This document shows positions 1-64,000 of a DNA stretch of 64,000 nucleotides, in pieces (the first letter of the stretch is position 1; each line of letters begins with the position of its first letter). The stretch is taken from the NCBI GenBank assembly GCA_027064135.1, contig JAMOQG010000019.1, positions 1 to 64,000 on the forward strand, in the 5' to 3' direction. Source of the DNA: Peptostreptococcaceae bacterium (GTDB lineage: Bacteria > Bacillota > Clostridia > Peptostreptococcales > Acidaminobacteraceae). The translations under genes and the position numbers were made by a program. The notes beneath the pieces were generated by a model. The model was not told the DNA's origin. It ran no database searches and saw only the letters and a program-made list of their open reading frames with translations.

Positions 1-125
1 TGGTCAATCCTTTAAATTATTATCTAAGAAATGTTGGAATATAAATTGTAGAGCCGTATACGAGACCCGTATGTACGGTTCAATGAGAGGGAGGTAATTC
101 TTAGCAATTGCTTCTCTACTCTATT
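1..125 (+). mobile_element. 3' end of a group II intron (domain V, domain VI, 3' boundary); upstream part and any intron-encoded protein lie outside the window
   Basis: GAGCCGTATACGAGACCCGTATGTACGGTTC (51-81) folds as a domain V hairpin (GAGCCGTA/TACGGTTC); followed by a domain VI-like GAGAGGGAGGTAATTC...CAATTGCTTCTCTACTCTAT. Confidence 0.85.
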
Positions 126-197
126 AAAAAATATATTATTATAATTTTGAAAATTTATATAAACGATGATATAATTTGTGACGGAAGGTGATAGGAT

Positions 198-1562
198 ATG
201 TTAACGGGTATAATTTTAGCAGCTGGAAAAGGAACAAGAATGAAATCTAAATATCCAAAAGTTGTTCATAAAGTGGCTGGAAAAGGAATGTTAAATCATG
301 TAATAGATGCAATTGAAGAGGTAAATTGCTTAAATATAAATATTGTAATAGGTCATGGAAGAGAAATTGTAAAAAAATCCGTATATAAAAATGTCAATTT
401 TGTAGTTCAAGATAAACAATTAGGTACGGGCCATGCTGTAATGGTTTGTGATGAATATATACCTGAGGAAGGTAATGTCTTAATATTATATGGTGATACA
501 CCTCTTTTGAAAGGCGAGACATTAAATAAATTATTAAATTATCATAGCGAAGAAGAAAATTCTATTACTGTATTAACAGCATTGTTTAATAATCCTTTTG
601 GTTATGGAAGAATTGTTAAAGATGAAAATGGAAATCTGTTAAAAATAGTTGAACAGAAAGATGCAAATAATAAAGAAATAGAAATTAAAGAAATTAATTC
701 TGGGATTTATTTAGTTAATGCAAAACTATTAAAAGAGAGTTTAAAAAAATTAAATAATAAGAATAGTCAAAATGAATATTATTTAACTGATATAGTTGAA
801 ATTTTAAAAAATGAAAACGAAAAAATTGGTACATATATAATCGAAGATAATAATGAAATACTTGGAGTGAATTCTAGGAAGCAATTACTAGAAGTAGAAG
901 AAATATTTAAGGAAAGAATTTTTGATAAGCATATGGAAAATGGAGTTACAATTACAGATTCATCTGTTTATATAGGTAAAGATGTTAAAATTGGAATGGA
1001 TACGGTTATATTAACTGGAGCATATATTGTTGGTAATAGTGTAATTGGTGATGATTGTATAATTGGTCCGAATTGTAGAATTGAAAATTCAATAATAAAA
1101 GATTTTGTTGAAGTTAGAGATTCCACAGTTATAGATAGCGAAGTTGATAACTTATCAAAAATTGGCCCTTATGCATATTTAAGACCAAATTCAAAAATTG
1201 GTAAAAATGTAAAAATTGGTGATTTTGTAGAAGTTAAAAATTCTTTAGTTGGAGACGGATCAAAAGTTTCGCATTTATCGTATATTGGTGATGGTGAAAT
1301 TGGTAAAAATGTTAACATTGGTTGTGGTGTTGTTTTTGTTAATTATAATGGAAGAGACAAAAATCGTACAATTGTTAAAGATAATGCTTTTGTAGGTTGC
1401 AATTCAAATTTAGTGGCTCCGGTGACAATTGAAGAAAATGCTTATGTTGCTGCAGGATCAACTATTACTGAATTGGTACCAAACGGAGCATTAGCAATTG
1501 CTAGACAAAGGCAATTAAATAAATTAAGTTGGGTAAATGAAAAAGGACTATTAAAAAAATAG
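198..1562 (+). CDS. glmU: Bifunctional UDP-N-acetylglucosamine pyrophosphorylase / glucosamine-1-phosphate N-acetyltransferase
   Basis: LAAGKGTRMKSKYPKVVHKVAGK nucleotidyltransferase motif; C-terminal left-handed beta-helix hexapeptides; synteny with prs-pth-mfd. Confidence 0.97.
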   Translation: MLTGIILAAGKGTRMKSKYPKVVHKVAGKGMLNHVIDAIEEVNCLNINIVIGHGREIVKKSVYKNVNFVVQDKQLGTGHAVMVCDEYIPEEGNVLILYGDTPLLKGETLNKLLNYHSEEENSITVLTALFNNPFGYGRIVKDENGNLLKIVEQKDANNKEIEIKEINSGIYLVNAKLLKESLKKLNNKNSQNEYYLTDIVEILKNENEKIGTYIIEDNNEILGVNSRKQLLEVEEIFKERIFDKHMENGVTITDSSVYIGKDVKIGMDTVILTGAYIVGNSVIGDDCIIGPNCRIENSIIKDFVEVRDSTVIDSEVDNLSKIGPYAYLRPNSKIGKNVKIGDFVEVKNSLVGDGSKVSHLSYIGDGEIGKNVNIGCGVVFVNYNGRDKNRTIVKDNAFVGCNSNLVAPVTIEENAYVAAGSTITELVPNGALAIARQRQLNKLSWVNEKGLLKK

Positions 1563-1577
1563 TATTTAGGAGGATGT

Positions 1578-2525
1578 ATGCATACAAAAGGTCAAAAAAT
1601 TAAAGTTTTTGCTGGGAACTCTAATGTAAGGCTTGCAAGAAAAGTTTGTAATCAACTGGGTTTGGAATTAGGTGATAATAATGTTTCTACATTTAGTGAT
1701 GGTGAAATATCGGTAAATATTAATGAAACTGTAAGAGGTAGAGATGTGTATATTATTCAATCTGTAGCTCCACCAAAAGTAAATACAAATTTAATGGAAT
1801 TGTTAATTATGATTGATGCATTAAAAAGAGCTTCTGCTGGTAGAATTACTGCAGTAATTCCATATTATGGATATGCTAGACAGGATAGAAAAGCTAAGGC
1901 TAGAGATCCGATTAGTGCAAAATTAATTGCTAATTTAATTACTGAAGCTGGTGCTGATAGAATGTTAACGATGGATTTGCATGCTCCACAGATTCAAGGA
2001 TATTTTGATATTCCTGTAGATCATTTAATTGGAGTTCCAATTTTGACTGAGTATTTTACAAGAAAAAAACTTGAAAATTTAGTACTTGTTTCACCAGATT
2101 TAGGTTCAGTAACAAGAACAAGAAATTTTGCCGAAAGATTAGGTGTACCTTTAGCAATTATTGATAAAAGAAGACCTAAAGCAAATGAAGTTGAAGTAAT
2201 GAATGTAATTGGTGATATTGAAGGCAAAAATGTATTGTTAGTTGACGATATGATTGACACAGCTGGAACAATTACTAGTGGTGCAAATGCATTAAAAGAC
2301 TTGGGTGCAAAAAGAGTTTTTGCTTGCTGTACACATGGCGTTTTTTCGGGTCCTGCATTTGAAAGAATTGAAAATTCAGTTATTGAAGAGTTAGTTACAT
2401 TAGATACAATATATAATCCTAAAATAAGTAAGGTTGATAAAATTACATCGTTATCTGTTGCTCCTATATTTGCTGAAGCAATTAAGAGAATTTATAGTAA
2501 TGAGTCGATTAGTGTATTATTTTAA
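1578..2525 (+). CDS. prs: Ribose-phosphate pyrophosphokinase
   Basis: [58 protein letters not shown] motifs. Confidence 0.97.
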
Positions 2526-2541
2526 CCTAACAATATGTATA

Positions 2542-2574
2542 AATTGAGTCTAAGTTTTACTTAGACTTTTTTTG
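2542..2574 (+). terminator. Rho-independent terminator after prs
   Basis: GAGTCTAAGTTTTACTTAGACTTTTTTT hairpin plus T-tract. Confidence 0.8.
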
Positions 2575-2606
2575 ATGAAGATTTAAGAAAAAGGAAAAGG
2601 TGTAAG

Positions 2607-3164
2607 ATGTTTGTTATTATTGGATTGGGAAATCCGGGAAGAGAATATGAGAATACAAGACATAATATTGGTTTTAATGTTATCAATGTACTTGCTTCAG
2701 AGTATTCAGTGAAAATTAATAAAATTAAACATAAATCGTTGATAGGGACTTTTTTTGTTGATGGTGAAAAGGTAATGCTAGTTAAACCACAAACTTATAT
2801 GAATAATAGTGGCGAAGCTGTTAGAGAAATTATTAATTATTATGATGTGCCATTAGAAAATGTAATTGTTGTTTATGATGATGTCGATACAAAAATTGGA
2901 AGCATTAGAATTAGAAGAAAAGGTTCTGGTGGAAGTCATAATGGAATGAATAATATTATTTATTTATTAAACTCAGACGATATTCCAAGGCTTAGATTTG
3001 GGATAGAAAGAAGTGAGACCGTTCCATTAAGAGATTATGTTTTAAGTAATTTTGATAAGAAAAATATAGAGGAAATAAATGATACTATTAGAAGAAGCGT
3101 AAAAGCTTTAAAGACTTTTATTACTGATGGGTTAGATAAAGCAATGAATGATTATAACGGTTAG
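2607..3164 (+). CDS. pth: Peptidyl-tRNA hydrolase
   Basis: IIGLGNPGREYENTRHNIGF; KPQTYMNNSGEAV; GSGGSHNGMNNI. Confidence 0.97.
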   Translation: MFVIIGLGNPGREYENTRHNIGFNVINVLASEYSVKINKIKHKSLIGTFFVDGEKVMLVKPQTYMNNSGEAVREIINYYDVPLENVIVVYDDVDTKIGSIRIRRKGSGGSHNGMNNIIYLLNSDDIPRLRFGIERSETVPLRDYVLSNFDKKNIEEINDTIRRSVKALKTFITDGLDKAMNDYNG

Positions 3165-3173
3165 GTTGATAAA

Positions 3174-6100
3174 ATGAAAACACTATTTAATAATATTTTT
3201 AAAAATAATGATAGATATGATTATTTTAACGAATTAATAAATAAAAAGAAAGATGTGCTTTTAGATGGTCTTAATGATCAATCAAGAGCTATAGTTTTAT
3301 ATGAAAGTTTTATTATGCATAACAGAGATATGGTTGTTGTAGTAAAAGATGAAAAGACAGCTATTGAATTGGTGGATGAATTAAAATCATTTACGGATGA
3401 AGTTGTTTATTTTCCAACAAAGGATATTGTTTTTTTTGATTCATATGCACATTCAAATGAATTAAGAGATAATAGAATAAATGTCTTAAATTTGATAAAA
3501 TCCGAAAAAAAACATATTGTTGTTACAGTAATTAACAGTCTTCTTATTAAAATGATTGATAAAGATATATGGTATGATAAATATGAAGTCATTAATATGG
3601 ATTCAATTATTAATTTAGAAGAATTTGAAAATAAACTTATTAAATTGGGATATGAAAGAAATAATATGGTTCAATTTAAAGGTAGTTTTAGTATCCGTGG
3701 TGGAATAGTTGATATTTTTCCGATTATAAGTGATTCGCCTTATAGGATTGAATTATTTGGTGATGAAGTCGATTCAATAAGAAAATTTGATATAAGTACT
3801 CAAAGAACAATTTTTGAAGTAGAGGAATTCGAATTTGGTCCATGTAGAGAAATTGTTTTAGATGATATACTTAAAAAAAGATTAGTCGATAAATTATTAG
3901 ATGCAATTGAAAATAAAAGTGTAAAAGAAAATCAGCTTGAAATTTATAGAAAATATGTTGAGATGCTTAATGAAAATATTTATATTGATGGACTTAATAA
4001 CTATTTTTCATTGATTTATAATAATTCAAATAATTTTTTAGAATATTTTGATAATCCGCTTGTTACCATATTATCGCCTAATATTATTAGTGAAAAAATT
4101 AATTTCTTTATTAGTGATGTAAATGAACGGTTTAGTACGTATTTAAAAAGTAAAGAAGTATTAAGTGAACAATATGATGTGTTATTTTCATTTTTAGAAT
4201 TCAAGAAACTTATTAGTAATAATCAAGTAATATTATTTGATGATTTAAAAAAGAAACTTTTTGATTTTAACTATGATAATAGCGTTAGTTTTCCAACTAG
4301 GGAAACACCTAGATATTTTAAAAAATTGACTGAATTTGTGATAGATATTAAAATGTTTAAAAATAAAGGGTATAAAATAGTAGTTATTCTGGAAAATATG
4401 GAGAAGATAAATTCATTAAAATCTTTTTTAATTGAAAATGAAATATATCCTAAAATAAATTCTAAAAATATAAAAAGTGGAGAAATTGTTATTACCCAGG
4501 GCATTGTGAAAGACGGGTATATTTTAGATGCATTAAAAACAGTGGTTGTAACTGAAAATGAGTTATACGGTGTTAGAAAATTCAAAAAAAATAAATTTAG
4601 GACTGATAAATCAAAAATAATTAAAACTTATGAGGAATTATCAGTGGGTGATTTAGTCGTTCATGAAGAACATGGTATTGGGAAATTTGTTGGCGTATTT
4701 AAATTAAATATTATGAATAATGATAATGATTATTTAAAAATAAATTATGCAAGTTCTGGAGTTTTATATGTCCCTGTTAATCAAATGGATATAATTCAAA
4801 AATATATTGGAAAGAAAAAAGAAACAACAAAATTAAGTAATTTAAATAGTGATGTTTGGAAGAAAAAGAAAGCAAAAGTTAAAAAAGCAATTTCAGAGAT
4901 GACTGATGAATTAATTGAATTGTATTCAAAACGTAAGAAAGCAAAAGGTTTTCAATTTGATAAAGATTCTTCGTGGCAAAAAGAATTTGAAGATTTATTT
5001 CCGTATAAAGAAACTGATGATCAATTGAGCTGTACTGAAGATATAAAAAAAGATATGGAAAAGAGTCAACCTATGGAAAGACTTCTTTGTGGTGATGTTG
5101 GATACGGTAAAACTGAAGTTGCTATAAGAGCTATATTTAAAGCTGTTGATAATGGTAAGCAAGTTGTTTTTTTAGTTCCAACTACTATTTTAGCTCAACA
5201 ACATTATAAAAATTTAAAAGAAAGATTTTCTAAATATCCTATTAATATTGAGGTTTTAAGTAGATTTAAAACAAAAAAAGAACAAGATGATATTGTAAAA
5301 AGATTAAAAATCGGATTAGTTGATATAGTTATTGGGACTCATAGAGTTTTATCAAAGGATGTTAAATATAATAATTTAGGATTACTTGTAATTGATGAAG
5401 AACAGAGATTTGGAGTGAAAGACAAGGAAAAAATTAAATTTATTAAAGAAAATGTGGATATATTGACATTGACAGCAACACCAATACCTAGAACTCTTCA
5501 TATGTCTTTAATAGGAATTAGAGATATGTCAGTTATTGAAGATCCACCTGAAAATAGATATCCAGTTCAAACTTATGTAACTGAATTTGATGAAGTGTTA
5601 GTTAGGGAAGCAATCTTAAGAGAAGCAGCAAGAGAAGGACAAGTCTATTTTGTTCATAATAGAGTAAAAGATATTGAAGAATTTAGTTTAAAGATTCAAA
5701 AACTTGTGCCAAATTTAAGAATAAGGTATGCACATGGACAAATGAGTAGTAGAAAATTAGAAAAGATTATGATAGATTTTTTAAATTATGAATTTGATGT
5801 TTTGATTTCTACAACAATTATAGAAACGGGTCTTGATATTCCACGAGTAAATACAATTTTGATAAATGATGCAGATAATTTTGGGTTGTCTCAATTGTAT
5901 CAACTTCGAGGAAGAGTTGGCAGATCTAATAAAATTGCATATGCATATTTGCTTTATAAAGAAAAAAAAGTGTTGTCAGAGGTAGCGGAAAAAAGATTGA
6001 AAGCTATTAAGAATTTTACAGAACTAGGCGCTGGTTTTAAAATTGCAATGCGTGATTTAGAAATTCGTGGTGCAGGTAACCTTTTAGGTGCAAGTCAGCA

Positions 6101-6650
6101 TGGTGAAATGGAATCAATAGGATATGAATTATATACAAAATTATTAGAAGAAAGTGTAAAAAAAGCAAGAGGAGAAAAAGTCGATTATAAAATTGATACT
6201 AATATTAATTTAAAAATCAATGCATTTATTCCTGATAGTTATATTTCTAATTCTAATTTTAAATTAGAGATGTATAAAAAGGTATCTGTTATTCAATCAG
6301 AAGATGATGTTTTTGATATTCAAGATGAGTTTATTGATAGATTTGGTGATATACCGACTGAAGTTGAATCACTTATTGATATATCATTAATGAAATCAAT
6401 GTTAGAAAAACTTTGTATTTGCGATATGGTTGATAAAAATAATAGAATAGGGTTTTCTTTTACTGATGATGGAACATTTAACTTAGATGTTTTATCGAGT
6501 TTGGTAAAAAATTATAAAAGAAAGATTAGAATACCGGATCAGTTAAAGCCTTATTTTGAATATTATTTTAGTAATAAAATTGTTACAGAAAAAGAAAAAT
6601 TACAAGAGATTAACAATGTCATTAAAAAGGTTTATAAAGAATTTATTTAA
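3174..6650 (+). CDS. mfd: Transcription-repair coupling factor
   Basis: 1158 aa; GDVGYGKTEVAIRAIFKA, DEEQRFGVKDKEKIK helicase motifs, CarD-like RID (VVHEEHGIGKFVGV). Confidence 0.97.
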   Translation: MKTLFNNIFKNNDRYDYFNELINKKKDVLLDGLNDQSRAIVLYESFIMHNRDMVVVVKDEKTAIELVDELKSFTDEVVYFPTKDIVFFDSYAHSNELRDNRINVLNLIKSEKKHIVVTVINSLLIKMIDKDIWYDKYEVINMDSIINLEEFENKLIKLGYERNNMVQFKGSFSIRGGIVDIFPIISDSPYRIELFGDEVDSIRKFDISTQRTIFEVEEFEFGPCREIVLDDILKKRLVDKLLDAIENKSVKENQLEIYRKYVEMLNENIYIDGLNNYFSLIYNNSNNFLEYFDNPLVTILSPNIISEKINFFISDVNERFSTYLKSKEVLSEQYDVLFSFLEFKKLISNNQVILFDDLKKKLFDFNYDNSVSFPTRETPRYFKKLTEFVIDIKMFKNKGYKIVVILENMEKINSLKSFLIENEIYPKINSKNIKSGEIVITQGIVKDGYILDALKTVVVTENELYGVRKFKKNKFRTDKSKIIKTYEELSVGDLVVHEEHGIGKFVGVFKLNIMNNDNDYLKINYASSGVLYVPVNQMDIIQKYIGKKKETTKLSNLNSDVWKKKKAKVKKAISEMTDELIELYSKRKKAKGFQFDKDSSWQKEFEDLFPYKETDDQLSCTEDIKKDMEKSQPMERLLCGDVGYGKTEVAIRAIFKAVDNGKQVVFLVPTTILAQQHYKNLKERFSKYPINIEVLSRFKTKKEQDDIVKRLKIGLVDIVIGTHRVLSKDVKYNNLGLLVIDEEQRFGVKDKEKIKFIKENVDILTLTATPIPRTLHMSLIGIRDMSVIEDPPENRYPVQTYVTEFDEVLVREAILREAAREGQVYFVHNRVKDIEEFSLKIQKLVPNLRIRYAHGQMSSRKLEKIMIDFLNYEFDVLISTTIIETGLDIPRVNTILINDADNFGLSQLYQLRGRVGRSNKIAYAYLLYKEKKVLSEVAEKRLKAIKNFTELGAGFKIAMRDLEIRGAGNLLGASQHGEMESIGYELYTKLLEESVKKARGEKVDYKIDTNINLKINAFIPDSYISNSNFKLEMYKKVSVIQSEDDVFDIQDEFIDRFGDIPTEVESLIDISLMKSMLEKLCICDMVDKNNRIGFSFTDDGTFNLDVLSSLVKNYKRKIRIPDQLKPYFEYYFSNKIVTEKEKLQEINNVIKKVYKEFI

Positions 6651-6702
6651 TGATATAATAAGTTTTGCTTGATAATGATGAATATAAAATAGGAGTGGTA
6701 AA

Positions 6703-7731
6703 ATGAATTTCAAAAAAATGATGGTAGTTGTTTTAATAGTGATATCAATATTTGCAATAGGATGTTCAAGTAGTGAGCCAACAAATGAAGAGAAAGATGT
6801 TAATACTGAAAGTAATGATATAGTTGTGCCAGAAGGTTCTGTTGCAAGAATAGATAAAACTTTTATAACAGAAGAAGAATATAATAAAAATATTGCTCTT
6901 GTAAAATATGTTTATGAGAAAAACTATGGAGCGGATGTATGGGAGCAAGATTATAATGGAAGAAAAATTGGTTCCATTGCTGAAGAGCAGACTTTAGATA
7001 AACTTGTAAGAGTTCAACTGATTAAAAATTATGTGAATGAAAATTCTGATTATGTAATTGATAACGAAGAAACTACGAAAGCTTTAGAGTCGTTTAAAGA
7101 AGAAATTAGTAATGATGAAGAAAGAAAGACATATTATTCTGATAATGGTATAAATGATGAGTTTGTAGTGAAACAAATTGAAGATGCTATGGTTTTACAA
7201 GAATTTCAAGATATTTTAAAAAATGAAATTGAAAAAGATACTGCTTTCTTAGAAGAGCGATATAAAAATTATGTTGTAAAAGTTGATGCAAGTCATATTT
7301 TAGTAGATGATGAAGCACAATTAAAAGTAGTTCAAGAAAAGCTTAAAGCGGGAGAAGATTTTGCTGAAGTAGCTAAAGAATATTCGAAAGATCCAGGATC
7401 TGCAACAAATGGAGGAGAACTTGGTTATTTTGATAGAAATAAAATGGTTCCTGAATTTGAAGAAGCAGCTTTTAATTTAGAAATTGGTGAAATGAGTGAA
7501 CCAGTTCAAACTCAATTTGGATATCATATTATTAAATTAAACGATAAGAAAACTGTTGCAGATTTAATTAATGATAAAGAAAGTGAAGAAAGTATTAAGA
7601 ATTATAAAGATCAAATTGTTATGAGTGCTATTCAAAATAAATATACTGAGAAAATTGAGACTTTAATAGCTAATGCTGAAATTGAAAAATATAAAGAATT
7701 TAATGAAGCTACTGAAACTGAAAATAACTAA
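6703..7731 (+). CDS. Peptidylprolyl isomerase lipoprotein (PrsA/SurA-like, parvulin domain)
   Basis: Lipobox FAIGCSSSE; parvulin [13 protein letters not shown]...[21 protein letters not shown]. Confidence 0.92.
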
Positions 7732-7748
7732 TAGATAAAGGTGGGAAA

Positions 7749-9341
7749 ATGTCTACAAAAAAAACATTTTTAAGAGGAGCTGCAATTCTAGGAGCTGCAG
7801 GAATTGTTATAAAGATATTAGGAGCAATATTTAGAATACCATTAGGCAATATGCTTGGTGATGAAGGAATGAGTTATTATCAAACGGCTTATCCGATGTA
7901 TTTATTGCTTATTACTATATCTACTGCAGGTTTTCCAACTGCAATTGCTAAAACGATTTCAGAAAAAAGAGCAGTTTCCGATTATGATGGAATCAGAAAA
8001 ATATTTAAAACATCTTTTTATTTGATGACTGTAATGGGATTTATTAGTTTTATAGTTTTATATTTTGGATCTGAAACTATTGTTAAGTTAGTGAAAAACG
8101 ATCCAGAATCTGTATTTGCGATGAAAGCAATGGCGCCAGCATTATTGTTTGTTTCAATGATGTCTGTTTTTAGAGGCTTTTTTCAAGGTCTACAAGATTT
8201 AAAACCATATGCAATTTCTCAAATTGTTGAACAGTTTTTTAGAGTAATAATAGGATTGGGATTAGCGGTTTTATTAATAGATAAAGGTATTGCATACGCT
8301 GCAGCTGGTGCAACATTTGGTGCTGCTGTAGGTGGTTTTTTTGGTTTAATATTCATGGTTATTTATTATTTAAGAAGTAGAAATAATATTTTTGAAGGCG
8401 TAGAGTCTATACATGAAAATGATGAGTCATACGGTGAAGTTTTAAAAAAATTAGTTTTAATATCAATTCCAATCACTATGGGAGCGGCTGTAATTCCTGT
8501 GATGAACATTATTGATCTTGGAATTGTTATGAGAAGATTAAATTCAATAGGAATTATAGACCAGGCAAATGATTTATACGGACAGCTTACAGGATATGCA
8601 AATGCACTAACGAATCTACCAGCAATAATTACTGTTGCGTTTCAGATAAGTTTAGTGCCTGCAATTACAAGTTTGAAAATTACAAATAAAGAACAATTAA
8701 AAACAACAATAGAAACTGCAATTAGAATTTCTTTGATTATCGGATTGCCTGCAGCTGTTGGTCTTGTAACTTTAAGTGAAGGAATAATGATGTTATTGTA
8801 TCCTTCTCAATTAGAAATAGTGAGTTCGGTTTCAAGAATATTAAGTGTTCTTGGTTGGGGAGTAGCTTCACTTGCTGTTTTCCAGATTTCTACTGGAATA
8901 TTACAAGGACTTGATAAGCAAACTTTGCCTGCAAGAAATTTATTTACTGGTGCAATTGCTAAATTAGTATTTAGTTATGTGTTAATTGGGATTCCTGAAA
9001 TAAATATTCTTGGAGCGGCAATATCTACTGTAATAGCATATTCTATTGCGGCGGTATTAAATTTAAAAGATGTATTTAAATATAGTAAAATTAAACCAGA
9101 TTTAAGAAAAATGTTTGTTAAACCTGTAATAGTTGTAGCAATTATGGGGGCTTTAGTAAAGAGTACTTATTATTTTGGCTCAATGTATATTTCTCCACGT
9201 ACAGCAACGCTTGCTGCTGTGCTGGTGGGAGTGGTATCATATACAGTACTTCTTTTTGTTTTTAAAGTAATTGATGATGATGATCTTAAATTGATGCCAT
9301 ATGGAAGTAAATTAAAAAAAATAATGAATTTAATCCATTAA
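7749..9341 (+). CDS. Polysaccharide biosynthesis / lipid II flippase-like MOP family protein (SpoVB/MurJ type)
   Basis: Multi-TM; RGAAILGAAGIVIKILGAIFRIPLGNMLGDEGMSYYQTAYPMY typical of the SpoVB/MATE family. Confidence 0.9.
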   Translation: MSTKKTFLRGAAILGAAGIVIKILGAIFRIPLGNMLGDEGMSYYQTAYPMYLLLITISTAGFPTAIAKTISEKRAVSDYDGIRKIFKTSFYLMTVMGFISFIVLYFGSETIVKLVKNDPESVFAMKAMAPALLFVSMMSVFRGFFQGLQDLKPYAISQIVEQFFRVIIGLGLAVLLIDKGIAYAAAGATFGAAVGGFFGLIFMVIYYLRSRNNIFEGVESIHENDESYGEVLKKLVLISIPITMGAAVIPVMNIIDLGIVMRRLNSIGIIDQANDLYGQLTGYANALTNLPAIITVAFQISLVPAITSLKITNKEQLKTTIETAIRISLIIGLPAAVGLVTLSEGIMMLLYPSQLEIVSSVSRILSVLGWGVASLAVFQISTGILQGLDKQTLPARNLFTGAIAKLVFSYVLIGIPEINILGAAISTVIAYSIAAVLNLKDVFKYSKIKPDLRKMFVKPVIVVAIMGALVKSTYYFGSMYISPRTATLAAVLVGVVSYTVLLFVFKVIDDDDLKLMPYGSKLKKIMNLIH

Positions 9342-9353
9342 GAAGGTGACAAA

Positions 9354-10790
9354 TTGAAAAAAATTATAATTGTTGGAATGGGACCAGGAGCTGAAAAATT
9401 ATTAACATTGGAAGCGAATGAAATACTTGAAAATGCAAAAAAAGTATTTTTCCGTACCATTTCTCATCCGGTGGCTGAAAAATTAATTAGTAATGGTGTC
9501 AGTTTTAAATCGTATGATTCGTTTTATGATAAATACGATGATTTTGATGATTTGCATGAGGCAATTGGAGAAGATTTAATAGCTAATATTAATGAAGGCG
9601 AAGAAGTTATTTATGCAGTTCCTGGAAATCCTTTGATGTATGACGATACAGTAAGATATTTATTTGATATAAAAGATGAAAATTTAGAAATTGAAGTTAT
9701 TTATGGAGCTAGTTTGCATGATGTAGCAATGGCTTCGATAGATATGCCGGTAACTGATGTAATTTCAATTTCAAGCGCTCTTGAAATTAAGAAACATAAT
9801 ATTGATTATAGAAAAGATAATTTAATTATTGGGGTATTTAATCAATATATAGCTTCAAATATAAAAATTGATTTACTTGTAAATTATGATTTAGAACATA
9901 TTGTTTATTTTATTTATGGAGCTAAAACAGAAGAAGAATATATTGAAAAAATTCATTTGGAAGATATCGATCGACTTGATAAATATAACCATTTGACTTG
10001 TATTTTTATTCCTAAGAATAATGATAAGAAAAACTTTTCTGATTTTATAGAAATTATGGACTTTTTGCGTTCTGAGGATGGATGCGCATGGGATAGAAAA
10101 CAAACAAATAAATCTTTAGCAGCTCATACTATTGAAGAGGTATATGAAGTTGTTTCTGCTATAGAAGATGAAGATTATGATCATTTAAAAGAAGAATTAG
10201 GAGATTTATTGTTACAAGTGGTTTTTTATGCTCAGATTAATTCAGAAGAAGGTTATTTTGACATTTACGATGTAATTGATGGTATAGTAAAAAAAATGAT
10301 TAGAAGGCATCCTCACATTTTTTCGGACGCAGAATATGATAATGAAGATGATAATATTCATTGGGAACAGATAAAAAAAGAAGAGTATGATGAAAATTAC
10401 ATTTATGAATCAATGCAAAGAATACCGGCAAAATTACCGTCTTTAATGAAAGCTTATAAAATTCAAGAAAAAGCTGCAAAAGTTGGATTTGATTGGGATT
10501 CTGTTGAAGGGGCGATTGAAAAACTGTTTGAGGAAATTGATGAGTTAATGGAAGTTAAAGATTCAGGTAATGTTAATTTAATAATTGATGAACTCGGCGA
10601 TGTATTGTTTTCAATTGTAAATGTTGCAAGAATTTTACAGGTAAGACCTGAAGTCGCACTAGAAAGTACTAATAAAAAGTTCGTTTCAAGATTTAAAAAA
10701 ATGGAATATTCAAATTCAGCGACTTCTAAAGAGTTTTCCTCACTTTCGCTAAATGAAATGGAAAAATTGTGGGAAAAAGCAAAAAAATAA
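9354..10790 (+). CDS. mazG: Fused tetrapyrrole methylase-like / MazG nucleoside triphosphate pyrophosphohydrolase (YabN-like)
   Basis: N-terminal VGMGPGAEKLLT; C-terminal LRSEDGCAWDRKQTNKSL...EELGDLLLQVVFYAQI and second MazG repeat. Confidence 0.94.
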   Translation: MKKIIIVGMGPGAEKLLTLEANEILENAKKVFFRTISHPVAEKLISNGVSFKSYDSFYDKYDDFDDLHEAIGEDLIANINEGEEVIYAVPGNPLMYDDTVRYLFDIKDENLEIEVIYGASLHDVAMASIDMPVTDVISISSALEIKKHNIDYRKDNLIIGVFNQYIASNIKIDLLVNYDLEHIVYFIYGAKTEEEYIEKIHLEDIDRLDKYNHLTCIFIPKNNDKKNFSDFIEIMDFLRSEDGCAWDRKQTNKSLAAHTIEEVYEVVSAIEDEDYDHLKEELGDLLLQVVFYAQINSEEGYFDIYDVIDGIVKKMIRRHPHIFSDAEYDNEDDNIHWEQIKKEEYDENYIYESMQRIPAKLPSLMKAYKIQEKAAKVGFDWDSVEGAIEKLFEEIDELMEVKDSGNVNLIIDELGDVLFSIVNVARILQVRPEVALESTNKKFVSRFKKMEYSNSATSKEFSSLSLNEMEKLWEKAKK

Positions 10791-10861
10791 AAAAAACCTT
10801 GAAAAACTTCGAAGAAGTCGGTATTATAGGTGTATAGTTGATAATATCAAGGAGGGATACA

Positions 10862-11140
10862 ATGAACAAACCGGAAATAATTGCAAATATATCTGAAAAA
10901 TCAGGTTTATCAAAAAAAGATGCTGAAAAGGCAATGACTGCATTTTTAGAAACTATTGAAGAAGCTTTAATAGCTGAGGAAAAAATTCAATTAGTTGGTT
11001 TTGGATCTTTTGCTGTAAAGCACAGAAAAGCTAGAAAAGGAAGAAATCCTCGTAATCCAGAGCAAGTTATTGAAATACCAGCATCAAAAGCTCCTGTATT
11101 TAAAGCAGGAAAAACTTTAAAAGATAAAGTTAATAAATAA
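10862..11140 (+). CDS. hup: HU family DNA-binding protein
   Basis: MNKPEIIANISEKSGLSKKDAEKAM...GFGSFAVKHRKARKGRNPRNPEQVIEIPASKAPVFKAGK; start set at ATG after AAGGAGG. Confidence 0.95.
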   Translation: MNKPEIIANISEKSGLSKKDAEKAMTAFLETIEEALIAEEKIQLVGFGSFAVKHRKARKGRNPRNPEQVIEIPASKAPVFKAGKTLKDKVNK

Positions 11141-11143
11141 ATT

Positions 11144-11170
11144 AAAGCGGCTTTATAGCTGCTTTTTTAT
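11144..11170 (+). terminator. Rho-independent terminator after hup
   Basis: AAAGCGGCTTTATAGCTGCTTTTTT. Confidence 0.8.
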
Positions 11171-11220
11171 TTCTTTAGTAGAGAACACTCGTGTCTTAAG
11201 ACATGAGATGAATTTATATT

Positions 11221-11277
11221 TAGATTGATTTCATTAATCGAAGAATTGTACAAGTGGTTTATATAGTACAGACAAAG
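11221..11277 (+). ncRNA. Putative two-hairpin RNA element, copy 1 (family not recognised)
   Basis: TTGATT/AATCGA and TGTAC/GTACA stems, loop GTGGTTTATA, 3' AGACAAAG; same layout as 19535-19592. Confidence 0.45.
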
Positions 11278-11361
11278 GTATGAAAAATAAAACTAAAAAA
11301 AATCAATTAATGCTAAATTAATATATTAAAATGACGAAATTATTATACGAGGTGGTATGTT

Positions 11362-11610
11362 ATGGAAGATATGAGAATAGATAAATATTTAAAAATTACG
11401 CGATTAATTAAGAGAAGGACGATTGCAACTAAAGCATGTAAAGATGGGAATGTATTTATAAATGAAAAAGTTGCAAAACCCGGTACAAAAGTTTCAGTTG
11501 GTGATATAATTAGAATAGAGTTTGGCGAAAATGTTGTAACTGTAAAAGTAAATGCTATTAGTGGACATATTAAGAAAGAAGATGTTTCTGAATTAATTGA
11601 TTATATATAA
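11362..11610 (+). CDS. rqcP: S4-domain RNA-binding protein (RqcP/YabO-like)
   Basis: MRIDKYLKITRLIKRRTIATKACKDGNVFINEKVAKPGTKV S4 domain; synteny with divIC/S1 protein. Confidence 0.88.
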   Translation: MEDMRIDKYLKITRLIKRRTIATKACKDGNVFINEKVAKPGTKVSVGDIIRIEFGENVVTVKVNAISGHIKKEDVSELIDYI

Positions 11611-11628
11611 AAAAGTGGATGTGATTAT

Positions 11629-11910
11629 ATGATAATGAAAACATTAAAAAGACATAGATTAATTATGATGGTTTTTGTTGTAGTATTTATTTATTTTTCA
11701 TATAATTACTTTAAGCAAGAAATGAAGCTTCAAGAATTATATAATGAAAATTGTCAGAAAAAAGTAGAAATTCAGAAAATTGATAATAGAATAGAAAATT
11801 TGGAGAATGATTTAAAAGATATTAAGAGTAATGAAAACATTAGTAGAGTGGCTAGAGAAAAATTAAAAATGATTTATCCAGATGAGATTTTATATATTAT
11901 TGAAGATTAA
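11629..11910 (+). CDS. divIC: Septum formation initiator family protein (DivIC/FtsB-like)
   Basis: One TM followed by a coiled coil; SRVAREKLKMIYPDEILY motif; synteny. Confidence 0.85.
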   Translation: MIMKTLKRHRLIMMVFVVVFIYFSYNYFKQEMKLQELYNENCQKKVEIQKIDNRIENLENDLKDIKSNENISRVAREKLKMIYPDEILYIIED

Positions 11911-11956
11911 TAGTGATTGTTATTGTGTTTAATGTTTATAAGGAGGAACGGCTTTA

Positions 11957-12355
11957 ATGGCAACTGTAGCTGGTGAAATTCATAAAGGTGAAGTAACAGG
12001 AATTACAAATTTTGGAGCATTTATTAAATTAGAAAATGGTGAAACGGGATTATGCCATATTTCAGAAGTTTCTTCAGAATATGTTAAAGATGTAAAAAAA
12101 CACTTGGAAATCGGACAAAAAGTAGATGTTAAGGTAATAAAGGCTGATTCTAATAAGCTTAGTTTATCAATTAAAGCATGTGAAGAAAAAGTTGAAAAAA
12201 AGCGACCTGAAATTAAGAAGACTTCGAGTAAATCATATGGTGTGAAAAAAGATTTTGAAAAAATGTTATCTAGTTTTATAGATAATGCAGATGATTCTTT
12301 TCAAAAACCGGCAAAAGGTAATAGAAGAAAAGGTAATGGATATAACAGAAAATAG
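11957..12355 (+). CDS. S1 domain RNA-binding protein (YabR-like)
   Basis: GEVTGITNFGAFIKLENGETGLCHISEVSSEYVKDV...LEIGQKVDVKVIKAD. Confidence 0.92.
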   Translation: MATVAGEIHKGEVTGITNFGAFIKLENGETGLCHISEVSSEYVKDVKKHLEIGQKVDVKVIKADSNKLSLSIKACEEKVEKKRPEIKKTSSKSYGVKKDFEKMLSSFIDNADDSFQKPAKGNRRKGNGYNRK

Positions 12356-12364
12356 GTGAGTATA

Positions 12365-13276
12365 ATGAGAAAAATATCAGTTATTGATATGGGGACTAAT
12401 TCAGTTAGACTTTTATTATGCGAATTTAATAATGGGAAAATTATTAATAGAAATAAGAAACTGATTACAACACGACTTGGAGAAGGTGTTGATAAAAACA
12501 AAAAAATAACTGATAGAGCAATTAATGATACTGTAAAAGCTGTAAAAGAATTTGTTGATGAAGCTACTAATAAAAATTATAGTATTTATAAAATAATTGG
12601 AACAAGTGCTCTTCGTGATGCTGAAAATAGCTATCATGTTGTTGATGATATAAAAACAGAGACGGGTTATGATATTGATATTATTAGTGGAAAAGCGGAA
12701 GCAAAATTCGGTTATGAAGGTGTTGTTAACAGTATTGAATCAACTGGAAAAAATCTAGTTATTGATATTGGAGGAGGTTCGACTGAATTAATATTTGGGA
12801 ATAATAATATTGATTTAATTGATAGTCTTAATATTGGTGCAGTAAGAATGACAGATAGATGTGTAAAAAATGAAATTCCAACAGAAGATGAATTAGATTA
12901 TTTAAGAAATGAAATTGATATTATTATAGATGAATTTATAATAAATAATGATATTAGCAGTTTTGATAATGTTATAGGTATTGGTGGTACTATAACTACT
13001 TTAAGTGCGATTAATTTAAAAATGGATAAATATGATTTGAATTTAATTCAAGGAAGTAAATTTAATTATTACGAATTAAGCAAAATAATTAAAAAGTTTA
13101 TTAGTGTTGATTTTAATAAAAGATGTGAAATTGTAGGGTTACAAAAAGGGAGAGCTGATATTATCATTGCTGGTAGTATTATTTTAGAAAGATTGTTTAA
13201 TAAGTTTAATTTTACTGAAATTATAGTCAGTGATTTTGATAATTTAGAAGGTATAATTTTTAGTGAAATTATTTAG
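12365..13276 (+). CDS. Ppx/GppA family phosphatase (exopolyphosphatase-like)
   Basis: SVIDMGTNSVRLLLCE; NLVIDIGGGSTELIFG; IGIGGTITTLSAI. Confidence 0.92.
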   Translation: MRKISVIDMGTNSVRLLLCEFNNGKIINRNKKLITTRLGEGVDKNKKITDRAINDTVKAVKEFVDEATNKNYSIYKIIGTSALRDAENSYHVVDDIKTETGYDIDIISGKAEAKFGYEGVVNSIESTGKNLVIDIGGGSTELIFGNNNIDLIDSLNIGAVRMTDRCVKNEIPTEDELDYLRNEIDIIIDEFIINNDISSFDNVIGIGGTITTLSAINLKMDKYDLNLIQGSKFNYYELSKIIKKFISVDFNKRCEIVGLQKGRADIIIAGSIILERLFNKFNFTEIIVSDFDNLEGIIFSEII

Positions 13277-13277
13277 A

Positions 13278-13304
13278 GTGCTGCGCTTTGCGTAGTTTTT
13301 TTGT
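13278..13304 (+). terminator. Rho-independent terminator
   Basis: CTGCGCTTTGCGTAGTTTTTTTG. Confidence 0.75.
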
Positions 13305-13328
13305 GTATATTATATAGGCGGTGAAGAA

Positions 13329-14720
13329 ATGATAAAAAGAAATATTATAAATAATGTACTTGATGCTGCAATGTCAAGAGGTGGAGATTTTGCAGAAATA
13401 TTTATTGAAGATAGATTTAATACTGCAATTTCATTATCTTCTGGTGATATTGAAAAAAGCTTATCCGGAAGAGATTTTGGTGTTGGAATTAGAATTTTTA
13501 AAGGATTAAAAAGCATTTATGTGTATACAAATAATGTAGAAGAAGAAAATTTAATTAAACTTGCAAAAGAAGCGGCTTTAGGTTTAAAAAAAGAGGATGT
13601 TAATAAAAAGATTGAACTTATGAAAATAGAAGTTAAAAATAATCATATTATTAGAAAATATCCTGCGTCTGTATTATCTAGTGAAAAAATCGAATTAATG
13701 AAACGTGCATATAATAAAGCTAATCAATATGATGAGTTGATAAAACAAGTGAAAGTTAATTATATGGATTATGATAAAAAAATAATGATTGTTAATAGTG
13801 AAGGATTAAATAAAACTGATAGAAGAACTAGATCTAGAATTTTTGTGACTTCAATAGCAGAAAAAGATGGCGAAATGCAAACTGGTTCTGATAGTATTGG
13901 AGCACATAAAGGATTTGAACTTTATGATGGGGAAGTAGTGGATGATGTTGCTATTGAAGCATCTAGAGTAGCAAAAGCAATGATTTTGGCTGATAAATGT
14001 CCAAGTGGTAAAATGGATGTTGTAATTGATAATGGCTTCGGAGGTGTAATTTTTCATGAAGCTTGTGGACATGGACTTGAGGCTACATCTGTTGCTAAAG
14101 GAAATTCTGTTTTTGCAGGAAAACTAGGAGAAAAAGTAGCTTCTGAGATTGTAACAGCTATTGATGATGGAACATTAAAAAATGAATGGGGTTCATCAAA
14201 TATAGATGATGAAGGAAATCCTACTACTAAAAATATATTGATTGAGAATGGAATATTAAAAAATTACATGGTAGATAAATTTAATGGTCGACGAATGGAA
14301 ATGAGGGCAACGGGTTCTTCTAGAAGACAGAGTTATAAATATGCACCAACTTCTAGAATGACAAATACATATATTGCAAACGGAAAATCTACTAAAGAAG
14401 AAATAATTAAAAATACTGAAAATGGATTGTTTGCAAGAAAAATGGGTGGTGGATCTGTTAATCCAATGACAGGAGAATTTAATTTTAGTGTCATGGAAGG
14501 ATATATTATTAAAAACGGAAAAATTGAGAGACCTGTTAGAGGAGCTTCTTTGATTGGAAAAGGTAGCGAAGTTCTTAATAGAATTGATATGGTAGGAAAT
14601 AATTTTAAATTTGGACAAGGTATGTGTGGTTCTATTAGTGGTTCAATTCCTGTTAATGTCGGTCAACCTACAATTAGAGTTAAAGATATCACTGTAGGTG
14701 GAGTTAAGGAGGCAAAATAA
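13329..14720 (+). CDS. tldD: TldD family metalloprotease
   Basis: HEACGHGLEATSVAKGNSVFAGKLGEKVAS (HExxxH); paired with TldE. Confidence 0.95.
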   Translation: MIKRNIINNVLDAAMSRGGDFAEIFIEDRFNTAISLSSGDIEKSLSGRDFGVGIRIFKGLKSIYVYTNNVEEENLIKLAKEAALGLKKEDVNKKIELMKIEVKNNHIIRKYPASVLSSEKIELMKRAYNKANQYDELIKQVKVNYMDYDKKIMIVNSEGLNKTDRRTRSRIFVTSIAEKDGEMQTGSDSIGAHKGFELYDGEVVDDVAIEASRVAKAMILADKCPSGKMDVVIDNGFGGVIFHEACGHGLEATSVAKGNSVFAGKLGEKVASEIVTAIDDGTLKNEWGSSNIDDEGNPTTKNILIENGILKNYMVDKFNGRRMEMRATGSSRRQSYKYAPTSRMTNTYIANGKSTKEEIIKNTENGLFARKMGGGSVNPMTGEFNFSVMEGYIIKNGKIERPVRGASLIGKGSEVLNRIDMVGNNFKFGQGMCGSISGSIPVNVGQPTIRVKDITVGGVKEAK

Positions 14721-16084
14721 TGGTAAATATGAATGAAATAATAAATGAGCTTTTAGTGAAAAGTAAAAAATTTGGTTTTGATGAAGCCGAAGTAATGATT
14801 AAGGATGATAAAAATTTTGAAACTACAGTATATAAGGGAGAAATTGATAATTATAGTATTTCTGAAAATTTTGGTTTATCATTTAGAGGTATAAAAAATA
14901 ATATTATGGGTTATTCATATACTGAAAAACTTGATGAAAATTCAGTTGAAATGCTTCTTGAAAATGCTATGAATAATTTAAAAAATATTGATTCAAAAGA
15001 TCAAGAATTTCTATTTGGTAATGAAGAGAATCTAGAATATGTAAAAATAAATCAATATAATGAGAAACTAAATGAAGTTTCGAATGAAAGAAAAATTGAA
15101 ATATTAAAGAAAATGGAAAAAACAGCATTTGAATATGATAAAAGAGTAAAGTCTATTAATTATTGTTTATTTGAAAACGGAGAAACAAGCCATAGAATTA
15201 AAAATACATTAGGTCTTGATTTGTATGAAAAATCAAATTTATCATTTTGTTTTTTAAATGTGGGTGTTGAAGAAAATGGTGAAATGCAGAGTGCTCATAG
15301 TATTTTTGTAGGGAATGATATTAACTTTTTAAATGAAAAGGAACTTGCTTATGAAGCTGCCGATAAAGCTATTAAACTAATAGGTGCTGAAACTATTGAA
15401 AGTGATAATTATCCAGTGATAATTGAAAATAAAACATTTGCGTCACTTTTACAAGCTTTTTCGCCGATTTTTTCAGCTGAGCAAGTTCAAAAAGGAACAT
15501 CACTTTTAAAAGATAAAATTAATTGTAAAATTGCTGCTAGTAATATTAGTATTATTGACAATCCGCATATGAAAGGGAAAATTGCAAGTGCATCATTTGA
15601 TGCTGAGGGTGTTCCTACAAAATATAAAGAAGTTATTAAAAATGGTGTGCTTACAACATATCTTCACAACATGAAAACTGCATATATCGGAAATGTAAAG
15701 CCAACAGGAAATGCTACTAGAGGCTCTTATAAATCAAGTATTGGCATATCACCTTCAAATTTTTATGTTGAAAATGGAAATGTAACAAAAGATGATATGA
15801 TAAGTGAAATTGAAAAAGGTTTATTAATAGTGAGTTTAGAAGGACTTCATGCAGGACTTAATTCTGTATCTGGTGATTTTTCATTATCAGCAAAAGGGTT
15901 TTTAATTGAAAATGGTAAAATTATTAGACCTGTAAATCAAATCACAGTATCTGGAAATTTTTTAGAGCTTTTAAAAAATGTTAAAACAGTTGGAAATGAT
16001 TTAGATTTTACAATGCCTAGCGGAAGTAGTCTTGTTGGTTCTCCAAGTTTAAGAGTTGATAAATTAACAGTATCTGGGAATTAA
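14720..16084 (+). CDS. tldE: TldE/PmbA family protein
   Basis: PmbA/TldD fold, no HExxxH; overlaps tldD stop; SGDFSLSAKGFLIENGKI. Confidence 0.93.
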   Translation: MVNMNEIINELLVKSKKFGFDEAEVMIKDDKNFETTVYKGEIDNYSISENFGLSFRGIKNNIMGYSYTEKLDENSVEMLLENAMNNLKNIDSKDQEFLFGNEENLEYVKINQYNEKLNEVSNERKIEILKKMEKTAFEYDKRVKSINYCLFENGETSHRIKNTLGLDLYEKSNLSFCFLNVGVEENGEMQSAHSIFVGNDINFLNEKELAYEAADKAIKLIGAETIESDNYPVIIENKTFASLLQAFSPIFSAEQVQKGTSLLKDKINCKIAASNISIIDNPHMKGKIASASFDAEGVPTKYKEVIKNGVLTTYLHNMKTAYIGNVKPTGNATRGSYKSSIGISPSNFYVENGNVTKDDMISEIEKGLLIVSLEGLHAGLNSVSGDFSLSAKGFLIENGKIIRPVNQITVSGNFLELLKNVKTVGNDLDFTMPSGSSLVGSPSLRVDKLTVSGN

Positions 16085-16101
16085 TATAAGTTGGTGAGAA
16101 A

Positions 16102-17436
16102 ATGATAATTGAAAAATTTAAAAAGTCAATTAATGAAAAAAATATTATTAAATATGGGGATTCAATTGTAATTGCAATATCAGGAGGGCCTGATTCAGTT
16201 GCAATGACGCATCTTCTTATGTCAATTAAAGAAGAATATGGGTTAAAACTTTTTGGTGTTCATTTAGACCATTTAACTAGAAATGGAAAATCAACTGAAG
16301 ATAGAAAGTTTGTAGAGAAATTTTTAAGTGAAAACGGCATTGAAAGTTTTATATATACAAAAGATGTTTCTAAAATGGCAAAAGAATTAAATATATCATT
16401 TGAAGAAGCAGGAAGACTTGAAAGGTATAGAATTTTTAAAGAAGTAATGAAAAAAACAAATTCTAATAAAGTTGCTCTTGGACAGAATTTAAATGATCAA
16501 GGTGAAACTATATTGTTTAGACTTTTCAGAGGTACGGGACTTGATGGGCTTACTGGAATTGAATATAAAAGAGAAGACAATATTATTAGACCAATTTTAG
16601 ATTTAAGTAGAAAAGAAATCGAAAAGTATTGTGAAGACAATAATTTAATAACTAGAAGAGATCATACTAATTTTGAACCAATTTATTCAAGGAATAAAAT
16701 AAGATTGGAAATACTTCCGTATGTAAGAGAAAAGTTTAATGATAAAATTGATGAAACGCTATCAAGAACTGCAAATATATTAAGAGAAGATAAACTTCTT
16801 ATTGATAAAATAGTAAATGATTATTTTAAAAATAACGTAGTATTAAAAAAAGAGCATTACATTTTAAATATTGATAAATTCAATAATGAACTTTTTTCTT
16901 TAAAAAGCAGATTAATAAGAAAAATACTATTTGAAATGAATGGAACAATCGAAGGGCTTACTTATAATCATGTAAATGAAATTATTGAATTAATAAATGA
17001 AAAAAATACAGGTAAGTTTAAAGTTCAACATGATGTTAAATTCAAAATAAATTATAATGAACTTATTATTTTAAAAAAAGAAAATAATGAGGTTAAGAAG
17101 GATAATGAGAAAATAAAAATCGAATCAATTACAAAACTTGATGAAATAAAAATTTCACCATCTAAAAACGATATATATATTGATGCTGATAAAGTAATTG
17201 GTGAAATCTATGTTAGAACAAGAAAACCTGGAGATAGATTTAGCCCTCTTGGAATGTATGGAAGTAAGAAAATTAAAGATTATTTTATTGATGAAAAAAT
17301 TGATTCAGAATTAAGAAATTCTATTTCGCTTGTATGTGATGAGGAAAATATTATTTGGATAGTTGGCTTTAGAATGAGTAATAAATATAAAATAACAAAA
17401 AGTACTAAAAATGCGTTACATTTAACATATGAATAG
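16102..17436 (+). CDS. tilS: tRNA(Ile)-lysidine synthetase
   Basis: AISGGPDSVAMTHLL PP-loop; LGQNLNDQGETILFRLFRGTGLDGLTG. Confidence 0.95.
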   Translation: MIIEKFKKSINEKNIIKYGDSIVIAISGGPDSVAMTHLLMSIKEEYGLKLFGVHLDHLTRNGKSTEDRKFVEKFLSENGIESFIYTKDVSKMAKELNISFEEAGRLERYRIFKEVMKKTNSNKVALGQNLNDQGETILFRLFRGTGLDGLTGIEYKREDNIIRPILDLSRKEIEKYCEDNNLITRRDHTNFEPIYSRNKIRLEILPYVREKFNDKIDETLSRTANILREDKLLIDKIVNDYFKNNVVLKKEHYILNIDKFNNELFSLKSRLIRKILFEMNGTIEGLTYNHVNEIIELINEKNTGKFKVQHDVKFKINYNELIILKKENNEVKKDNEKIKIESITKLDEIKISPSKNDIYIDADKVIGEIYVRTRKPGDRFSPLGMYGSKKIKDYFIDEKIDSELRNSISLVCDEENIIWIVGFRMSNKYKITKSTKNALHLTYE

Positions 17437-17499
17437 TTGTTGTAGTGATAATTTTATGTTAGAATAGTTATAGATTTGCAAATAAGGAGGAAACGATAT

Positions 17500-19497
17500 A
17501 TGAAGAAGTTCTTTAAGGGAGCTACTATATATTTAATAATATTTATTGCAATATTATTTATTGTTAAATTTTATGGAGGAGCCCAAACAGAAATTGTAAA
17601 GTTGGATGTTACTCAGTTAAACGAGATGTTAAAAGCAAACGAAATAAGTTATGCAAAAATAGATACTGAAAATAAAGTTACTGGAACTTTAAAAAATGGT
17701 AGTCAATTTACATCAAATATTCCTGGAGTAATTAGTGATAATATGGGAGATCAAATTTATGAGTTGATTGATAGCGGTGAGCTGAAATTAGAAGGTGAAA
17801 CTTCAATTCAAAACCCATGGTATTTGGAGATGCTTCCTACAGTATTTTTAATATTAATTCTTGTTGGATTTTGGTTTGTATTTATGCAAAATTCTCAAGG
17901 TGGCGGTTCAAAAGTTATGAAGTTTGGTAAGTCTAAAGCTAGACTTAATAAACAAGATGAAGGTAAAAGAATTACATTTGCCGATGTTGCAGGATTAAAA
18001 GAAGAAAAAGAGGAAATGGCTGAACTTGTCGATTTTTTAAGAAATCCTAAAAAATATATTGATTTAGGTGCTAGAATACCAAAAGGTATTTTAATGGTGG
18101 GTCCTCCAGGAACTGGTAAAACTTATTTAACAAAAGCTGTTGCTGGTGAAGCGGATGTTCCATTTTACAGTATTTCTGGATCTGATTTTGTTGAAATGTT
18201 TGTTGGTGTTGGTGCATCAAGAGTTAGAGATTTATTTAAAGAAGCAAAAGAAAATTCTCCATGTTTAATATTTATTGATGAAATAGATGCAGTTGGCAGA
18301 AAAAGAGGTGCTGGTCTAGGTGGCGGGCATGATGAAAGAGAACAAACATTAAATCAATTATTAGTTGAAATGGATGGATTTGAAGAAAATCAAGGCATAA
18401 TTTTAATTGCTGCAACAAATAGACCTGATATTTTAGACCCAGCACTTTTAAGAGCGGGAAGATTTGATCGTCAAGTTATGGTTGGAATTCCTGATGTAAG
18501 AGAACGTGAGCAAATATTAGAAGTTCATTCTAAAAATAAACCAATTGGTGATGATGTTGATTTAGAAGTAGTTGCAAAAGGAACTCCGGGATTTACTCCT
18601 GCTGATTTAGAAAATTTATTAAATGAAGCTGCACTTTTATCTGCAAGAAGAAGTGATAAAAAAATTAGAATGGAAACTGTTGAAGAAGCAAAAATTAAAG
18701 TTATTGCAGGTGTTGAAAAGAAAAGTAGAGTAATTAGTGAAAAAGAAAGAAAACTTACTGCATATCATGAAGGTGGACATGCATTATTAGCTAAATTACT
18801 TCCTGATACTGATCCTGTTCATCAAGTAACTATAATACCACGTGGTCGTGCTGGCGGATTTACGCTTCAACTTCCAAGAGAAGATAGAAGTTATCAAACT
18901 AAAAAAAGTTTAGAAACTGAATTAATAATTTTATTGGGTGGAAGAGTAGCTGAAAAAATTATTTTAGGTGATGTTTCAACTGGAGCTAGTAACGATTTAA
19001 GTAGAGTTACAAAAATCGCAAGATCAATGGTTGTTGAGTATGCAATGAGTGATAATTTAAGTTCAATGTCATATTCTACAGGTCAAGAAGTTTTCTTAGG
19101 AAATGATATGACTTCAAAACGTGAATATTCTGAACAAGTTGCAGCTGATATAGATAGAGAAATAAGAGGCATTGTTGATAATGCGTTTGATAATGCATAT
19201 AATTTATTAGAAAGCAATCAAGATAAATTACATGCAATTGCAAAAGCTCTTTTAGAATATGAGACTTTAAATGGTGAAGAATTTGATTTATTATTAAATG
19301 AAGGTTTTGATAAACTTAAGGAAAAGATAGATTCTGAAAAAGCAATGAAAGAGATTGAAAGACAAGAAAACCTTAAAAAAGCTGAAGAAGAAAAGAAAAA
19401 ACAAGAAGAATTATTAAAAGAAAATGAAAATATAGATTCAGAAGAGGTTGAATCGGATATATTAAAAAAAGAATTTACTTTTAATGATGAAGAATAA
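17500..19497 (+). CDS. ftsH: ATP-dependent zinc metalloprotease FtsH
   Basis: [30 protein letters not shown]; two N-terminal TMs; start set at ATG after AAGGAGG. Confidence 0.97.
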
Positions 19498-19503
19498 AAA
19501 ATT

Positions 19504-19531
19504 AATCCTCTATTTATAGAGGATTTTTTTG
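19504..19531 (+). terminator. Rho-independent terminator after ftsH
   Basis: ATCCTCTATTTATAGAGGATTTTTTT. Confidence 0.85.
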
Positions 19532-19534
19532 ATG

Positions 19535-19592
19535 TAGATTGATTATATTAAATCAAAGAATTACAATGAGAGGTTTATAATTGTAGACAAAG
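19535..19592 (+). ncRNA. Putative two-hairpin RNA element, copy 2
   Basis: TTGATT/AATCAA and TACAAT/ATTGTA stems, loop GAGAGGTTTATA, 3' AGACAAAG; compensatory differences to copy 1. Confidence 0.45.
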
Positions 19593-19617
19593 AAATGATT
19601 TAGATGAAAGGAGAATA

Positions 19618-20004
19618 ATGGAAAATTATAATTTGAAAATTGGAATGAAAAACGAATCAAGCTTTATAGTTGAAGAAAAGCATACTGCAGCTCAATATGG
19701 GAGTGGGACACTTTATGTTTTCGCAACACCGGCAATGATTGGTCTTATAGAAAATTCGGCACTTAATTGTGTAGATATGCTAATTGGCGAAAAATATTCA
19801 ACTGTAGGAATTCATTTAGATGTAAAACATATTGCAGCAACTAAAATGGGACAAAAAGTTAGAGCTGTTTCTGAACTTATTGAAATTGATGGTAAAAAAC
19901 TTTTATTTAAAGTTGAAGCTTTTGATGAGGAAAAGAAAATTGGTGAAGGATATCATTCAAGATATATAATTGATATTGAAAAGTTTATGAATAAACTTAA
20001 TTAA
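19618..20004 (+). CDS. Thioesterase, hotdog fold (FlK-like)
   Basis: ATPAMIGLIENSALNCVDMLIGEKYSTVGIHLDVKHIAATKMGQKVRAVSELIEIDGKKLLFKVEAFDE. Confidence 0.85.
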   Translation: MENYNLKIGMKNESSFIVEEKHTAAQYGSGTLYVFATPAMIGLIENSALNCVDMLIGEKYSTVGIHLDVKHIAATKMGQKVRAVSELIEIDGKKLLFKVEAFDEEKKIGEGYHSRYIIDIEKFMNKLN

Positions 20005-20015
20005 AGGATGTGTTT

Positions 20016-20324
20016 ATGGAAATTCTATTAACGGGTTATGCAATGCTTCCAAAAGGAATTACAGCTACAAAATTATATGGGGTTGTTGGCATTGCTGTTT
20101 TAGTTGAAAAAGAAACAAGTGTGATTTTAGATTTTGAATGTTCACTTGCAACAAATTTAGCAAAAGAATATGTAAAAAAATTAGTTGTTGGATCTAAATT
20201 AAAAGAATATGAAAAAATTGAAGAAAGAATTATAAATCATTATCATGGAGCAGCGCAAAAAGCAATCGCTACAGCAATTAAAAGTTGCAGTGCCCAATAT
20301 TATCAGCTATTAAATAATAAGTAA
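20016..20324 (+). CDS. DUF3870-like protein
   Basis: MEILLTGYAMLPKGITATKLYGVVGIAVLVEKETSVILDFECSLATNLAKEYV; ATG at 20016 has the better-spaced RBS. Confidence 0.7.
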   Translation: MEILLTGYAMLPKGITATKLYGVVGIAVLVEKETSVILDFECSLATNLAKEYVKKLVVGSKLKEYEKIEERIINHYHGAAQKAIATAIKSCSAQYYQLLNNK

Positions 20325-20354
20325 TAAATAATTCTTTTAATTATAAGGGTGATG

Positions 20355-20363
20355 TGGTATAAT
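20355..20363 (+). promoter_or_regulatory. Extended -10 promoter (TGGTATAAT)
   Basis: TGnTATAAT with a weak -35; upstream of a non-coding stretch ending in a strong terminator. Confidence 0.5.
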
Positions 20364-20369
20364 CTTTGT

Positions 20370-20577
20370 GAAATAAAAATCATGCCATTACAATTTCTTA
20401 ATTATATTAAAGGAAATGGATAACTTGGAAATAAGATTCATTTTCAACTATTTTAAGAATAAATGCATGTTTTAAAATTATATATAAACCTAGTTATTTA
20501 TTGATAAAATATACAAATTTTATTAAAGTAAATAAGGTGCGGTTATTGTGAATGCACAGTAACTGCACCTTTTTTTG
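20370..20577 (+). ncRNA. Putative structured leader RNA or sRNA
   Basis: No ORF; possible multibranch fold: AAAA(T)CATGC/GCATGTTTT closing stem, hairpins CATT..TTTCTTAAT/ATTAA.GGAAATG and TTGGAAAT/ATTTTCAA; ends in a terminator. Confidence 0.4.
20534..20577 (+). terminator. Strong Rho-independent terminator
   Basis: AAGGTGCGGTTATTGTGAATGCACAGTAACTGCACCTTTTTTT. Confidence 0.85.
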
Positions 20578-20655
20578 TGTGAAATAGAAAATCATTTGAT
20601 TAACTATCAATTTATATATAAAAATGTAGGAGTCGTAGATTAGAAGGGGGAAAAA

Positions 20656-22023
20656 ATGAAGTTTGATTTATTATCTTGGATTATGAATCCATTTGTACTT
20701 ATGTTTATATCAGTTGTACTAGGGTTATTGTTCGGTAGAATAAGATTCGGAAAATTTAATTTTGGAATTTCAGGAACACTTTTTTCAGGATTGCTTCTTG
20801 GTTGGGGTGTATTAAAAATGGCAAGAGGAATAGACGAGGGAGATGCTGGTTTTAAAAGTGCTTCAAAATTAATCAGCAGCGGCGTTGTTGATAAAAGTTT
20901 TTTTTATTTATTTTTAATTTTATTTGTAGCTGCTGTCGGCTTATTAGCAGCAAAGGACATAGGTACTGTGCTTAAGAAATATGGTATTAAGTTCATTGTT
21001 TTAGGTTTTATTATTACTCTTGCAGGTGCACTTGGAACTTATGGAATGACATTATTAAGTTCAAGTTCAAGCCCTTATGAAGTTGCAGGTGTATATACAG
21101 GAGCATTAACAAGTTCGCCAGGATTAGCTGCAGCACTTGAAACAGGAGATGAACATGCACATGAATGGGCTAATGAATATGAAACTTTAAATGATCATGA
21201 CAAAACAAGAATATTAAATATTATTGATTCATCAGGCAAATTGACTGTTGACAATGTTAAGACTTTAACAGATATTCAAAAAGATACTTTCTATAAAAAT
21301 GCTCAAGCTGGAATAGGAGTGGGTCATGCGATAGGATATCCAATAGGTGTTTTAATAGTAATTTTCGCAATGAATTTTCTTCCTAAAATTTTTGGCATTG
21401 ATATGGATGAGGAAAAAGAAATTTTTGATAGAGAAATGAAAGCAGGAAAAAATAAAGAAAATATTAAAGAGGTAGATTTTGATATTTTAGCATTTATACT
21501 TGCATGTTTATTTGGTTATACACTTGGTAAATTTAAAATTAATTTAAATTTCATTGGTTTAGGATATTTTTCATTAGGATCAACAGGTGGGGTTTTAGTA
21601 GGTTCGTTATTATTAGGACATATTGGTAAAATTGGAAATATAACTTTTAGAATGAATTCTAAAATTTTAGGAGTTGTTAGACAAATTTCATTAGCGTTTT
21701 TCTTAGCAATAGTTGGTTTACGATATGGATTTAAAGTTGTTGACGCAGTAATGGGAACAGGTGCGTATTTAGCTTTAGTAGCATTAGTTGTTGGGATTGT
21801 AGCTATGGGAATTGGTTTCTTTGTTGGAAGATATGTATTTAAAATTAATTGGATTATGTTATCAGGAGCTATATGTGGAGGTATGACTTCTACGCCAGGT
21901 TTAGGAGCTGCTGTAGATGCAGTAGGATCTGATGATCCGGCAGCAGGATACGGAGCGACTTATCCGTTTGCACTTTTGGGAATGGTTATATTTACCATAG
22001 TGCTTCATCATTTACCAATGTAG
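20656..22023 (+). CDS. AspT/YidE/YbjL-type (AAEx family) membrane transporter
   Basis: Two repeated halves with GALTSSPGLAAALE and GGMTSTPGLGAAVDA signatures; many TMs. Confidence 0.75.
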   Translation: MKFDLLSWIMNPFVLMFISVVLGLLFGRIRFGKFNFGISGTLFSGLLLGWGVLKMARGIDEGDAGFKSASKLISSGVVDKSFFYLFLILFVAAVGLLAAKDIGTVLKKYGIKFIVLGFIITLAGALGTYGMTLLSSSSSPYEVAGVYTGALTSSPGLAAALETGDEHAHEWANEYETLNDHDKTRILNIIDSSGKLTVDNVKTLTDIQKDTFYKNAQAGIGVGHAIGYPIGVLIVIFAMNFLPKIFGIDMDEEKEIFDREMKAGKNKENIKEVDFDILAFILACLFGYTLGKFKINLNFIGLGYFSLGSTGGVLVGSLLLGHIGKIGNITFRMNSKILGVVRQISLAFFLAIVGLRYGFKVVDAVMGTGAYLALVALVVGIVAMGIGFFVGRYVFKINWIMLSGAICGGMTSTPGLGAAVDAVGSDDPAAGYGATYPFALLGMVIFTIVLHHLPM

Positions 22024-22051
22024 TTTATAAGAATTTAGAAGGAGGATATAA

Positions 22052-23545
22052 ATGGAAAATAGAATTAGAGATAAAAGATTTTTAAACAAAATAGTTACTG
22101 CTTCTGAAGCGGCAAATATGATTCAAGATGGAATGACAGTGGCAACAAGCGGCTTTACGCCATCAGGATATCCTAAAGTGATTCCAAAAGAATTAGCAAA
22201 AAGAGTAGAAAATGGTGAAGAAATAGGTATTACATTAATTACGGGAGCTTCTGTTGGTGATGAATTAGATGGTACATTAACTAGAAGTGGTGTAATTAAA
22301 AGAAGATTTCCATATCAAACACATAAAGATATGAGAAATAAAATCAATGATGGCAAAATAAAATATCAAGATATGCATTTAAGTCATGTACCGCAATTTA
22401 TGAATTATGGCTTTTTTGGTAAAATTGATGTTGCTATAATAGAAGCAGTCGCAATAACTGAAGAAGGCGGAATTGTACCCTCTACATCTGTAGGTATTTC
22501 TCCTCAAGCCTTAAAATTAGCTGATAAAGTAATGATTGAAATAAATATAAGTCAACCTACAGCATTAGAAGGGGTTCACGATATATATATGACTAAAAAG
22601 CCTCCTTTTAGAGAAGCTATTCCAATTACAAAAACAGCAGACCGAATTGGAAAAACTTATATGGAAGTTGATTTTAATAAAGTTGTTGCAATTGTTAAAT
22701 CTGATATTTCAGATAAAGTTAGACCATTAGGAAAAATTGATGAGAATTCAAAAAAAATCAGTAATAATATTATTGAATTTTTAAAAGATGAAGTTTCTAA
22801 AGGACGATTACCAGAGAATTTATTACCATTACAATCTGGAGTTGGAAGTGTTGCAAATGCGGTTTTAGGTGGATTAGTTGATAGCGATTTTGAAAATTTG
22901 ACTTGTTATACTGAAGTAATTCAGGATTCGATGCTTGATTTAATTGATGCAGGTAAAGTAAATATGATATCAGGTACTAGTTTTACTCCTTCTGAAGAAG
23001 GACTAGTTAGATTAATGGATAATATGGAATATTATTCTAAATATTGTATTTTAAGACCAATGGAAATTTCAAATAACCCAGAAGTAATTAGAAGACTTGG
23101 TGTGATTGCAATGAATACAGCTATAGAGATTGATATTTATGGGCATGTTAATAGTACTAATATTATGGGGTCTCGGATGATGAATGGAATTGGTGGTTCA
23201 GGCGATTTTACTAGGAATGGATACATTTCAATTTTTACTACAGAGTCAATTGCTAAAAATGGAGATATTTCTTCAATTGTTCCTATGGTTAGCCATGTGG
23301 ATCATACAGAACATGATGTTGAAGTTGTAGTTACAGAACAAGGAATTGCTGATCTTAGAGGGTTATCACCAATTGAAAGAGCTAAAAAAATCATTGAAAA
23401 TTGCGCTCATCCAATGTATAAAGATAAATTAAAAAAATATTTAGATGATTCAATTAAAACTTCAAAATTCAAACATGAACCACATATGATTGGTGAGGTT
23501 TTAAATTGGCATGCTAATTTCTTAAAGTTTGGTAGTATGAAATAA
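22052..23545 (+). CDS. Acetyl-CoA hydrolase/transferase family; likely succinate/propionate CoA-transferase
   Basis: Cat1-like MIQDGMTVATSGFTPSGYPKVIPKEL; GIGGSGDFTRNGYISIF; VVVTEQGIADLRGLSP. Confidence 0.9.
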   Translation: MENRIRDKRFLNKIVTASEAANMIQDGMTVATSGFTPSGYPKVIPKELAKRVENGEEIGITLITGASVGDELDGTLTRSGVIKRRFPYQTHKDMRNKINDGKIKYQDMHLSHVPQFMNYGFFGKIDVAIIEAVAITEEGGIVPSTSVGISPQALKLADKVMIEINISQPTALEGVHDIYMTKKPPFREAIPITKTADRIGKTYMEVDFNKVVAIVKSDISDKVRPLGKIDENSKKISNNIIEFLKDEVSKGRLPENLLPLQSGVGSVANAVLGGLVDSDFENLTCYTEVIQDSMLDLIDAGKVNMISGTSFTPSEEGLVRLMDNMEYYSKYCILRPMEISNNPEVIRRLGVIAMNTAIEIDIYGHVNSTNIMGSRMMNGIGGSGDFTRNGYISIFTTESIAKNGDISSIVPMVSHVDHTEHDVEVVVTEQGIADLRGLSPIERAKKIIENCAHPMYKDKLKKYLDDSIKTSKFKHEPHMIGEVLNWHANFLKFGSMK

Positions 23546-23662
23546 TTATTGTATTATTCAAGTATTGAAGTATACAATTATATTTAACATTTTTTTACCA
23601 CAAAACATTAAAAGTGTGGTATTCTACTATTGATATTAAGTTATTTAATGAGGAGGAAAATT

Positions 23663-25339
23663 ATGTTCCGTGAGGATGTACTTGCAAGTTTAAAAGAAAG
23701 CAAGAAAAATTTTGATGAAAAAACAGAAAAATTATTGGAAAAAAGACCTGAGCGTAAAGCTGTTTTTCATTCAGGATCAGGTAAAGAGGTAAAGAGGGTT
23801 TATACACCACTTGATCTTGATGGTATTGACTACGAAAAAGAGATTGGATTGCCTGGAGAATACCCATATACAAGAGGCGCTTATGGTTCGATGCACAGAG
23901 GAAGATTTTGGACAATGAGAATGTATGCTGGTTTTGCTACAGCAGAAGAATCAAATAAAAGATATAAATATTTAGTTGAACAAGGATCAAGTGGGTTAAG
24001 TGTTGCTTTTGATTTGCCAACTCAAATTGGTTATGATTCGGACCATGAATTGGCTAATGGAGAAGTTGGAAAAGTTGGAGTTGCCATAGATTCTTTAGCA
24101 GATATGGAAGTTTTATTTGATGGAATTCCATTAGACAAGGTTTCTACATCAATGACAATAAATGCACCTGCTGGAGTACTTTTAGCTATGTATATTGCAG
24201 TTGCTGAAAAACAAGGCGTAAGTGCAGATAAACTTCGTGGCACAATTCAAAATGATATTTTAAAAGAATATATTGCTAGAGGAACATATATTTATCCAAC
24301 TGAACCATCAATGAGATTAATTACAGATATTTTTGAATACTGTTCTCAAAACGTTCCTAAGTGGAATACTATTAGTATTTCAGGATATCATATTAGAGAA
24401 GCGGGATCGACTGCTTCACAAGAAGTAGGATTTACTTTAGCGGATGGTATTGCATATGTTGAAGCCGCTTTAAAAGCTGGATTAGATATAGATACATTTG
24501 CTCCAAGATTATCTTTCTTTTTTAATGCACATAATGACTTATTAGAAGAAGTAGCTAAATATAGAGCTGCTAGAAGATTATGGGCAACTATTATGAAAGA
24601 AAGATTTGGTGCTAAAAAAGCTAACTCAATGATTATGAAATTCCATACTCAAACAGGCGGATCAACATTGACTGCTCAACAACCTGAAAATAATATTGTT
24701 AGAGTTGCAATTCAAACATTAGCGGCTGTTATGGGGGGGACTCAATCACTTCATACGAATTCTAAGGATGAAGCTTTAGCACTTCCTAGTGAAACATCAG
24801 TAAGAACTGCACTTAGAACTCAGCAAATTGTTGCGCATGAAAGTGGAGTTACAAATACTGCTGATCCTTTAGCAGGATCTTATTATATTGAAGCTAAAAC
24901 AAATGAAATTGAAAAAGAAGCAATGGAATACATTAAAAAAATAGATGAACTTGGTGGAGCGCCAAGTGCAATAGATAACGGATATATTCAACAAGAAATT
25001 ATGGATGCTGCATACAGTTATCAAAAAGATGTTGAAAATGGAGATATAGTAATTGTTGGCATGAATAAATTTAAGGTTGAAGAAGAACCGCCAACAGGAT
25101 TATTACGCGTTGATCCAGCAGTAGAAGTTAAACAAAGAAAACAAATAGAAAATTTAAAGGATAGAAGAAATTCCGAAGATGTTGAAAATACATTATCAAA
25201 ACTTGAAGAAGCATGTAAAAGTGATGAAAATGTTATGCCTTATATTCTTGATGCTGTTAAAGCATATGCAACACTTGGAGAAATTTCAGATGTTATGAGA
25301 GAAGTATTTGGCGAATATCAACAGTCTGTTAAATTATAA
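23663..25339 (+). CDS. Methylmalonyl-CoA mutase, large catalytic subunit (no B12-binding domain)
   Basis: [40 protein letters not shown]; start set at ATG after GAGGAGG. Confidence 0.95.
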
Positions 25340-25354
25340 AATAGGAGGTAAATT

Positions 25355-25747
25355 GTGAGACCGATTAGAGTTTTAGTAGCAAAACCGGGATTAGATGGGC
25401 ATGATAGAGGAGCAAAAGTTATTGCTAGAGCATTAAGAGATGCTGGAATGGAAGTTATTTATACTGGTTTAAGACAAACAGTTGACCAAATTGTTAATGC
25501 TGCAATTGAAGAGGATGTTGATTGTATTGCTGTAAGTATATTATCTGGAGCACATAATACATTGCTTCCAAAAATTGCTGAGAGATTAAAGGAAGAAAAT
25601 GCTGAAGATATATTATTTGTTGGTGGCGGTGTAATTCCAGATGATGATATTCCTTTCTTAAAAGAAAATGGAATTTCTGCAATATTTACGCCTGGTACTC
25701 CAACAACTGTAACAATTGATTATATTAAGGCGAATGTAAGGAAATAA
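25355..25747 (+). CDS. Methylmalonyl-CoA mutase, cobalamin-binding small subunit
   Basis: [30 protein letters not shown] (DxHxxG B12 motif). Confidence 0.96.
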
Positions 25748-25748
25748 T

Positions 25749-26681
25749 ATGGACTTAGTTGAAAGATTATTTGCAGGTGATAAGCGTGCATGTGCAAGAT
25801 TAATATCACATGTTGAAAATAATGTAAACGGAGTAAATGAAGACTTAAAAAAAATATATAAAGAAACAGGAAAAGCCTATGTAATTGGAATTACTGGGCC
25901 TCCTGGTTCTGGGAAAAGTACTCTTACAGATAAACTTGTTAAATTGCTTCGAAAAGAAGGTAAGAAAATCGGTATTATCGCAGTAGATCCTACAAGTCCT
26001 TTTACTGGAGGAGCTATTCTAGGAGATAGAGTTAGAATGGGAGATTTAAATACTGATAACGGAGTTTTTATAAGAAGTATGGGAGCTAGAGGACATTTAG
26101 GCGGACTAAGTGATGCAACTTCTGCTGCAGTAACAGTACTTGATGCATATGGATGTGAATATATTTTTCTTGAAACGGTTGGGGTAGGTCAGTCTGAAGT
26201 TGAAGTTATGAAAAGAGCAGATACAACGCTTATGGTCATGGTCCCTGGCTTAGGAGATGATATTCAAGCAATTAAAGCTGGAGTTATGGAAATAGGTAAT
26301 GTTTTTGCTGTAAATAAATCTGATAGAGATGGAGCTAAAAGAACTAAAAGAGAAATTGACATGATGCTTGATTTTTCTAAAAAAGATTGGCGACCATCTG
26401 TTACTCTTGTTTCTGCACTAAAAGATGAAAATGTTGATATTTTACTTGAAAAAATATTTGAACATAGAAATTATTTATTGGAGAGCAATTTATATCATTT
26501 AGAAAGAAAAGCAAATGTAAAAAATGAAATACTTGCTCTTGTTAGAAAAGAGATTATGGAACGTGTTATTAATAATGATGAAAAACATCAATTGCTTGAT
26601 GAATTATCTCATAAAGTTGCACTAAGAATTGAAAATCCATATACAGCAAGTGAAATTATTATTGAAGAATTAAAAAAATAA
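25749..26681 (+). CDS. meaB: Methylmalonyl-CoA mutase-associated GTPase MeaB
   Basis: GITGPPGSGKSTLTDKLVKLLR; FIRSMGARGHLGGLSDAT; VGVGQSEVEVM. Confidence 0.95.
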   Translation: MDLVERLFAGDKRACARLISHVENNVNGVNEDLKKIYKETGKAYVIGITGPPGSGKSTLTDKLVKLLRKEGKKIGIIAVDPTSPFTGGAILGDRVRMGDLNTDNGVFIRSMGARGHLGGLSDATSAAVTVLDAYGCEYIFLETVGVGQSEVEVMKRADTTLMVMVPGLGDDIQAIKAGVMEIGNVFAVNKSDRDGAKRTKREIDMMLDFSKKDWRPSVTLVSALKDENVDILLEKIFEHRNYLLESNLYHLERKANVKNEILALVRKEIMERVINNDEKHQLLDELSHKVALRIENPYTASEIIIEELKK

Positions 26682-26789
26682 AGTGATATTTGTATATGGT
26701 TAAAAAAATTAAATGAAAACAGGAAATACATTTTTTAATTTATATACATAATGGATAATGACTGATAAAATTTACGGTAAGGGGGAATT

Positions 26790-27191
26790 ATGAAAGCATT
26801 GAAAATTGATCATATTGGTATTGCAGTAAAAGACTTAGAAGAGACAATAAGTTTTTATAGAGATGTACTTGGATTAGAAGTTGGCGGAACAGAAGTTGTA
26901 GAAGAACAAAAAGTAAAAGTTGCTTTTTTACCAGTTGGTGATAGTGAAATCGAATTATTAGAATCAACAACTGAAGATGGACCAATTGCAAGATTTATTG
27001 AAAAAAATGGTGAAGGATTACAACATGTTGCTTTTAAAGTAGAGAATATTAAAGAAGCGATTGAGTATATGGAGTCAAAGGGTATGAGAATGATTGATAA
27101 AGAACCTAGATATGGAGCAGGTGGGGCAAAAATCGCATTTGTTCATCCTAAAAGTTCTCATAGAGTACTTGTAGAGTTAACAGAAAGATAA
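26790..27191 (+). CDS. mce: Methylmalonyl-CoA epimerase
   Basis: IDHIGIAVKDLEETISFYRDVLGLEVGGTEVVEEQKVKVAFLPVGDSEIELLE. Confidence 0.95.
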   Translation: MKALKIDHIGIAVKDLEETISFYRDVLGLEVGGTEVVEEQKVKVAFLPVGDSEIELLESTTEDGPIARFIEKNGEGLQHVAFKVENIKEAIEYMESKGMRMIDKEPRYGAGGAKIAFVHPKSSHRVLVELTER

Positions 27192-27204
27192 TAGGAGGAT
27201 ATTT

Positions 27205-28752
27205 ATGGCTATTGATAAGCTACAAGATTTATTTGATCGTAAAGCTAAAATCCAAAGTGGTGGTGGCGAAAAAGCAATTGAGAAACAACATGCAAAAGGT
27301 AAAAATACTGCAAGAGAAAGAATGAATATGTTATTTGATGAAAGTTCATTTGTTGAATTAGACATGTTTGTAGAACACCGTGGAGTTAATTTTGGTTTAG
27401 ATAAAAAAGAAGCTCATGCTGATGGTGTAGTTGCTGGATATGGTAAAATAAATGGAAGACTTGTTTATGCATATTCACAAGATTTCACAGTTTTGGGTGG
27501 ATCACTTGGCGAAATGCATGCAAATAAAATTGTTAAAGTTCTTGATAATGCAATGAAAATGGGCGCACCAGTTATAGGAATTAATGATTCGGGTGGAGCT
27601 AGGATTCAAGAGGCTGTTGATGCACTTTCTGGATATGGAAAGATTTTTTATAAAAACACTTTAGCATCGGGAGTTATTCCACAAATTTCAGTAATTATGG
27701 GACCTTGTGCAGGTGGAGCGGTTTATTCACCAGCATTGACTGACTTTATTTTCATGGTAGATAAAACATCTAAAATGTTTATTACAGGACCTCAAGTTAT
27801 TCAAGCTGTTACAGGTGAGATTGTTTCTGCTGAAGAATTAGGTGGCGGATTAACTCATAATGCAAAATCAGGTGTTGCACACTATTTAACGAATAGTGAA
27901 GAAGAATGTTTTTCAGAAATCAGACGTTTAATTGATTTCCTTCCATCAAATAATTTGGAAGTTGCACCTACTGTACCAACAAATGATGATATTAATAGAA
28001 AAAATATAGAATTAAATGAAATAATTCCAGCAAACCCTAATAAGCCTTATGAAATTAAAGATGTTATTAAAATTTTGGCTGATGATGGAGATTTCTTTGA
28101 ATATCAAGAGAAATATGCTAAAAACATTGTAACTGGATTTATTAGAATTAACGGTAAGACTATTGGTGTTGTAGCGAATCAACCTAAAATATTAGCTGGT
28201 TGTTTAGATATTAATGCATCTGATAAAGCTGCAAAATTTGTTAGAACTTGTGATGTATTTAATGTTCCAATTTTAACTTTAGAAGATGTACCAGGATTCT
28301 TACCAGGAACTACTCAAGAATTTGGTGGAATAATTAGACATGGTGCTAAATTACTTTATGCATATTCAGAGGCTACAGTTCCATTAATTACTGTTATTTT
28401 AAGAAAAGCTTATGGTGGATCTTATTTAGCAATGTGTTCAAAAGAATTGGGTGCTGATTTAGTTCTTGCATGGCCAAGTGCTGAAGTTGCAGTAATGGGA
28501 GCAAAAGGAGCTGCAAATATTATCTTTAGAAGAGATATTGCTGATTCTGAAAATCCAGAAGAAACTAGAAAACAAAAAATAGCAGAATATGAAGATGAAT
28601 TTGCAACACCTTATAAAGCAGCTGAGAGAGGTTTTGTAGATGATGTTATTGAACCAAGTACAACAAGAGCAAGATTAGTGGATGCTTTTGATATGCTTTC
28701 TTCAAAAACAGTAACTCGTCCAAATAAAAAACACGGCAATATTCCATTATAA
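27205..28752 (+). CDS. mmdA: Methylmalonyl-CoA decarboxylase alpha (carboxyltransferase) subunit
   Basis: Carboxyltransferase family; GPCAGGAVYSPALTDFIFMV, adjacent OadG, BCCP and beta subunits. Confidence 0.93.
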   Translation: MAIDKLQDLFDRKAKIQSGGGEKAIEKQHAKGKNTARERMNMLFDESSFVELDMFVEHRGVNFGLDKKEAHADGVVAGYGKINGRLVYAYSQDFTVLGGSLGEMHANKIVKVLDNAMKMGAPVIGINDSGGARIQEAVDALSGYGKIFYKNTLASGVIPQISVIMGPCAGGAVYSPALTDFIFMVDKTSKMFITGPQVIQAVTGEIVSAEELGGGLTHNAKSGVAHYLTNSEEECFSEIRRLIDFLPSNNLEVAPTVPTNDDINRKNIELNEIIPANPNKPYEIKDVIKILADDGDFFEYQEKYAKNIVTGFIRINGKTIGVVANQPKILAGCLDINASDKAAKFVRTCDVFNVPILTLEDVPGFLPGTTQEFGGIIRHGAKLLYAYSEATVPLITVILRKAYGGSYLAMCSKELGADLVLAWPSAEVAVMGAKGAANIIFRRDIADSENPEETRKQKIAEYEDEFATPYKAAERGFVDDVIEPSTTRARLVDAFDMLSSKTVTRPNKKHGNIPL

Positions 28753-28763
28753 GGAGTGATTAA

Positions 28764-29180
28764 ATGACTTTATTAGAAAGATTAGCAGATCCAAATTTAC
28801 TTGATAAAATGACAACAAGTGAAAAAGTTATGGCTGCTGTTCAAACAACTATTTTAGGAATGGGAATTACTTTTGTTGCTTTAATAATTATTTGGGGAAT
28901 GGCAGTAGTATTAACAAAAATTGTTCAAAATATTGAGAACAAAGGTGATACAAAAATAAAAGTAGTAAAAACTACTGAGAATAAAAAAGCTGAAATTGAA
29001 GAAGTGTATGAAGAGACAAATGATGAAGAACTTATAGCTGTTATTTCTGCAGCAATTGCAAGTAGTTTAAAAACTTCAGTTGATAACATTATTGTTAGAA
29101 ATATTATAAGAGTAAGTGAAGATACACCAACTTGGGGAGTAGTAGGAAGAATTAATCAAGTTAATTCGAAATTAAATTAA
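28764..29180 (+). CDS. mmdD: OadG-like decarboxylase delta subunit
   Basis: N-terminal TM; EELIAVISAAIASSLKTSVDNIIVRNI; position in operon. Confidence 0.85.
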   Translation: MTLLERLADPNLLDKMTTSEKVMAAVQTTILGMGITFVALIIIWGMAVVLTKIVQNIENKGDTKIKVVKTTENKKAEIEEVYEETNDEELIAVISAAIASSLKTSVDNIIVRNIIRVSEDTPTWGVVGRINQVNSKLN

Positions 29181-29198
29181 TCTGGAGGGACAATAACA

Positions 29199-29594
29199 AT
29201 GAAAAAATTCAGAATATCTGTAAATGGGAATTCATATGATGTAGAGGTAGAAGAGTTAGGAAATAGTGCTTCATCAGCATCGGTAGCAGCACCAGCACCA
29301 GTAGCAGCACCGGTTGCTACAACAAAGAAAGCAGCTCCAAAAGCAGCTCCTAAAAAAGCTGTAAAAGCAGCACCAGCTGGTGGACATGCAATTGAATCTC
29401 CAATGCCTGGAACAATTTTAAGTTTAAAAGTTGCTGAGGGAGATACTATAAGCAGCGGAGATGTATTATTAGTTTTAGAAGCAATGAAAATGGAAAACGA
29501 AATTGCATCTGATGTAGACGGCGTTGTTAAATCAATCAATGTAAACAATGGCGACTCTGTTGATTCTGGTGAAGTTTTAGTTGTAATAGCGTAA
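29199..29594 (+). CDS. mmdC: Biotin carboxyl carrier subunit (gamma)
   Basis: Ala/Pro/Lys linker; biotinylation motif [11 protein letters not shown]. Confidence 0.95.
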
Positions 29595-29611
29595 ATAGGA
29601 AGGAGATATAT

Positions 29612-30751
29612 ATGGCACAAGCTTTTATGGATTTCTTAAAAAGCACAGGTTTTGCTGCAATTACAATTCAGCAAATTATCATGCTTTTAATTTCTTTCTT
29701 ACTTTTATATCTTGCTATTAAAAAAGAATTTGAACCATTATTATTATTACCAATTGCGTTTGGTATGTTATTAACGAATTTACCTTTAGCAGAATTAATG
29801 AAAGGCCCTGTTGCTGGATCTATTGAACCAGGTGGATTATTATGGTATTTTTATCAAGGCGACCATTTAGGGTTGTTTCCACCAATTATATTTTTAGGAA
29901 TTGGTGCAATGACAGATTTTGGACCTTTGATTGCAAATCCTAAATCATTATTATTAGGTGCAGCAGCACAGTTTGGTATTTATACTACTTTTATTGGTGC
30001 AATTGGTACTGGTTTATTTAATGCTCAAGAAGCAGCAGCTATTGCTATTATTGGTGGTGCTGATGGCCCAACAGCAATATTTTTAGCTTCAAAGCTTGCA
30101 CCACATATATTAGGTGCAATAGCAGTTGCAGCATATTCATATATGGCATTAGTACCAGTAATTCAACCGCCAATTATGAAAGCTTTAACTACAAAAGAAG
30201 AAAGAATGATTAAAATGAAGCAATTAAGAAAAGTTTCAAAATTGGAAAAAATACTTTTCCCAATTGCAACAACTTTAATTGTAGCTTTAATAGTACCACC
30301 AGCAACAGCTTTAGTAGGTATGTTGATGTTAGGTAATTTATTTAAAGAATCTGGAGTTGTAGCAAGATTAGAAGATACAGCTAAAAATGCATTAATTAAT
30401 ATTGTTACAATATTTCTGGGAGTTTCAGTTGGCGCAACAGCAACAGCTGCAGCATTCTTAAATGTTAAAACATTAGCTATTATGGCTTTAGGAGTACTTG
30501 CATTTGCAATTGGTACTGCTGCAGGAGTAATTCTTGCAAAAATTATGAATAAGATTTCAGGTGGAGGCATTAATCCATTAATTGGATCTGCAGGAGTATC
30601 AGCTGTACCTATGGCTGCTCGTGTATCTCAAAAAGTTGGACAGCAAGAAAATCCTTCTAATTTCTTATTAATGCATGCTATGGGACCGAATGTTGCAGGT
30701 GTTATTGGTTCAGCGGTATCAGCTGGAGTATTATTATCACTATTTGGTTAA
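29612..30751 (+). CDS. mmdB: Sodium-pumping decarboxylase beta subunit (OadB/MmdB)
   Basis: [54 protein letters not shown]. Confidence 0.95.
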
Positions 30752-30756
30752 TAAAT

Positions 30757-30785
30757 TAAGCATCTCGAAAGAGGTGCTTTTTTGG
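30757..30785 (+). terminator. Rho-independent terminator after mmdB
   Basis: AAGCATCTCGAAAGAGGTGCTTTTTT. Confidence 0.85.
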
Positions 30786-30837
30786 TTGTAAAAAAAATAG
30801 AAAAACATTATAATGAAGTTATTGGTGGTGACGATTT

Positions 30838-31818
30838 ATGGAAAAAGAAATATTGAAATTATTAAAATCTAATAAAGACGTATATCTTTCAGGAGCAAAA
30901 ATTAGTGTTCAGTTAAAAGTATCAAGGACTGCTGTTTGGAAAGTAATTAAAAAATTAAAAGAACAAGGATATAATATTCAATCTGTTTCTTCGAAAGGAT
31001 ATAGATTGATTGAAAATGAACAAAGATTAAATAATTCTGAACTAGCTTTAATTATTGAAAAATATGATTTTATTGATAAATCATTTTATTATGATGAAAT
31101 TGATTCAACAAATGATATTTTAAAAAGAGAATCAAAAAAATATGACTTTAAAAATTTACTAGCAGTAAGTAGTAAACAAACAAAAGGCAAAGGGAGGCTT
31201 GGAAGAGTTTGGGAATCGGATAATGGTCTTTATATGTCCTATTTATTGAGACCTGATATTTCACCGATAGATGCTCCGTTATTTACTCAAATTGGCGCTG
31301 CTGCAATTGTTGAAACTTTTAATGAAATATCTGATATTGATGTGAAAATTAAATGGCCAAACGATATTGTTATTAATGGTAAAAAAATTTGTGGTATACT
31401 TACTGAGCTTAATGCAGAACTTAATAAAATAAATTATATAGTGTTAGGAATTGGTGTAAATTTAAATCAAGTTGGGTTTAGTGATGAATTAGAGTCTATT
31501 GCGACATCATATAAAATTGAAACTGGTAAAGATTTAAAGTTAAGAGATTTTCTAGAAGTTTTTTTAAAGAAATTTGATATACTATTAAAAGAATTTTTAA
31601 ATGAAAAAAATATAGAAAATACACTTAATATTTGTAGAAATAAATCTATAATCATTGGAAAAGAAGTTAATATTATTAATGCAAATAATGTTAGAAAAGT
31701 GGAAGTTATTAATATAAATGAAAAAGGTCAGTTGTTGGTGATTAATGAAAATGGTGAAGAAGAAGCTGTTTTTTATGGTGAAGTATCAATTAGAGGAATT
31801 GATAAGCTTTATATATAG
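30838..31818 (+). CDS. birA: Biotin--[acetyl-CoA-carboxylase] ligase / biotin repressor
   Basis: HTH plus KGKGRLGRVWESDNGLYMS; KWPNDIVINGKKICGILTE. Confidence 0.95.
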   Translation: MEKEILKLLKSNKDVYLSGAKISVQLKVSRTAVWKVIKKLKEQGYNIQSVSSKGYRLIENEQRLNNSELALIIEKYDFIDKSFYYDEIDSTNDILKRESKKYDFKNLLAVSSKQTKGKGRLGRVWESDNGLYMSYLLRPDISPIDAPLFTQIGAAAIVETFNEISDIDVKIKWPNDIVINGKKICGILTELNAELNKINYIVLGIGVNLNQVGFSDELESIATSYKIETGKDLKLRDFLEVFLKKFDILLKEFLNEKNIENTLNICRNKSIIIGKEVNIINANNVRKVEVININEKGQLLVINENGEEEAVFYGEVSIRGIDKLYI

Positions 31819-31827
31819 GGGTGAATT

Positions 31828-32592
31828 ATGTTATTAGCATTTGATGTTGGAAATACAAATATTGTATTTGGCTTATATAAAAATGATAAATTGATTGAAA
31901 ATTGGAGAATATCAACATTAAGAACAAGAACTGAAGATGAATTAGCAATTTTAATTGGTCAGCTTTTTAAAATGAAAGGGTATACTTTAGAGGATATTGA
32001 TAATGTTATAATTTCGTCTGTTGTTCCTCAAGTTATGTATTCTTTAGAGCATATGGCAAAAAAATATTGTAAAGTTGAAGCGATGGTAGTCGGATCAAAA
32101 TTAAAATCCGGAATAAATATTAAATATGATAATCCTAAAGAAGTTGGAGCAGATAGAATAGTAAATTCAGTGGCTGGAATTAAGAAATATGGAAATGGGT
32201 TAATAATTGTTGATTTTGGAACAGCTACAACGTTTGATGCAATTAGCGATAAAGGTGAGTATCTTGGCGGAGCTATTTTACCAGGAATTAAAATTTCTCA
32301 AGATGCGCTTTTTAGAAATGCAGCGAAGTTAACTAGGGTTGAACTTATTAAGCCTAAAAAAGTAATTGGTAAAACGACCGTTGAAAGTATTCAATCAGGT
32401 ATAATTTATGGTTATGCTGGTTCAGTTGAATATATTGTAAATAAAATGAAAAAAGAGATGGGCTATGATGTTAAAGTAATTGCAACTGGTGGACTTGCTA
32501 CTTTAATAGAGAGTGAATCTGAGGTTATTGATTTAATAGATAAATTTTTAACTCTTGATGGATTAAACTACATTTATAGATTAAATAGGTGA
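31828..32592 (+). CDS. coaX: Type III pantothenate kinase
   Basis: [38 protein letters not shown]. Confidence 0.96.
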
Positions 32593-32596
32593 TAAA

Positions 32597-33574
32597 ATGA
32601 AAATTGGCAGTATTAATATTGAAGGTGAAGTGATTTTAGGACCTATGGCTGGAGTAACTGATAAAGCATTTAGATTAATAGCAAAATCATATGGATGCGG
32701 ATTATTAGTAACTGAGATGGTAAGTGCAAAAGCGCTTTTTTATAAAGATAAAAAAACAAAAGAAATAATGCATATTGATGATATAGAAAAACCGGTTACT
32801 CTTCAGATATTTGGCTCTGATGTAGATATTATGGGCAAAATAGCATATGAGCTTAATAGTCATAATAATGATATTCTTGATATTAATATGGGTTGTCCTG
32901 CTCCTAAAATTGTAAAAAATGGTGAAGGGTCTGCGCTTATGAGAAATCCTGAACTTGCAAGTAAAATAATAAAAACTGTTGTTAAAAATTCAATAAAACC
33001 TGTAACAGTTAAAATAAGAACGGGTTGGGATGAAGACTCAATTAATGCAGTTGAATTTGCTAAAATGATTGAAGACGCTGGTGCAAGTGCAGTAGCTGTT
33101 CATGGTAGAACAAGAGAACAACAGTATTCTGGCAAAGCAAATTGGGAAATTATAAAAAGTGTTAAAGAAAATTTAAAAATTCCAGTTATAGCAAATGGAG
33201 ACGTTTTTAGTGTGGAAGATGCAATAAATATTAAAAAGATTACAAAAGCTGATGGAATAATGATTGCACGTGGAGCTAAAGGTAAACCTTGGCTTATAAA
33301 GCAAATTAATCATTATTTTAAAACTGGTGAGATTTTAAAGGAACCTAATTTATTTGAAAGATTAACGGTGCTTGAAAAACAGTTTGAATATATGAATGAA
33401 TTTAAAGGTGAACATAGAAGTGTTTTAGAAATAAGAAAACATGCTTCTTGGTATTTAAAAGGAATAAATAATGCTGCAGCAATTAGACATGAAATTAATG
33501 CAGTGAAATCTAAAGAAGAGTTTTATAATATTATTAAGATGATTAAAAATGATAGATTAAATAGCTTCTTATAA
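32597..33574 (+). CDS. dusB: tRNA-dihydrouridine synthase
   Basis: GPMAGVTDKAFRLIAKSYGCGLLVTEM; DINMGCPAPKIVKNGEGSALM. Confidence 0.94.
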   Translation: MKIGSINIEGEVILGPMAGVTDKAFRLIAKSYGCGLLVTEMVSAKALFYKDKKTKEIMHIDDIEKPVTLQIFGSDVDIMGKIAYELNSHNNDILDINMGCPAPKIVKNGEGSALMRNPELASKIIKTVVKNSIKPVTVKIRTGWDEDSINAVEFAKMIEDAGASAVAVHGRTREQQYSGKANWEIIKSVKENLKIPVIANGDVFSVEDAINIKKITKADGIMIARGAKGKPWLIKQINHYFKTGEILKEPNLFERLTVLEKQFEYMNEFKGEHRSVLEIRKHASWYLKGINNAAAIRHEINAVKSKEEFYNIIKMIKNDRLNSFL

Positions 33575-33627
33575 AACAGATAAAGTTTGAAACAAATAAT
33601 AGCTTATTGGTGATTTTGGAGGGGAAA

Positions 33628-35253
33628 ATGGCTTTTTTTAGAAAAAATAACGAGGAAAAATTAAAGCTAATGAAAGATGAAAATGAAAAGTATAAAGAAA
33701 AGGTAGGAAAATCAAAAAAAGTTGCAGAAAAATTTACTGATTTAATTACAGAATTTTCTTTTCTATTAGATATTAGTTCTTTAGAATTGCAATAAATTAC
33801 TAAACATCTAGACAACACTTTAGAAATTTCCGAAGAGCAATTGAATAGCTTTGATAATTTTAAAAATTTATTTATTAATTTATCGAATAATTTTAATATA
33901 ACACATAGTTCTTTTGCTAAAATTCAATCCGAAGCTGACATTTCATATGATATTTTAGTTAAATATCAAGAAGAAATTGAGAAAGATGTAGAAAAAATAA
34001 AAGGTGTAAATAACGAATTGACAGTTATTAGTGCAGATATAATAAAATTAGATGAAACAACAAATGATTCGAAAGATATGATAAATGAGGTGCTTAAAAT
34101 TAGTTCTCAGACAAATTTACTGGCACTTAATGCTTCTATTGAGGCCGCGCGTGCTGGAGAAGCTGGAAGAGGTTTTTCTGTTGTTGCTGATGAAATAAGA
34201 AAACTTGCAAATGAAACAGAAACTATCGGAGAAAAATTAGTAAGTAGAATTAACGCAATGTCTGATGTTTCTAAAACTACACAAAATGGAATTGAAAATG
34301 TTACTAAATCTATTCTAAATGTTAGTAATTCTATTAATGATAGTAGTTTGAATTTAGGAAAAGTAGAAAACACTTTTAATAATGTTGTTGATTTGTCAAA
34401 TCAAAATATGAAGGATTCAAAGACTACACAAGAACATTTTGATAATACTAATAATTATTTGAATAAGTTAGAAAATTCTGTAAATGAAGTTTCAAATAAT
34501 GTTCAATCAATAACTGTAAATTTAAATAATGAAAAGGAGTCACTTAAAATTTTAGAAAATAAAATTCAGAAGCTTGAAAATGAAAGTTTTGAGTTTTACA
34601 ATTTACTAAGAGAACCTGATACTTTAGTAATAGCATCGAGTCCGTATCCACCTTATATAGTATTTAAGGATAATAAATTGTCGGGTATTGATATTGAATT
34701 TATAAATAATGCATTTAAAGATAAAAATATTAAAATTAAATATTTTATATGTTCATGGGAAACGTCTTTAGAAATGTTAAAAACAGGTGCTGTAGATATA
34801 ATTCCTGCAATTTCTTATACTAAAGATAGAGAAAAAAATATGAGCTTTTCAGATGCTTATAGAGAGTATACTGAATATATATTTATTTCAAGAAAAGAAA
34901 ATAATATTTCTATTAATAGAATTGAAGATATTGATAATTTTTCTATTAGCCATTTATCTGCTTATAAGTATTTTGATGAATTTGATAATAATGTAAGATT
35001 AAATAAAGTCGAATCTCCAAATGAAGATGTTTTATTTGAAAATTTAATTAATAAAAATGTAGATTTAATTATTATGAATAAATTATCTGCTATAGATTAT
35101 ATTGAAAAAAATAAATTAGAAAATAAATTAGAAATTAGTAGTTACTCAAATAAAATTTATGAAGGTTCTGATTTTAGATTAGGTTTTTCGAAAGTAAATG
35201 AATTAGAAGAAATAAAAAAATATTTTAATGAACAAATAAAAGGAGTAGAATAA
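33628..35253 (+). pseudogene. MCP-like signalling domain fused to a C-terminal SBP_bac_3-like domain; interrupted by in-frame TAA at 33793-33795
   Basis: 33628-33795 and the ORF at 33841 share a frame; [37 protein letters not shown]-terminal [28 protein letters not shown]...[22 protein letters not shown]; no TM segment seen. Confidence 0.8.
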
Positions 35254-36425
35254 TGGATTATAATAAAATGGCGCTTGAAATGCACGAAATACATAAGGGT
35301 AAAATCGAAGTAACAAGTAAAATTAAACTTGAAACTAAAGATGATCTATCAATTGCATATACTCCAGGAGTAGCGGAACCGTGTAGAAAAATACATGATA
35401 ATGTGGATGATGTATATAAATATACATCAAAAGGCAATTTAGTTGCTGTAGTTACAGATGGAACAGCAGTACTTGGATTAGGAGATATTGGACCAGAAGC
35501 GGCTTTACCTGTTATGGAAGGGAAAAGTATATTATTTAAAGTGTTTGCAAATATTGATGCATTTCCAATATGTCTTGATACAAAAGATGTAGATGAAATA
35601 GTACAAGCTGTTAAAATGATATCACCAACATTTGGAGGAATTAATCTTGAAGATATTTCATCGCCAAGATGCGTTGAAATTGAAAGAAGATTAAAGAAAG
35701 ATTTAAATATCCCTGTATTTCATGATGATCAACATGGAACGGCAGTAGTTGTATCATCTGCTATTATTAATTCATTAAAATTAGTTAATAAAAAAATTAA
35801 TGAAATAAAAATAGTGGTTAATGGTGCTGGAGCTGCGGGAAATGCAATAACAAAAATGCTATTAAATTTAGGTGTAAAAGATATTTTAGTATGTGATAGA
35901 AAAGGTATTATCTCAAGTGATAAAGAAAATGGAAACGTAGTGAAAGATGAAATTGCATTACTTACAAATAAAGAAAAAATACATGGTGTTTTAAAAGATG
36001 CAATGAATAATGCAGATGTATTTATTGGAGTTTCTGCTAAAGATGTGTTAACAGTAGAAATGGCAAAATCAATGAATAGTGATGCAATAGTATTTGCAAT
36101 GGCAAATCCTGATCCAGAAATATCACCAGAAAAAGCAAAAGAAGCTAATGTTAGAATATATGGAACTGGAAGAAGCGATTATGCAAATCAGATTAATAAT
36201 GTGCTTGCATTTCCGGGGATATTTAGAGGAGCTCTTGATGCAAAAGCAATTGATATAAATGAAGAGATGAAAGTTGCTGCAGCATATGCAATTGCTAGCT
36301 TAGTTGATGAAAAAGATTTAAAAGAAGATAATGTTATAGTTTCTGCATTAGATGAAAGAGTATCAAAAGTTGTATCAAAAGCAGTTTTCGATGCAGCAAT
36401 TAAATCTAAAGTTGCAAGAATTTAA
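35253..36425 (+). CDS. NAD(P)-dependent malic enzyme
   Basis: SIAYTPGVAEPCRKI; AVVTDGTAVLGLGDIGPEAALPVMEGKS; VFHDDQHGTAVV. Confidence 0.95.
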   Translation: MDYNKMALEMHEIHKGKIEVTSKIKLETKDDLSIAYTPGVAEPCRKIHDNVDDVYKYTSKGNLVAVVTDGTAVLGLGDIGPEAALPVMEGKSILFKVFANIDAFPICLDTKDVDEIVQAVKMISPTFGGINLEDISSPRCVEIERRLKKDLNIPVFHDDQHGTAVVVSSAIINSLKLVNKKINEIKIVVNGAGAAGNAITKMLLNLGVKDILVCDRKGIISSDKENGNVVKDEIALLTNKEKIHGVLKDAMNNADVFIGVSAKDVLTVEMAKSMNSDAIVFAMANPDPEISPEKAKEANVRIYGTGRSDYANQINNVLAFPGIFRGALDAKAIDINEEMKVAAAYAIASLVDEKDLKEDNVIVSALDERVSKVVSKAVFDAAIKSKVARI

Positions 36426-36460
36426 CTGAAACAGGAAAAATTTACAATATAAATTAATAG

Positions 36461-36503
36461 CTGGCTATGTATTAGAAATTTAATGTAGAGTCAGTTTTTA
36501 TAT
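36461..36503 (+). terminator. Probable terminator after malic enzyme
   Basis: CTGGCTATGTATTA..TTAATGTAGAGTCAG imperfect stem with T-tract. Confidence 0.6.
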
Positions 36504-36657
36504 AAAAAACATATGCTTTCGGTTAATTTAAACAATGACATTAAAATAACCGAAGTTTCTTGATTTTTTCATAATGTTCGTGTAATATAAAACTATAGTT
36601 TAAATTGCACGGGAAAATATAAATTGAATATTATTACTGAAATCAAGGAGGTTTTAG

Positions 36658-37872
36658 ATGTTTATCGAGAGAGCATTAGAAAATATTGTTAGAGAAGTAT
36701 CAGAAACTTATCCAGTGTTATTGGTAACCGGACCTAGGCAAGTTGGGAAAACAACTTTACTGGAAAAAGTAGCAGAAAACGAACGAAATTATATAAGTCT
36801 TGATGATCCTATTGCAAGGCAATTGGCAAAAGAAGAACCATCACTTTTTCTTCAGAGATATCAACCGCCAGTAATTATTGATGAGATTCAATATGCGCCA
36901 GAATTGCTTTCATATATTAAATTATACGTCGATAAAAGTAAGAAAAATGGTGATTTTTGGCTTACTGGGTCGCAAATGTTTCGTATGATGAAAGATGTAA
37001 GTGAAAGCCTTGCGGGAAGAGTGGGGATTATACCGATGCAAGGGCTTTCTAATTCAGAATTGAATAAGTTACGGAATGAGCCTTATACAACAGATATTAA
37101 ACGATTAATGAATAGAGTTCGGATTGCAAAAAAAATGAAATTACATGATATTTATGAAAGAATTTATAAGGGATCAATGCCTGCAATACATGCGGAAGAG
37201 AAAAGTGTTGAGAGGTTTTACGCATCCTATGTGGATACCTACATACACCGAGATATTAGAGATTTAACACAGGTTGCTGATGAAATGCAGTTCCAAAGGT
37301 TTTTAACAGCTTGTGCGGCAAGAACAAGTCAAATGGTAAATTATTCAGAATTGGCAAAGGATGTAGGAATATCTTCGCCTACTGCAAAAAAATGGATGTC
37401 TCTTTTAATTACTTCAGGTATTATTGTTTTAATTGAGCCATATTTTAATAATTTACTAAAAAGGATTATAAAAGCGCCGAATATGTACTTTATGGATACT
37501 GGGTTATGTGCTTATTTGACAAGATGGACATCAAGTGAAGCGTTGGAAGTTTCTGCTATGTCAGGGGCTTTTTTTGAAACTTTTGTGGTTTCTGAAATTA
37601 TAAAAAGTTATCTGAATGCAGGGAAAAGACCACCGGTTTTTTATTATCGAGATTCAGATCAAAAAGAAATAGATTTGATTATTGAAGAAAATGGTAAACT
37701 ATATCCAATTGAAATAAAGAAAAGTAGTAATCCTAAAAAGAATGCTGGACGTCATTTTTCAGTATTAGAAAAAGTGGGTCTTGAATGTGGCATTGGAAAT
37801 GTTATTAGTATGGTAGATGATTTAATTCCTATAAATAGTGAGAGTTGGGCTGTACCGGTTTGGTTAATCTAA
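36658..37872 (+). CDS. AAA_14/DUF4143 family ATPase
   Basis: LLVTGPRQVGKTTLLEKV; WLTGSQMFRMMKDVSESLAGRVGII; C-terminal DUF4143 FETFVVSEIIKSYLNAG..FYYRDSDQKEIDLIIEENGKLYPIEIKKS. Confidence 0.92.
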   Translation: MFIERALENIVREVSETYPVLLVTGPRQVGKTTLLEKVAENERNYISLDDPIARQLAKEEPSLFLQRYQPPVIIDEIQYAPELLSYIKLYVDKSKKNGDFWLTGSQMFRMMKDVSESLAGRVGIIPMQGLSNSELNKLRNEPYTTDIKRLMNRVRIAKKMKLHDIYERIYKGSMPAIHAEEKSVERFYASYVDTYIHRDIRDLTQVADEMQFQRFLTACAARTSQMVNYSELAKDVGISSPTAKKWMSLLITSGIIVLIEPYFNNLLKRIIKAPNMYFMDTGLCAYLTRWTSSEALEVSAMSGAFFETFVVSEIIKSYLNAGKRPPVFYYRDSDQKEIDLIIEENGKLYPIEIKKSSNPKKNAGRHFSVLEKVGLECGIGNVISMVDDLIPINSESWAVPVWLI

Positions 37873-37906
37873 TTGAGTGAGTGTGCTTTGAAATATTGAG
37901 TGATAA

Positions 37907-37937
37907 TTAAAAACCCACATTTAGTGGGTTTTTGATT
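37907..37937. terminator. Bidirectional terminator between convergent genes
   Basis: AAAAACCCACATTTAGTGGGTTTTT. Confidence 0.75.
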
Positions 37938-37948
37938 TGGATAGAGTG

Positions 37949-38155
37949 TTATTTAATTAATAGCCAGATACCGATTACTGCAGCTAAAGCAGCCCAGATA
38001 TAGAAAAAGTAAACAGTGCCACTTTCACCTAAATACTTAATAAAAAATTTGATTTTTGACATTTCCCAAATGGATTTTGGTTTTTTTATTGCAATAAATA
38101 TAACCAATCCAGCATATAAAATTAAAAATAATCCGAGTATTCCTAAACTGTTCAT
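37949..38155 (-). CDS. Small membrane protein (68 aa), downstream of ABC-2 permeases
   Basis: Two hydrophobic helices; RBS AAAAAGGAGG upstream; same strand as ABC genes. Confidence 0.65.
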   Translation of the reverse strand: MNSLGILGLFLILYAGLVIFIAIKKPKSIWEMSKIKFFIKYLGESGTVYFFYIWAALAAVIGIWLLIK

Positions 38156-38169
38156 AATTGACCTCCTTT

Positions 38170-39168
38170 TTAATTAAGACCTCTTTTGATTCTATTTTTT
38201 AACATTATAAAGACTAATACTGTTATAAAAGTGATAATAATACAATCTTTAAATATCATTGGCCATGTTGCTTCATTTAGAATTATTGAATTCATAGCTT
38301 CATACGCCCAATAAAATGGTGACCAATAAAGAAGAGGTATAAATTTTTCTGATAGATACATTGCTCCAAAGATTGATCCCATAACGGGTATAAATATCAT
38401 TTTCATACTTGCGATTGCGCTTATTGGCTCGTCGTTCATAATACCTATAACAAATCCAATGATCATACTGATAAATGATAATGATATAGAAACTACAATT
38501 ACCATTAAATAATTAATTCCTTCAAAACCAACAATTAACAAGATTCCTATAATGCCAACTATTGGTATTGTTAAACCTAAAATACTTTTACCTATAATAA
38601 ATTCAAATTTTGATGTAGGTGATACATTAATTGCTGAAAGTGTGTTGCTCATTTTTTCTTCAACAAGGCTAAGTAATATTAACATGCCACCAAATACGGT
38701 GGTAAAAATAATTAAAAAATTTGCACCTTGTTGTTTAAGTGGATGAAGTTTCCAGCCGCTATCAGTTATTTTAATATCAATAGGGAAAATATATAAATCC
38801 TTTTGATAACTATTGACTATAAGTTCTAAGAAATCATATGATCCTTCGCTTTCATTATTTTGACTGATAATATTGTATTTATCATTTTTTTTAACAAGCC
38901 CAAGATAATCATCTGTTTTAGAAACTCTAACTCTAATATCTTGAATTGTTTCAAATTCTTTAACTTTTGCGAATTCATCAAGATATTCAATTAATTGAGG
39001 TTCTAATGTGTCTAAAACTGCTACATTTATTGTTGTGGTGTCAACACCTGGAATAATCGCTTTTAAAATAAGAGCCATTACAAAAGGTACGATCATAATA
39101 TAAGCATAAATAAAATCGCGTTTTCCGCTTGTTATATCTCTTCCAACTATTGCAAGTATTCGCTTCAT
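38170..39168 (-). CDS. ABC-2 type transporter permease
   Basis: TM-rich C-terminal half; adjacent to second permease and ATPase. Confidence 0.85.
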   Translation of the reverse strand: MKRILAIVGRDITSGKRDFIYAYIMIVPFVMALILKAIIPGVDTTTINVAVLDTLEPQLIEYLDEFAKVKEFETIQDIRVRVSKTDDYLGLVKKNDKYNIISQNNESEGSYDFLELIVNSYQKDLYIFPIDIKITDSGWKLHPLKQQGANFLIIFTTVFGGMLILLSLVEEKMSNTLSAINVSPTSKFEFIIGKSILGLTIPIVGIIGILLIVGFEGINYLMVIVVSISLSFISMIIGFVIGIMNDEPISAIASMKMIFIPVMGSIFGAMYLSEKFIPLLYWSPFYWAYEAMNSIILNEATWPMIFKDCIIITFITVLVFIMLKNRIKRGLN

Positions 39169-39181
39169 TGATAATCCCTCC

Positions 39182-40219
39182 TTATATAGTTAATGTCTCT
39201 TTAAATCTTTTATTTGTTATTAAAAATATTATTATAGACAATACTGAAAACATTAAGCATACATTATAAACATAACTAATGTTTCCATGTTCAAAAAATA
39301 ATTCTTTGTATGCAAATAACATTGGATATGACGGTAATAATCTTAATGCAAGCGGTGAAAAAGCTGGCATATAATATGAAAAAGATGGGAACATAAGTAA
39401 AATAATTACAGAATACATCCATCCCATTGCTGAAGCCATATCTTTGAAAAAACTAGTTATAAAAAGACCAAGAACAGAACCAAAAATATTTGTTGTTACT
39501 AGTAAAAAAAATAAACCAATGTAATTGACATTTGTGCCTGCGACAAATATTGCGGTAATAAAACTTGATAGTAAACCAGACACAACAATAAGTCCAACTT
39601 TACTTAATAAATATTGCCATATAGGTAATGGAGTTACAGCTAAAGCTCTAATTGTACCTCTTTCTTTATCTAAAAATATATAGGATGCAATTATAAAAAG
39701 ACCCATAAAAGAAGCGTTCATAGTTAAAAAAATAGGTAGCATATTTAATCTATCGCTTAATTTTTGATTGTTTCCCATTAAAGTAGTACTAGTTACTATA
39801 CTTTCGTAGTGAGGGGTTTCTTCTATAAAATGCATTAAAAAATCAGTTTTCATTAATGTTTTGAGTTTCTCGTTTTCAAATCCTTGTAAAATTATTTCAT
39901 AATCAAGTCTTCTATATTGTTTTGTAACAACCATCCCAATACTGCTTTTTTCTTCTCTTAATATATTTATAACATCAGATCTTGAATCAAGTAAAATTAT
40001 TTTATCTTCACTTTCGTTTATGAATTCATCAATTCTATTCATTTCAGCCGGTTTTAAATCAAAATAAGCATATATAGTTCTAGTAGAATCAAAATTTTCA
40101 GGAACGATAAATAAAAGAATTATTATAAATACAAAAGCCATAATGAGTTCTGTGTATATGTACCAGCTTTTCATAGCTAAAGCAATGTCTTTTTTAAAAC
40201 AAAACCATAATTTTTTCAT
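39182..40219 (-). CDS. ABC-2 type transporter permease
   Basis: FLDKERGTIRALAVTPLPIWQYLLSKV ABC-2 signature. Confidence 0.87.
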   Translation of the reverse strand: MKKLWFCFKKDIALAMKSWYIYTELIMAFVFIIILLFIVPENFDSTRTIYAYFDLKPAEMNRIDEFINESEDKIILLDSRSDVINILREEKSSIGMVVTKQYRRLDYEIILQGFENEKLKTLMKTDFLMHFIEETPHYESIVTSTTLMGNNQKLSDRLNMLPIFLTMNASFMGLFIIASYIFLDKERGTIRALAVTPLPIWQYLLSKVGLIVVSGLLSSFITAIFVAGTNVNYIGLFFLLVTTNIFGSVLGLFITSFFKDMASAMGWMYSVIILLMFPSFSYYMPAFSPLALRLLPSYPMLFAYKELFFEHGNISYVYNVCLMFSVLSIIIFLITNKRFKETLTI

Positions 40220-40221
40220 GA

Positions 40222-41076
40222 TTATTTCAACCCCTTACCAGTTACCTTAATGAAGATTTCTTCAAGAGTTGCTTCTTTTGTATGCATTATTTCAATATTA
40301 CCTGCACTAATAATGTCATTTAATCGTGCTTTATCTTTAGGTTCAATTAAAGATAAACTCTCTTTTTTCAATATATCATTTTCAAAATGTTCAACGTCAA
40401 CAAGTTTTTTACCGTATTTTAATTTTAAATTTCTAGGAGAATCAATTAATTTTATTTCTCCATCTATAATAAAAGCAATTCTATCGCATAATTCATCAGC
40501 AACATACATATTGTGAGTAGTTAGAAAAATAGTTGTTCCTTTTTCTTTTTCTTTTTTAATAATTTCTTTCATTTCACTAGCAATTGCTGGATCTAATCCT
40601 GTTGTAGGTTCATCAAGAAACCAAATTTTAGGATTATTAATCATGCTTCTTATAAAAGTTAGTCTATGTTTCATTCCTTTTGAAAATTCTCCAGCTTTTT
40701 TATTGGCAACATGATCAAGACCAACAAGCTCTAAAAGTTCTTTAGGTTCTCTAGTTTTTACATCGAAAAGTTTTCTATAAAAATTTAAATTTTCGTATGC
40801 AGTCAATTTATCATAAACGTTTGATTGTTCAAATGATACTCCAATAAGATTAAACATTTCTTTTTTTGGATTTCTTATATCATAACCTGCAATTGTAACT
40901 TCGCCTTTCTGAATAGGAAGTAAGCCTGTAAGAACGCCTTGTGTAGTGGATTTGCCGGCACCTGAAGGCCCCAAAAAACCAAATACTTCACCTTTTTTTA
41001 TTTCGAAATTTGCGTTTTTTACAGCATACTTATTATCATTTGAATATGAGTGATATAATCCTTTAACTTTTATCAT
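40222..41076 (-). CDS. ABC transporter ATP-binding protein
   Basis: GFLGPSGAGKSTTQGVL; EFSKGMKHRL; IWFLDEPTTGLDP. Confidence 0.95.
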   Translation of the reverse strand: MIKVKGLYHSYSNDNKYAVKNANFEIKKGEVFGFLGPSGAGKSTTQGVLTGLLPIQKGEVTIAGYDIRNPKKEMFNLIGVSFEQSNVYDKLTAYENLNFYRKLFDVKTREPKELLELVGLDHVANKKAGEFSKGMKHRLTFIRSMINNPKIWFLDEPTTGLDPAIASEMKEIIKKEKEKGTTIFLTTHNMYVADELCDRIAFIIDGEIKLIDSPRNLKLKYGKKLVDVEHFENDILKKESLSLIEPKDKARLNDIISAGNIEIMHTKEATLEEIFIKVTGKGLK

Positions 41077-41214
41077 AAGAACTCCTTTCCTGTAAATATT
41101 GTTACGTTTATATTATACCCTGAATAGCGAATAATAATCAAAAGCATATAAACATTAGTTTAATGTGACTACATGGTCATATTGTATCCTTTTATTTTTT
41201 ATATGTCAATAAAA

Positions 41215-41271
41215 AAACGTTTGCATAAAATAAAATTCTATGATACGATATGTCTGGGTAAACGTTTTCGC
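41215..41271 (+). promoter_or_regulatory. rbs promoter (TTGCAT-17-TACGAT) with two LacI-family operators
   Basis: AAACGTTTGC (41215-41224) overlaps the -35; GTAAACGTTTTCGC (41258-41271) near +1. Confidence 0.7.
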
Positions 41272-41287
41272 AGATGTGGAGGCATAT

Positions 41288-42283
41288 ATGAAAATTACAA
41301 TTAAAGATATTGCAAAAAAAGCAAATGTATCAACTGCAACGGTTTCAAAGATTCTTAATAATAAAGATGAGAGAATTTCAAAAAAAACTCGCGAACGTGT
41401 TTTGCTGATTGCTAAAGAAAATAATTATATTCCAAACTTAATGGCTAGAAGTCTTGTTACAAGAAAAACAAATACAATTGGACTTGTTTTACCTGATATT
41501 ACAAATCCGTTTTTCCCTGAACTTGCCCGTGGAGCGGAAGATAAAGCTAACAAAGAAGGATATATGATAATGTATTGTAATACGGATGATGATGCAGAAA
41601 AGGAAAGCAGTTATTTAGAAATGCTTGCACAAAAAATGGTAGATGGAATAATATTGACACAATCTGCTAATAAAGAGGGAAATGTAGAATCATTAAATAA
41701 ATTAAAAATTCCTTTGGTATTAATTGATAGAGATATAAATGTAAAAAACATAAAAGGAAAAGTTCTAGTTGATAATTTTTCAGGTGCATATGAGGCAGTT
41801 GATTATTTAATAAAAAAAGAGTACAAAAAAATTGCATATATTACTGGTCCTTTATCAACAACAACTGCAATAGAGAGATTAGGCGGATATACAAAAGCGT
41901 TAGAAGATTCTGGAATATTAATTAATTTTGAGTTAATATTTGAAGGTGAATATAAAGCTCAATGGGGAATTGATGGAACTAATGAATTATTAAATAGTAA
42001 AGTAGAATTTGATGCAATATTTTGTGGAAATGATTTAATAGCTGTAAATGCTATACGAACATTAAAGGAAAAAGGGATTCATGTACCGAATGATATTGCG
42101 GTGTTAGGATATGATAATATATTTTTATCAGATATGATTGATCCGCCACTTACAACTGTTAATCAACCAGCATATAAAATGGGATATGAAGCAGTTAAGT
42201 TATTAATTGATGTTCTTGATAACAATAAAGAAGGAAAAACAATAAAATTAAAAACAAATCTGGTTATAAGAAAATCAGTATAA
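41288..42283 (+). CDS. rbsR: LacI-family ribose operon repressor
   Basis: MKITIKDIAKKANVSTATVSKILNNKDERISKKTRERV; listed start 41240 overlaps the -10, so ATG 41288 is preferred. Confidence 0.92.
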   Translation: MKITIKDIAKKANVSTATVSKILNNKDERISKKTRERVLLIAKENNYIPNLMARSLVTRKTNTIGLVLPDITNPFFPELARGAEDKANKEGYMIMYCNTDDDAEKESSYLEMLAQKMVDGIILTQSANKEGNVESLNKLKIPLVLIDRDINVKNIKGKVLVDNFSGAYEAVDYLIKKEYKKIAYITGPLSTTTAIERLGGYTKALEDSGILINFELIFEGEYKAQWGIDGTNELLNSKVEFDAIFCGNDLIAVNAIRTLKEKGIHVPNDIAVLGYDNIFLSDMIDPPLTTVNQPAYKMGYEAVKLLIDVLDNNKEGKTIKLKTNLVIRKSV

Positions 42284-42297
42284 TGTTTTACAATAGG

Positions 42298-42311
42298 GTA
42301 AACGTTTACGC
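42298..42311 (+). promoter_or_regulatory. LacI-family operator upstream of rbsK
   Basis: GTAAACGTTTACGC palindrome. Confidence 0.65.
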
Positions 42312-42322
42312 GGAGGTGTGAA

Positions 42323-43234
42323 ATGATAACGGTTTTAGGAAGTTTAAATATGGATCTTGTAACACAGGTTAATGTAACACCTGCTGTTGGAGAAACTGTA
42401 CTTGGAAATGGTCTTGATAAAATAGCAGGTGGGAAAGGAGCAAATCAAGCAGCGGCAATAGGTAAACTTGGTGGAAATGTAAAAATGCTTGGCAAAGTTG
42501 GAAATGATGAATATGGAATAAAATTAATTGAAAGTTTAAATAAATCTGGTGTAAATACTGATAATGTAGAAAAAAGTGATAAATCTACTGGTCTTGCTTT
42601 TATTATGGTAAATGAAAATGGGGATAATTCAATAGTTGTATTACCAGGTGCAAACTTTGATATTGATGAAGAAGATATAATAAATTATAAAGAGTTGGTT
42701 GAAATAAGTGATATTTTAGTGTCTCAATTAGAAACGCCTTTAAATGTTGTTGAAAAATCATTTGAAATAGCAAAAAAATCAGATACATTTACTATTTTAA
42801 ATCCTGCTCCAGCTAAAAAACTTAATAAATCGATTATTTCATTAACTGATTTATTAACTCCAAATGAATCAGAATTGGAATTATTGTCTGATATAAAGAT
42901 AAATAATGAAAATGATTTATTAAAAGCTTGCGAGAAAATGTTAAGTATGGGCGTAAAAAACTTGATTGTGACATTAGGAGAAAATGGAAGTTTATTTTAT
43001 AACAGTAAAGGATATGAAAAATTTGAAGCTTTAAAAGTTAAAGCGGTTGATACAACTGCTGCTGGAGATAGTTTTACAGGTGCAATTGCATTTTGCATGG
43101 ATAATGGTGAAAGTATAAGAGATGCAATTAAAATAGCTACAAATGTAGCAGCATTTTCAGTAACTAAAAAAGGAGCGCAAAGTTCGCTACCAAGTATGGA
43201 AGAATTAAAGGAATTTATGGGTGAAAAATTATGA
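42323..43234 (+). CDS. rbsK: Ribokinase
   Basis: GSLNMDLVTQV; GGKGANQAAAIGKLGG; DTTAAGDSFTGAIA. Confidence 0.96.
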   Translation: MITVLGSLNMDLVTQVNVTPAVGETVLGNGLDKIAGGKGANQAAAIGKLGGNVKMLGKVGNDEYGIKLIESLNKSGVNTDNVEKSDKSTGLAFIMVNENGDNSIVVLPGANFDIDEEDIINYKELVEISDILVSQLETPLNVVEKSFEIAKKSDTFTILNPAPAKKLNKSIISLTDLLTPNESELELLSDIKINNENDLLKACEKMLSMGVKNLIVTLGENGSLFYNSKGYEKFEALKVKAVDTTAAGDSFTGAIAFCMDNGESIRDAIKIATNVAAFSVTKKGAQSSLPSMEELKEFMGEKL

Positions 43235-43650
43235 AAAAAGGGAAATTATTAAATTCAAGTATTTCAAGTGTTATTTCAAAATTAGGTCATACTGATATGA
43301 TTACTGTATGTGATTCTGGATTGCCTATTCCGAATGGAGTAGAGAGAATTGATTTAGCTCTTACTTTGGGTATTCCTTCTTTTATTGAAACTTTGGAAAT
43401 AGTTCTTGCTGAACAGTTTGTAGAGGTTATTACAATAGCTAAGGAATTTAAAGAAAATAATCTAAAAGTATATAATGAAATGATTGAAATTATAGAAAAA
43501 GTTGAAAAGGAACAAGGAAATATTATTAAAATTATTGAAGTTAGTCATGAAGAATTTAAAGTTTTAACAAATGATTCAAAAGCTATCGTGAGAACTGGTG
43601 AAATTACACCATACAGCAATATTATTTTACACTCAGGAGTTGTTTTTTAA
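43231..43650 (+). CDS. rbsD: D-ribose pyranase
   Basis: MKKGKLLNSSISSVISKLGHTDMITVCDSGLPIP. Confidence 0.95.
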   Translation: MKKGKLLNSSISSVISKLGHTDMITVCDSGLPIPNGVERIDLALTLGIPSFIETLEIVLAEQFVEVITIAKEFKENNLKVYNEMIEIIEKVEKEQGNIIKIIEVSHEEFKVLTNDSKAIVRTGEITPYSNIILHSGVVF

Positions 43651-43659
43651 GGAGGAGCT

Positions 43660-45156
43660 ATGAATAATATAATTTTAAGAATGGAAAATGTTAGAAAAGA
43701 ATTTCCTGGTGTGGTGGCTTTAAATAATGTACATTTGAATGTATATGATGGCAAAATTATGGCATTATTAGGTGAAAATGGTGCTGGAAAATCAACTTTA
43801 GTAAAAGTAATGACAGGTGTTTATAAAAGAAGTTCTGGAGATATTTACTATAAAGGTGAATTAGTTGAATTTAATGGTCCTAAAGAATCACAAGATGCAG
43901 GAATTGCAATTATTCATCAGGAGTTAAATTTGATAAATGAATTAAGCATTGCTGAAAATATTTTCATGGGGCGTGAGTTCAAAAATAAGTTTGGGAAAAT
44001 TGATTGGAAAAAAACTTATTTTGAAGCTGAAAAACTTTTAAATGAAGTTGGACTTAATGAAAATCCAAAAGAAATTGTAGGTACTTTATCTATTGGTAAA
44101 CAGCAACTTGTAGAAATTGCAAAAGCTCTTTCATTAGATGCAAAATTGATTGTATTGGACGAACCGACGGATGCTTTAACAGATAGCGAAACTGAAAGTC
44201 TTTTTAAAGTTATGAGAAAGCTTAGAGAAAATGGTAAAAGTATGGTATATATATCGCATAGACTTGAAGAAATATTTGAAATTTGTGATGATGTTACTAT
44301 TTTAAGGGATGGTGAATTTATACAAGAAGAGAAAATAGAAGATTTAACAAAGGAGAGAATGATTGAACTAATGGTTGGAAGAAAATTGGATGAACAATTT
44401 CCTAAAATTGATCATAAATTTGGTAAAACTATATTTCAAGTTGTTAATTTACAAAATAAGTATTTAAAAGATGTTTCTTTTGGAATAAAAGAGGGTGAAA
44501 TATTAGGTGTTGCAGGTTTAATGGGAGCTGGAAGAACTGAACTTGCTAAAACAATTTACGGTGTTTATAAATTAAAATATGGAAAACTTATTTTAAATGA
44601 TAAAGAAATTTTTATAAAAAGTCCAAAAGATGCAATTGATAAAAAAATAGCATATGTATCAGAAGATAGAAAAAAAGATGGTTTAATTTTGAGTCTTTCG
44701 GTTAAAGAAAATATTCATATTTCTGCACTTAAAAATATTGAAGGGAAATTCGGATATTTAAATAGAAAGAAAGAAAAAGAAGATGCTCAGGTATATATTG
44801 ATTCAATGAGTATTAAAACACCAAGTATAAATCAAACAGTTAAAAATTTGAGTGGTGGTAATCAACAAAAAGTTGCAATAGCTAAAAGTTTAATAACAAA
44901 TCCTAAATTGTTAATATTGGATGAACCTACCAGAGGTGTCGATGTTGGAGCTAAAAAAGAAATTTATAATTTAATTAATGAGTATAAAAAACGAGGAATG
45001 TCAATTTTAATGATATCTTCTGAAATACCTGAAATACTTGGTATGAGTGATAGAATTATTGTTATGCATGAAGGTGGAATTGCTGGTGAGTTATCAATTA
45101 AAGAGGCTACTCAAGAGAAAATTATGAGTTTAGCAGTAGGAGAACAGGTGATATAA
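43660..45156 (+). CDS. rbsA: Ribose ABC transporter ATP-binding protein
   Basis: Two ABC domains; GENGAGKSTLVKVMTGVY; SGGNQQKVAIAKSL. Confidence 0.95.
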   Translation: MNNIILRMENVRKEFPGVVALNNVHLNVYDGKIMALLGENGAGKSTLVKVMTGVYKRSSGDIYYKGELVEFNGPKESQDAGIAIIHQELNLINELSIAENIFMGREFKNKFGKIDWKKTYFEAEKLLNEVGLNENPKEIVGTLSIGKQQLVEIAKALSLDAKLIVLDEPTDALTDSETESLFKVMRKLRENGKSMVYISHRLEEIFEICDDVTILRDGEFIQEEKIEDLTKERMIELMVGRKLDEQFPKIDHKFGKTIFQVVNLQNKYLKDVSFGIKEGEILGVAGLMGAGRTELAKTIYGVYKLKYGKLILNDKEIFIKSPKDAIDKKIAYVSEDRKKDGLILSLSVKENIHISALKNIEGKFGYLNRKKEKEDAQVYIDSMSIKTPSINQTVKNLSGGNQQKVAIAKSLITNPKLLILDEPTRGVDVGAKKEIYNLINEYKKRGMSILMISSEIPEILGMSDRIIVMHEGGIAGELSIKEATQEKIMSLAVGEQVI

Positions 45157-46098
45157 ATGAATAGTAAAAATAAAGAATTGTTAATGAAATATAAATCGGT
45201 TATTGGATTAATTATTTTTTCATTAATTATAGCAGTATTAAATGATAGATTTTTAACTGTTTCAAATATTTTAAATGTTTTTAAGCAGACTTCAATAAAT
45301 TCTGTTATTGCTGCTGGGATGACTTTTATAATATTGACGGGTGGTATTGATTTATCTGTTGGGTCAACTTTAGCGCTTAGTGGTGCAATTGCAGCAAGTT
45401 TACTTGCTTCTGGAGTTCCAATGATAGTTGCTGTAATATGTGCAATCTTACTGGGTTCCTTTATTGGGTTCCTTAATGGAATTATTATTGCAAAAGGAAA
45501 AGTTCAACCGTTTATTGCAACTTTAGCAATGATGACAATTATTAGAGGAGCAACTTTAATATTTACAAATGGTAGACCTATCAGTACAGGTGATTTTAAT
45601 GGAGCTGAGATTTTCTCGTTTATTGGAAGCGGGAAAGTATTTGGAATACCATTTCCAATAATAATTACGATTGTTGTATTTGCGATTGCATATTATATTC
45701 TTAAAAATACTTCATTAGGAAGATATGTATATGCACTTGGTGGAAATGAAGAAGCAACTAAATTATCAGGAATAAATGTAATGCAAGTTAAATATAAAGT
45801 ATATGCAATATCAGGTGCTTTAGCTGCTGTGGCTGGATTAATAGTAACTGCTAGATTATCATCGGCTCAGCCGCAAGCTGGTTCAGGATATGAGCTTGAT
45901 GCTATTGCTGCTGTTGTTCTTGGAGGAACATCTTTAGCAGGAGGAAAAGGTGGAGTAATAGGCACTATAATTGGTGCATTAATAATTGGAATTTTAAATA
46001 ATGCATTAAATTTAATGGATGTAACATCATATTATCAATTGCTTACAAAAGGTTTAGTAATATTAGTTGCGGTTTTAATAGATAGGGATAGCGAATAA
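45157..46098 (+). CDS. rbsC: Ribose ABC transporter permease
   Basis: LTGGIDLSVGSTLALSGAI; AAVVLGGTSLAGGKGGVIGTIIGALIIGILNN. Confidence 0.95.
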   Translation: MNSKNKELLMKYKSVIGLIIFSLIIAVLNDRFLTVSNILNVFKQTSINSVIAAGMTFIILTGGIDLSVGSTLALSGAIAASLLASGVPMIVAVICAILLGSFIGFLNGIIIAKGKVQPFIATLAMMTIIRGATLIFTNGRPISTGDFNGAEIFSFIGSGKVFGIPFPIIITIVVFAIAYYILKNTSLGRYVYALGGNEEATKLSGINVMQVKYKVYAISGALAAVAGLIVTARLSSAQPQAGSGYELDAIAAVVLGGTSLAGGKGGVIGTIIGALIIGILNNALNLMDVTSYYQLLTKGLVILVAVLIDRDSE

Positions 46099-46155
46099 TA
46101 AAGTGAAAGCTTATTATATAAATTAATCAGAAATGAAAAAAATGGGAGGAATAAA

Positions 46156-47883
46156 ATGAAAAAGATGTTAGTTATGTTAATGGTATTTATTATGTTATTT
46201 AGTATGGTTGCTTGTTCATCAAGTAATAATGATACTGAAGAAAAAGGCGGTAAGATTGGATTGGTATTATCTACATTGAATAATCCTTTCTTTGTAGATT
46301 TAAAAACAGGTGCTGAAGAAAAAGCTAAAGAATTAGGATATGAATTAGTTGTATTAGATTCAGAAAATGATCCAGCTAAAGAATTAGCAAATGTAGAAGA
46401 TTTAATTACACAAGGTGTTGATTTAATATTGATTAACCCTGCTGATTCTGATGCTGTAGGAAATGCAGTGAAGCAAGCAAATGATAGTAGTATACCAGTT
46501 ATTACATTAGATAGAGGTGCTAATAAAGGAGAAGTTGTTACTCATATTGCATCAGATAATGTTGCAGGAGGAGTACTTGCTGGAGAATTTATTAGTGAAA
46601 AATTAAATGGTAAAGGAAAAGTTGTTGAATTAGAAGGTATTGCAGGAACTTCTGCAGCAAGAGATAGAGGTAAAGGCTTTAATAATGCAATTGCATCTAC
46701 AGAAATTGAAGTAGTTGCAAGACAAACTGCAAATTTCGATAGGACTGAAGGCTTAAATGTAATGGAAAATATTTTACAGGCACAAGAAAATATTGACGCA
46801 GTATTTGCTCACAATGATGAAATGGCATTAGGCGCTATGGAAGCAATTAAATCATCTGGAAGAGATATTCTAGTAGTGGGTTTCGATGCTACAGGAGATG
46901 CTATTAAATCAATAGAAGCAGGAGAAATGGCTGCAACAGTTGCTCAACAGCCAAAATTAATTGGTTCGCTTGGCGTAGAAAATGCAGATAAAGTTCTTAA
47001 TGGTGAAGAAATTGAAGTGTTTATACCAGTAGCGCTTAGATTAATAAGCAATGATAAAGAAGTAAAAAAAGAAGAACCAAAGAAAATAGGATTAGTACTT
47101 TCAACATTAAATAATCCATTCTTTGTAGATTTGAAAACAGGTGCAGAAGAAAAAGCTAAAGAATTAGGATTTGAATTAGTTGTACTTGATTCAGAAAATG
47201 ATTCAGCTAAAGAATTAGCAAATGTAGAAGATTTAGTTGTTCAAGGTGTTGATTTAATATTAATTAATCCAACAGATTCTGATGCTGTAGGAAATGCAGT
47301 TAAAGAAGCAAATGGCAAGAGTATTCCAGTTATTACATTAGACAGAGCAGCAAATAAAGGTGAAGTTGTTACTCATATTGCATCAGATAATGTTGCTGGA
47401 GGAGTACTTGCTGGAGAATATATTAATGAAAAATTAGGTTCAAAAGGAAATGTAGTAGAATTAGAAGGAATCGCTGGAACTTCAGCTGCAAGAGATAGAG
47501 GACAAGGATTTAATGATGCAATTGCATCTACAGAAATTGAAGTGGTTTCAAGACAAACTGCAAATTTCGATAGGACTGAAGGCTTAAACGTAATGGAAAA
47601 TATTTTACAGGCACAAGAAAACATTGACGCAGTATTTGCTCACAATGATGAAATGGCATTGGGTGCTATGGAAGCAATTAAATCATCTGGAAGAGATATA
47701 ATGGTGGTTGGGTTTGATGCTACAGGAGATGCTATTAAATCAATAGAAGCAGGAGAAATGGCAGCAACAGTTGCTCAACAACCAAAATTAATTGGCTCAC
47801 TTGGTGTAGAAAACGCTAAAAAAGTTTTAGATGGTGAAACTGTTGATGCATTCATTCCGGTTGAATTAATGTTAGTTAAATAA
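46156..47883 (+). CDS. rbsB: Ribose ABC transporter substrate-binding lipoprotein with two tandem RbsB domains
   Basis: One lipobox (SMVACSSS) then two copies of [29 protein letters not shown]...[18 protein letters not shown]. Confidence 0.95.
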
Positions 47884-47910
47884 TATATCCTTTAAAAAAT
47901 TATATTAATA

Positions 47911-47952
47911 AAAAGCATGTTATAGAATAATAATTCTATCATGCTTTTTTTG
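47911..47952 (+). terminator. Rho-independent terminator of rbs operon
   Basis: AAAAGCATGTTATAGAATAATAATTCTATCATGCTTTTTTT. Confidence 0.85.
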
Positions 47953-48005
47953 TTTTAAAATAACATTTAATATTATATAATTAATATGATGAAAAGGGAG
48001 GGAAT

Positions 48006-48956
48006 ATGAAAAAAAGAAAAGTAATAATAGACTGTGATCCTGGATATGATGATGCTATTGCATTAATTTTAGCTCTATTAAATGATAAATTAGATATTAA
48101 AGCAATTAATGCGACTGCAGGTAACCAAACTGTCGATAAAACATATAAAAATCTAATTAGAATTTGCAATTATTTAAATAAAAATGTGAGAATTGGAAAA
48201 GGTGTTGTAAAACCTTTATTTAGTGAACTTAGTGATGCAAGTCACGTTCATGGTAAGACTGGACTTGATGGTGTAAATATACCAAATGACATTGAAATGC
48301 CTAAATTAGAGACTTCAATTGATGTTATGAAAAATATAATCGAAACATCAACTGAAAAAATCACTATAATTGCAATCGGCCCACTTACTAACATTGCTCT
48401 TTTTATAATAAATTATCCAGATTTATTAAATCAAATTGATGAAATAATAATTATGGGTGGATCTAGTTTTATTGGAAACAGAACTCCTTCGGCTGAATTT
48501 AATATTCATGCTGATGCGGAAGCCGCTAGAATTGTTTTTGAATCAGGAGTTCCGGTAATAATGGCTGGACTAGATGTAACTGAAAAATCGTTAATTTATG
48601 AAAGTGAATTTGATGAAATAGCAAAACTCGGAAAAAATGGGATGTTTGCTGCTGAAATACTAAGGAATTATAATAAATTTTATTTAACTTTAGAAGAAAA
48701 ATTTAATGGTGTTCCAGTACACGACATATGTGCTGTAGGGTATGCAATTGATTCAAGTATCTTTGAGGGAAAAGAATATCATGTGGATATTGAATGCGAA
48801 GGTAAATATACATATGGTAGAACAGTAGTTGATTTTAAAAATCGATTAAAGAAAGAAAAAAATGTTAAAGTTTTATTTGAAGTGGATAGAGATAAACTTG
48901 TAAAAATGTTGATTGATGAGATAAAAAGTGAAAATGGAGAAGTATATAATGCTTGA
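48006..48956 (+). CDS. Inosine/uridine-preferring nucleoside hydrolase
   Basis: VIIDCDPGYDDAIALILAL; IIIMGGSSF; SAEFNIHADAEAARIVF. Confidence 0.95.
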   Translation: MKKRKVIIDCDPGYDDAIALILALLNDKLDIKAINATAGNQTVDKTYKNLIRICNYLNKNVRIGKGVVKPLFSELSDASHVHGKTGLDGVNIPNDIEMPKLETSIDVMKNIIETSTEKITIIAIGPLTNIALFIINYPDLLNQIDEIIIMGGSSFIGNRTPSAEFNIHADAEAARIVFESGVPVIMAGLDVTEKSLIYESEFDEIAKLGKNGMFAAEILRNYNKFYLTLEEKFNGVPVHDICAVGYAIDSSIFEGKEYHVDIECEGKYTYGRTVVDFKNRLKKEKNVKVLFEVDRDKLVKMLIDEIKSENGEVYNA

Positions 48957-49854
48957 AAAAAATGGTTTTGCAAAATCAGAGAAATTAAAAGGTGTTTTGT
49001 TTGTTTTTTCAACTTATTTATTTTGGGGTGTACAACCAATTTTTTGGAAACAGCTTAAACATATCGATTCATTTCAATTAATTGCTCATAGAATATTTTG
49101 GTCCTTTTTATTTTTTTTAATTATTTTAAAATATCAAAATAAGATTTCTGAAATAAAAGAAGTTATGAAAGATAAGAAAAAATTCGCGCTTACAGTTTTT
49201 GCTGGATATCTTATTAGTACAAATTGGCTTATATATATTTATGCAATTAATTCAAATAGAATACTTGAAACGAGTTTAGGATATTATATTAATCCAATAA
49301 TAAGTGTAATTTTAGGAATGATTTTTTTAAAAGAAAAATTTAATAAAAACCAGATTTTATCATTTGCATTTGCTTGTTTAGGAGTATTAGTAATTATTGT
49401 AAAATTCAGATCATTGCCTTGGATTGCAATGGTTTTACCAGTTATGTTTGGAGTGTATGGTTTAATAAAAAAACTTACGAGTTTAGATCCAGTAGTAAGT
49501 ATGGCAATTGAAACGATGGCAATAATGCCAATTGGACTTGGCTATTTACTATTTACTGAAACAACTAATAAAGGTCATCTTTTTTCGGATGGACCAATAA
49601 TCACTTTTTATTTAATTATGACTGGTGTTGTTACATCGCTTCCATTATGGTGGTTTGCAATAGGTGCAAGAAAAATAAAACTTTCATCAATCGGATTTAT
49701 ACAATTTATTTCACCGACGCTTTCCCTTATAATAGGAGTTTTAATGTATAATGAAGTATTTGAGAAAACACAGATGATTAGTTTTGGATTAATAGGTATA
49801 GGAATAATCATTTACATTAATACAATATATAAAGAGAGTAGAAGTAGTTTATAA
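48949..49854 (+). CDS. rarD: EamA-family transporter RarD
   Basis: GVLFVFSTYLFWGVQPIFWKQLKHIDSFQLIAHRIFWSFLF; ETSLGYYINPIISVILG. Confidence 0.92.
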   Translation: MLEKNGFAKSEKLKGVLFVFSTYLFWGVQPIFWKQLKHIDSFQLIAHRIFWSFLFFLIILKYQNKISEIKEVMKDKKKFALTVFAGYLISTNWLIYIYAINSNRILETSLGYYINPIISVILGMIFLKEKFNKNQILSFAFACLGVLVIIVKFRSLPWIAMVLPVMFGVYGLIKKLTSLDPVVSMAIETMAIMPIGLGYLLFTETTNKGHLFSDGPIITFYLIMTGVVTSLPLWWFAIGARKIKLSSIGFIQFISPTLSLIIGVLMYNEVFEKTQMISFGLIGIGIIIYINTIYKESRSSL

Positions 49855-49987
49855 TAAACAAGGAAGTATTATGAAATGTTAAAGAAACTCAAATGATTAT
49901 TTTAGATTAGTAGGTATAGGAATAATCATTTACATTAATACAATATATAAAGAGAATAAAAGTTTATAATAAACAGGGGGCATTATG
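49771..49987 (+). repeat. Tandem direct duplication of the rarD 3' end and following intergenic
   Basis: TAGGTATAGGAATAATCATTTACATTAATACAATATATAAAGAGA...GTTTATAATAAACA occurs at about 49793-49860 and 49911-49975. Confidence 0.9.
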
Positions 49988-50797
49988 AAATTTATTAAAA
50001 GATTGATTGAATTTATTTTAGGTTTAATATTATTAGGGGTATTATTATTTGGAGTTTTTATCTTTTTAATTTATACATCAAATACAGAACTTCCAAAGGA
50101 AATATCAGAAGAATTTACGAATTCTCTTTCATATTCGGATTATATGAATCAAATGAATTTTGCGAATTTTAATGAAGTATCTGAAAATGATTTGAATATG
50201 GTTATTGATGGGACTTTAAAACAATTTGAAAATAGTTTAGTGAGATTTAATTATGGATACGTAGATATTAGTAAAGGAAGTGCAGAAGTATTTCTAAATG
50301 TTACTCCTAAAATCGAAAAATATAAATTAGATAAATTGAATATGGAATTAATTGGTAAGATTTCTTTAGAATTTAATAATAAAATTGCTGAAGTTAAAAT
50401 TGAAAATACTAAAGTAAGTAAATTAAAATTACCTAATTTTATTGTAAAAGAAATAATTAAAACTGCAATTAATGAGTTAGATATTGAAAAAGTTAAATAT
50501 TTTGATTCAGATAATATGGTGCTTTTATTAGATTTTTCAGATTTATTTTTTAAAGATATAAATTTTGAAGAGGATAAAGTAACTTATGAATTAACTTTCA
50601 CTAAAAACGATGCAGAAAAAATAGTTCGAGAAAAATTTAACAAATTCGATTTTAATGACCTTAAAATTGGAGATGTTGATGATTTAATTGTAAAAATTAA
50701 AGCGTTACCAGAGACTGAACAAAGTAAGATATTGCAATACTTAAAAGAAAATGTAAATGAAGAGATTTTTAATTTAGTTAAGCAGAAATTAGAATGA
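49985..50797 (+). CDS. Uncharacterised N-terminally membrane-anchored protein
   Basis: 270 aa; single N-terminal TM; RBS-like GGGGG upstream. Confidence 0.6.
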   Translation: MKFIKRLIEFILGLILLGVLLFGVFIFLIYTSNTELPKEISEEFTNSLSYSDYMNQMNFANFNEVSENDLNMVIDGTLKQFENSLVRFNYGYVDISKGSAEVFLNVTPKIEKYKLDKLNMELIGKISLEFNNKIAEVKIENTKVSKLKLPNFIVKEIIKTAINELDIEKVKYFDSDNMVLLLDFSDLFFKDINFEEDKVTYELTFTKNDAEKIVREKFNKFDFNDLKIGDVDDLIVKIKALPETEQSKILQYLKENVNEEIFNLVKQKLE

Positions 50798-50804
50798 CAA
50801 AGCA

Positions 50805-50833
50805 TTGACACTTTGTATATTGTATACTATAAT
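50805..50833 (+). promoter_or_regulatory. Consensus sigma-A promoter of nifJ
   Basis: TTGACA-17 bp-TATAAT; perfect inverted repeat ATACTATAAT...ATTATAGTAT overlaps the -10. Confidence 0.85.
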
Positions 50834-50881
50834 GAAATATGTAGATTATAGTATGTATAGAAATAAATAAGGAGGATACAA

Positions 50882-53800
50882 ATGGGTAAAAAAGTAATGA
50901 AAACTATGGATGGTAATACTGCTGCTGCGCACGTATCATATGCGTTTACAGAGGTAGCTGCGATATTCCCAATTACTCCATCTTCTCCAATGGCTGAACA
51001 CATTGATGAATGGTCAGCACACGGCAGAAAAAATATTTTTGGAAATACAGTAAAAGTTAGCGAATTACAATCAGAGGGTGGAGCATCTGGTTCATTCCAC
51101 GGCGCTTTACAAGGTGGAGCTTTAACTAGTACTTATACTGCTTCACAAGGTTTATTATTAATGATTCCTAACATGTACAAAGTTGCTGGAGAGTTATTAC
51201 CGGGAGTTATGCATGTTAGCGCACGTTCTATAGCAACTCAGGCATTATCAATATTTGGAGATCATTCAGATGTTATGGCAGTAAGACAAACAGGATTCGG
51301 ATTATTATCTTCAGCTTCTATTCAAGAAGTTATGGATTTAGGTGCAGTTGCACATTTAACTGCTATTGATACTAGAGTTCCTTTTGTTCATTTCTTTGAT
51401 GGATTTAGAACTTCTCATGCTATTCAAAAAATCGAATTATTAGATTATAATGATTTAGCTGAATTAGTTGACTTTGATAAAGTTAATGAATTTAAAAGAA
51501 GAGCATTAAATCCAGAGCATCCTGTAACTAGAGGAACTGCTCAAAACCCAGACATATTCTTCCAAGCAAGAGAAGCTTGTAATCCATTTTATGATGCTGT
51601 TCCTGAAGCAATTGTAGAAAATATGAAAAAAATTAGTAAATTAACTGGTAGAGATTATAAACCATTTAACTATTACGGAGCACCAGATGCTGAAAAAGTA
51701 ATAATTGCAATGGGTTCTGTTCTTGAAGCTGCTGAAGAAGCAGTAGATTACATGATGGCAAAAGGCGAAAAAGTTGGTATCTTAAAAGTTAGATTATACA
51801 GACCGTTTGTTAAAGAGTATATGTTTGATGTTATGCCTTCTACAGTTAAGAAAATTGCTGTATTAGATAGAACTAAAGAGCCAGGTTCTGCTGGAGAACC
51901 ATTATTTAAAGATATCCAATCAGCATATTATGATGTTGAAGATAGACCATTAATTATTGGTGGACGTTATGGATTAAGTTCAAAAGAAACTAATCCTTCT
52001 CACATTAAAGCTGTATTTGATAATTTAGATGCAGAAGATATGAAAAAAGAATTTACTGTTGGAATTAATGATGACGTAACTTACTTATCATTAGATGTAA
52101 AAGAAACTATTATGGCTGAGCCGGTTGACAGAACAAGATGTAAATTCTGGGGATTAGGTGCAGATGGTACAGTTGGAGCTAATAAAAATGCAATTAAAAT
52201 TATTGGTGATAACACTGATTTATATGCTCAAGCATATTTCTCATATGATTCTAAAAAATCTGGTGGAGTAACAGTATCTCACTTAAGATTTGGAAAAGAT
52301 AAAATTAGATCTACTTATTTAGTAGATAATGCAAATTATATTGCATGTCATAACCAATCATATGTTGGAAATTATGATGTATTAGATGGTTTAGATGAAA
52401 ACGGAACATTTTTACTTAACTGTAAATGGGATGCATCTGAATTAGATGAAAAATTACCAGCAGATATGAAAAAATATTTAGCTGAAAAAAATATTAAGTT
52501 CTTTATTATTAATGGAACTAAAATTGCTGAAGAAGTTGGTTTAGGTGGAAGAATTAACATGGTAATGCAAGCTGCTTTCTTTAAATTAGCTAAAATTATT
52601 GATGTTGATGAATCTCTTAGATTATTAAAAGAAGCAATTGAAAAAACTTATGGTAAAAAAGGTATGAATATTGTTGAAATGAACTGGAAAGCTGTAGATG
52701 CTGCAGTTGATTCGATTGTTGCAATAGACGTTCCAAGCGAATGGGCAAATGTAACTGCTGAAGCTAAAAAAGAAGTTGAATCAGACTTGCCAGATTATGT
52801 TAAGAATATTGTTGTTCCAATTGGTAAATTAAAAGGTGACGATCTTCCAGTTTCAACATTTGTTGGACAAGAAGATGGTACATTTGAACAAGGCGCATCA
52901 GCATTTGAAAAACGTGGTGTAGCAATAAATGTTCCTGAGTGGGATGTTGAAACTTGTATCCAATGTAACAAATGTTCAATGGTTTGTCCTCATGCAGCAA
53001 TAAGACCATATTTATATACAGATGAAGAGGTTGCAAATGCTCCAGAAGGAATGACTGTTAAAAAAGCAAATGGTAAAGCATTAGAAGGATTACAATATAG
53101 AATTTCAGTTTCAATTGATGACTGTACTGGTTGTGGAGTTTGTGTTACTGAATGTCCAGTAAATGCACTTGAATTAAAAGAATTTGCTACTCAATTAGAC
53201 GAGCAAGCAAACTTTAATTATTCGGTTGATTTACCTGAAAAGAAAAATGTATTAGGTAATAAATATAGTGTTAAAGGTTCTCAATTTGAAAAGCCATTAT
53301 TTGAATTTTCTGGCGCATGTGCTGGTTGTGGAGAAACTCCATATTTAAAAGCTGTTACTCAATTATTTGGCGATAGAATGATTATAGCAAATGCTACAGG
53401 TTGTTCTTCGATCTGGGGTGGAACTGCTCCTAATACAGTATTTACTAAGAATGATAATGGACATGGCCCAGCATGGGCTAACTCACTATTCGAAGATAAT
53501 GCTGAATATGGTTTTGGTATGAAAGTTGCTCTTGATGTTAATAGAGATGCATTAAAATCAAGAGTTGAAGAGTTAGTTAATTTAGAAATTGATGCTGATT
53601 TAAAAGCTGCATTAAATAACTGGTTAGAAAACTATAAAGATGGAGAAGCTTCACAAACTGCTGGCGAAGCTGTTAAAGCATTATTTAATACTGAAGTTCC
53701 AGCCGAAGCAAAAGAATTGTTTGATTATGTTATAGAAAATGCAGACATCCTTACTAAAAAATCATTATGGATACTTGGTGGAGACGGATGGTCATATGAC

Positions 53801-54412
53801 ATCGGTTACGGTGGGCTTGATCACGTATTAGCTGCAAATGAAGATGTTAATGTATTAGTATTTGATACTGAAGTATATTCAAATACTGGTGGACAAGCTT
53901 CTAAATCAACTCCAACTGCTGCAGTTGCTAAATTTGCTGCTGCTGGTATGAGAACTAAGAAAAAAGACCTTGGTTTAATTTCTTCTTCATATGGTTATGT
54001 ATATGTTGCACAAGTAGCTATAGGTGCAAGTGATGCTCACTTTATGAAAGTATTAAAAGAAGCTGAAGCATATGATGGACCATCATTAATTATTGCTTAT
54101 GCTCCATGTATTGCTCATGGATTAAAATCAGGTATGGGACATAGTGTAAGTAGAGAAAAAGAAGCTGTTGATGCTGGATATTGGCACTTATGGAGATTTG
54201 TTCCTGAATTAAAAGAAGCAGGAAAGAATCCATTTGTACTTGATTCTAAGCCACCAAAAGCAGATTTTCAAGAATTCTTACAAGGCGAAATCCGATATAC
54301 TACTTTACAAAATCAGTTTCCTGAAATTGCAAAAGAGTTATTTGTTAAAGCTGAAAAAGATGCAAAAGAAAGATACGATGGATACAGAAGAATGGCAGAA
54401 ATGGTATACTAA
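50882..54412 (+). CDS. nifJ: Pyruvate:ferredoxin (flavodoxin) oxidoreductase
   Basis: 1176 aa; PITPSSPMAEHIDEWSAHG; two 4Fe-4S motifs CIQCNKCSMVCP, CTGCGVCVTECP; C-terminal TPP domain. Confidence 0.97.
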   Translation: MGKKVMKTMDGNTAAAHVSYAFTEVAAIFPITPSSPMAEHIDEWSAHGRKNIFGNTVKVSELQSEGGASGSFHGALQGGALTSTYTASQGLLLMIPNMYKVAGELLPGVMHVSARSIATQALSIFGDHSDVMAVRQTGFGLLSSASIQEVMDLGAVAHLTAIDTRVPFVHFFDGFRTSHAIQKIELLDYNDLAELVDFDKVNEFKRRALNPEHPVTRGTAQNPDIFFQAREACNPFYDAVPEAIVENMKKISKLTGRDYKPFNYYGAPDAEKVIIAMGSVLEAAEEAVDYMMAKGEKVGILKVRLYRPFVKEYMFDVMPSTVKKIAVLDRTKEPGSAGEPLFKDIQSAYYDVEDRPLIIGGRYGLSSKETNPSHIKAVFDNLDAEDMKKEFTVGINDDVTYLSLDVKETIMAEPVDRTRCKFWGLGADGTVGANKNAIKIIGDNTDLYAQAYFSYDSKKSGGVTVSHLRFGKDKIRSTYLVDNANYIACHNQSYVGNYDVLDGLDENGTFLLNCKWDASELDEKLPADMKKYLAEKNIKFFIINGTKIAEEVGLGGRINMVMQAAFFKLAKIIDVDESLRLLKEAIEKTYGKKGMNIVEMNWKAVDAAVDSIVAIDVPSEWANVTAEAKKEVESDLPDYVKNIVVPIGKLKGDDLPVSTFVGQEDGTFEQGASAFEKRGVAINVPEWDVETCIQCNKCSMVCPHAAIRPYLYTDEEVANAPEGMTVKKANGKALEGLQYRISVSIDDCTGCGVCVTECPVNALELKEFATQLDEQANFNYSVDLPEKKNVLGNKYSVKGSQFEKPLFEFSGACAGCGETPYLKAVTQLFGDRMIIANATGCSSIWGGTAPNTVFTKNDNGHGPAWANSLFEDNAEYGFGMKVALDVNRDALKSRVEELVNLEIDADLKAALNNWLENYKDGEASQTAGEAVKALFNTEVPAEAKELFDYVIENADILTKKSLWILGGDGWSYDIGYGGLDHVLAANEDVNVLVFDTEVYSNTGGQASKSTPTAAVAKFAAAGMRTKKKDLGLISSSYGYVYVAQVAIGASDAHFMKVLKEAEAYDGPSLIIAYAPCIAHGLKSGMGHSVSREKEAVDAGYWHLWRFVPELKEAGKNPFVLDSKPPKADFQEFLQGEIRYTTLQNQFPEIAKELFVKAEKDAKERYDGYRRMAEMVY

Positions 54413-54417
54413 TAATA

Positions 54418-54450
54418 TAAGGGGCAGGCTAATAGCCTGCCCTTATTTTC
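54418..54450 (+). terminator. Rho-independent terminator after nifJ
   Basis: GGGGCAGGCTAATAGCCTGCCCTTATTTT. Confidence 0.8.
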
Positions 54451-54464
54451 ATTTGAGGTGAAAT

Positions 54465-54926
54465 ATGGAAAAGTTTGTTCATAAATCAGTTAGATTATAT
54501 TGTAATTTGCTTGAAGCATATAGAATGTTCACGATTGAAGAAAAATTAAAGCTATGGTTAAGTAAAAATATTTTAATTGACGAAGAAAATTTTAAAATAG
54601 AAATTAATCACAATAGTTTTGAATTAAATACATTGGGTAGTAAAATTACTAGAAAAGAATATGAAAAAAAAATTGTTATTAACTGGATTGAAAAAGAAAA
54701 AAGCATCAACTCTGAAGTTGAAATTAATTTTATGACTTGTTCTCAGAGAGCTGTAAATTGTGTAGAAATACATGTAATACATAGAAATTTAAATAAAAAA
54801 TATATGAACTTTTATAATGTATTCTGGAAAGAATCATTAGATTCATTAAGATATTACTTTAATAAAGATTGGATAATTCATGATGGAGATTTAACACTTA
54901 CAAAAATAACTGGAAGGAGCCTGTAG
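54465..54926 (+). CDS. Hypothetical protein, possible SRPBCC/AHSA1-like
   Basis: C-terminal NVFWKESLDSLRYYF pattern; RBS upstream; family call weak. Confidence 0.4.
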   Translation: MEKFVHKSVRLYCNLLEAYRMFTIEEKLKLWLSKNILIDEENFKIEINHNSFELNTLGSKITRKEYEKKIVINWIEKEKSINSEVEINFMTCSQRAVNCVEIHVIHRNLNKKYMNFYNVFWKESLDSLRYYFNKDWIIHDGDLTLTKITGRSL

Positions 54927-54929
54927 AAA

Positions 54930-55397
54930 ATGGTAATTAATGTACCTGAGACGGGGAAATATGAAATAGAAAATATTGTATTTGATTATAATGGAACAAT
55001 TGCTATTAATGGTGAAATAATTAGTGGTATTCTTGAAAAAATAGTAAAATTAACCGAAGTATTTAATGTTGCTATTATTACTGCAGATACTTTTAATACA
55101 GTTAGGAAAGCTTTTAAAAATACTAATGTGAACATTCATATTATTGATAATGAAAATGGTATGATTCAAAAAAAGGAATTTATTAAAAATATTGGATCAA
55201 ATAAAACAATTGCATTAGGTAATGGTAGAAATGATGAATTGATGTTAAAAGAATCAATTATTTCAGTTGCTATTTTAAATGACGAAGGTGTTTCTTTAAA
55301 AGCATTAAATAGCGCAGATTTTTTGTTAAAAGATATTAATCATTTTTTTGAAATGATTGAAGAACCTAAAAAATTAATAGCTATACTTAGGAAGTAA
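54930..55397 (+). CDS. HAD-superfamily soluble P-type-ATPase-like phosphatase
   Basis: IVFDYNGTIAINGE; IALGNGRNDELMLKES. Confidence 0.8.
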   Translation: MVINVPETGKYEIENIVFDYNGTIAINGEIISGILEKIVKLTEVFNVAIITADTFNTVRKAFKNTNVNIHIIDNENGMIQKKEFIKNIGSNKTIALGNGRNDELMLKESIISVAILNDEGVSLKALNSADFLLKDINHFFEMIEEPKKLIAILRK

Positions 55398-55402
55398 TAA
55401 TA

Positions 55403-55471
55403 ACTTTATTCCTATGAATAAAGTCACATACAAGCACTTTATTCATAGGAATAAAGTATATGTATGTGACT
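55403..55471. repeat. Nested inverted-repeat element between convergent genes, possible bidirectional terminator
   Basis: 22-bp perfect inverted repeat (55403-55424 / 55436-55457), each arm itself a 9-bp hairpin; 11-bp repeat AGTCACATACA/TGTATGTGACT (55422-55432 / 55461-55471). Confidence 0.85.
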
Positions 55472-55491
55472 TTTATACTTTTTGAATTATT

Positions 55492-55905
55492 TTATTCATT
55501 TAATTTTGAAATTAAAAAATCTTTGTATTTCGAATCTTCTCTTTTAATATGTTTCAATATCCAAACACCTATAAATTTTAAAATTTCATTTATAAACTTG
55601 TCTTCATCATTTAAAACTTCAGTGAATCTTATGTTTTTTAGATAGTTAATAAATTCCTCATGTATTTCTTTATGAACTTTAGTATTTTCATATCCATATT
55701 TTTCAAAAAGAGCTTCCTCTGTATTGAAATGATAAACAGAATAATCTGTTAATTCATTTATTAAGTCTAAAATTTCATCTAATCGATTGGGATTTTCCTT
55801 TTCCTCTGCTAGTTTTGCTAATTTTCTTCCTATTTCAAATAATTTTTTATGTTGTTTATCGATAATATCAATTTCTAAAGAATATATCTCGTTCCATTCA
55901 AACAT
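55492..55905 (-). CDS. Bacteriohemerythrin
   Basis: WNEIYSLEIDIIDKQHKKLFEIGRKL; HFNTEEALFEKYGY; HKEIHEEFI. Confidence 0.95.
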   Translation of the reverse strand: MFEWNEIYSLEIDIIDKQHKKLFEIGRKLAKLAEEKENPNRLDEILDLINELTDYSVYHFNTEEALFEKYGYENTKVHKEIHEEFINYLKNIRFTEVLNDEDKFINEILKFIGVWILKHIKREDSKYKDFLISKLNE

Positions 55906-55935
55906 CTAATCACCCCTTTTAATTTTGTATTGTAT

Positions 55936-57309
55936 TTACATTTGTATTTGTTTGTTTTTTACAGGTAAAATAATATTTCTATAACCTTTCTCAGTTAATT
56001 TATCTTTTAATACTTCCCTAGAGTCATCTTCACCATGAGTGATGAAAATAATATCAGGAGATTTTTTTAAATTTGTTACGAAATTAATTAAATCAGTTTG
56101 ATCAGCATGTGCTGAATAACCATTTATCTTATGAATTTTGGCATTTACTTTATATTCTTTTTTATTAATAAAAACTGAAGTAGTTTTTTCAAGGATTTTT
56201 CTGCCAAGTGTATTTTCGGCTTGGTATCCAATAAATATAATATTAGTTAAATTACTTTTTAGAAATTCTTTTAAATAAAACAGTATTTTTCCGCCATTAC
56301 ACATTCCGCTTGAAGATATTATTAATTTTGGATTATCTGATCTCATAATAGTAAAAGTTTCTTTTAATTCTTCAATAAAGTGAGCATTGTCAAGGCTAAA
56401 TAAATTTTGCTCATGCATTAAATTATCCTTTAGTGATTCTTTATTGTTTTCATAAATTTTTGTAGCTTTCAGTCCAAGTGGGCTATCGATGTAAATAGGA
56501 AGATTAGTAAGTGCTTTATATTTATCGATTTTCATTAGTTTTTTTAATTCTAAGATTATATTTTGAGTTCTTCCTAATGAGAAAGTAGGTATTATTCCTA
56601 TTTCTTTGTTATTATAAATGTCTAATAAAATATTACCTAATTTTTCACTTCTTAATTTTACATCTTCATGAATTCTGTTCCCGTATGTTGATTCCATTAC
56701 AAGATAATCACATTCTCCATTGAATTTTGGTGGGTCAAGAAGAAGATTCCCGCTGTTTCCTAAATCACCAGAAAAACAAATTGTTTCGTGATAATTATTT
56801 TCTTTAATATCAATTAAAATAGATGCTGCTCCAAGAATATGACCAGATTCAATAAATTCAAATGTAACATTATTAAATGCTTCTTTTTTATTAAATGGGA
56901 TAGGATAAAAATAAGCTAAACTAATTTCTACATCTGCCATATTATAGAGCGGCTCTTTTTTATCAAGTCCAGCTTTTATTCGACTTTCATTTTCAAATTC
57001 TGTAGCTCTTTCTTGAATATTGGCGCTGTCTTTTAACATAATTACAGCTAATTCTTTTGTTTGATTTGTACAATATACTTTCCCTGTAAAACCTTTTTTA
57101 AATAGTAATGGAATTCTTCCAACGTGATCAATATGTGAATGTGTTAAAAGAACTGCATCTATTTCCTTCGGATCAAAGTTAATTTCACTATTATCTTCAT
57201 TTTCTTCTTGATATAGTCCAAAATCTATAAGTATTTTATGTTCTGATGTTTCAAGCAAGTAGCATGATCCTGTTACTGTACCTGTTGCTCCTAAAAATGT
57301 TATTTTCAT
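55936..57309 (-). CDS. MBL-fold beta-CASP ribonuclease (Ysh1/CPSF-like)
   Basis: FLGATGTVTGSCYLLE; LTHSHIDHVGRIPLL; MESTYGNR; beta-CASP SSSGMCNGGKILFYL. Confidence 0.93.
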   Translation of the reverse strand: MKITFLGATGTVTGSCYLLETSEHKILIDFGLYQEENEDNSEINFDPKEIDAVLLTHSHIDHVGRIPLLFKKGFTGKVYCTNQTKELAVIMLKDSANIQERATEFENESRIKAGLDKKEPLYNMADVEISLAYFYPIPFNKKEAFNNVTFEFIESGHILGAASILIDIKENNYHETICFSGDLGNSGNLLLDPPKFNGECDYLVMESTYGNRIHEDVKLRSEKLGNILLDIYNNKEIGIIPTFSLGRTQNIILELKKLMKIDKYKALTNLPIYIDSPLGLKATKIYENNKESLKDNLMHEQNLFSLDNAHFIEELKETFTIMRSDNPKLIISSSGMCNGGKILFYLKEFLKSNLTNIIFIGYQAENTLGRKILEKTTSVFINKKEYKVNAKIHKINGYSAHADQTDLINFVTNLKKSPDIIFITHGEDDSREVLKDKLTEKGYRNIILPVKNKQIQM

Positions 57310-57459
57310 ATAATCACCTCTAGATTCATTATACCCAAAAAAATAATTTATAACAAAATAAGTTAATTATTAATGAAAGTAATTAAAAAAATAAAATAAT
57401 AGTTTAAATTACATTTTGTTTGGTATGAATTTAAGGATGGAATTAATTGGAGGTAGTAA

Positions 57460-58302
57460 ATGAAAATTATTAAATTTATTGAAAATGGTATTAAATGTTT
57501 TGGAGTAGTGAATGATAAGAATGAAGTTGTGAAAATTAATTATGATAATATTTTTGATATTATGGAAGATTTTGAAAATCTAAAGAATATGGATTTATTT
57601 AGTAATAAAAAATTATATAAAATGAATTTGCTTTCAGTTCTTGCTCCAATTGAGTATCCAAAAAGAAATTTATTTTGCATAGGTAAAAATTATAGGGAAC
57701 ATGCAAAAGAATTGGAAGGTAAAATAGAAGGTATATCAGAAGATCCAATATATTTTTCGAAAATGGCGTATCCTGCAATTGGTCATGATAAAGAAATTAA
57801 ATTACATTTAGATGTAACAAATGAAGTTGATTATGAAGTTGAATTAGGGGTTATTATAGGTAAAAAATGTAATAACGTAGATAAAGAGAGTGTAAAGAAG
57901 TATATTTTTGGATATACAATAATTAATGATGTAACTGCTAGAGATTTACAAAGAACACATTTTCAGTGGTTACGAGGGAAATCATTAGATACATTTTGTC
58001 CAATGGGGCCGGTGATTGTTACAGCAGATGAAATTGAAGATCATGGCAATTTAAATCTTTCATTAAACATAAATGGTGAGATAAGGCAGAATTCTAATAC
58101 TTCAAGAATGATTTTTAGTATTGAACATATTATTTCAGAATTATCAAAAGGAATAACTTTAGTGCCAGGTGATATTATTGCTTCTGGTACTCCTGAAGGT
58201 GTAGGTATGGGATTTGTTCCTCCAAAATATTTAAAAGAAGGTGATGAAGTAGTTTGTAAAATTGAACATATTGGAGAACTAAGAAATGTTTTGGTGAAAT
58301 GA
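57460..58302 (+). CDS. Fumarylacetoacetate hydrolase family protein
   Basis: FCIGKNYREHAKEL; DYEVELGVIIGKKCNNV; IIASGTPEGVGMG. Confidence 0.93.
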   Translation: MKIIKFIENGIKCFGVVNDKNEVVKINYDNIFDIMEDFENLKNMDLFSNKKLYKMNLLSVLAPIEYPKRNLFCIGKNYREHAKELEGKIEGISEDPIYFSKMAYPAIGHDKEIKLHLDVTNEVDYEVELGVIIGKKCNNVDKESVKKYIFGYTIINDVTARDLQRTHFQWLRGKSLDTFCPMGPVIVTADEIEDHGNLNLSLNINGEIRQNSNTSRMIFSIEHIISELSKGITLVPGDIIASGTPEGVGMGFVPPKYLKEGDEVVCKIEHIGELRNVLVK

Positions 58303-59348
58303 TGAGTTATGTTATAAATTCAATTTCAATTTTATTTATAATAATATATATTTCTTTTAGAAAATTCAATCAATTTAAAGTAAAGAAAATGTTTGATATT
58401 GATGTATTAAACGGTAATTCAGATGAGACAATTTTTATAAATGATGCTGAAATAATAATTGAAAAAGATCCTATCATGAAATTAGTTAATGGATATATAA
58501 TTTTCGGGAAATATGAAGTTAAAAAACATATTGGTTCTGGGAATATGAGCGAAGTATATCTTGTAAGAAATATGAAATTAGGTAATTTATGGGCATTAAA
58601 GGTTATAAATTATTGTGATAATGTGGGATTATTTGCAGAAGAAGGTATACTAAGAAATATTAATCATATTTCAATTCCGAATATTGTAGATATATATTAT
58701 AAAGGAAATACAGTCTATATTATTGAAGATTATATTGAAGGAGTTTCTTTAGACAAATTAATTAAAGAAAACGGAAATTTTTCACAGAAACAAATAATTA
58801 ATTGGGGAGTTGAGTTATGTGAAATTTTAAGTTATTTACATAATAAGAAACCATATCCGATTATTTTTAGAGATTTAAAACCAAGTAATATTATTATCAC
58901 AAATAATAATAAAGTTGTATTGATTGATTTTGGTATTTCTAAATTTAAAGCATCAGACAAATCGGATTATATAGCATCGGGGACTAAAAAATATGCACCT
59001 TATGAACAATTTTCGAATGAAAAAATTACTGATGAAAAAACAGATATTTTTTCTTTGGGTATGGTTTTAAGCGAATGCATTTTAGGATATGTACCAGTGA
59101 AAAAAAATGATTTTAAAAAAATGATGAATTTTGTGGATATTGAAATTGTTTTGATATTGATGAAATCAATTACCAGTAATAGAGAAAAAAGCTATGATTC
59201 TGTGAATGATATGAAAAAAGATTTAGAGAGTGTGGATAGCTTATTTTTAAAAAAATATAATAGGAAAAATATATTGAGAATAATGAACATTTTCTTATTA
59301 TCAATTTCTATCTATTTTGTTTGGGAGGGATTAAAATTATTTCTTTAA
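58299..59348 (+). CDS. Membrane-anchored Ser/Thr protein kinase
   Basis: IGSGNMSEVYLVRN, WALKVI, FRDLKPSNIIITNNNKVVLIDFGISK; hydrophobic segments at both termini. Confidence 0.92.
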   Translation: MMSYVINSISILFIIIYISFRKFNQFKVKKMFDIDVLNGNSDETIFINDAEIIIEKDPIMKLVNGYIIFGKYEVKKHIGSGNMSEVYLVRNMKLGNLWALKVINYCDNVGLFAEEGILRNINHISIPNIVDIYYKGNTVYIIEDYIEGVSLDKLIKENGNFSQKQIINWGVELCEILSYLHNKKPYPIIFRDLKPSNIIITNNNKVVLIDFGISKFKASDKSDYIASGTKKYAPYEQFSNEKITDEKTDIFSLGMVLSECILGYVPVKKNDFKKMMNFVDIEIVLILMKSITSNREKSYDSVNDMKKDLESVDSLFLKKYNRKNILRIMNIFLLSISIYFVWEGLKLFL

Positions 59349-60427
59349 TTTTAAATGAAAGATTGAATGAACATTTTTTGAATGTAATTAAAAAATTTAA
59401 TATGGAAGTAGAGCTTAATATATATAAGAAAATTGATTTTTCAAAAGAAGTAATTAGAATTTCTCAAAAGAAGTCAGAATATTTTGTCATTGATTTTGAG
59501 CTCATTGAAGATAAAGATAGGTTTGTAGAAGAATTAAGGACTCTTAGGATTAATTCTAATGATTTGAATTTAATAATTCTAATGCGAAATAAGAAACCTG
59601 GCTCTCTTGTAGTTAAGAAAATAGTAAATTTGGGCATTTATAATATAATTTATAAAAATGATAGCAATGAAATAATTAATGAATTTTCAAATATATTGCA
59701 AGGGAATAATAAAACTTATAGAGATGTTTCAATGTTTGATTGCGAAGTAGAAGACGAAGGAATTAAAGAGAAAAATGCTACTGAATATGTTCATCATTTA
59801 GGGAGTAAAATAATTTCTTGCCTTGGAAGTGAAAGTGGTAGTGGAACAACTCATACTTTAATAATGTTAGCTAATTATTTAAGCAGAAACCACAGAGTTG
59901 CATATATTGAAATAAATGATACTTATGCAATTAAAGCGTTAGGTAAAATAACTAATAGATTGACTTTAGGAAAAGAATATTTTAACCATCAAAAAGTTGA
60001 TTATTATTGGGATATTGATTTTTCAACGTTTATTAATTCAAATAAAAATAAATATGAATATTTATTGATAGATTTTGGAGTGTTACAGAATATTAAAAAC
60101 TTTGATTATTTTTTATTGTCTGATATAAAGTTATGTACAATTTCAGGAATTGATTGGAGAATAGAGAATTCAAAAAATACTTATGATTATTTATCGAAAA
60201 TTGATGTTAATAATAAATGGATTTATTTAGTACCTTTTATTGAAAAAAAATATTTAAAAGAACTTAATGTTTATATAAAAAATGAAATTGTCACAATACC
60301 ATATAATGTTAATCCATTTAAGCCTGAAAAGTATGTGATGGGAAAATTTGATTTGTTATTACATTTAAATAACGAAAGAAGTATAGTTAAAAAATTATGG
60401 AGAGGTGCAAAAGATGGGATTTGGTAG
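59321..60427 (+). CDS. CpaE/TadZ-like protein (receiver-like N-terminus plus degenerate MinD/ParA domain); exact start unclear
   Basis: SCLGSESGSGTTHTLIMLANYLSRNHRVAYIEIND; YLLIDFGVLQN. Confidence 0.7.
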   Translation: MGGIKIISLILNERLNEHFLNVIKKFNMEVELNIYKKIDFSKEVIRISQKKSEYFVIDFELIEDKDRFVEELRTLRINSNDLNLIILMRNKKPGSLVVKKIVNLGIYNIIYKNDSNEIINEFSNILQGNNKTYRDVSMFDCEVEDEGIKEKNATEYVHHLGSKIISCLGSESGSGTTHTLIMLANYLSRNHRVAYIEINDTYAIKALGKITNRLTLGKEYFNHQKVDYYWDIDFSTFINSNKNKYEYLLIDFGVLQNIKNFDYFLLSDIKLCTISGIDWRIENSKNTYDYLSKIDVNNKWIYLVPFIEKKYLKELNVYIKNEIVTIPYNVNPFKPEKYVMGKFDLLLHLNNERSIVKKLWRGAKDGIW

Positions 60428-61355
60428 AAGAAAAAAAGGGATATTAAGAAAAGTTTTTATTCTATTGTTTATTGTATTAGTTATAGGTAGTGTTTCATAT
60501 GGAGGGTATTACTTGTATAATCAACAATTAGCTAAAATTAAAAATGAATATATTATGCAAATAAACGATTTGAAAACCGAAAAATATTTAACTAAAAGAA
60601 CCATATATATTGCATTAAAAAATATAAAAAAAGGAGATTTTATAGATGAAAATAATGTGAATCTAGTTAATACTTATTCAAAATTTGAATCGGGTATTTT
60701 CGTAAATGAACTAGATTTAAATTCAAGAGCATTAATTGATATTTCAGAAGGACTACCAGTTTTAAAAAATATGATTTATAAAAAGGACTTAACAGATGAT
60801 GAAAGATTAAAAGAATTATCTTCAGTTTTATTGCAGAGTGATTTAGAGAAGAATGAATTTGTTGATTTTAGAATTAGATATTCAAATGGACTAGAATATA
60901 TTGTTTTATCTAAAAAAGAAATAAAAAAAATTGATTTAAAGAATAATACTGTATGGTTATCTTTAAATGAGGAAGAAAATTTACTGCTAAGCAGTGCTTT
61001 AGTTGATAAGGCAATATATCAAGGAACATCATTTTATATTGATAGATATATTGAATCTAATATTCAAAAGGAATCGAATGTTAATTATCTTCCTAATAAA
61101 GAAGTTATGGATTTAATGGCAGTTAATAAGTGTGTTGAAAGGAAATTTGAAAAAGAAGAAATTACAAAGCGAGAAGAAATTGAAAATAAATTAAAAAGTA
61201 TAAATGAGCAGCTTTTATCAAAAGTTGAAGAGAGTGTAGTTAGGGAAGAAGATAGTAGAGAAGAGCGAATTGAAATTAATGAAAGTGTAATAGTGAATGA
61301 TACTGATAATCAAGAAGAAAAAGAGGAGGGAACAGAAGAGAATGTCTTCAATTAA
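60414..61355 (+). CDS. CpaB/SAF-domain-like pilus assembly protein
   Basis: N-terminal TM; SAF-like TKRTIYIALKNIKKGDFIDENNVNLVNTY..GLPVLKNMIY. Confidence 0.65.
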   Translation: MGFGRRKKGILRKVFILLFIVLVIGSVSYGGYYLYNQQLAKIKNEYIMQINDLKTEKYLTKRTIYIALKNIKKGDFIDENNVNLVNTYSKFESGIFVNELDLNSRALIDISEGLPVLKNMIYKKDLTDDERLKELSSVLLQSDLEKNEFVDFRIRYSNGLEYIVLSKKEIKKIDLKNNTVWLSLNEEENLLLSSALVDKAIYQGTSFYIDRYIESNIQKESNVNYLPNKEVMDLMAVNKCVERKFEKEEITKREEIENKLKSINEQLLSKVEESVVREEDSREERIEINESVIVNDTDNQEEKEEGTEENVFN

Positions 61356-62022
61356 ATTAGGTTTTTTTGGAAGTCAAAAAGTTGAAATTTTAATGTATTT
61401 AGCAAGAATATTAAAAAATTTAAACTTTAAAGTACTAGTCATAGATGCATCTCTTGAACAAAATTTAAAGTTTTCAGTTCCTAATAGTCTGAATCTAAAT
61501 GAAATTGAATATAGAGATATTAAGTATTTTATTGAGAGAGATTCGATAAACATGATAAAAAGTGATGATTATTCAGATTTCGATTATATTTTAATGGATT
61601 TTGGGTTTAATTATTCTTTAGTTAGCGAATTAACAGTTTGCGACCAAATATTTTTGATTACTGATTTTAATAAATTTAATGTTTATAGAACTAAAAAATT
61701 TGTTGAAAAAATTATTGAGAATAATGATGAACTAAAACTAGTAAGAATTTTTAAAGATTATATTTCAGGGAATATTAAGAAAAAATATATTGATCATTTA
61801 ATATTTAATGGTAATGAAGATATTATTATAGAAAAATACGAGTTTCCATTATTGGAGAAAGAGGTTCAAAATAAATATTCTTCACAATATATGGATATAT
61901 TTAAAATTAATAAAATTTCAAAAGAATTGGCATCGTTTTTAAAAGATATTTTATTTGAAACAACTCAAAAAAAAGAAAAAGAAATTGACAATGCGTTTAA
62001 ACTTGCGAGAAAGGGGAAATAA
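61342..62022 (+). CDS. ParA/MinD-like protein lacking a recognisable Walker A
   Basis: SIKLGFFGSQKVEILMYLARILKNLNFKVLVIDASL; YILMDFGFNYS. Confidence 0.6.
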   Translation: MSSIKLGFFGSQKVEILMYLARILKNLNFKVLVIDASLEQNLKFSVPNSLNLNEIEYRDIKYFIERDSINMIKSDDYSDFDYILMDFGFNYSLVSELTVCDQIFLITDFNKFNVYRTKKFVEKIIENNDELKLVRIFKDYISGNIKKKYIDHLIFNGNEDIIIEKYEFPLLEKEVQNKYSSQYMDIFKINKISKELASFLKDILFETTQKKEKEIDNAFKLARKGK

Positions 62023-62023
62023 A

Positions 62024-62887
62024 GTGCATATTGTTTTTTGGAGTAATGTACATGGACAAACTGGTGTTACAAGTAATTTAACAGCAATATCAATTTTTAT
62101 GGCATTAAATTATAGATTTAGAATTTTATTAATGCATAATGAATTTAATAATAGTTCCCTTGATGAAAGCTTAATGTCACAATATGAGTTAGATAGCAAA
62201 GATGATAGTATGTTTGATATAGGAATAGATGCATTAGCTAGGTTTTCTAAATATAATAAACTTAATAAAGAGAGTATAGAAAGTTATACTACATCGTTAA
62301 TAAAAGGGAAATTAGATTTGCTAATTGGAACTTCTATGAAAAACAGAGAAGCATTTTACAAAGTATTTGATGAGGTTAATGAAAATATTTTTTATAACTT
62401 AAATAAATATTATGATTTTGTATTTTCAGATGCAACTGCTGGAGATAATTATAGCATGAAATTACTAGAAGAAGCTGATTTAATTGTAGTAAATTTAAAT
62501 CAAAACATTAGGATCGTTAAACGGTTCTTTGATAGTGAAATTTATTTAAAATATGCAGATAAATGTTTTTATATTATTGGATTATATAACGAAGATTCGC
62601 GATTTAATAGATATAATTTAGTAAGAAAATTTTCTTTTGAAAAGAGAAATGTAGTATCAAAAATTTCTGGTAAATCGAATAATGTAGGTGTAGTTCCATA
62701 TAATATTAATTTTTCTGATTTTGAAAATAGTGGAAGAGCAATTGAGTATTTTTTAAAGAACATAAATATTCAAAAGAAAAATATTAATTATAGTTTTTTT
62801 TATGAAATTGGAAAAAATGTAGAAATGATTTTGAAAAAACTTGGAGTGGATATAGATATTAATAAGTTAGGTGAAATAAATGATTAA
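62024..62887 (+). CDS. ParA/MinD-like protein with degenerate Walker A; GTG start
   Basis: VHIVFWSNVHGQTGVTSNLTAISIFMALNYRFRILLMHNE; FVFSDATAGDNYS; AGGGGAAATAAAGTG start context. Confidence 0.65.
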   Translation: MHIVFWSNVHGQTGVTSNLTAISIFMALNYRFRILLMHNEFNNSSLDESLMSQYELDSKDDSMFDIGIDALARFSKYNKLNKESIESYTTSLIKGKLDLLIGTSMKNREAFYKVFDEVNENIFYNLNKYYDFVFSDATAGDNYSMKLLEEADLIVVNLNQNIRIVKRFFDSEIYLKYADKCFYIIGLYNEDSRFNRYNLVRKFSFEKRNVVSKISGKSNNVGVVPYNINFSDFENSGRAIEYFLKNINIQKKNINYSFFYEIGKNVEMILKKLGVDIDINKLGEIND

Positions 62888-64000
62888 TTTGTTAATAATA
62901 GGAATTATATTAATAATATTCATTATTTTTTTAATAAGTCATTTTAAAATTTATAAAACTAGTAAGAATGAATATAGAATTGAAGAAGATATTTATACTA
63001 TTGAGTATATTACTGAAGTAGTAAGAATATATTTTAATAATATTTTAAGAACTAATTTTTATAATATGAATTTATCAAAAAATGAATTTGAAAAACAAAT
63101 GAAAAAGCGAGAACAGTTAAGAAAATCACTTAAGACTTGCATTCATGGTGATCTAAATGCAAAAAAATATATTAAGGAATATATTAAGGATATTATACAG
63201 AAAGAATATTCATTTGATGAAAGTAATATAGATAAAATTATAAATTTTGGAAATCCTAGAGATTTAAATATTCAAGATAAATTTGAAATTTTGTTATATA
63301 TGTATAAGAAAGATTATGATTATAGAGCTTTGGAAAAAATTATTGTAAATAACCAATTAGATGAATTGAAAGAAAACTCTATGTATTATATTGATAAAGA
63401 AGATATTGAAAAAATTTATGATAATGAAATTAAAGTAGTAAGAAGATTTTCTGATAAATTAGATATACTTGTTCAAAGAGTATATCAAAATTATAAGGGG
63501 TATAGCGCTGTTGATGAGCTGAGAGATATGAAAATTGATGGGATTTCAGGTGGAGTTTCAGGAATTCCTTCTAACTTTTTCAGAAATTATGCAGAAGGTG
63601 AAAGTGTTTCAGAAATATCAAAAATGCCTTCATCATATGATTCCATTTGGATATTTTTTAAAGGTAAATCAATTCAATTAAAATTTTTAACTTTTAATTC
63701 TGAAAAAGAATTAATTCGTATTTGCAAAAACATTTACAAATATGATAATCCAGGACAATTGACAGAAACAGCTGGATATAAAATTAATAAAATGAAAGAT
63801 GGTAGTAGAGTTGTTGTTGTACGACCTCCTTTTGCAGAAAGTTGGGCTTTTTTTGTAAGGAAGTTTGATAGTCTTGAAAAAATTGAAATTAATGAATTGA
63901 TAGTAGATAAAAATAAAAATTTATGTATTAATTTTCTTAAATGGATAGTTAAGGGTTGTCAAGTTACAGCGATTACTGGGAGCCAGGGAACTGGAAAAAC
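62880..64000 (+). CDS. cpaF: CpaF/TadA-type secretion ATPase, truncated at window end
   Basis: Open frame from ATG 62880 overlapping previous stop; ends ...CQVTAITGSQGTGKT (Walker A); N-terminal TM. Confidence 0.8.
   Translation, partial: MINLLIIGIILIIFIIFLISHFKIYKTSKNEYRIEEDIYTIEYITEVVRIYFNNILRTNFYNMNLSKNEFEKQMKKREQLRKSLKTCIHGDLNAKKYIKEYIKDIIQKEYSFDESNIDKIINFGNPRDLNIQDKFEILLYMYKKDYDYRALEKIIVNNQLDELKENSMYYIDKEDIEKIYDNEIKVVRRFSDKLDILVQRVYQNYKGYSAVDELRDMKIDGISGGVSGIPSNFFRNYAEGESVSEISKMPSSYDSIWIFFKGKSIQLKFLTFNSEKELIRICKNIYKYDNPGQLTETAGYKINKMKDGSRVVVVRPPFAESWAFFVRKFDSLEKIEINELIVDKNKNLCINFLKWIVKGCQVTAITGSQGTGK

Follow-up and report, generated by a model that had tools for sequence, protein, structure and literature searches.

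Two short intergenic sequences, at 11221-11277 and 19535-19592 of the 64,000-nt stretch of DNA analyzed here (the 'window'), are 3'-truncated or remnant members of a modular repeat, designated R-M-C-R'. The family is apparently undescribed: a genus-restricted, non-coding interspersed repeat of uncultured Clostridia, seen so far in two species. The first-pass annotation had read the pair as a conserved RNA structure, and the family as a whole gives no sign of one. We consider it likely that both window copies have lost the 3' part of a repeat that is not only modular and confined to one genus, but also mobile-like and locally tandem. The feature is real but fairly ordinary, and its interest lies in the repeat family it adds to these bacteria and in the way a pair of such fragments can mislead.

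The window copies and their family

Both window copies lie on the forward strand, and each is composed of two modules. In copy 1, module R (TAGATTGATTtcattAATCGAAGAATTGTACA) occupies positions 11221-11252 and module M (AGTGGTTTATATAGTACAGACAAAG) positions 11253-11277; in copy 2, R (TAGATTGATTatattaAATCAAAGAATTACAATG) occupies 19535-19568 and M (AGAGGTTTATAATTGTAGACAAAG) 19569-19592. Neither has the C module of full copies, and it is for this reason that we regard them as truncated or remnant. The two share the conserved elements AGACAAAG and GGTTTATA, and the strict pattern GGTTTATA-N(0-14)-AGACAAAG occurs in this genome in the two window copies and nowhere else. Their resemblance is beyond chance. 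A hidden Markov model (HMM) trained on 17 other copies, neither of those in the window among them, gives as its two best matches in the window copy 1 (11221-11276, E 4.5e-7) and copy 2 (19533-19589, E 1.8e-6). The next match is weak (27013-27045, E 0.043); when the window is reversed, nothing scores better than E 1.8. The two copies are present as first described, and belong to one family.

Full elements consist of R, M and C, followed by a second, locus-specific R (R'), in an AT-rich unit of ~105-125 nt. The modules read TAGATTGATTnn..AATCAAAGAATTAnAAC (R), AAGTGGCTTATAAAnnnAGACAAA (M) and TAGACCTAGCGAAAAAAGCCGAAGGATTTTGGCGA (C); R' is frequent after C, and is usually a partial copy of R. With a mean column identity of 0.77, as against 0.63 for R, the C core is the better conserved of the two, and it is identical between one copy in one species (C68) and one in the other (C133). 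This hints at sequence-specific constraint, and a sequence-specific role for C, in transposition or otherwise, is therefore conceivable. C is lacking from one further copy, C102, as well as from those in the window. Several copies of C contain the in-frame peptide DLAKKAEGFWR, but stops and frame breaks in other copies, read by eye, speak against a coding sequence.

Copy counts rest on searches with models. A two-copy covariance model (R1), run over 61 genomes, does recover further homologues: its best additional matches are in this genome and its congener, and include a run of matches spaced about 120 nt apart. Those R1 matches beyond the genus that were inspected bore no resemblance to the family. 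Later models comprised a 12-copy sequence model and a 19-copy R-M model. The R2 and R3 searches place the family at 12 loci in this genome and at seven in the congener, Clostridiaceae bacterium HSG29, with the best full copies scoring E 1e-16 to 6e-27. Searches farther afield define its limits. The exact core pattern occurs in HSG29 alone among the 84,980 species of the GTDB collection (from which the window genome's own records may be absent), and has no match in IMG/VR. The R2 profile, run over 148 relatives, finds nothing convincing outside the genus (best match, E 7.5e-4); an R2 match in one such genome, G032, resembles coding sequence. Phage and plasmid collections hold no match to the family. 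Rfam covariance models, applied at gathering and at relaxed thresholds, match nothing relevant in the window or in full copies elsewhere; the first-pass annotation had not recognized the family either.

Behavior of the loci and their genomic setting

The family is locally repetitive. On one contig of this genome (G000:C8, 12612-13080, minus strand), four near-identical units of ~120 nt stand in a row, with a chimeric fifth after them; the sister species has a different arrangement at the orthologous locus. R and R' at one locus share a mean of 88% identity, as against 66% between loci, and at C145 they are identical throughout (33/33). At L1-L10, this genome has R-C-R where the sister has a single R-like sequence.

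Other loci differ between the species by the presence or absence of a whole block. The selD-selA spacer contains a block of 180 nt in the sister and is empty in this genome; the C139 locus likewise contains 175 nt in the sister and none here, the junction having been read by eye because the automatic alignment had misplaced the gap. Behind the 5S rRNA, a block of 130 nt occurs in just one of the two species, and this genome has its own copy elsewhere in the same spacer. Each of the three sites is bordered on both sides by repeats resembling TTTTAT or TTTTTAT; these could be target-site duplications, but the DNA there is T-rich. The reciprocal arrangement in the 5S spacer leads us to infer insertion, although without an outgroup a deletion between T-rich repeats would look the same. 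Some copies are evidently old, since two loci (C8/C57 and C135/C15) are common to both species.

A simple scheme would accommodate these differences. The element would arrive as a block of ~130-180 nt, by insertion rather than by deletion of a pre-existing copy, preferring T-rich DNA behind intrinsic terminators. The direct repeats, R, may then drive expansion and contraction, yielding tandem arrays, single units, or isolated remnants of R or R-M, perhaps including those in the window. Dispersal would probably depend on a putative transposase acting in trans, and rqcP or the FlK operon would be affected, if at all, only incidentally.

A more specific possibility, which we hold at appreciably lower probability, is that this is a novel, tiny, non-autonomous mobile element of ~150-190 nt, bounded by terminal direct repeats of ~35 nt, aimed at the T-tracts of terminators, and leaving solo repeats behind after recombination. 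Its terminal repeats, identical within a locus and different between loci, would resemble LTRs or represent a target duplication of great length. By eye, TGTGGC and GGCGACA (reverse complement TGTCGCC) match weakly at the ends of the cassette bounded by R; terminal inverted repeats are weak at best.

An IS605-like family, with about 20 copies here and three in the sister, has its right end inside R at two loci, L145 (G000:C2) and L143 (G000:C18), apparently at the TTGAT of R. Specificity of this element for R was considered and rejected: its ~20 right ends mostly precede unrelated DNA, and only the two precede R.

Copies of the repeat tend to lie behind terminators. Of 17 positions checked, 9 directly follow a same-strand intrinsic terminator; among random window positions the share is 0.8%. 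Copy 2 occupies such a typical site, directly 3' of the ftsH terminator (19504-19530, forward strand); the terminator of the HU gene (11144-11173, forward strand) lies about 50 nt 5' of copy 1. The genes that the copies adjoin are unrelated. Copy 1 precedes a gene for an S4-domain protein (rqcP-like; 11362-11610, forward strand), which is context rather than part of the element, and copy 2 precedes a gene for a FlK-type thioesterase (19618-20004, forward strand). Queries with rqcP/HU and ftsH found no match in the sister assembly, which is 86% complete.

Could the repeat, mobile or co-opted, regulate the genes behind it? The proposal would be that the promoter-like TTTATAAT in M drives the downstream gene, and the layout at copy 2 is suggestive: the interval from the ftsH terminator to the FlK start consists of copy 2 (which takes up 19533-19592 of that gap) and 26 nt more. 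There is precedent, too, in that BOX modules and BrickBuilt elements are reported to affect neighboring genes or to supply promoters for them (PMC3049150, PMC4596501). Promoter-like matches, which would bear on a sigma-70 promoter in M, are no commoner than in shuffled sequences, however (2 vs 1.3, and 1 vs 1.7), and no recognizable -35 element fits the TATAAT of M. We consider this unlikely.

Some minor features may be added. An imperfect palindrome without a T-run, CTCGTGTCTTAAGACATGAG, lies at 11189-11209, after the HU terminator and before copy 1. The FlK-type thioesterase gene is accompanied by a DUF3870 gene (19618-20324 together), and then by genes for a membrane protein and a CoA-transferase-like protein. 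In G001, an R-like start at C66 10323-10400 (L040), behind a gene end, leads into a strong GGAACG/CGTTCC hairpin; its flanks resemble those of G000:C62, the site of a full copy.

RNA structure in the pair and in the family

The first-pass annotation was drawn from copies 1 and 2, and as a description of them it holds in most respects. Copy 1 can form a first hairpin from TTGATT (11225-11230) and AATCGA (11236-11241) around the loop TCATT, and a second stem from TGTAC (11247-11251) and GTACA (11266-11270), after which comes GACAAAG (11271-11277). Copy 2 has TTGATT and AATCAA around a 6-nt loop, and then TACAAT (19562-19567) and ATTGTA (19580-19585), with AGACAAAG at 19585-19592. The layout in both is as proposed except for the first loop, which is 5-6 nt long rather than a single nucleotide. 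The second stem does change in a compensating manner between the two copies, but this does not extend to the family.

These compensating stems, and the retention of AGACAAAG and GGTTTATA in both copies, are what commend a structured cis-regulatory RNA, with a pair of hairpins ahead of rqcP and of the FlK operon that would respond to a signal or serve as a protein-binding site. RNAalifold, however, predicts not one pair in a consensus of 12 full-length copies, nor in one of 19 R-M copies. Copies 1 and 2 fold with energies no better than those of their own shuffles (z +0.11 and -0.54). In hairpin A, no pair shows change on both sides, and 72.6% of cells are paired compared with 73.7% in shuffles. 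Nor do arms pair better with their partners from the same copy than with those swapped in from other copies, whether in A (p=0.31), B (p=0.45) or C (p=0.33); for helix B without the window copies, p is 0.83. The one result in favor is modest and concerns a single register of helix B, in which 53.5% of cells are paired and the covariation score, 0.173, is reached by 5 of 500 shuffles. No covariation is seen in the register deduced from copy 1, and since helix B was scored in two registers and arms were swapped in three modules, the 5/500 is one among several tests. Helix B is strong only in copies 1 and 2 and in one other, at G000:C62; this, and the lack of any excess in arm pairing, make the compensating change a feature of the pair rather than of the family.

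The wider family thus gives no sign of a preserved RNA shape. Further homologues exist, but apart from that weak signal they do not covary—an outcome named beforehand as counting against a conserved structure—and so that interpretation is not upheld. The setting of the copies, beside unrelated genes and behind terminators, also tells against it, as does the sister species, in which the 132 nt of sequence that the contig provides upstream of the FlK ortholog contain no R-M. The structured-RNA reading appears to be largely refuted by the family alignment, and we regard it as improbable. A 'covarying RNA motif' known from two copies can thus turn out to consist of two related fragments of a repeat, and its apparent covariation does not survive assembly of the family. 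Least probable of all, to the point of being barely credible, is a family of small non-coding RNA genes with C as its functional core, multiplied by tandem duplication: C is the most conserved part, tandem units recur and many copies lie behind a terminator, but C lacks family-wide pairing (p=0.33) and is missing from C102 and the window copies, and full copies have no Rfam match.

Comparison with known repeats, and other features of the window

By kind, R-M-C-R' is a STAR-like, or VNTR-type, interspersed repeat: it is intergenic, repeated within loci, locus-specific in sequence and variable in copy number. STAR elements of Staphylococcus are short intergenic direct repeats with a recurring spacer sequence. 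They have a 14-bp GC-rich core, T(G/A/T)TGTTG(G/T)GGCCC(C/A), that is repeated about every 50 nt; sequences are distinct to each locus and near-identical within it, the loci expand and contract, and their positions differ between species (PMC3532100). In behavior these are the nearest to the repeat described here, which likewise comprises intergenic direct repeats of locus-specific sequence and variable unit number at positions that can differ between species. They differ in that the unit here is 105-125 nt long and AT-rich, whereas STAR has ~50-nt spacing and a GC-rich core; by inspection, the consensus of our copies contains no STAR core. How STAR-like repeats spread is still open for STAR itself (PMC3532100), and the presence/absence sites described above could offer a handle on the spread of STAR- and BOX-like repeats.

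BOX elements of Streptococcus pneumoniae have the modular form boxA-boxB(n)-boxC, terminal inverted repeats similar to those of ISSpn2, and a predicted stem-loop (PMC3049150). Going by the published description, they resemble R-M-C-R' in being modular, intergenic, variable in the number of an internal module, and scattered within one lineage. ISSpn2-like ends and the stem-loop belong to BOX, whereas the repeated part of our family comprises C and the R on its flanks. BrickBuilt, of Porphyromonas gingivalis, is a minisatellite-MITE built of 23-nt repeats arranged head to tail, with small inverted repeats at its ends (PMC4596501). It too is similar as described, with about 19 intergenic copies, a limited host range, and tandem repeats within a mobile-looking unit, but here the units are ~110 nt and have no clear inverted ends.

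The window contains other repeated or recognizable sequences. A 300-nt direct repeat, 88% identical, occurs at 46252-46551 and 47083-47382, 831 nt apart, and a 73-nt repeat, 89% identical, at 49782-49854 and 49900-49972, 118 nt apart. At the left edge of the window, positions 49-124 match a Group II intron domain (RF00029, 46 bits, E 7.3e-6).
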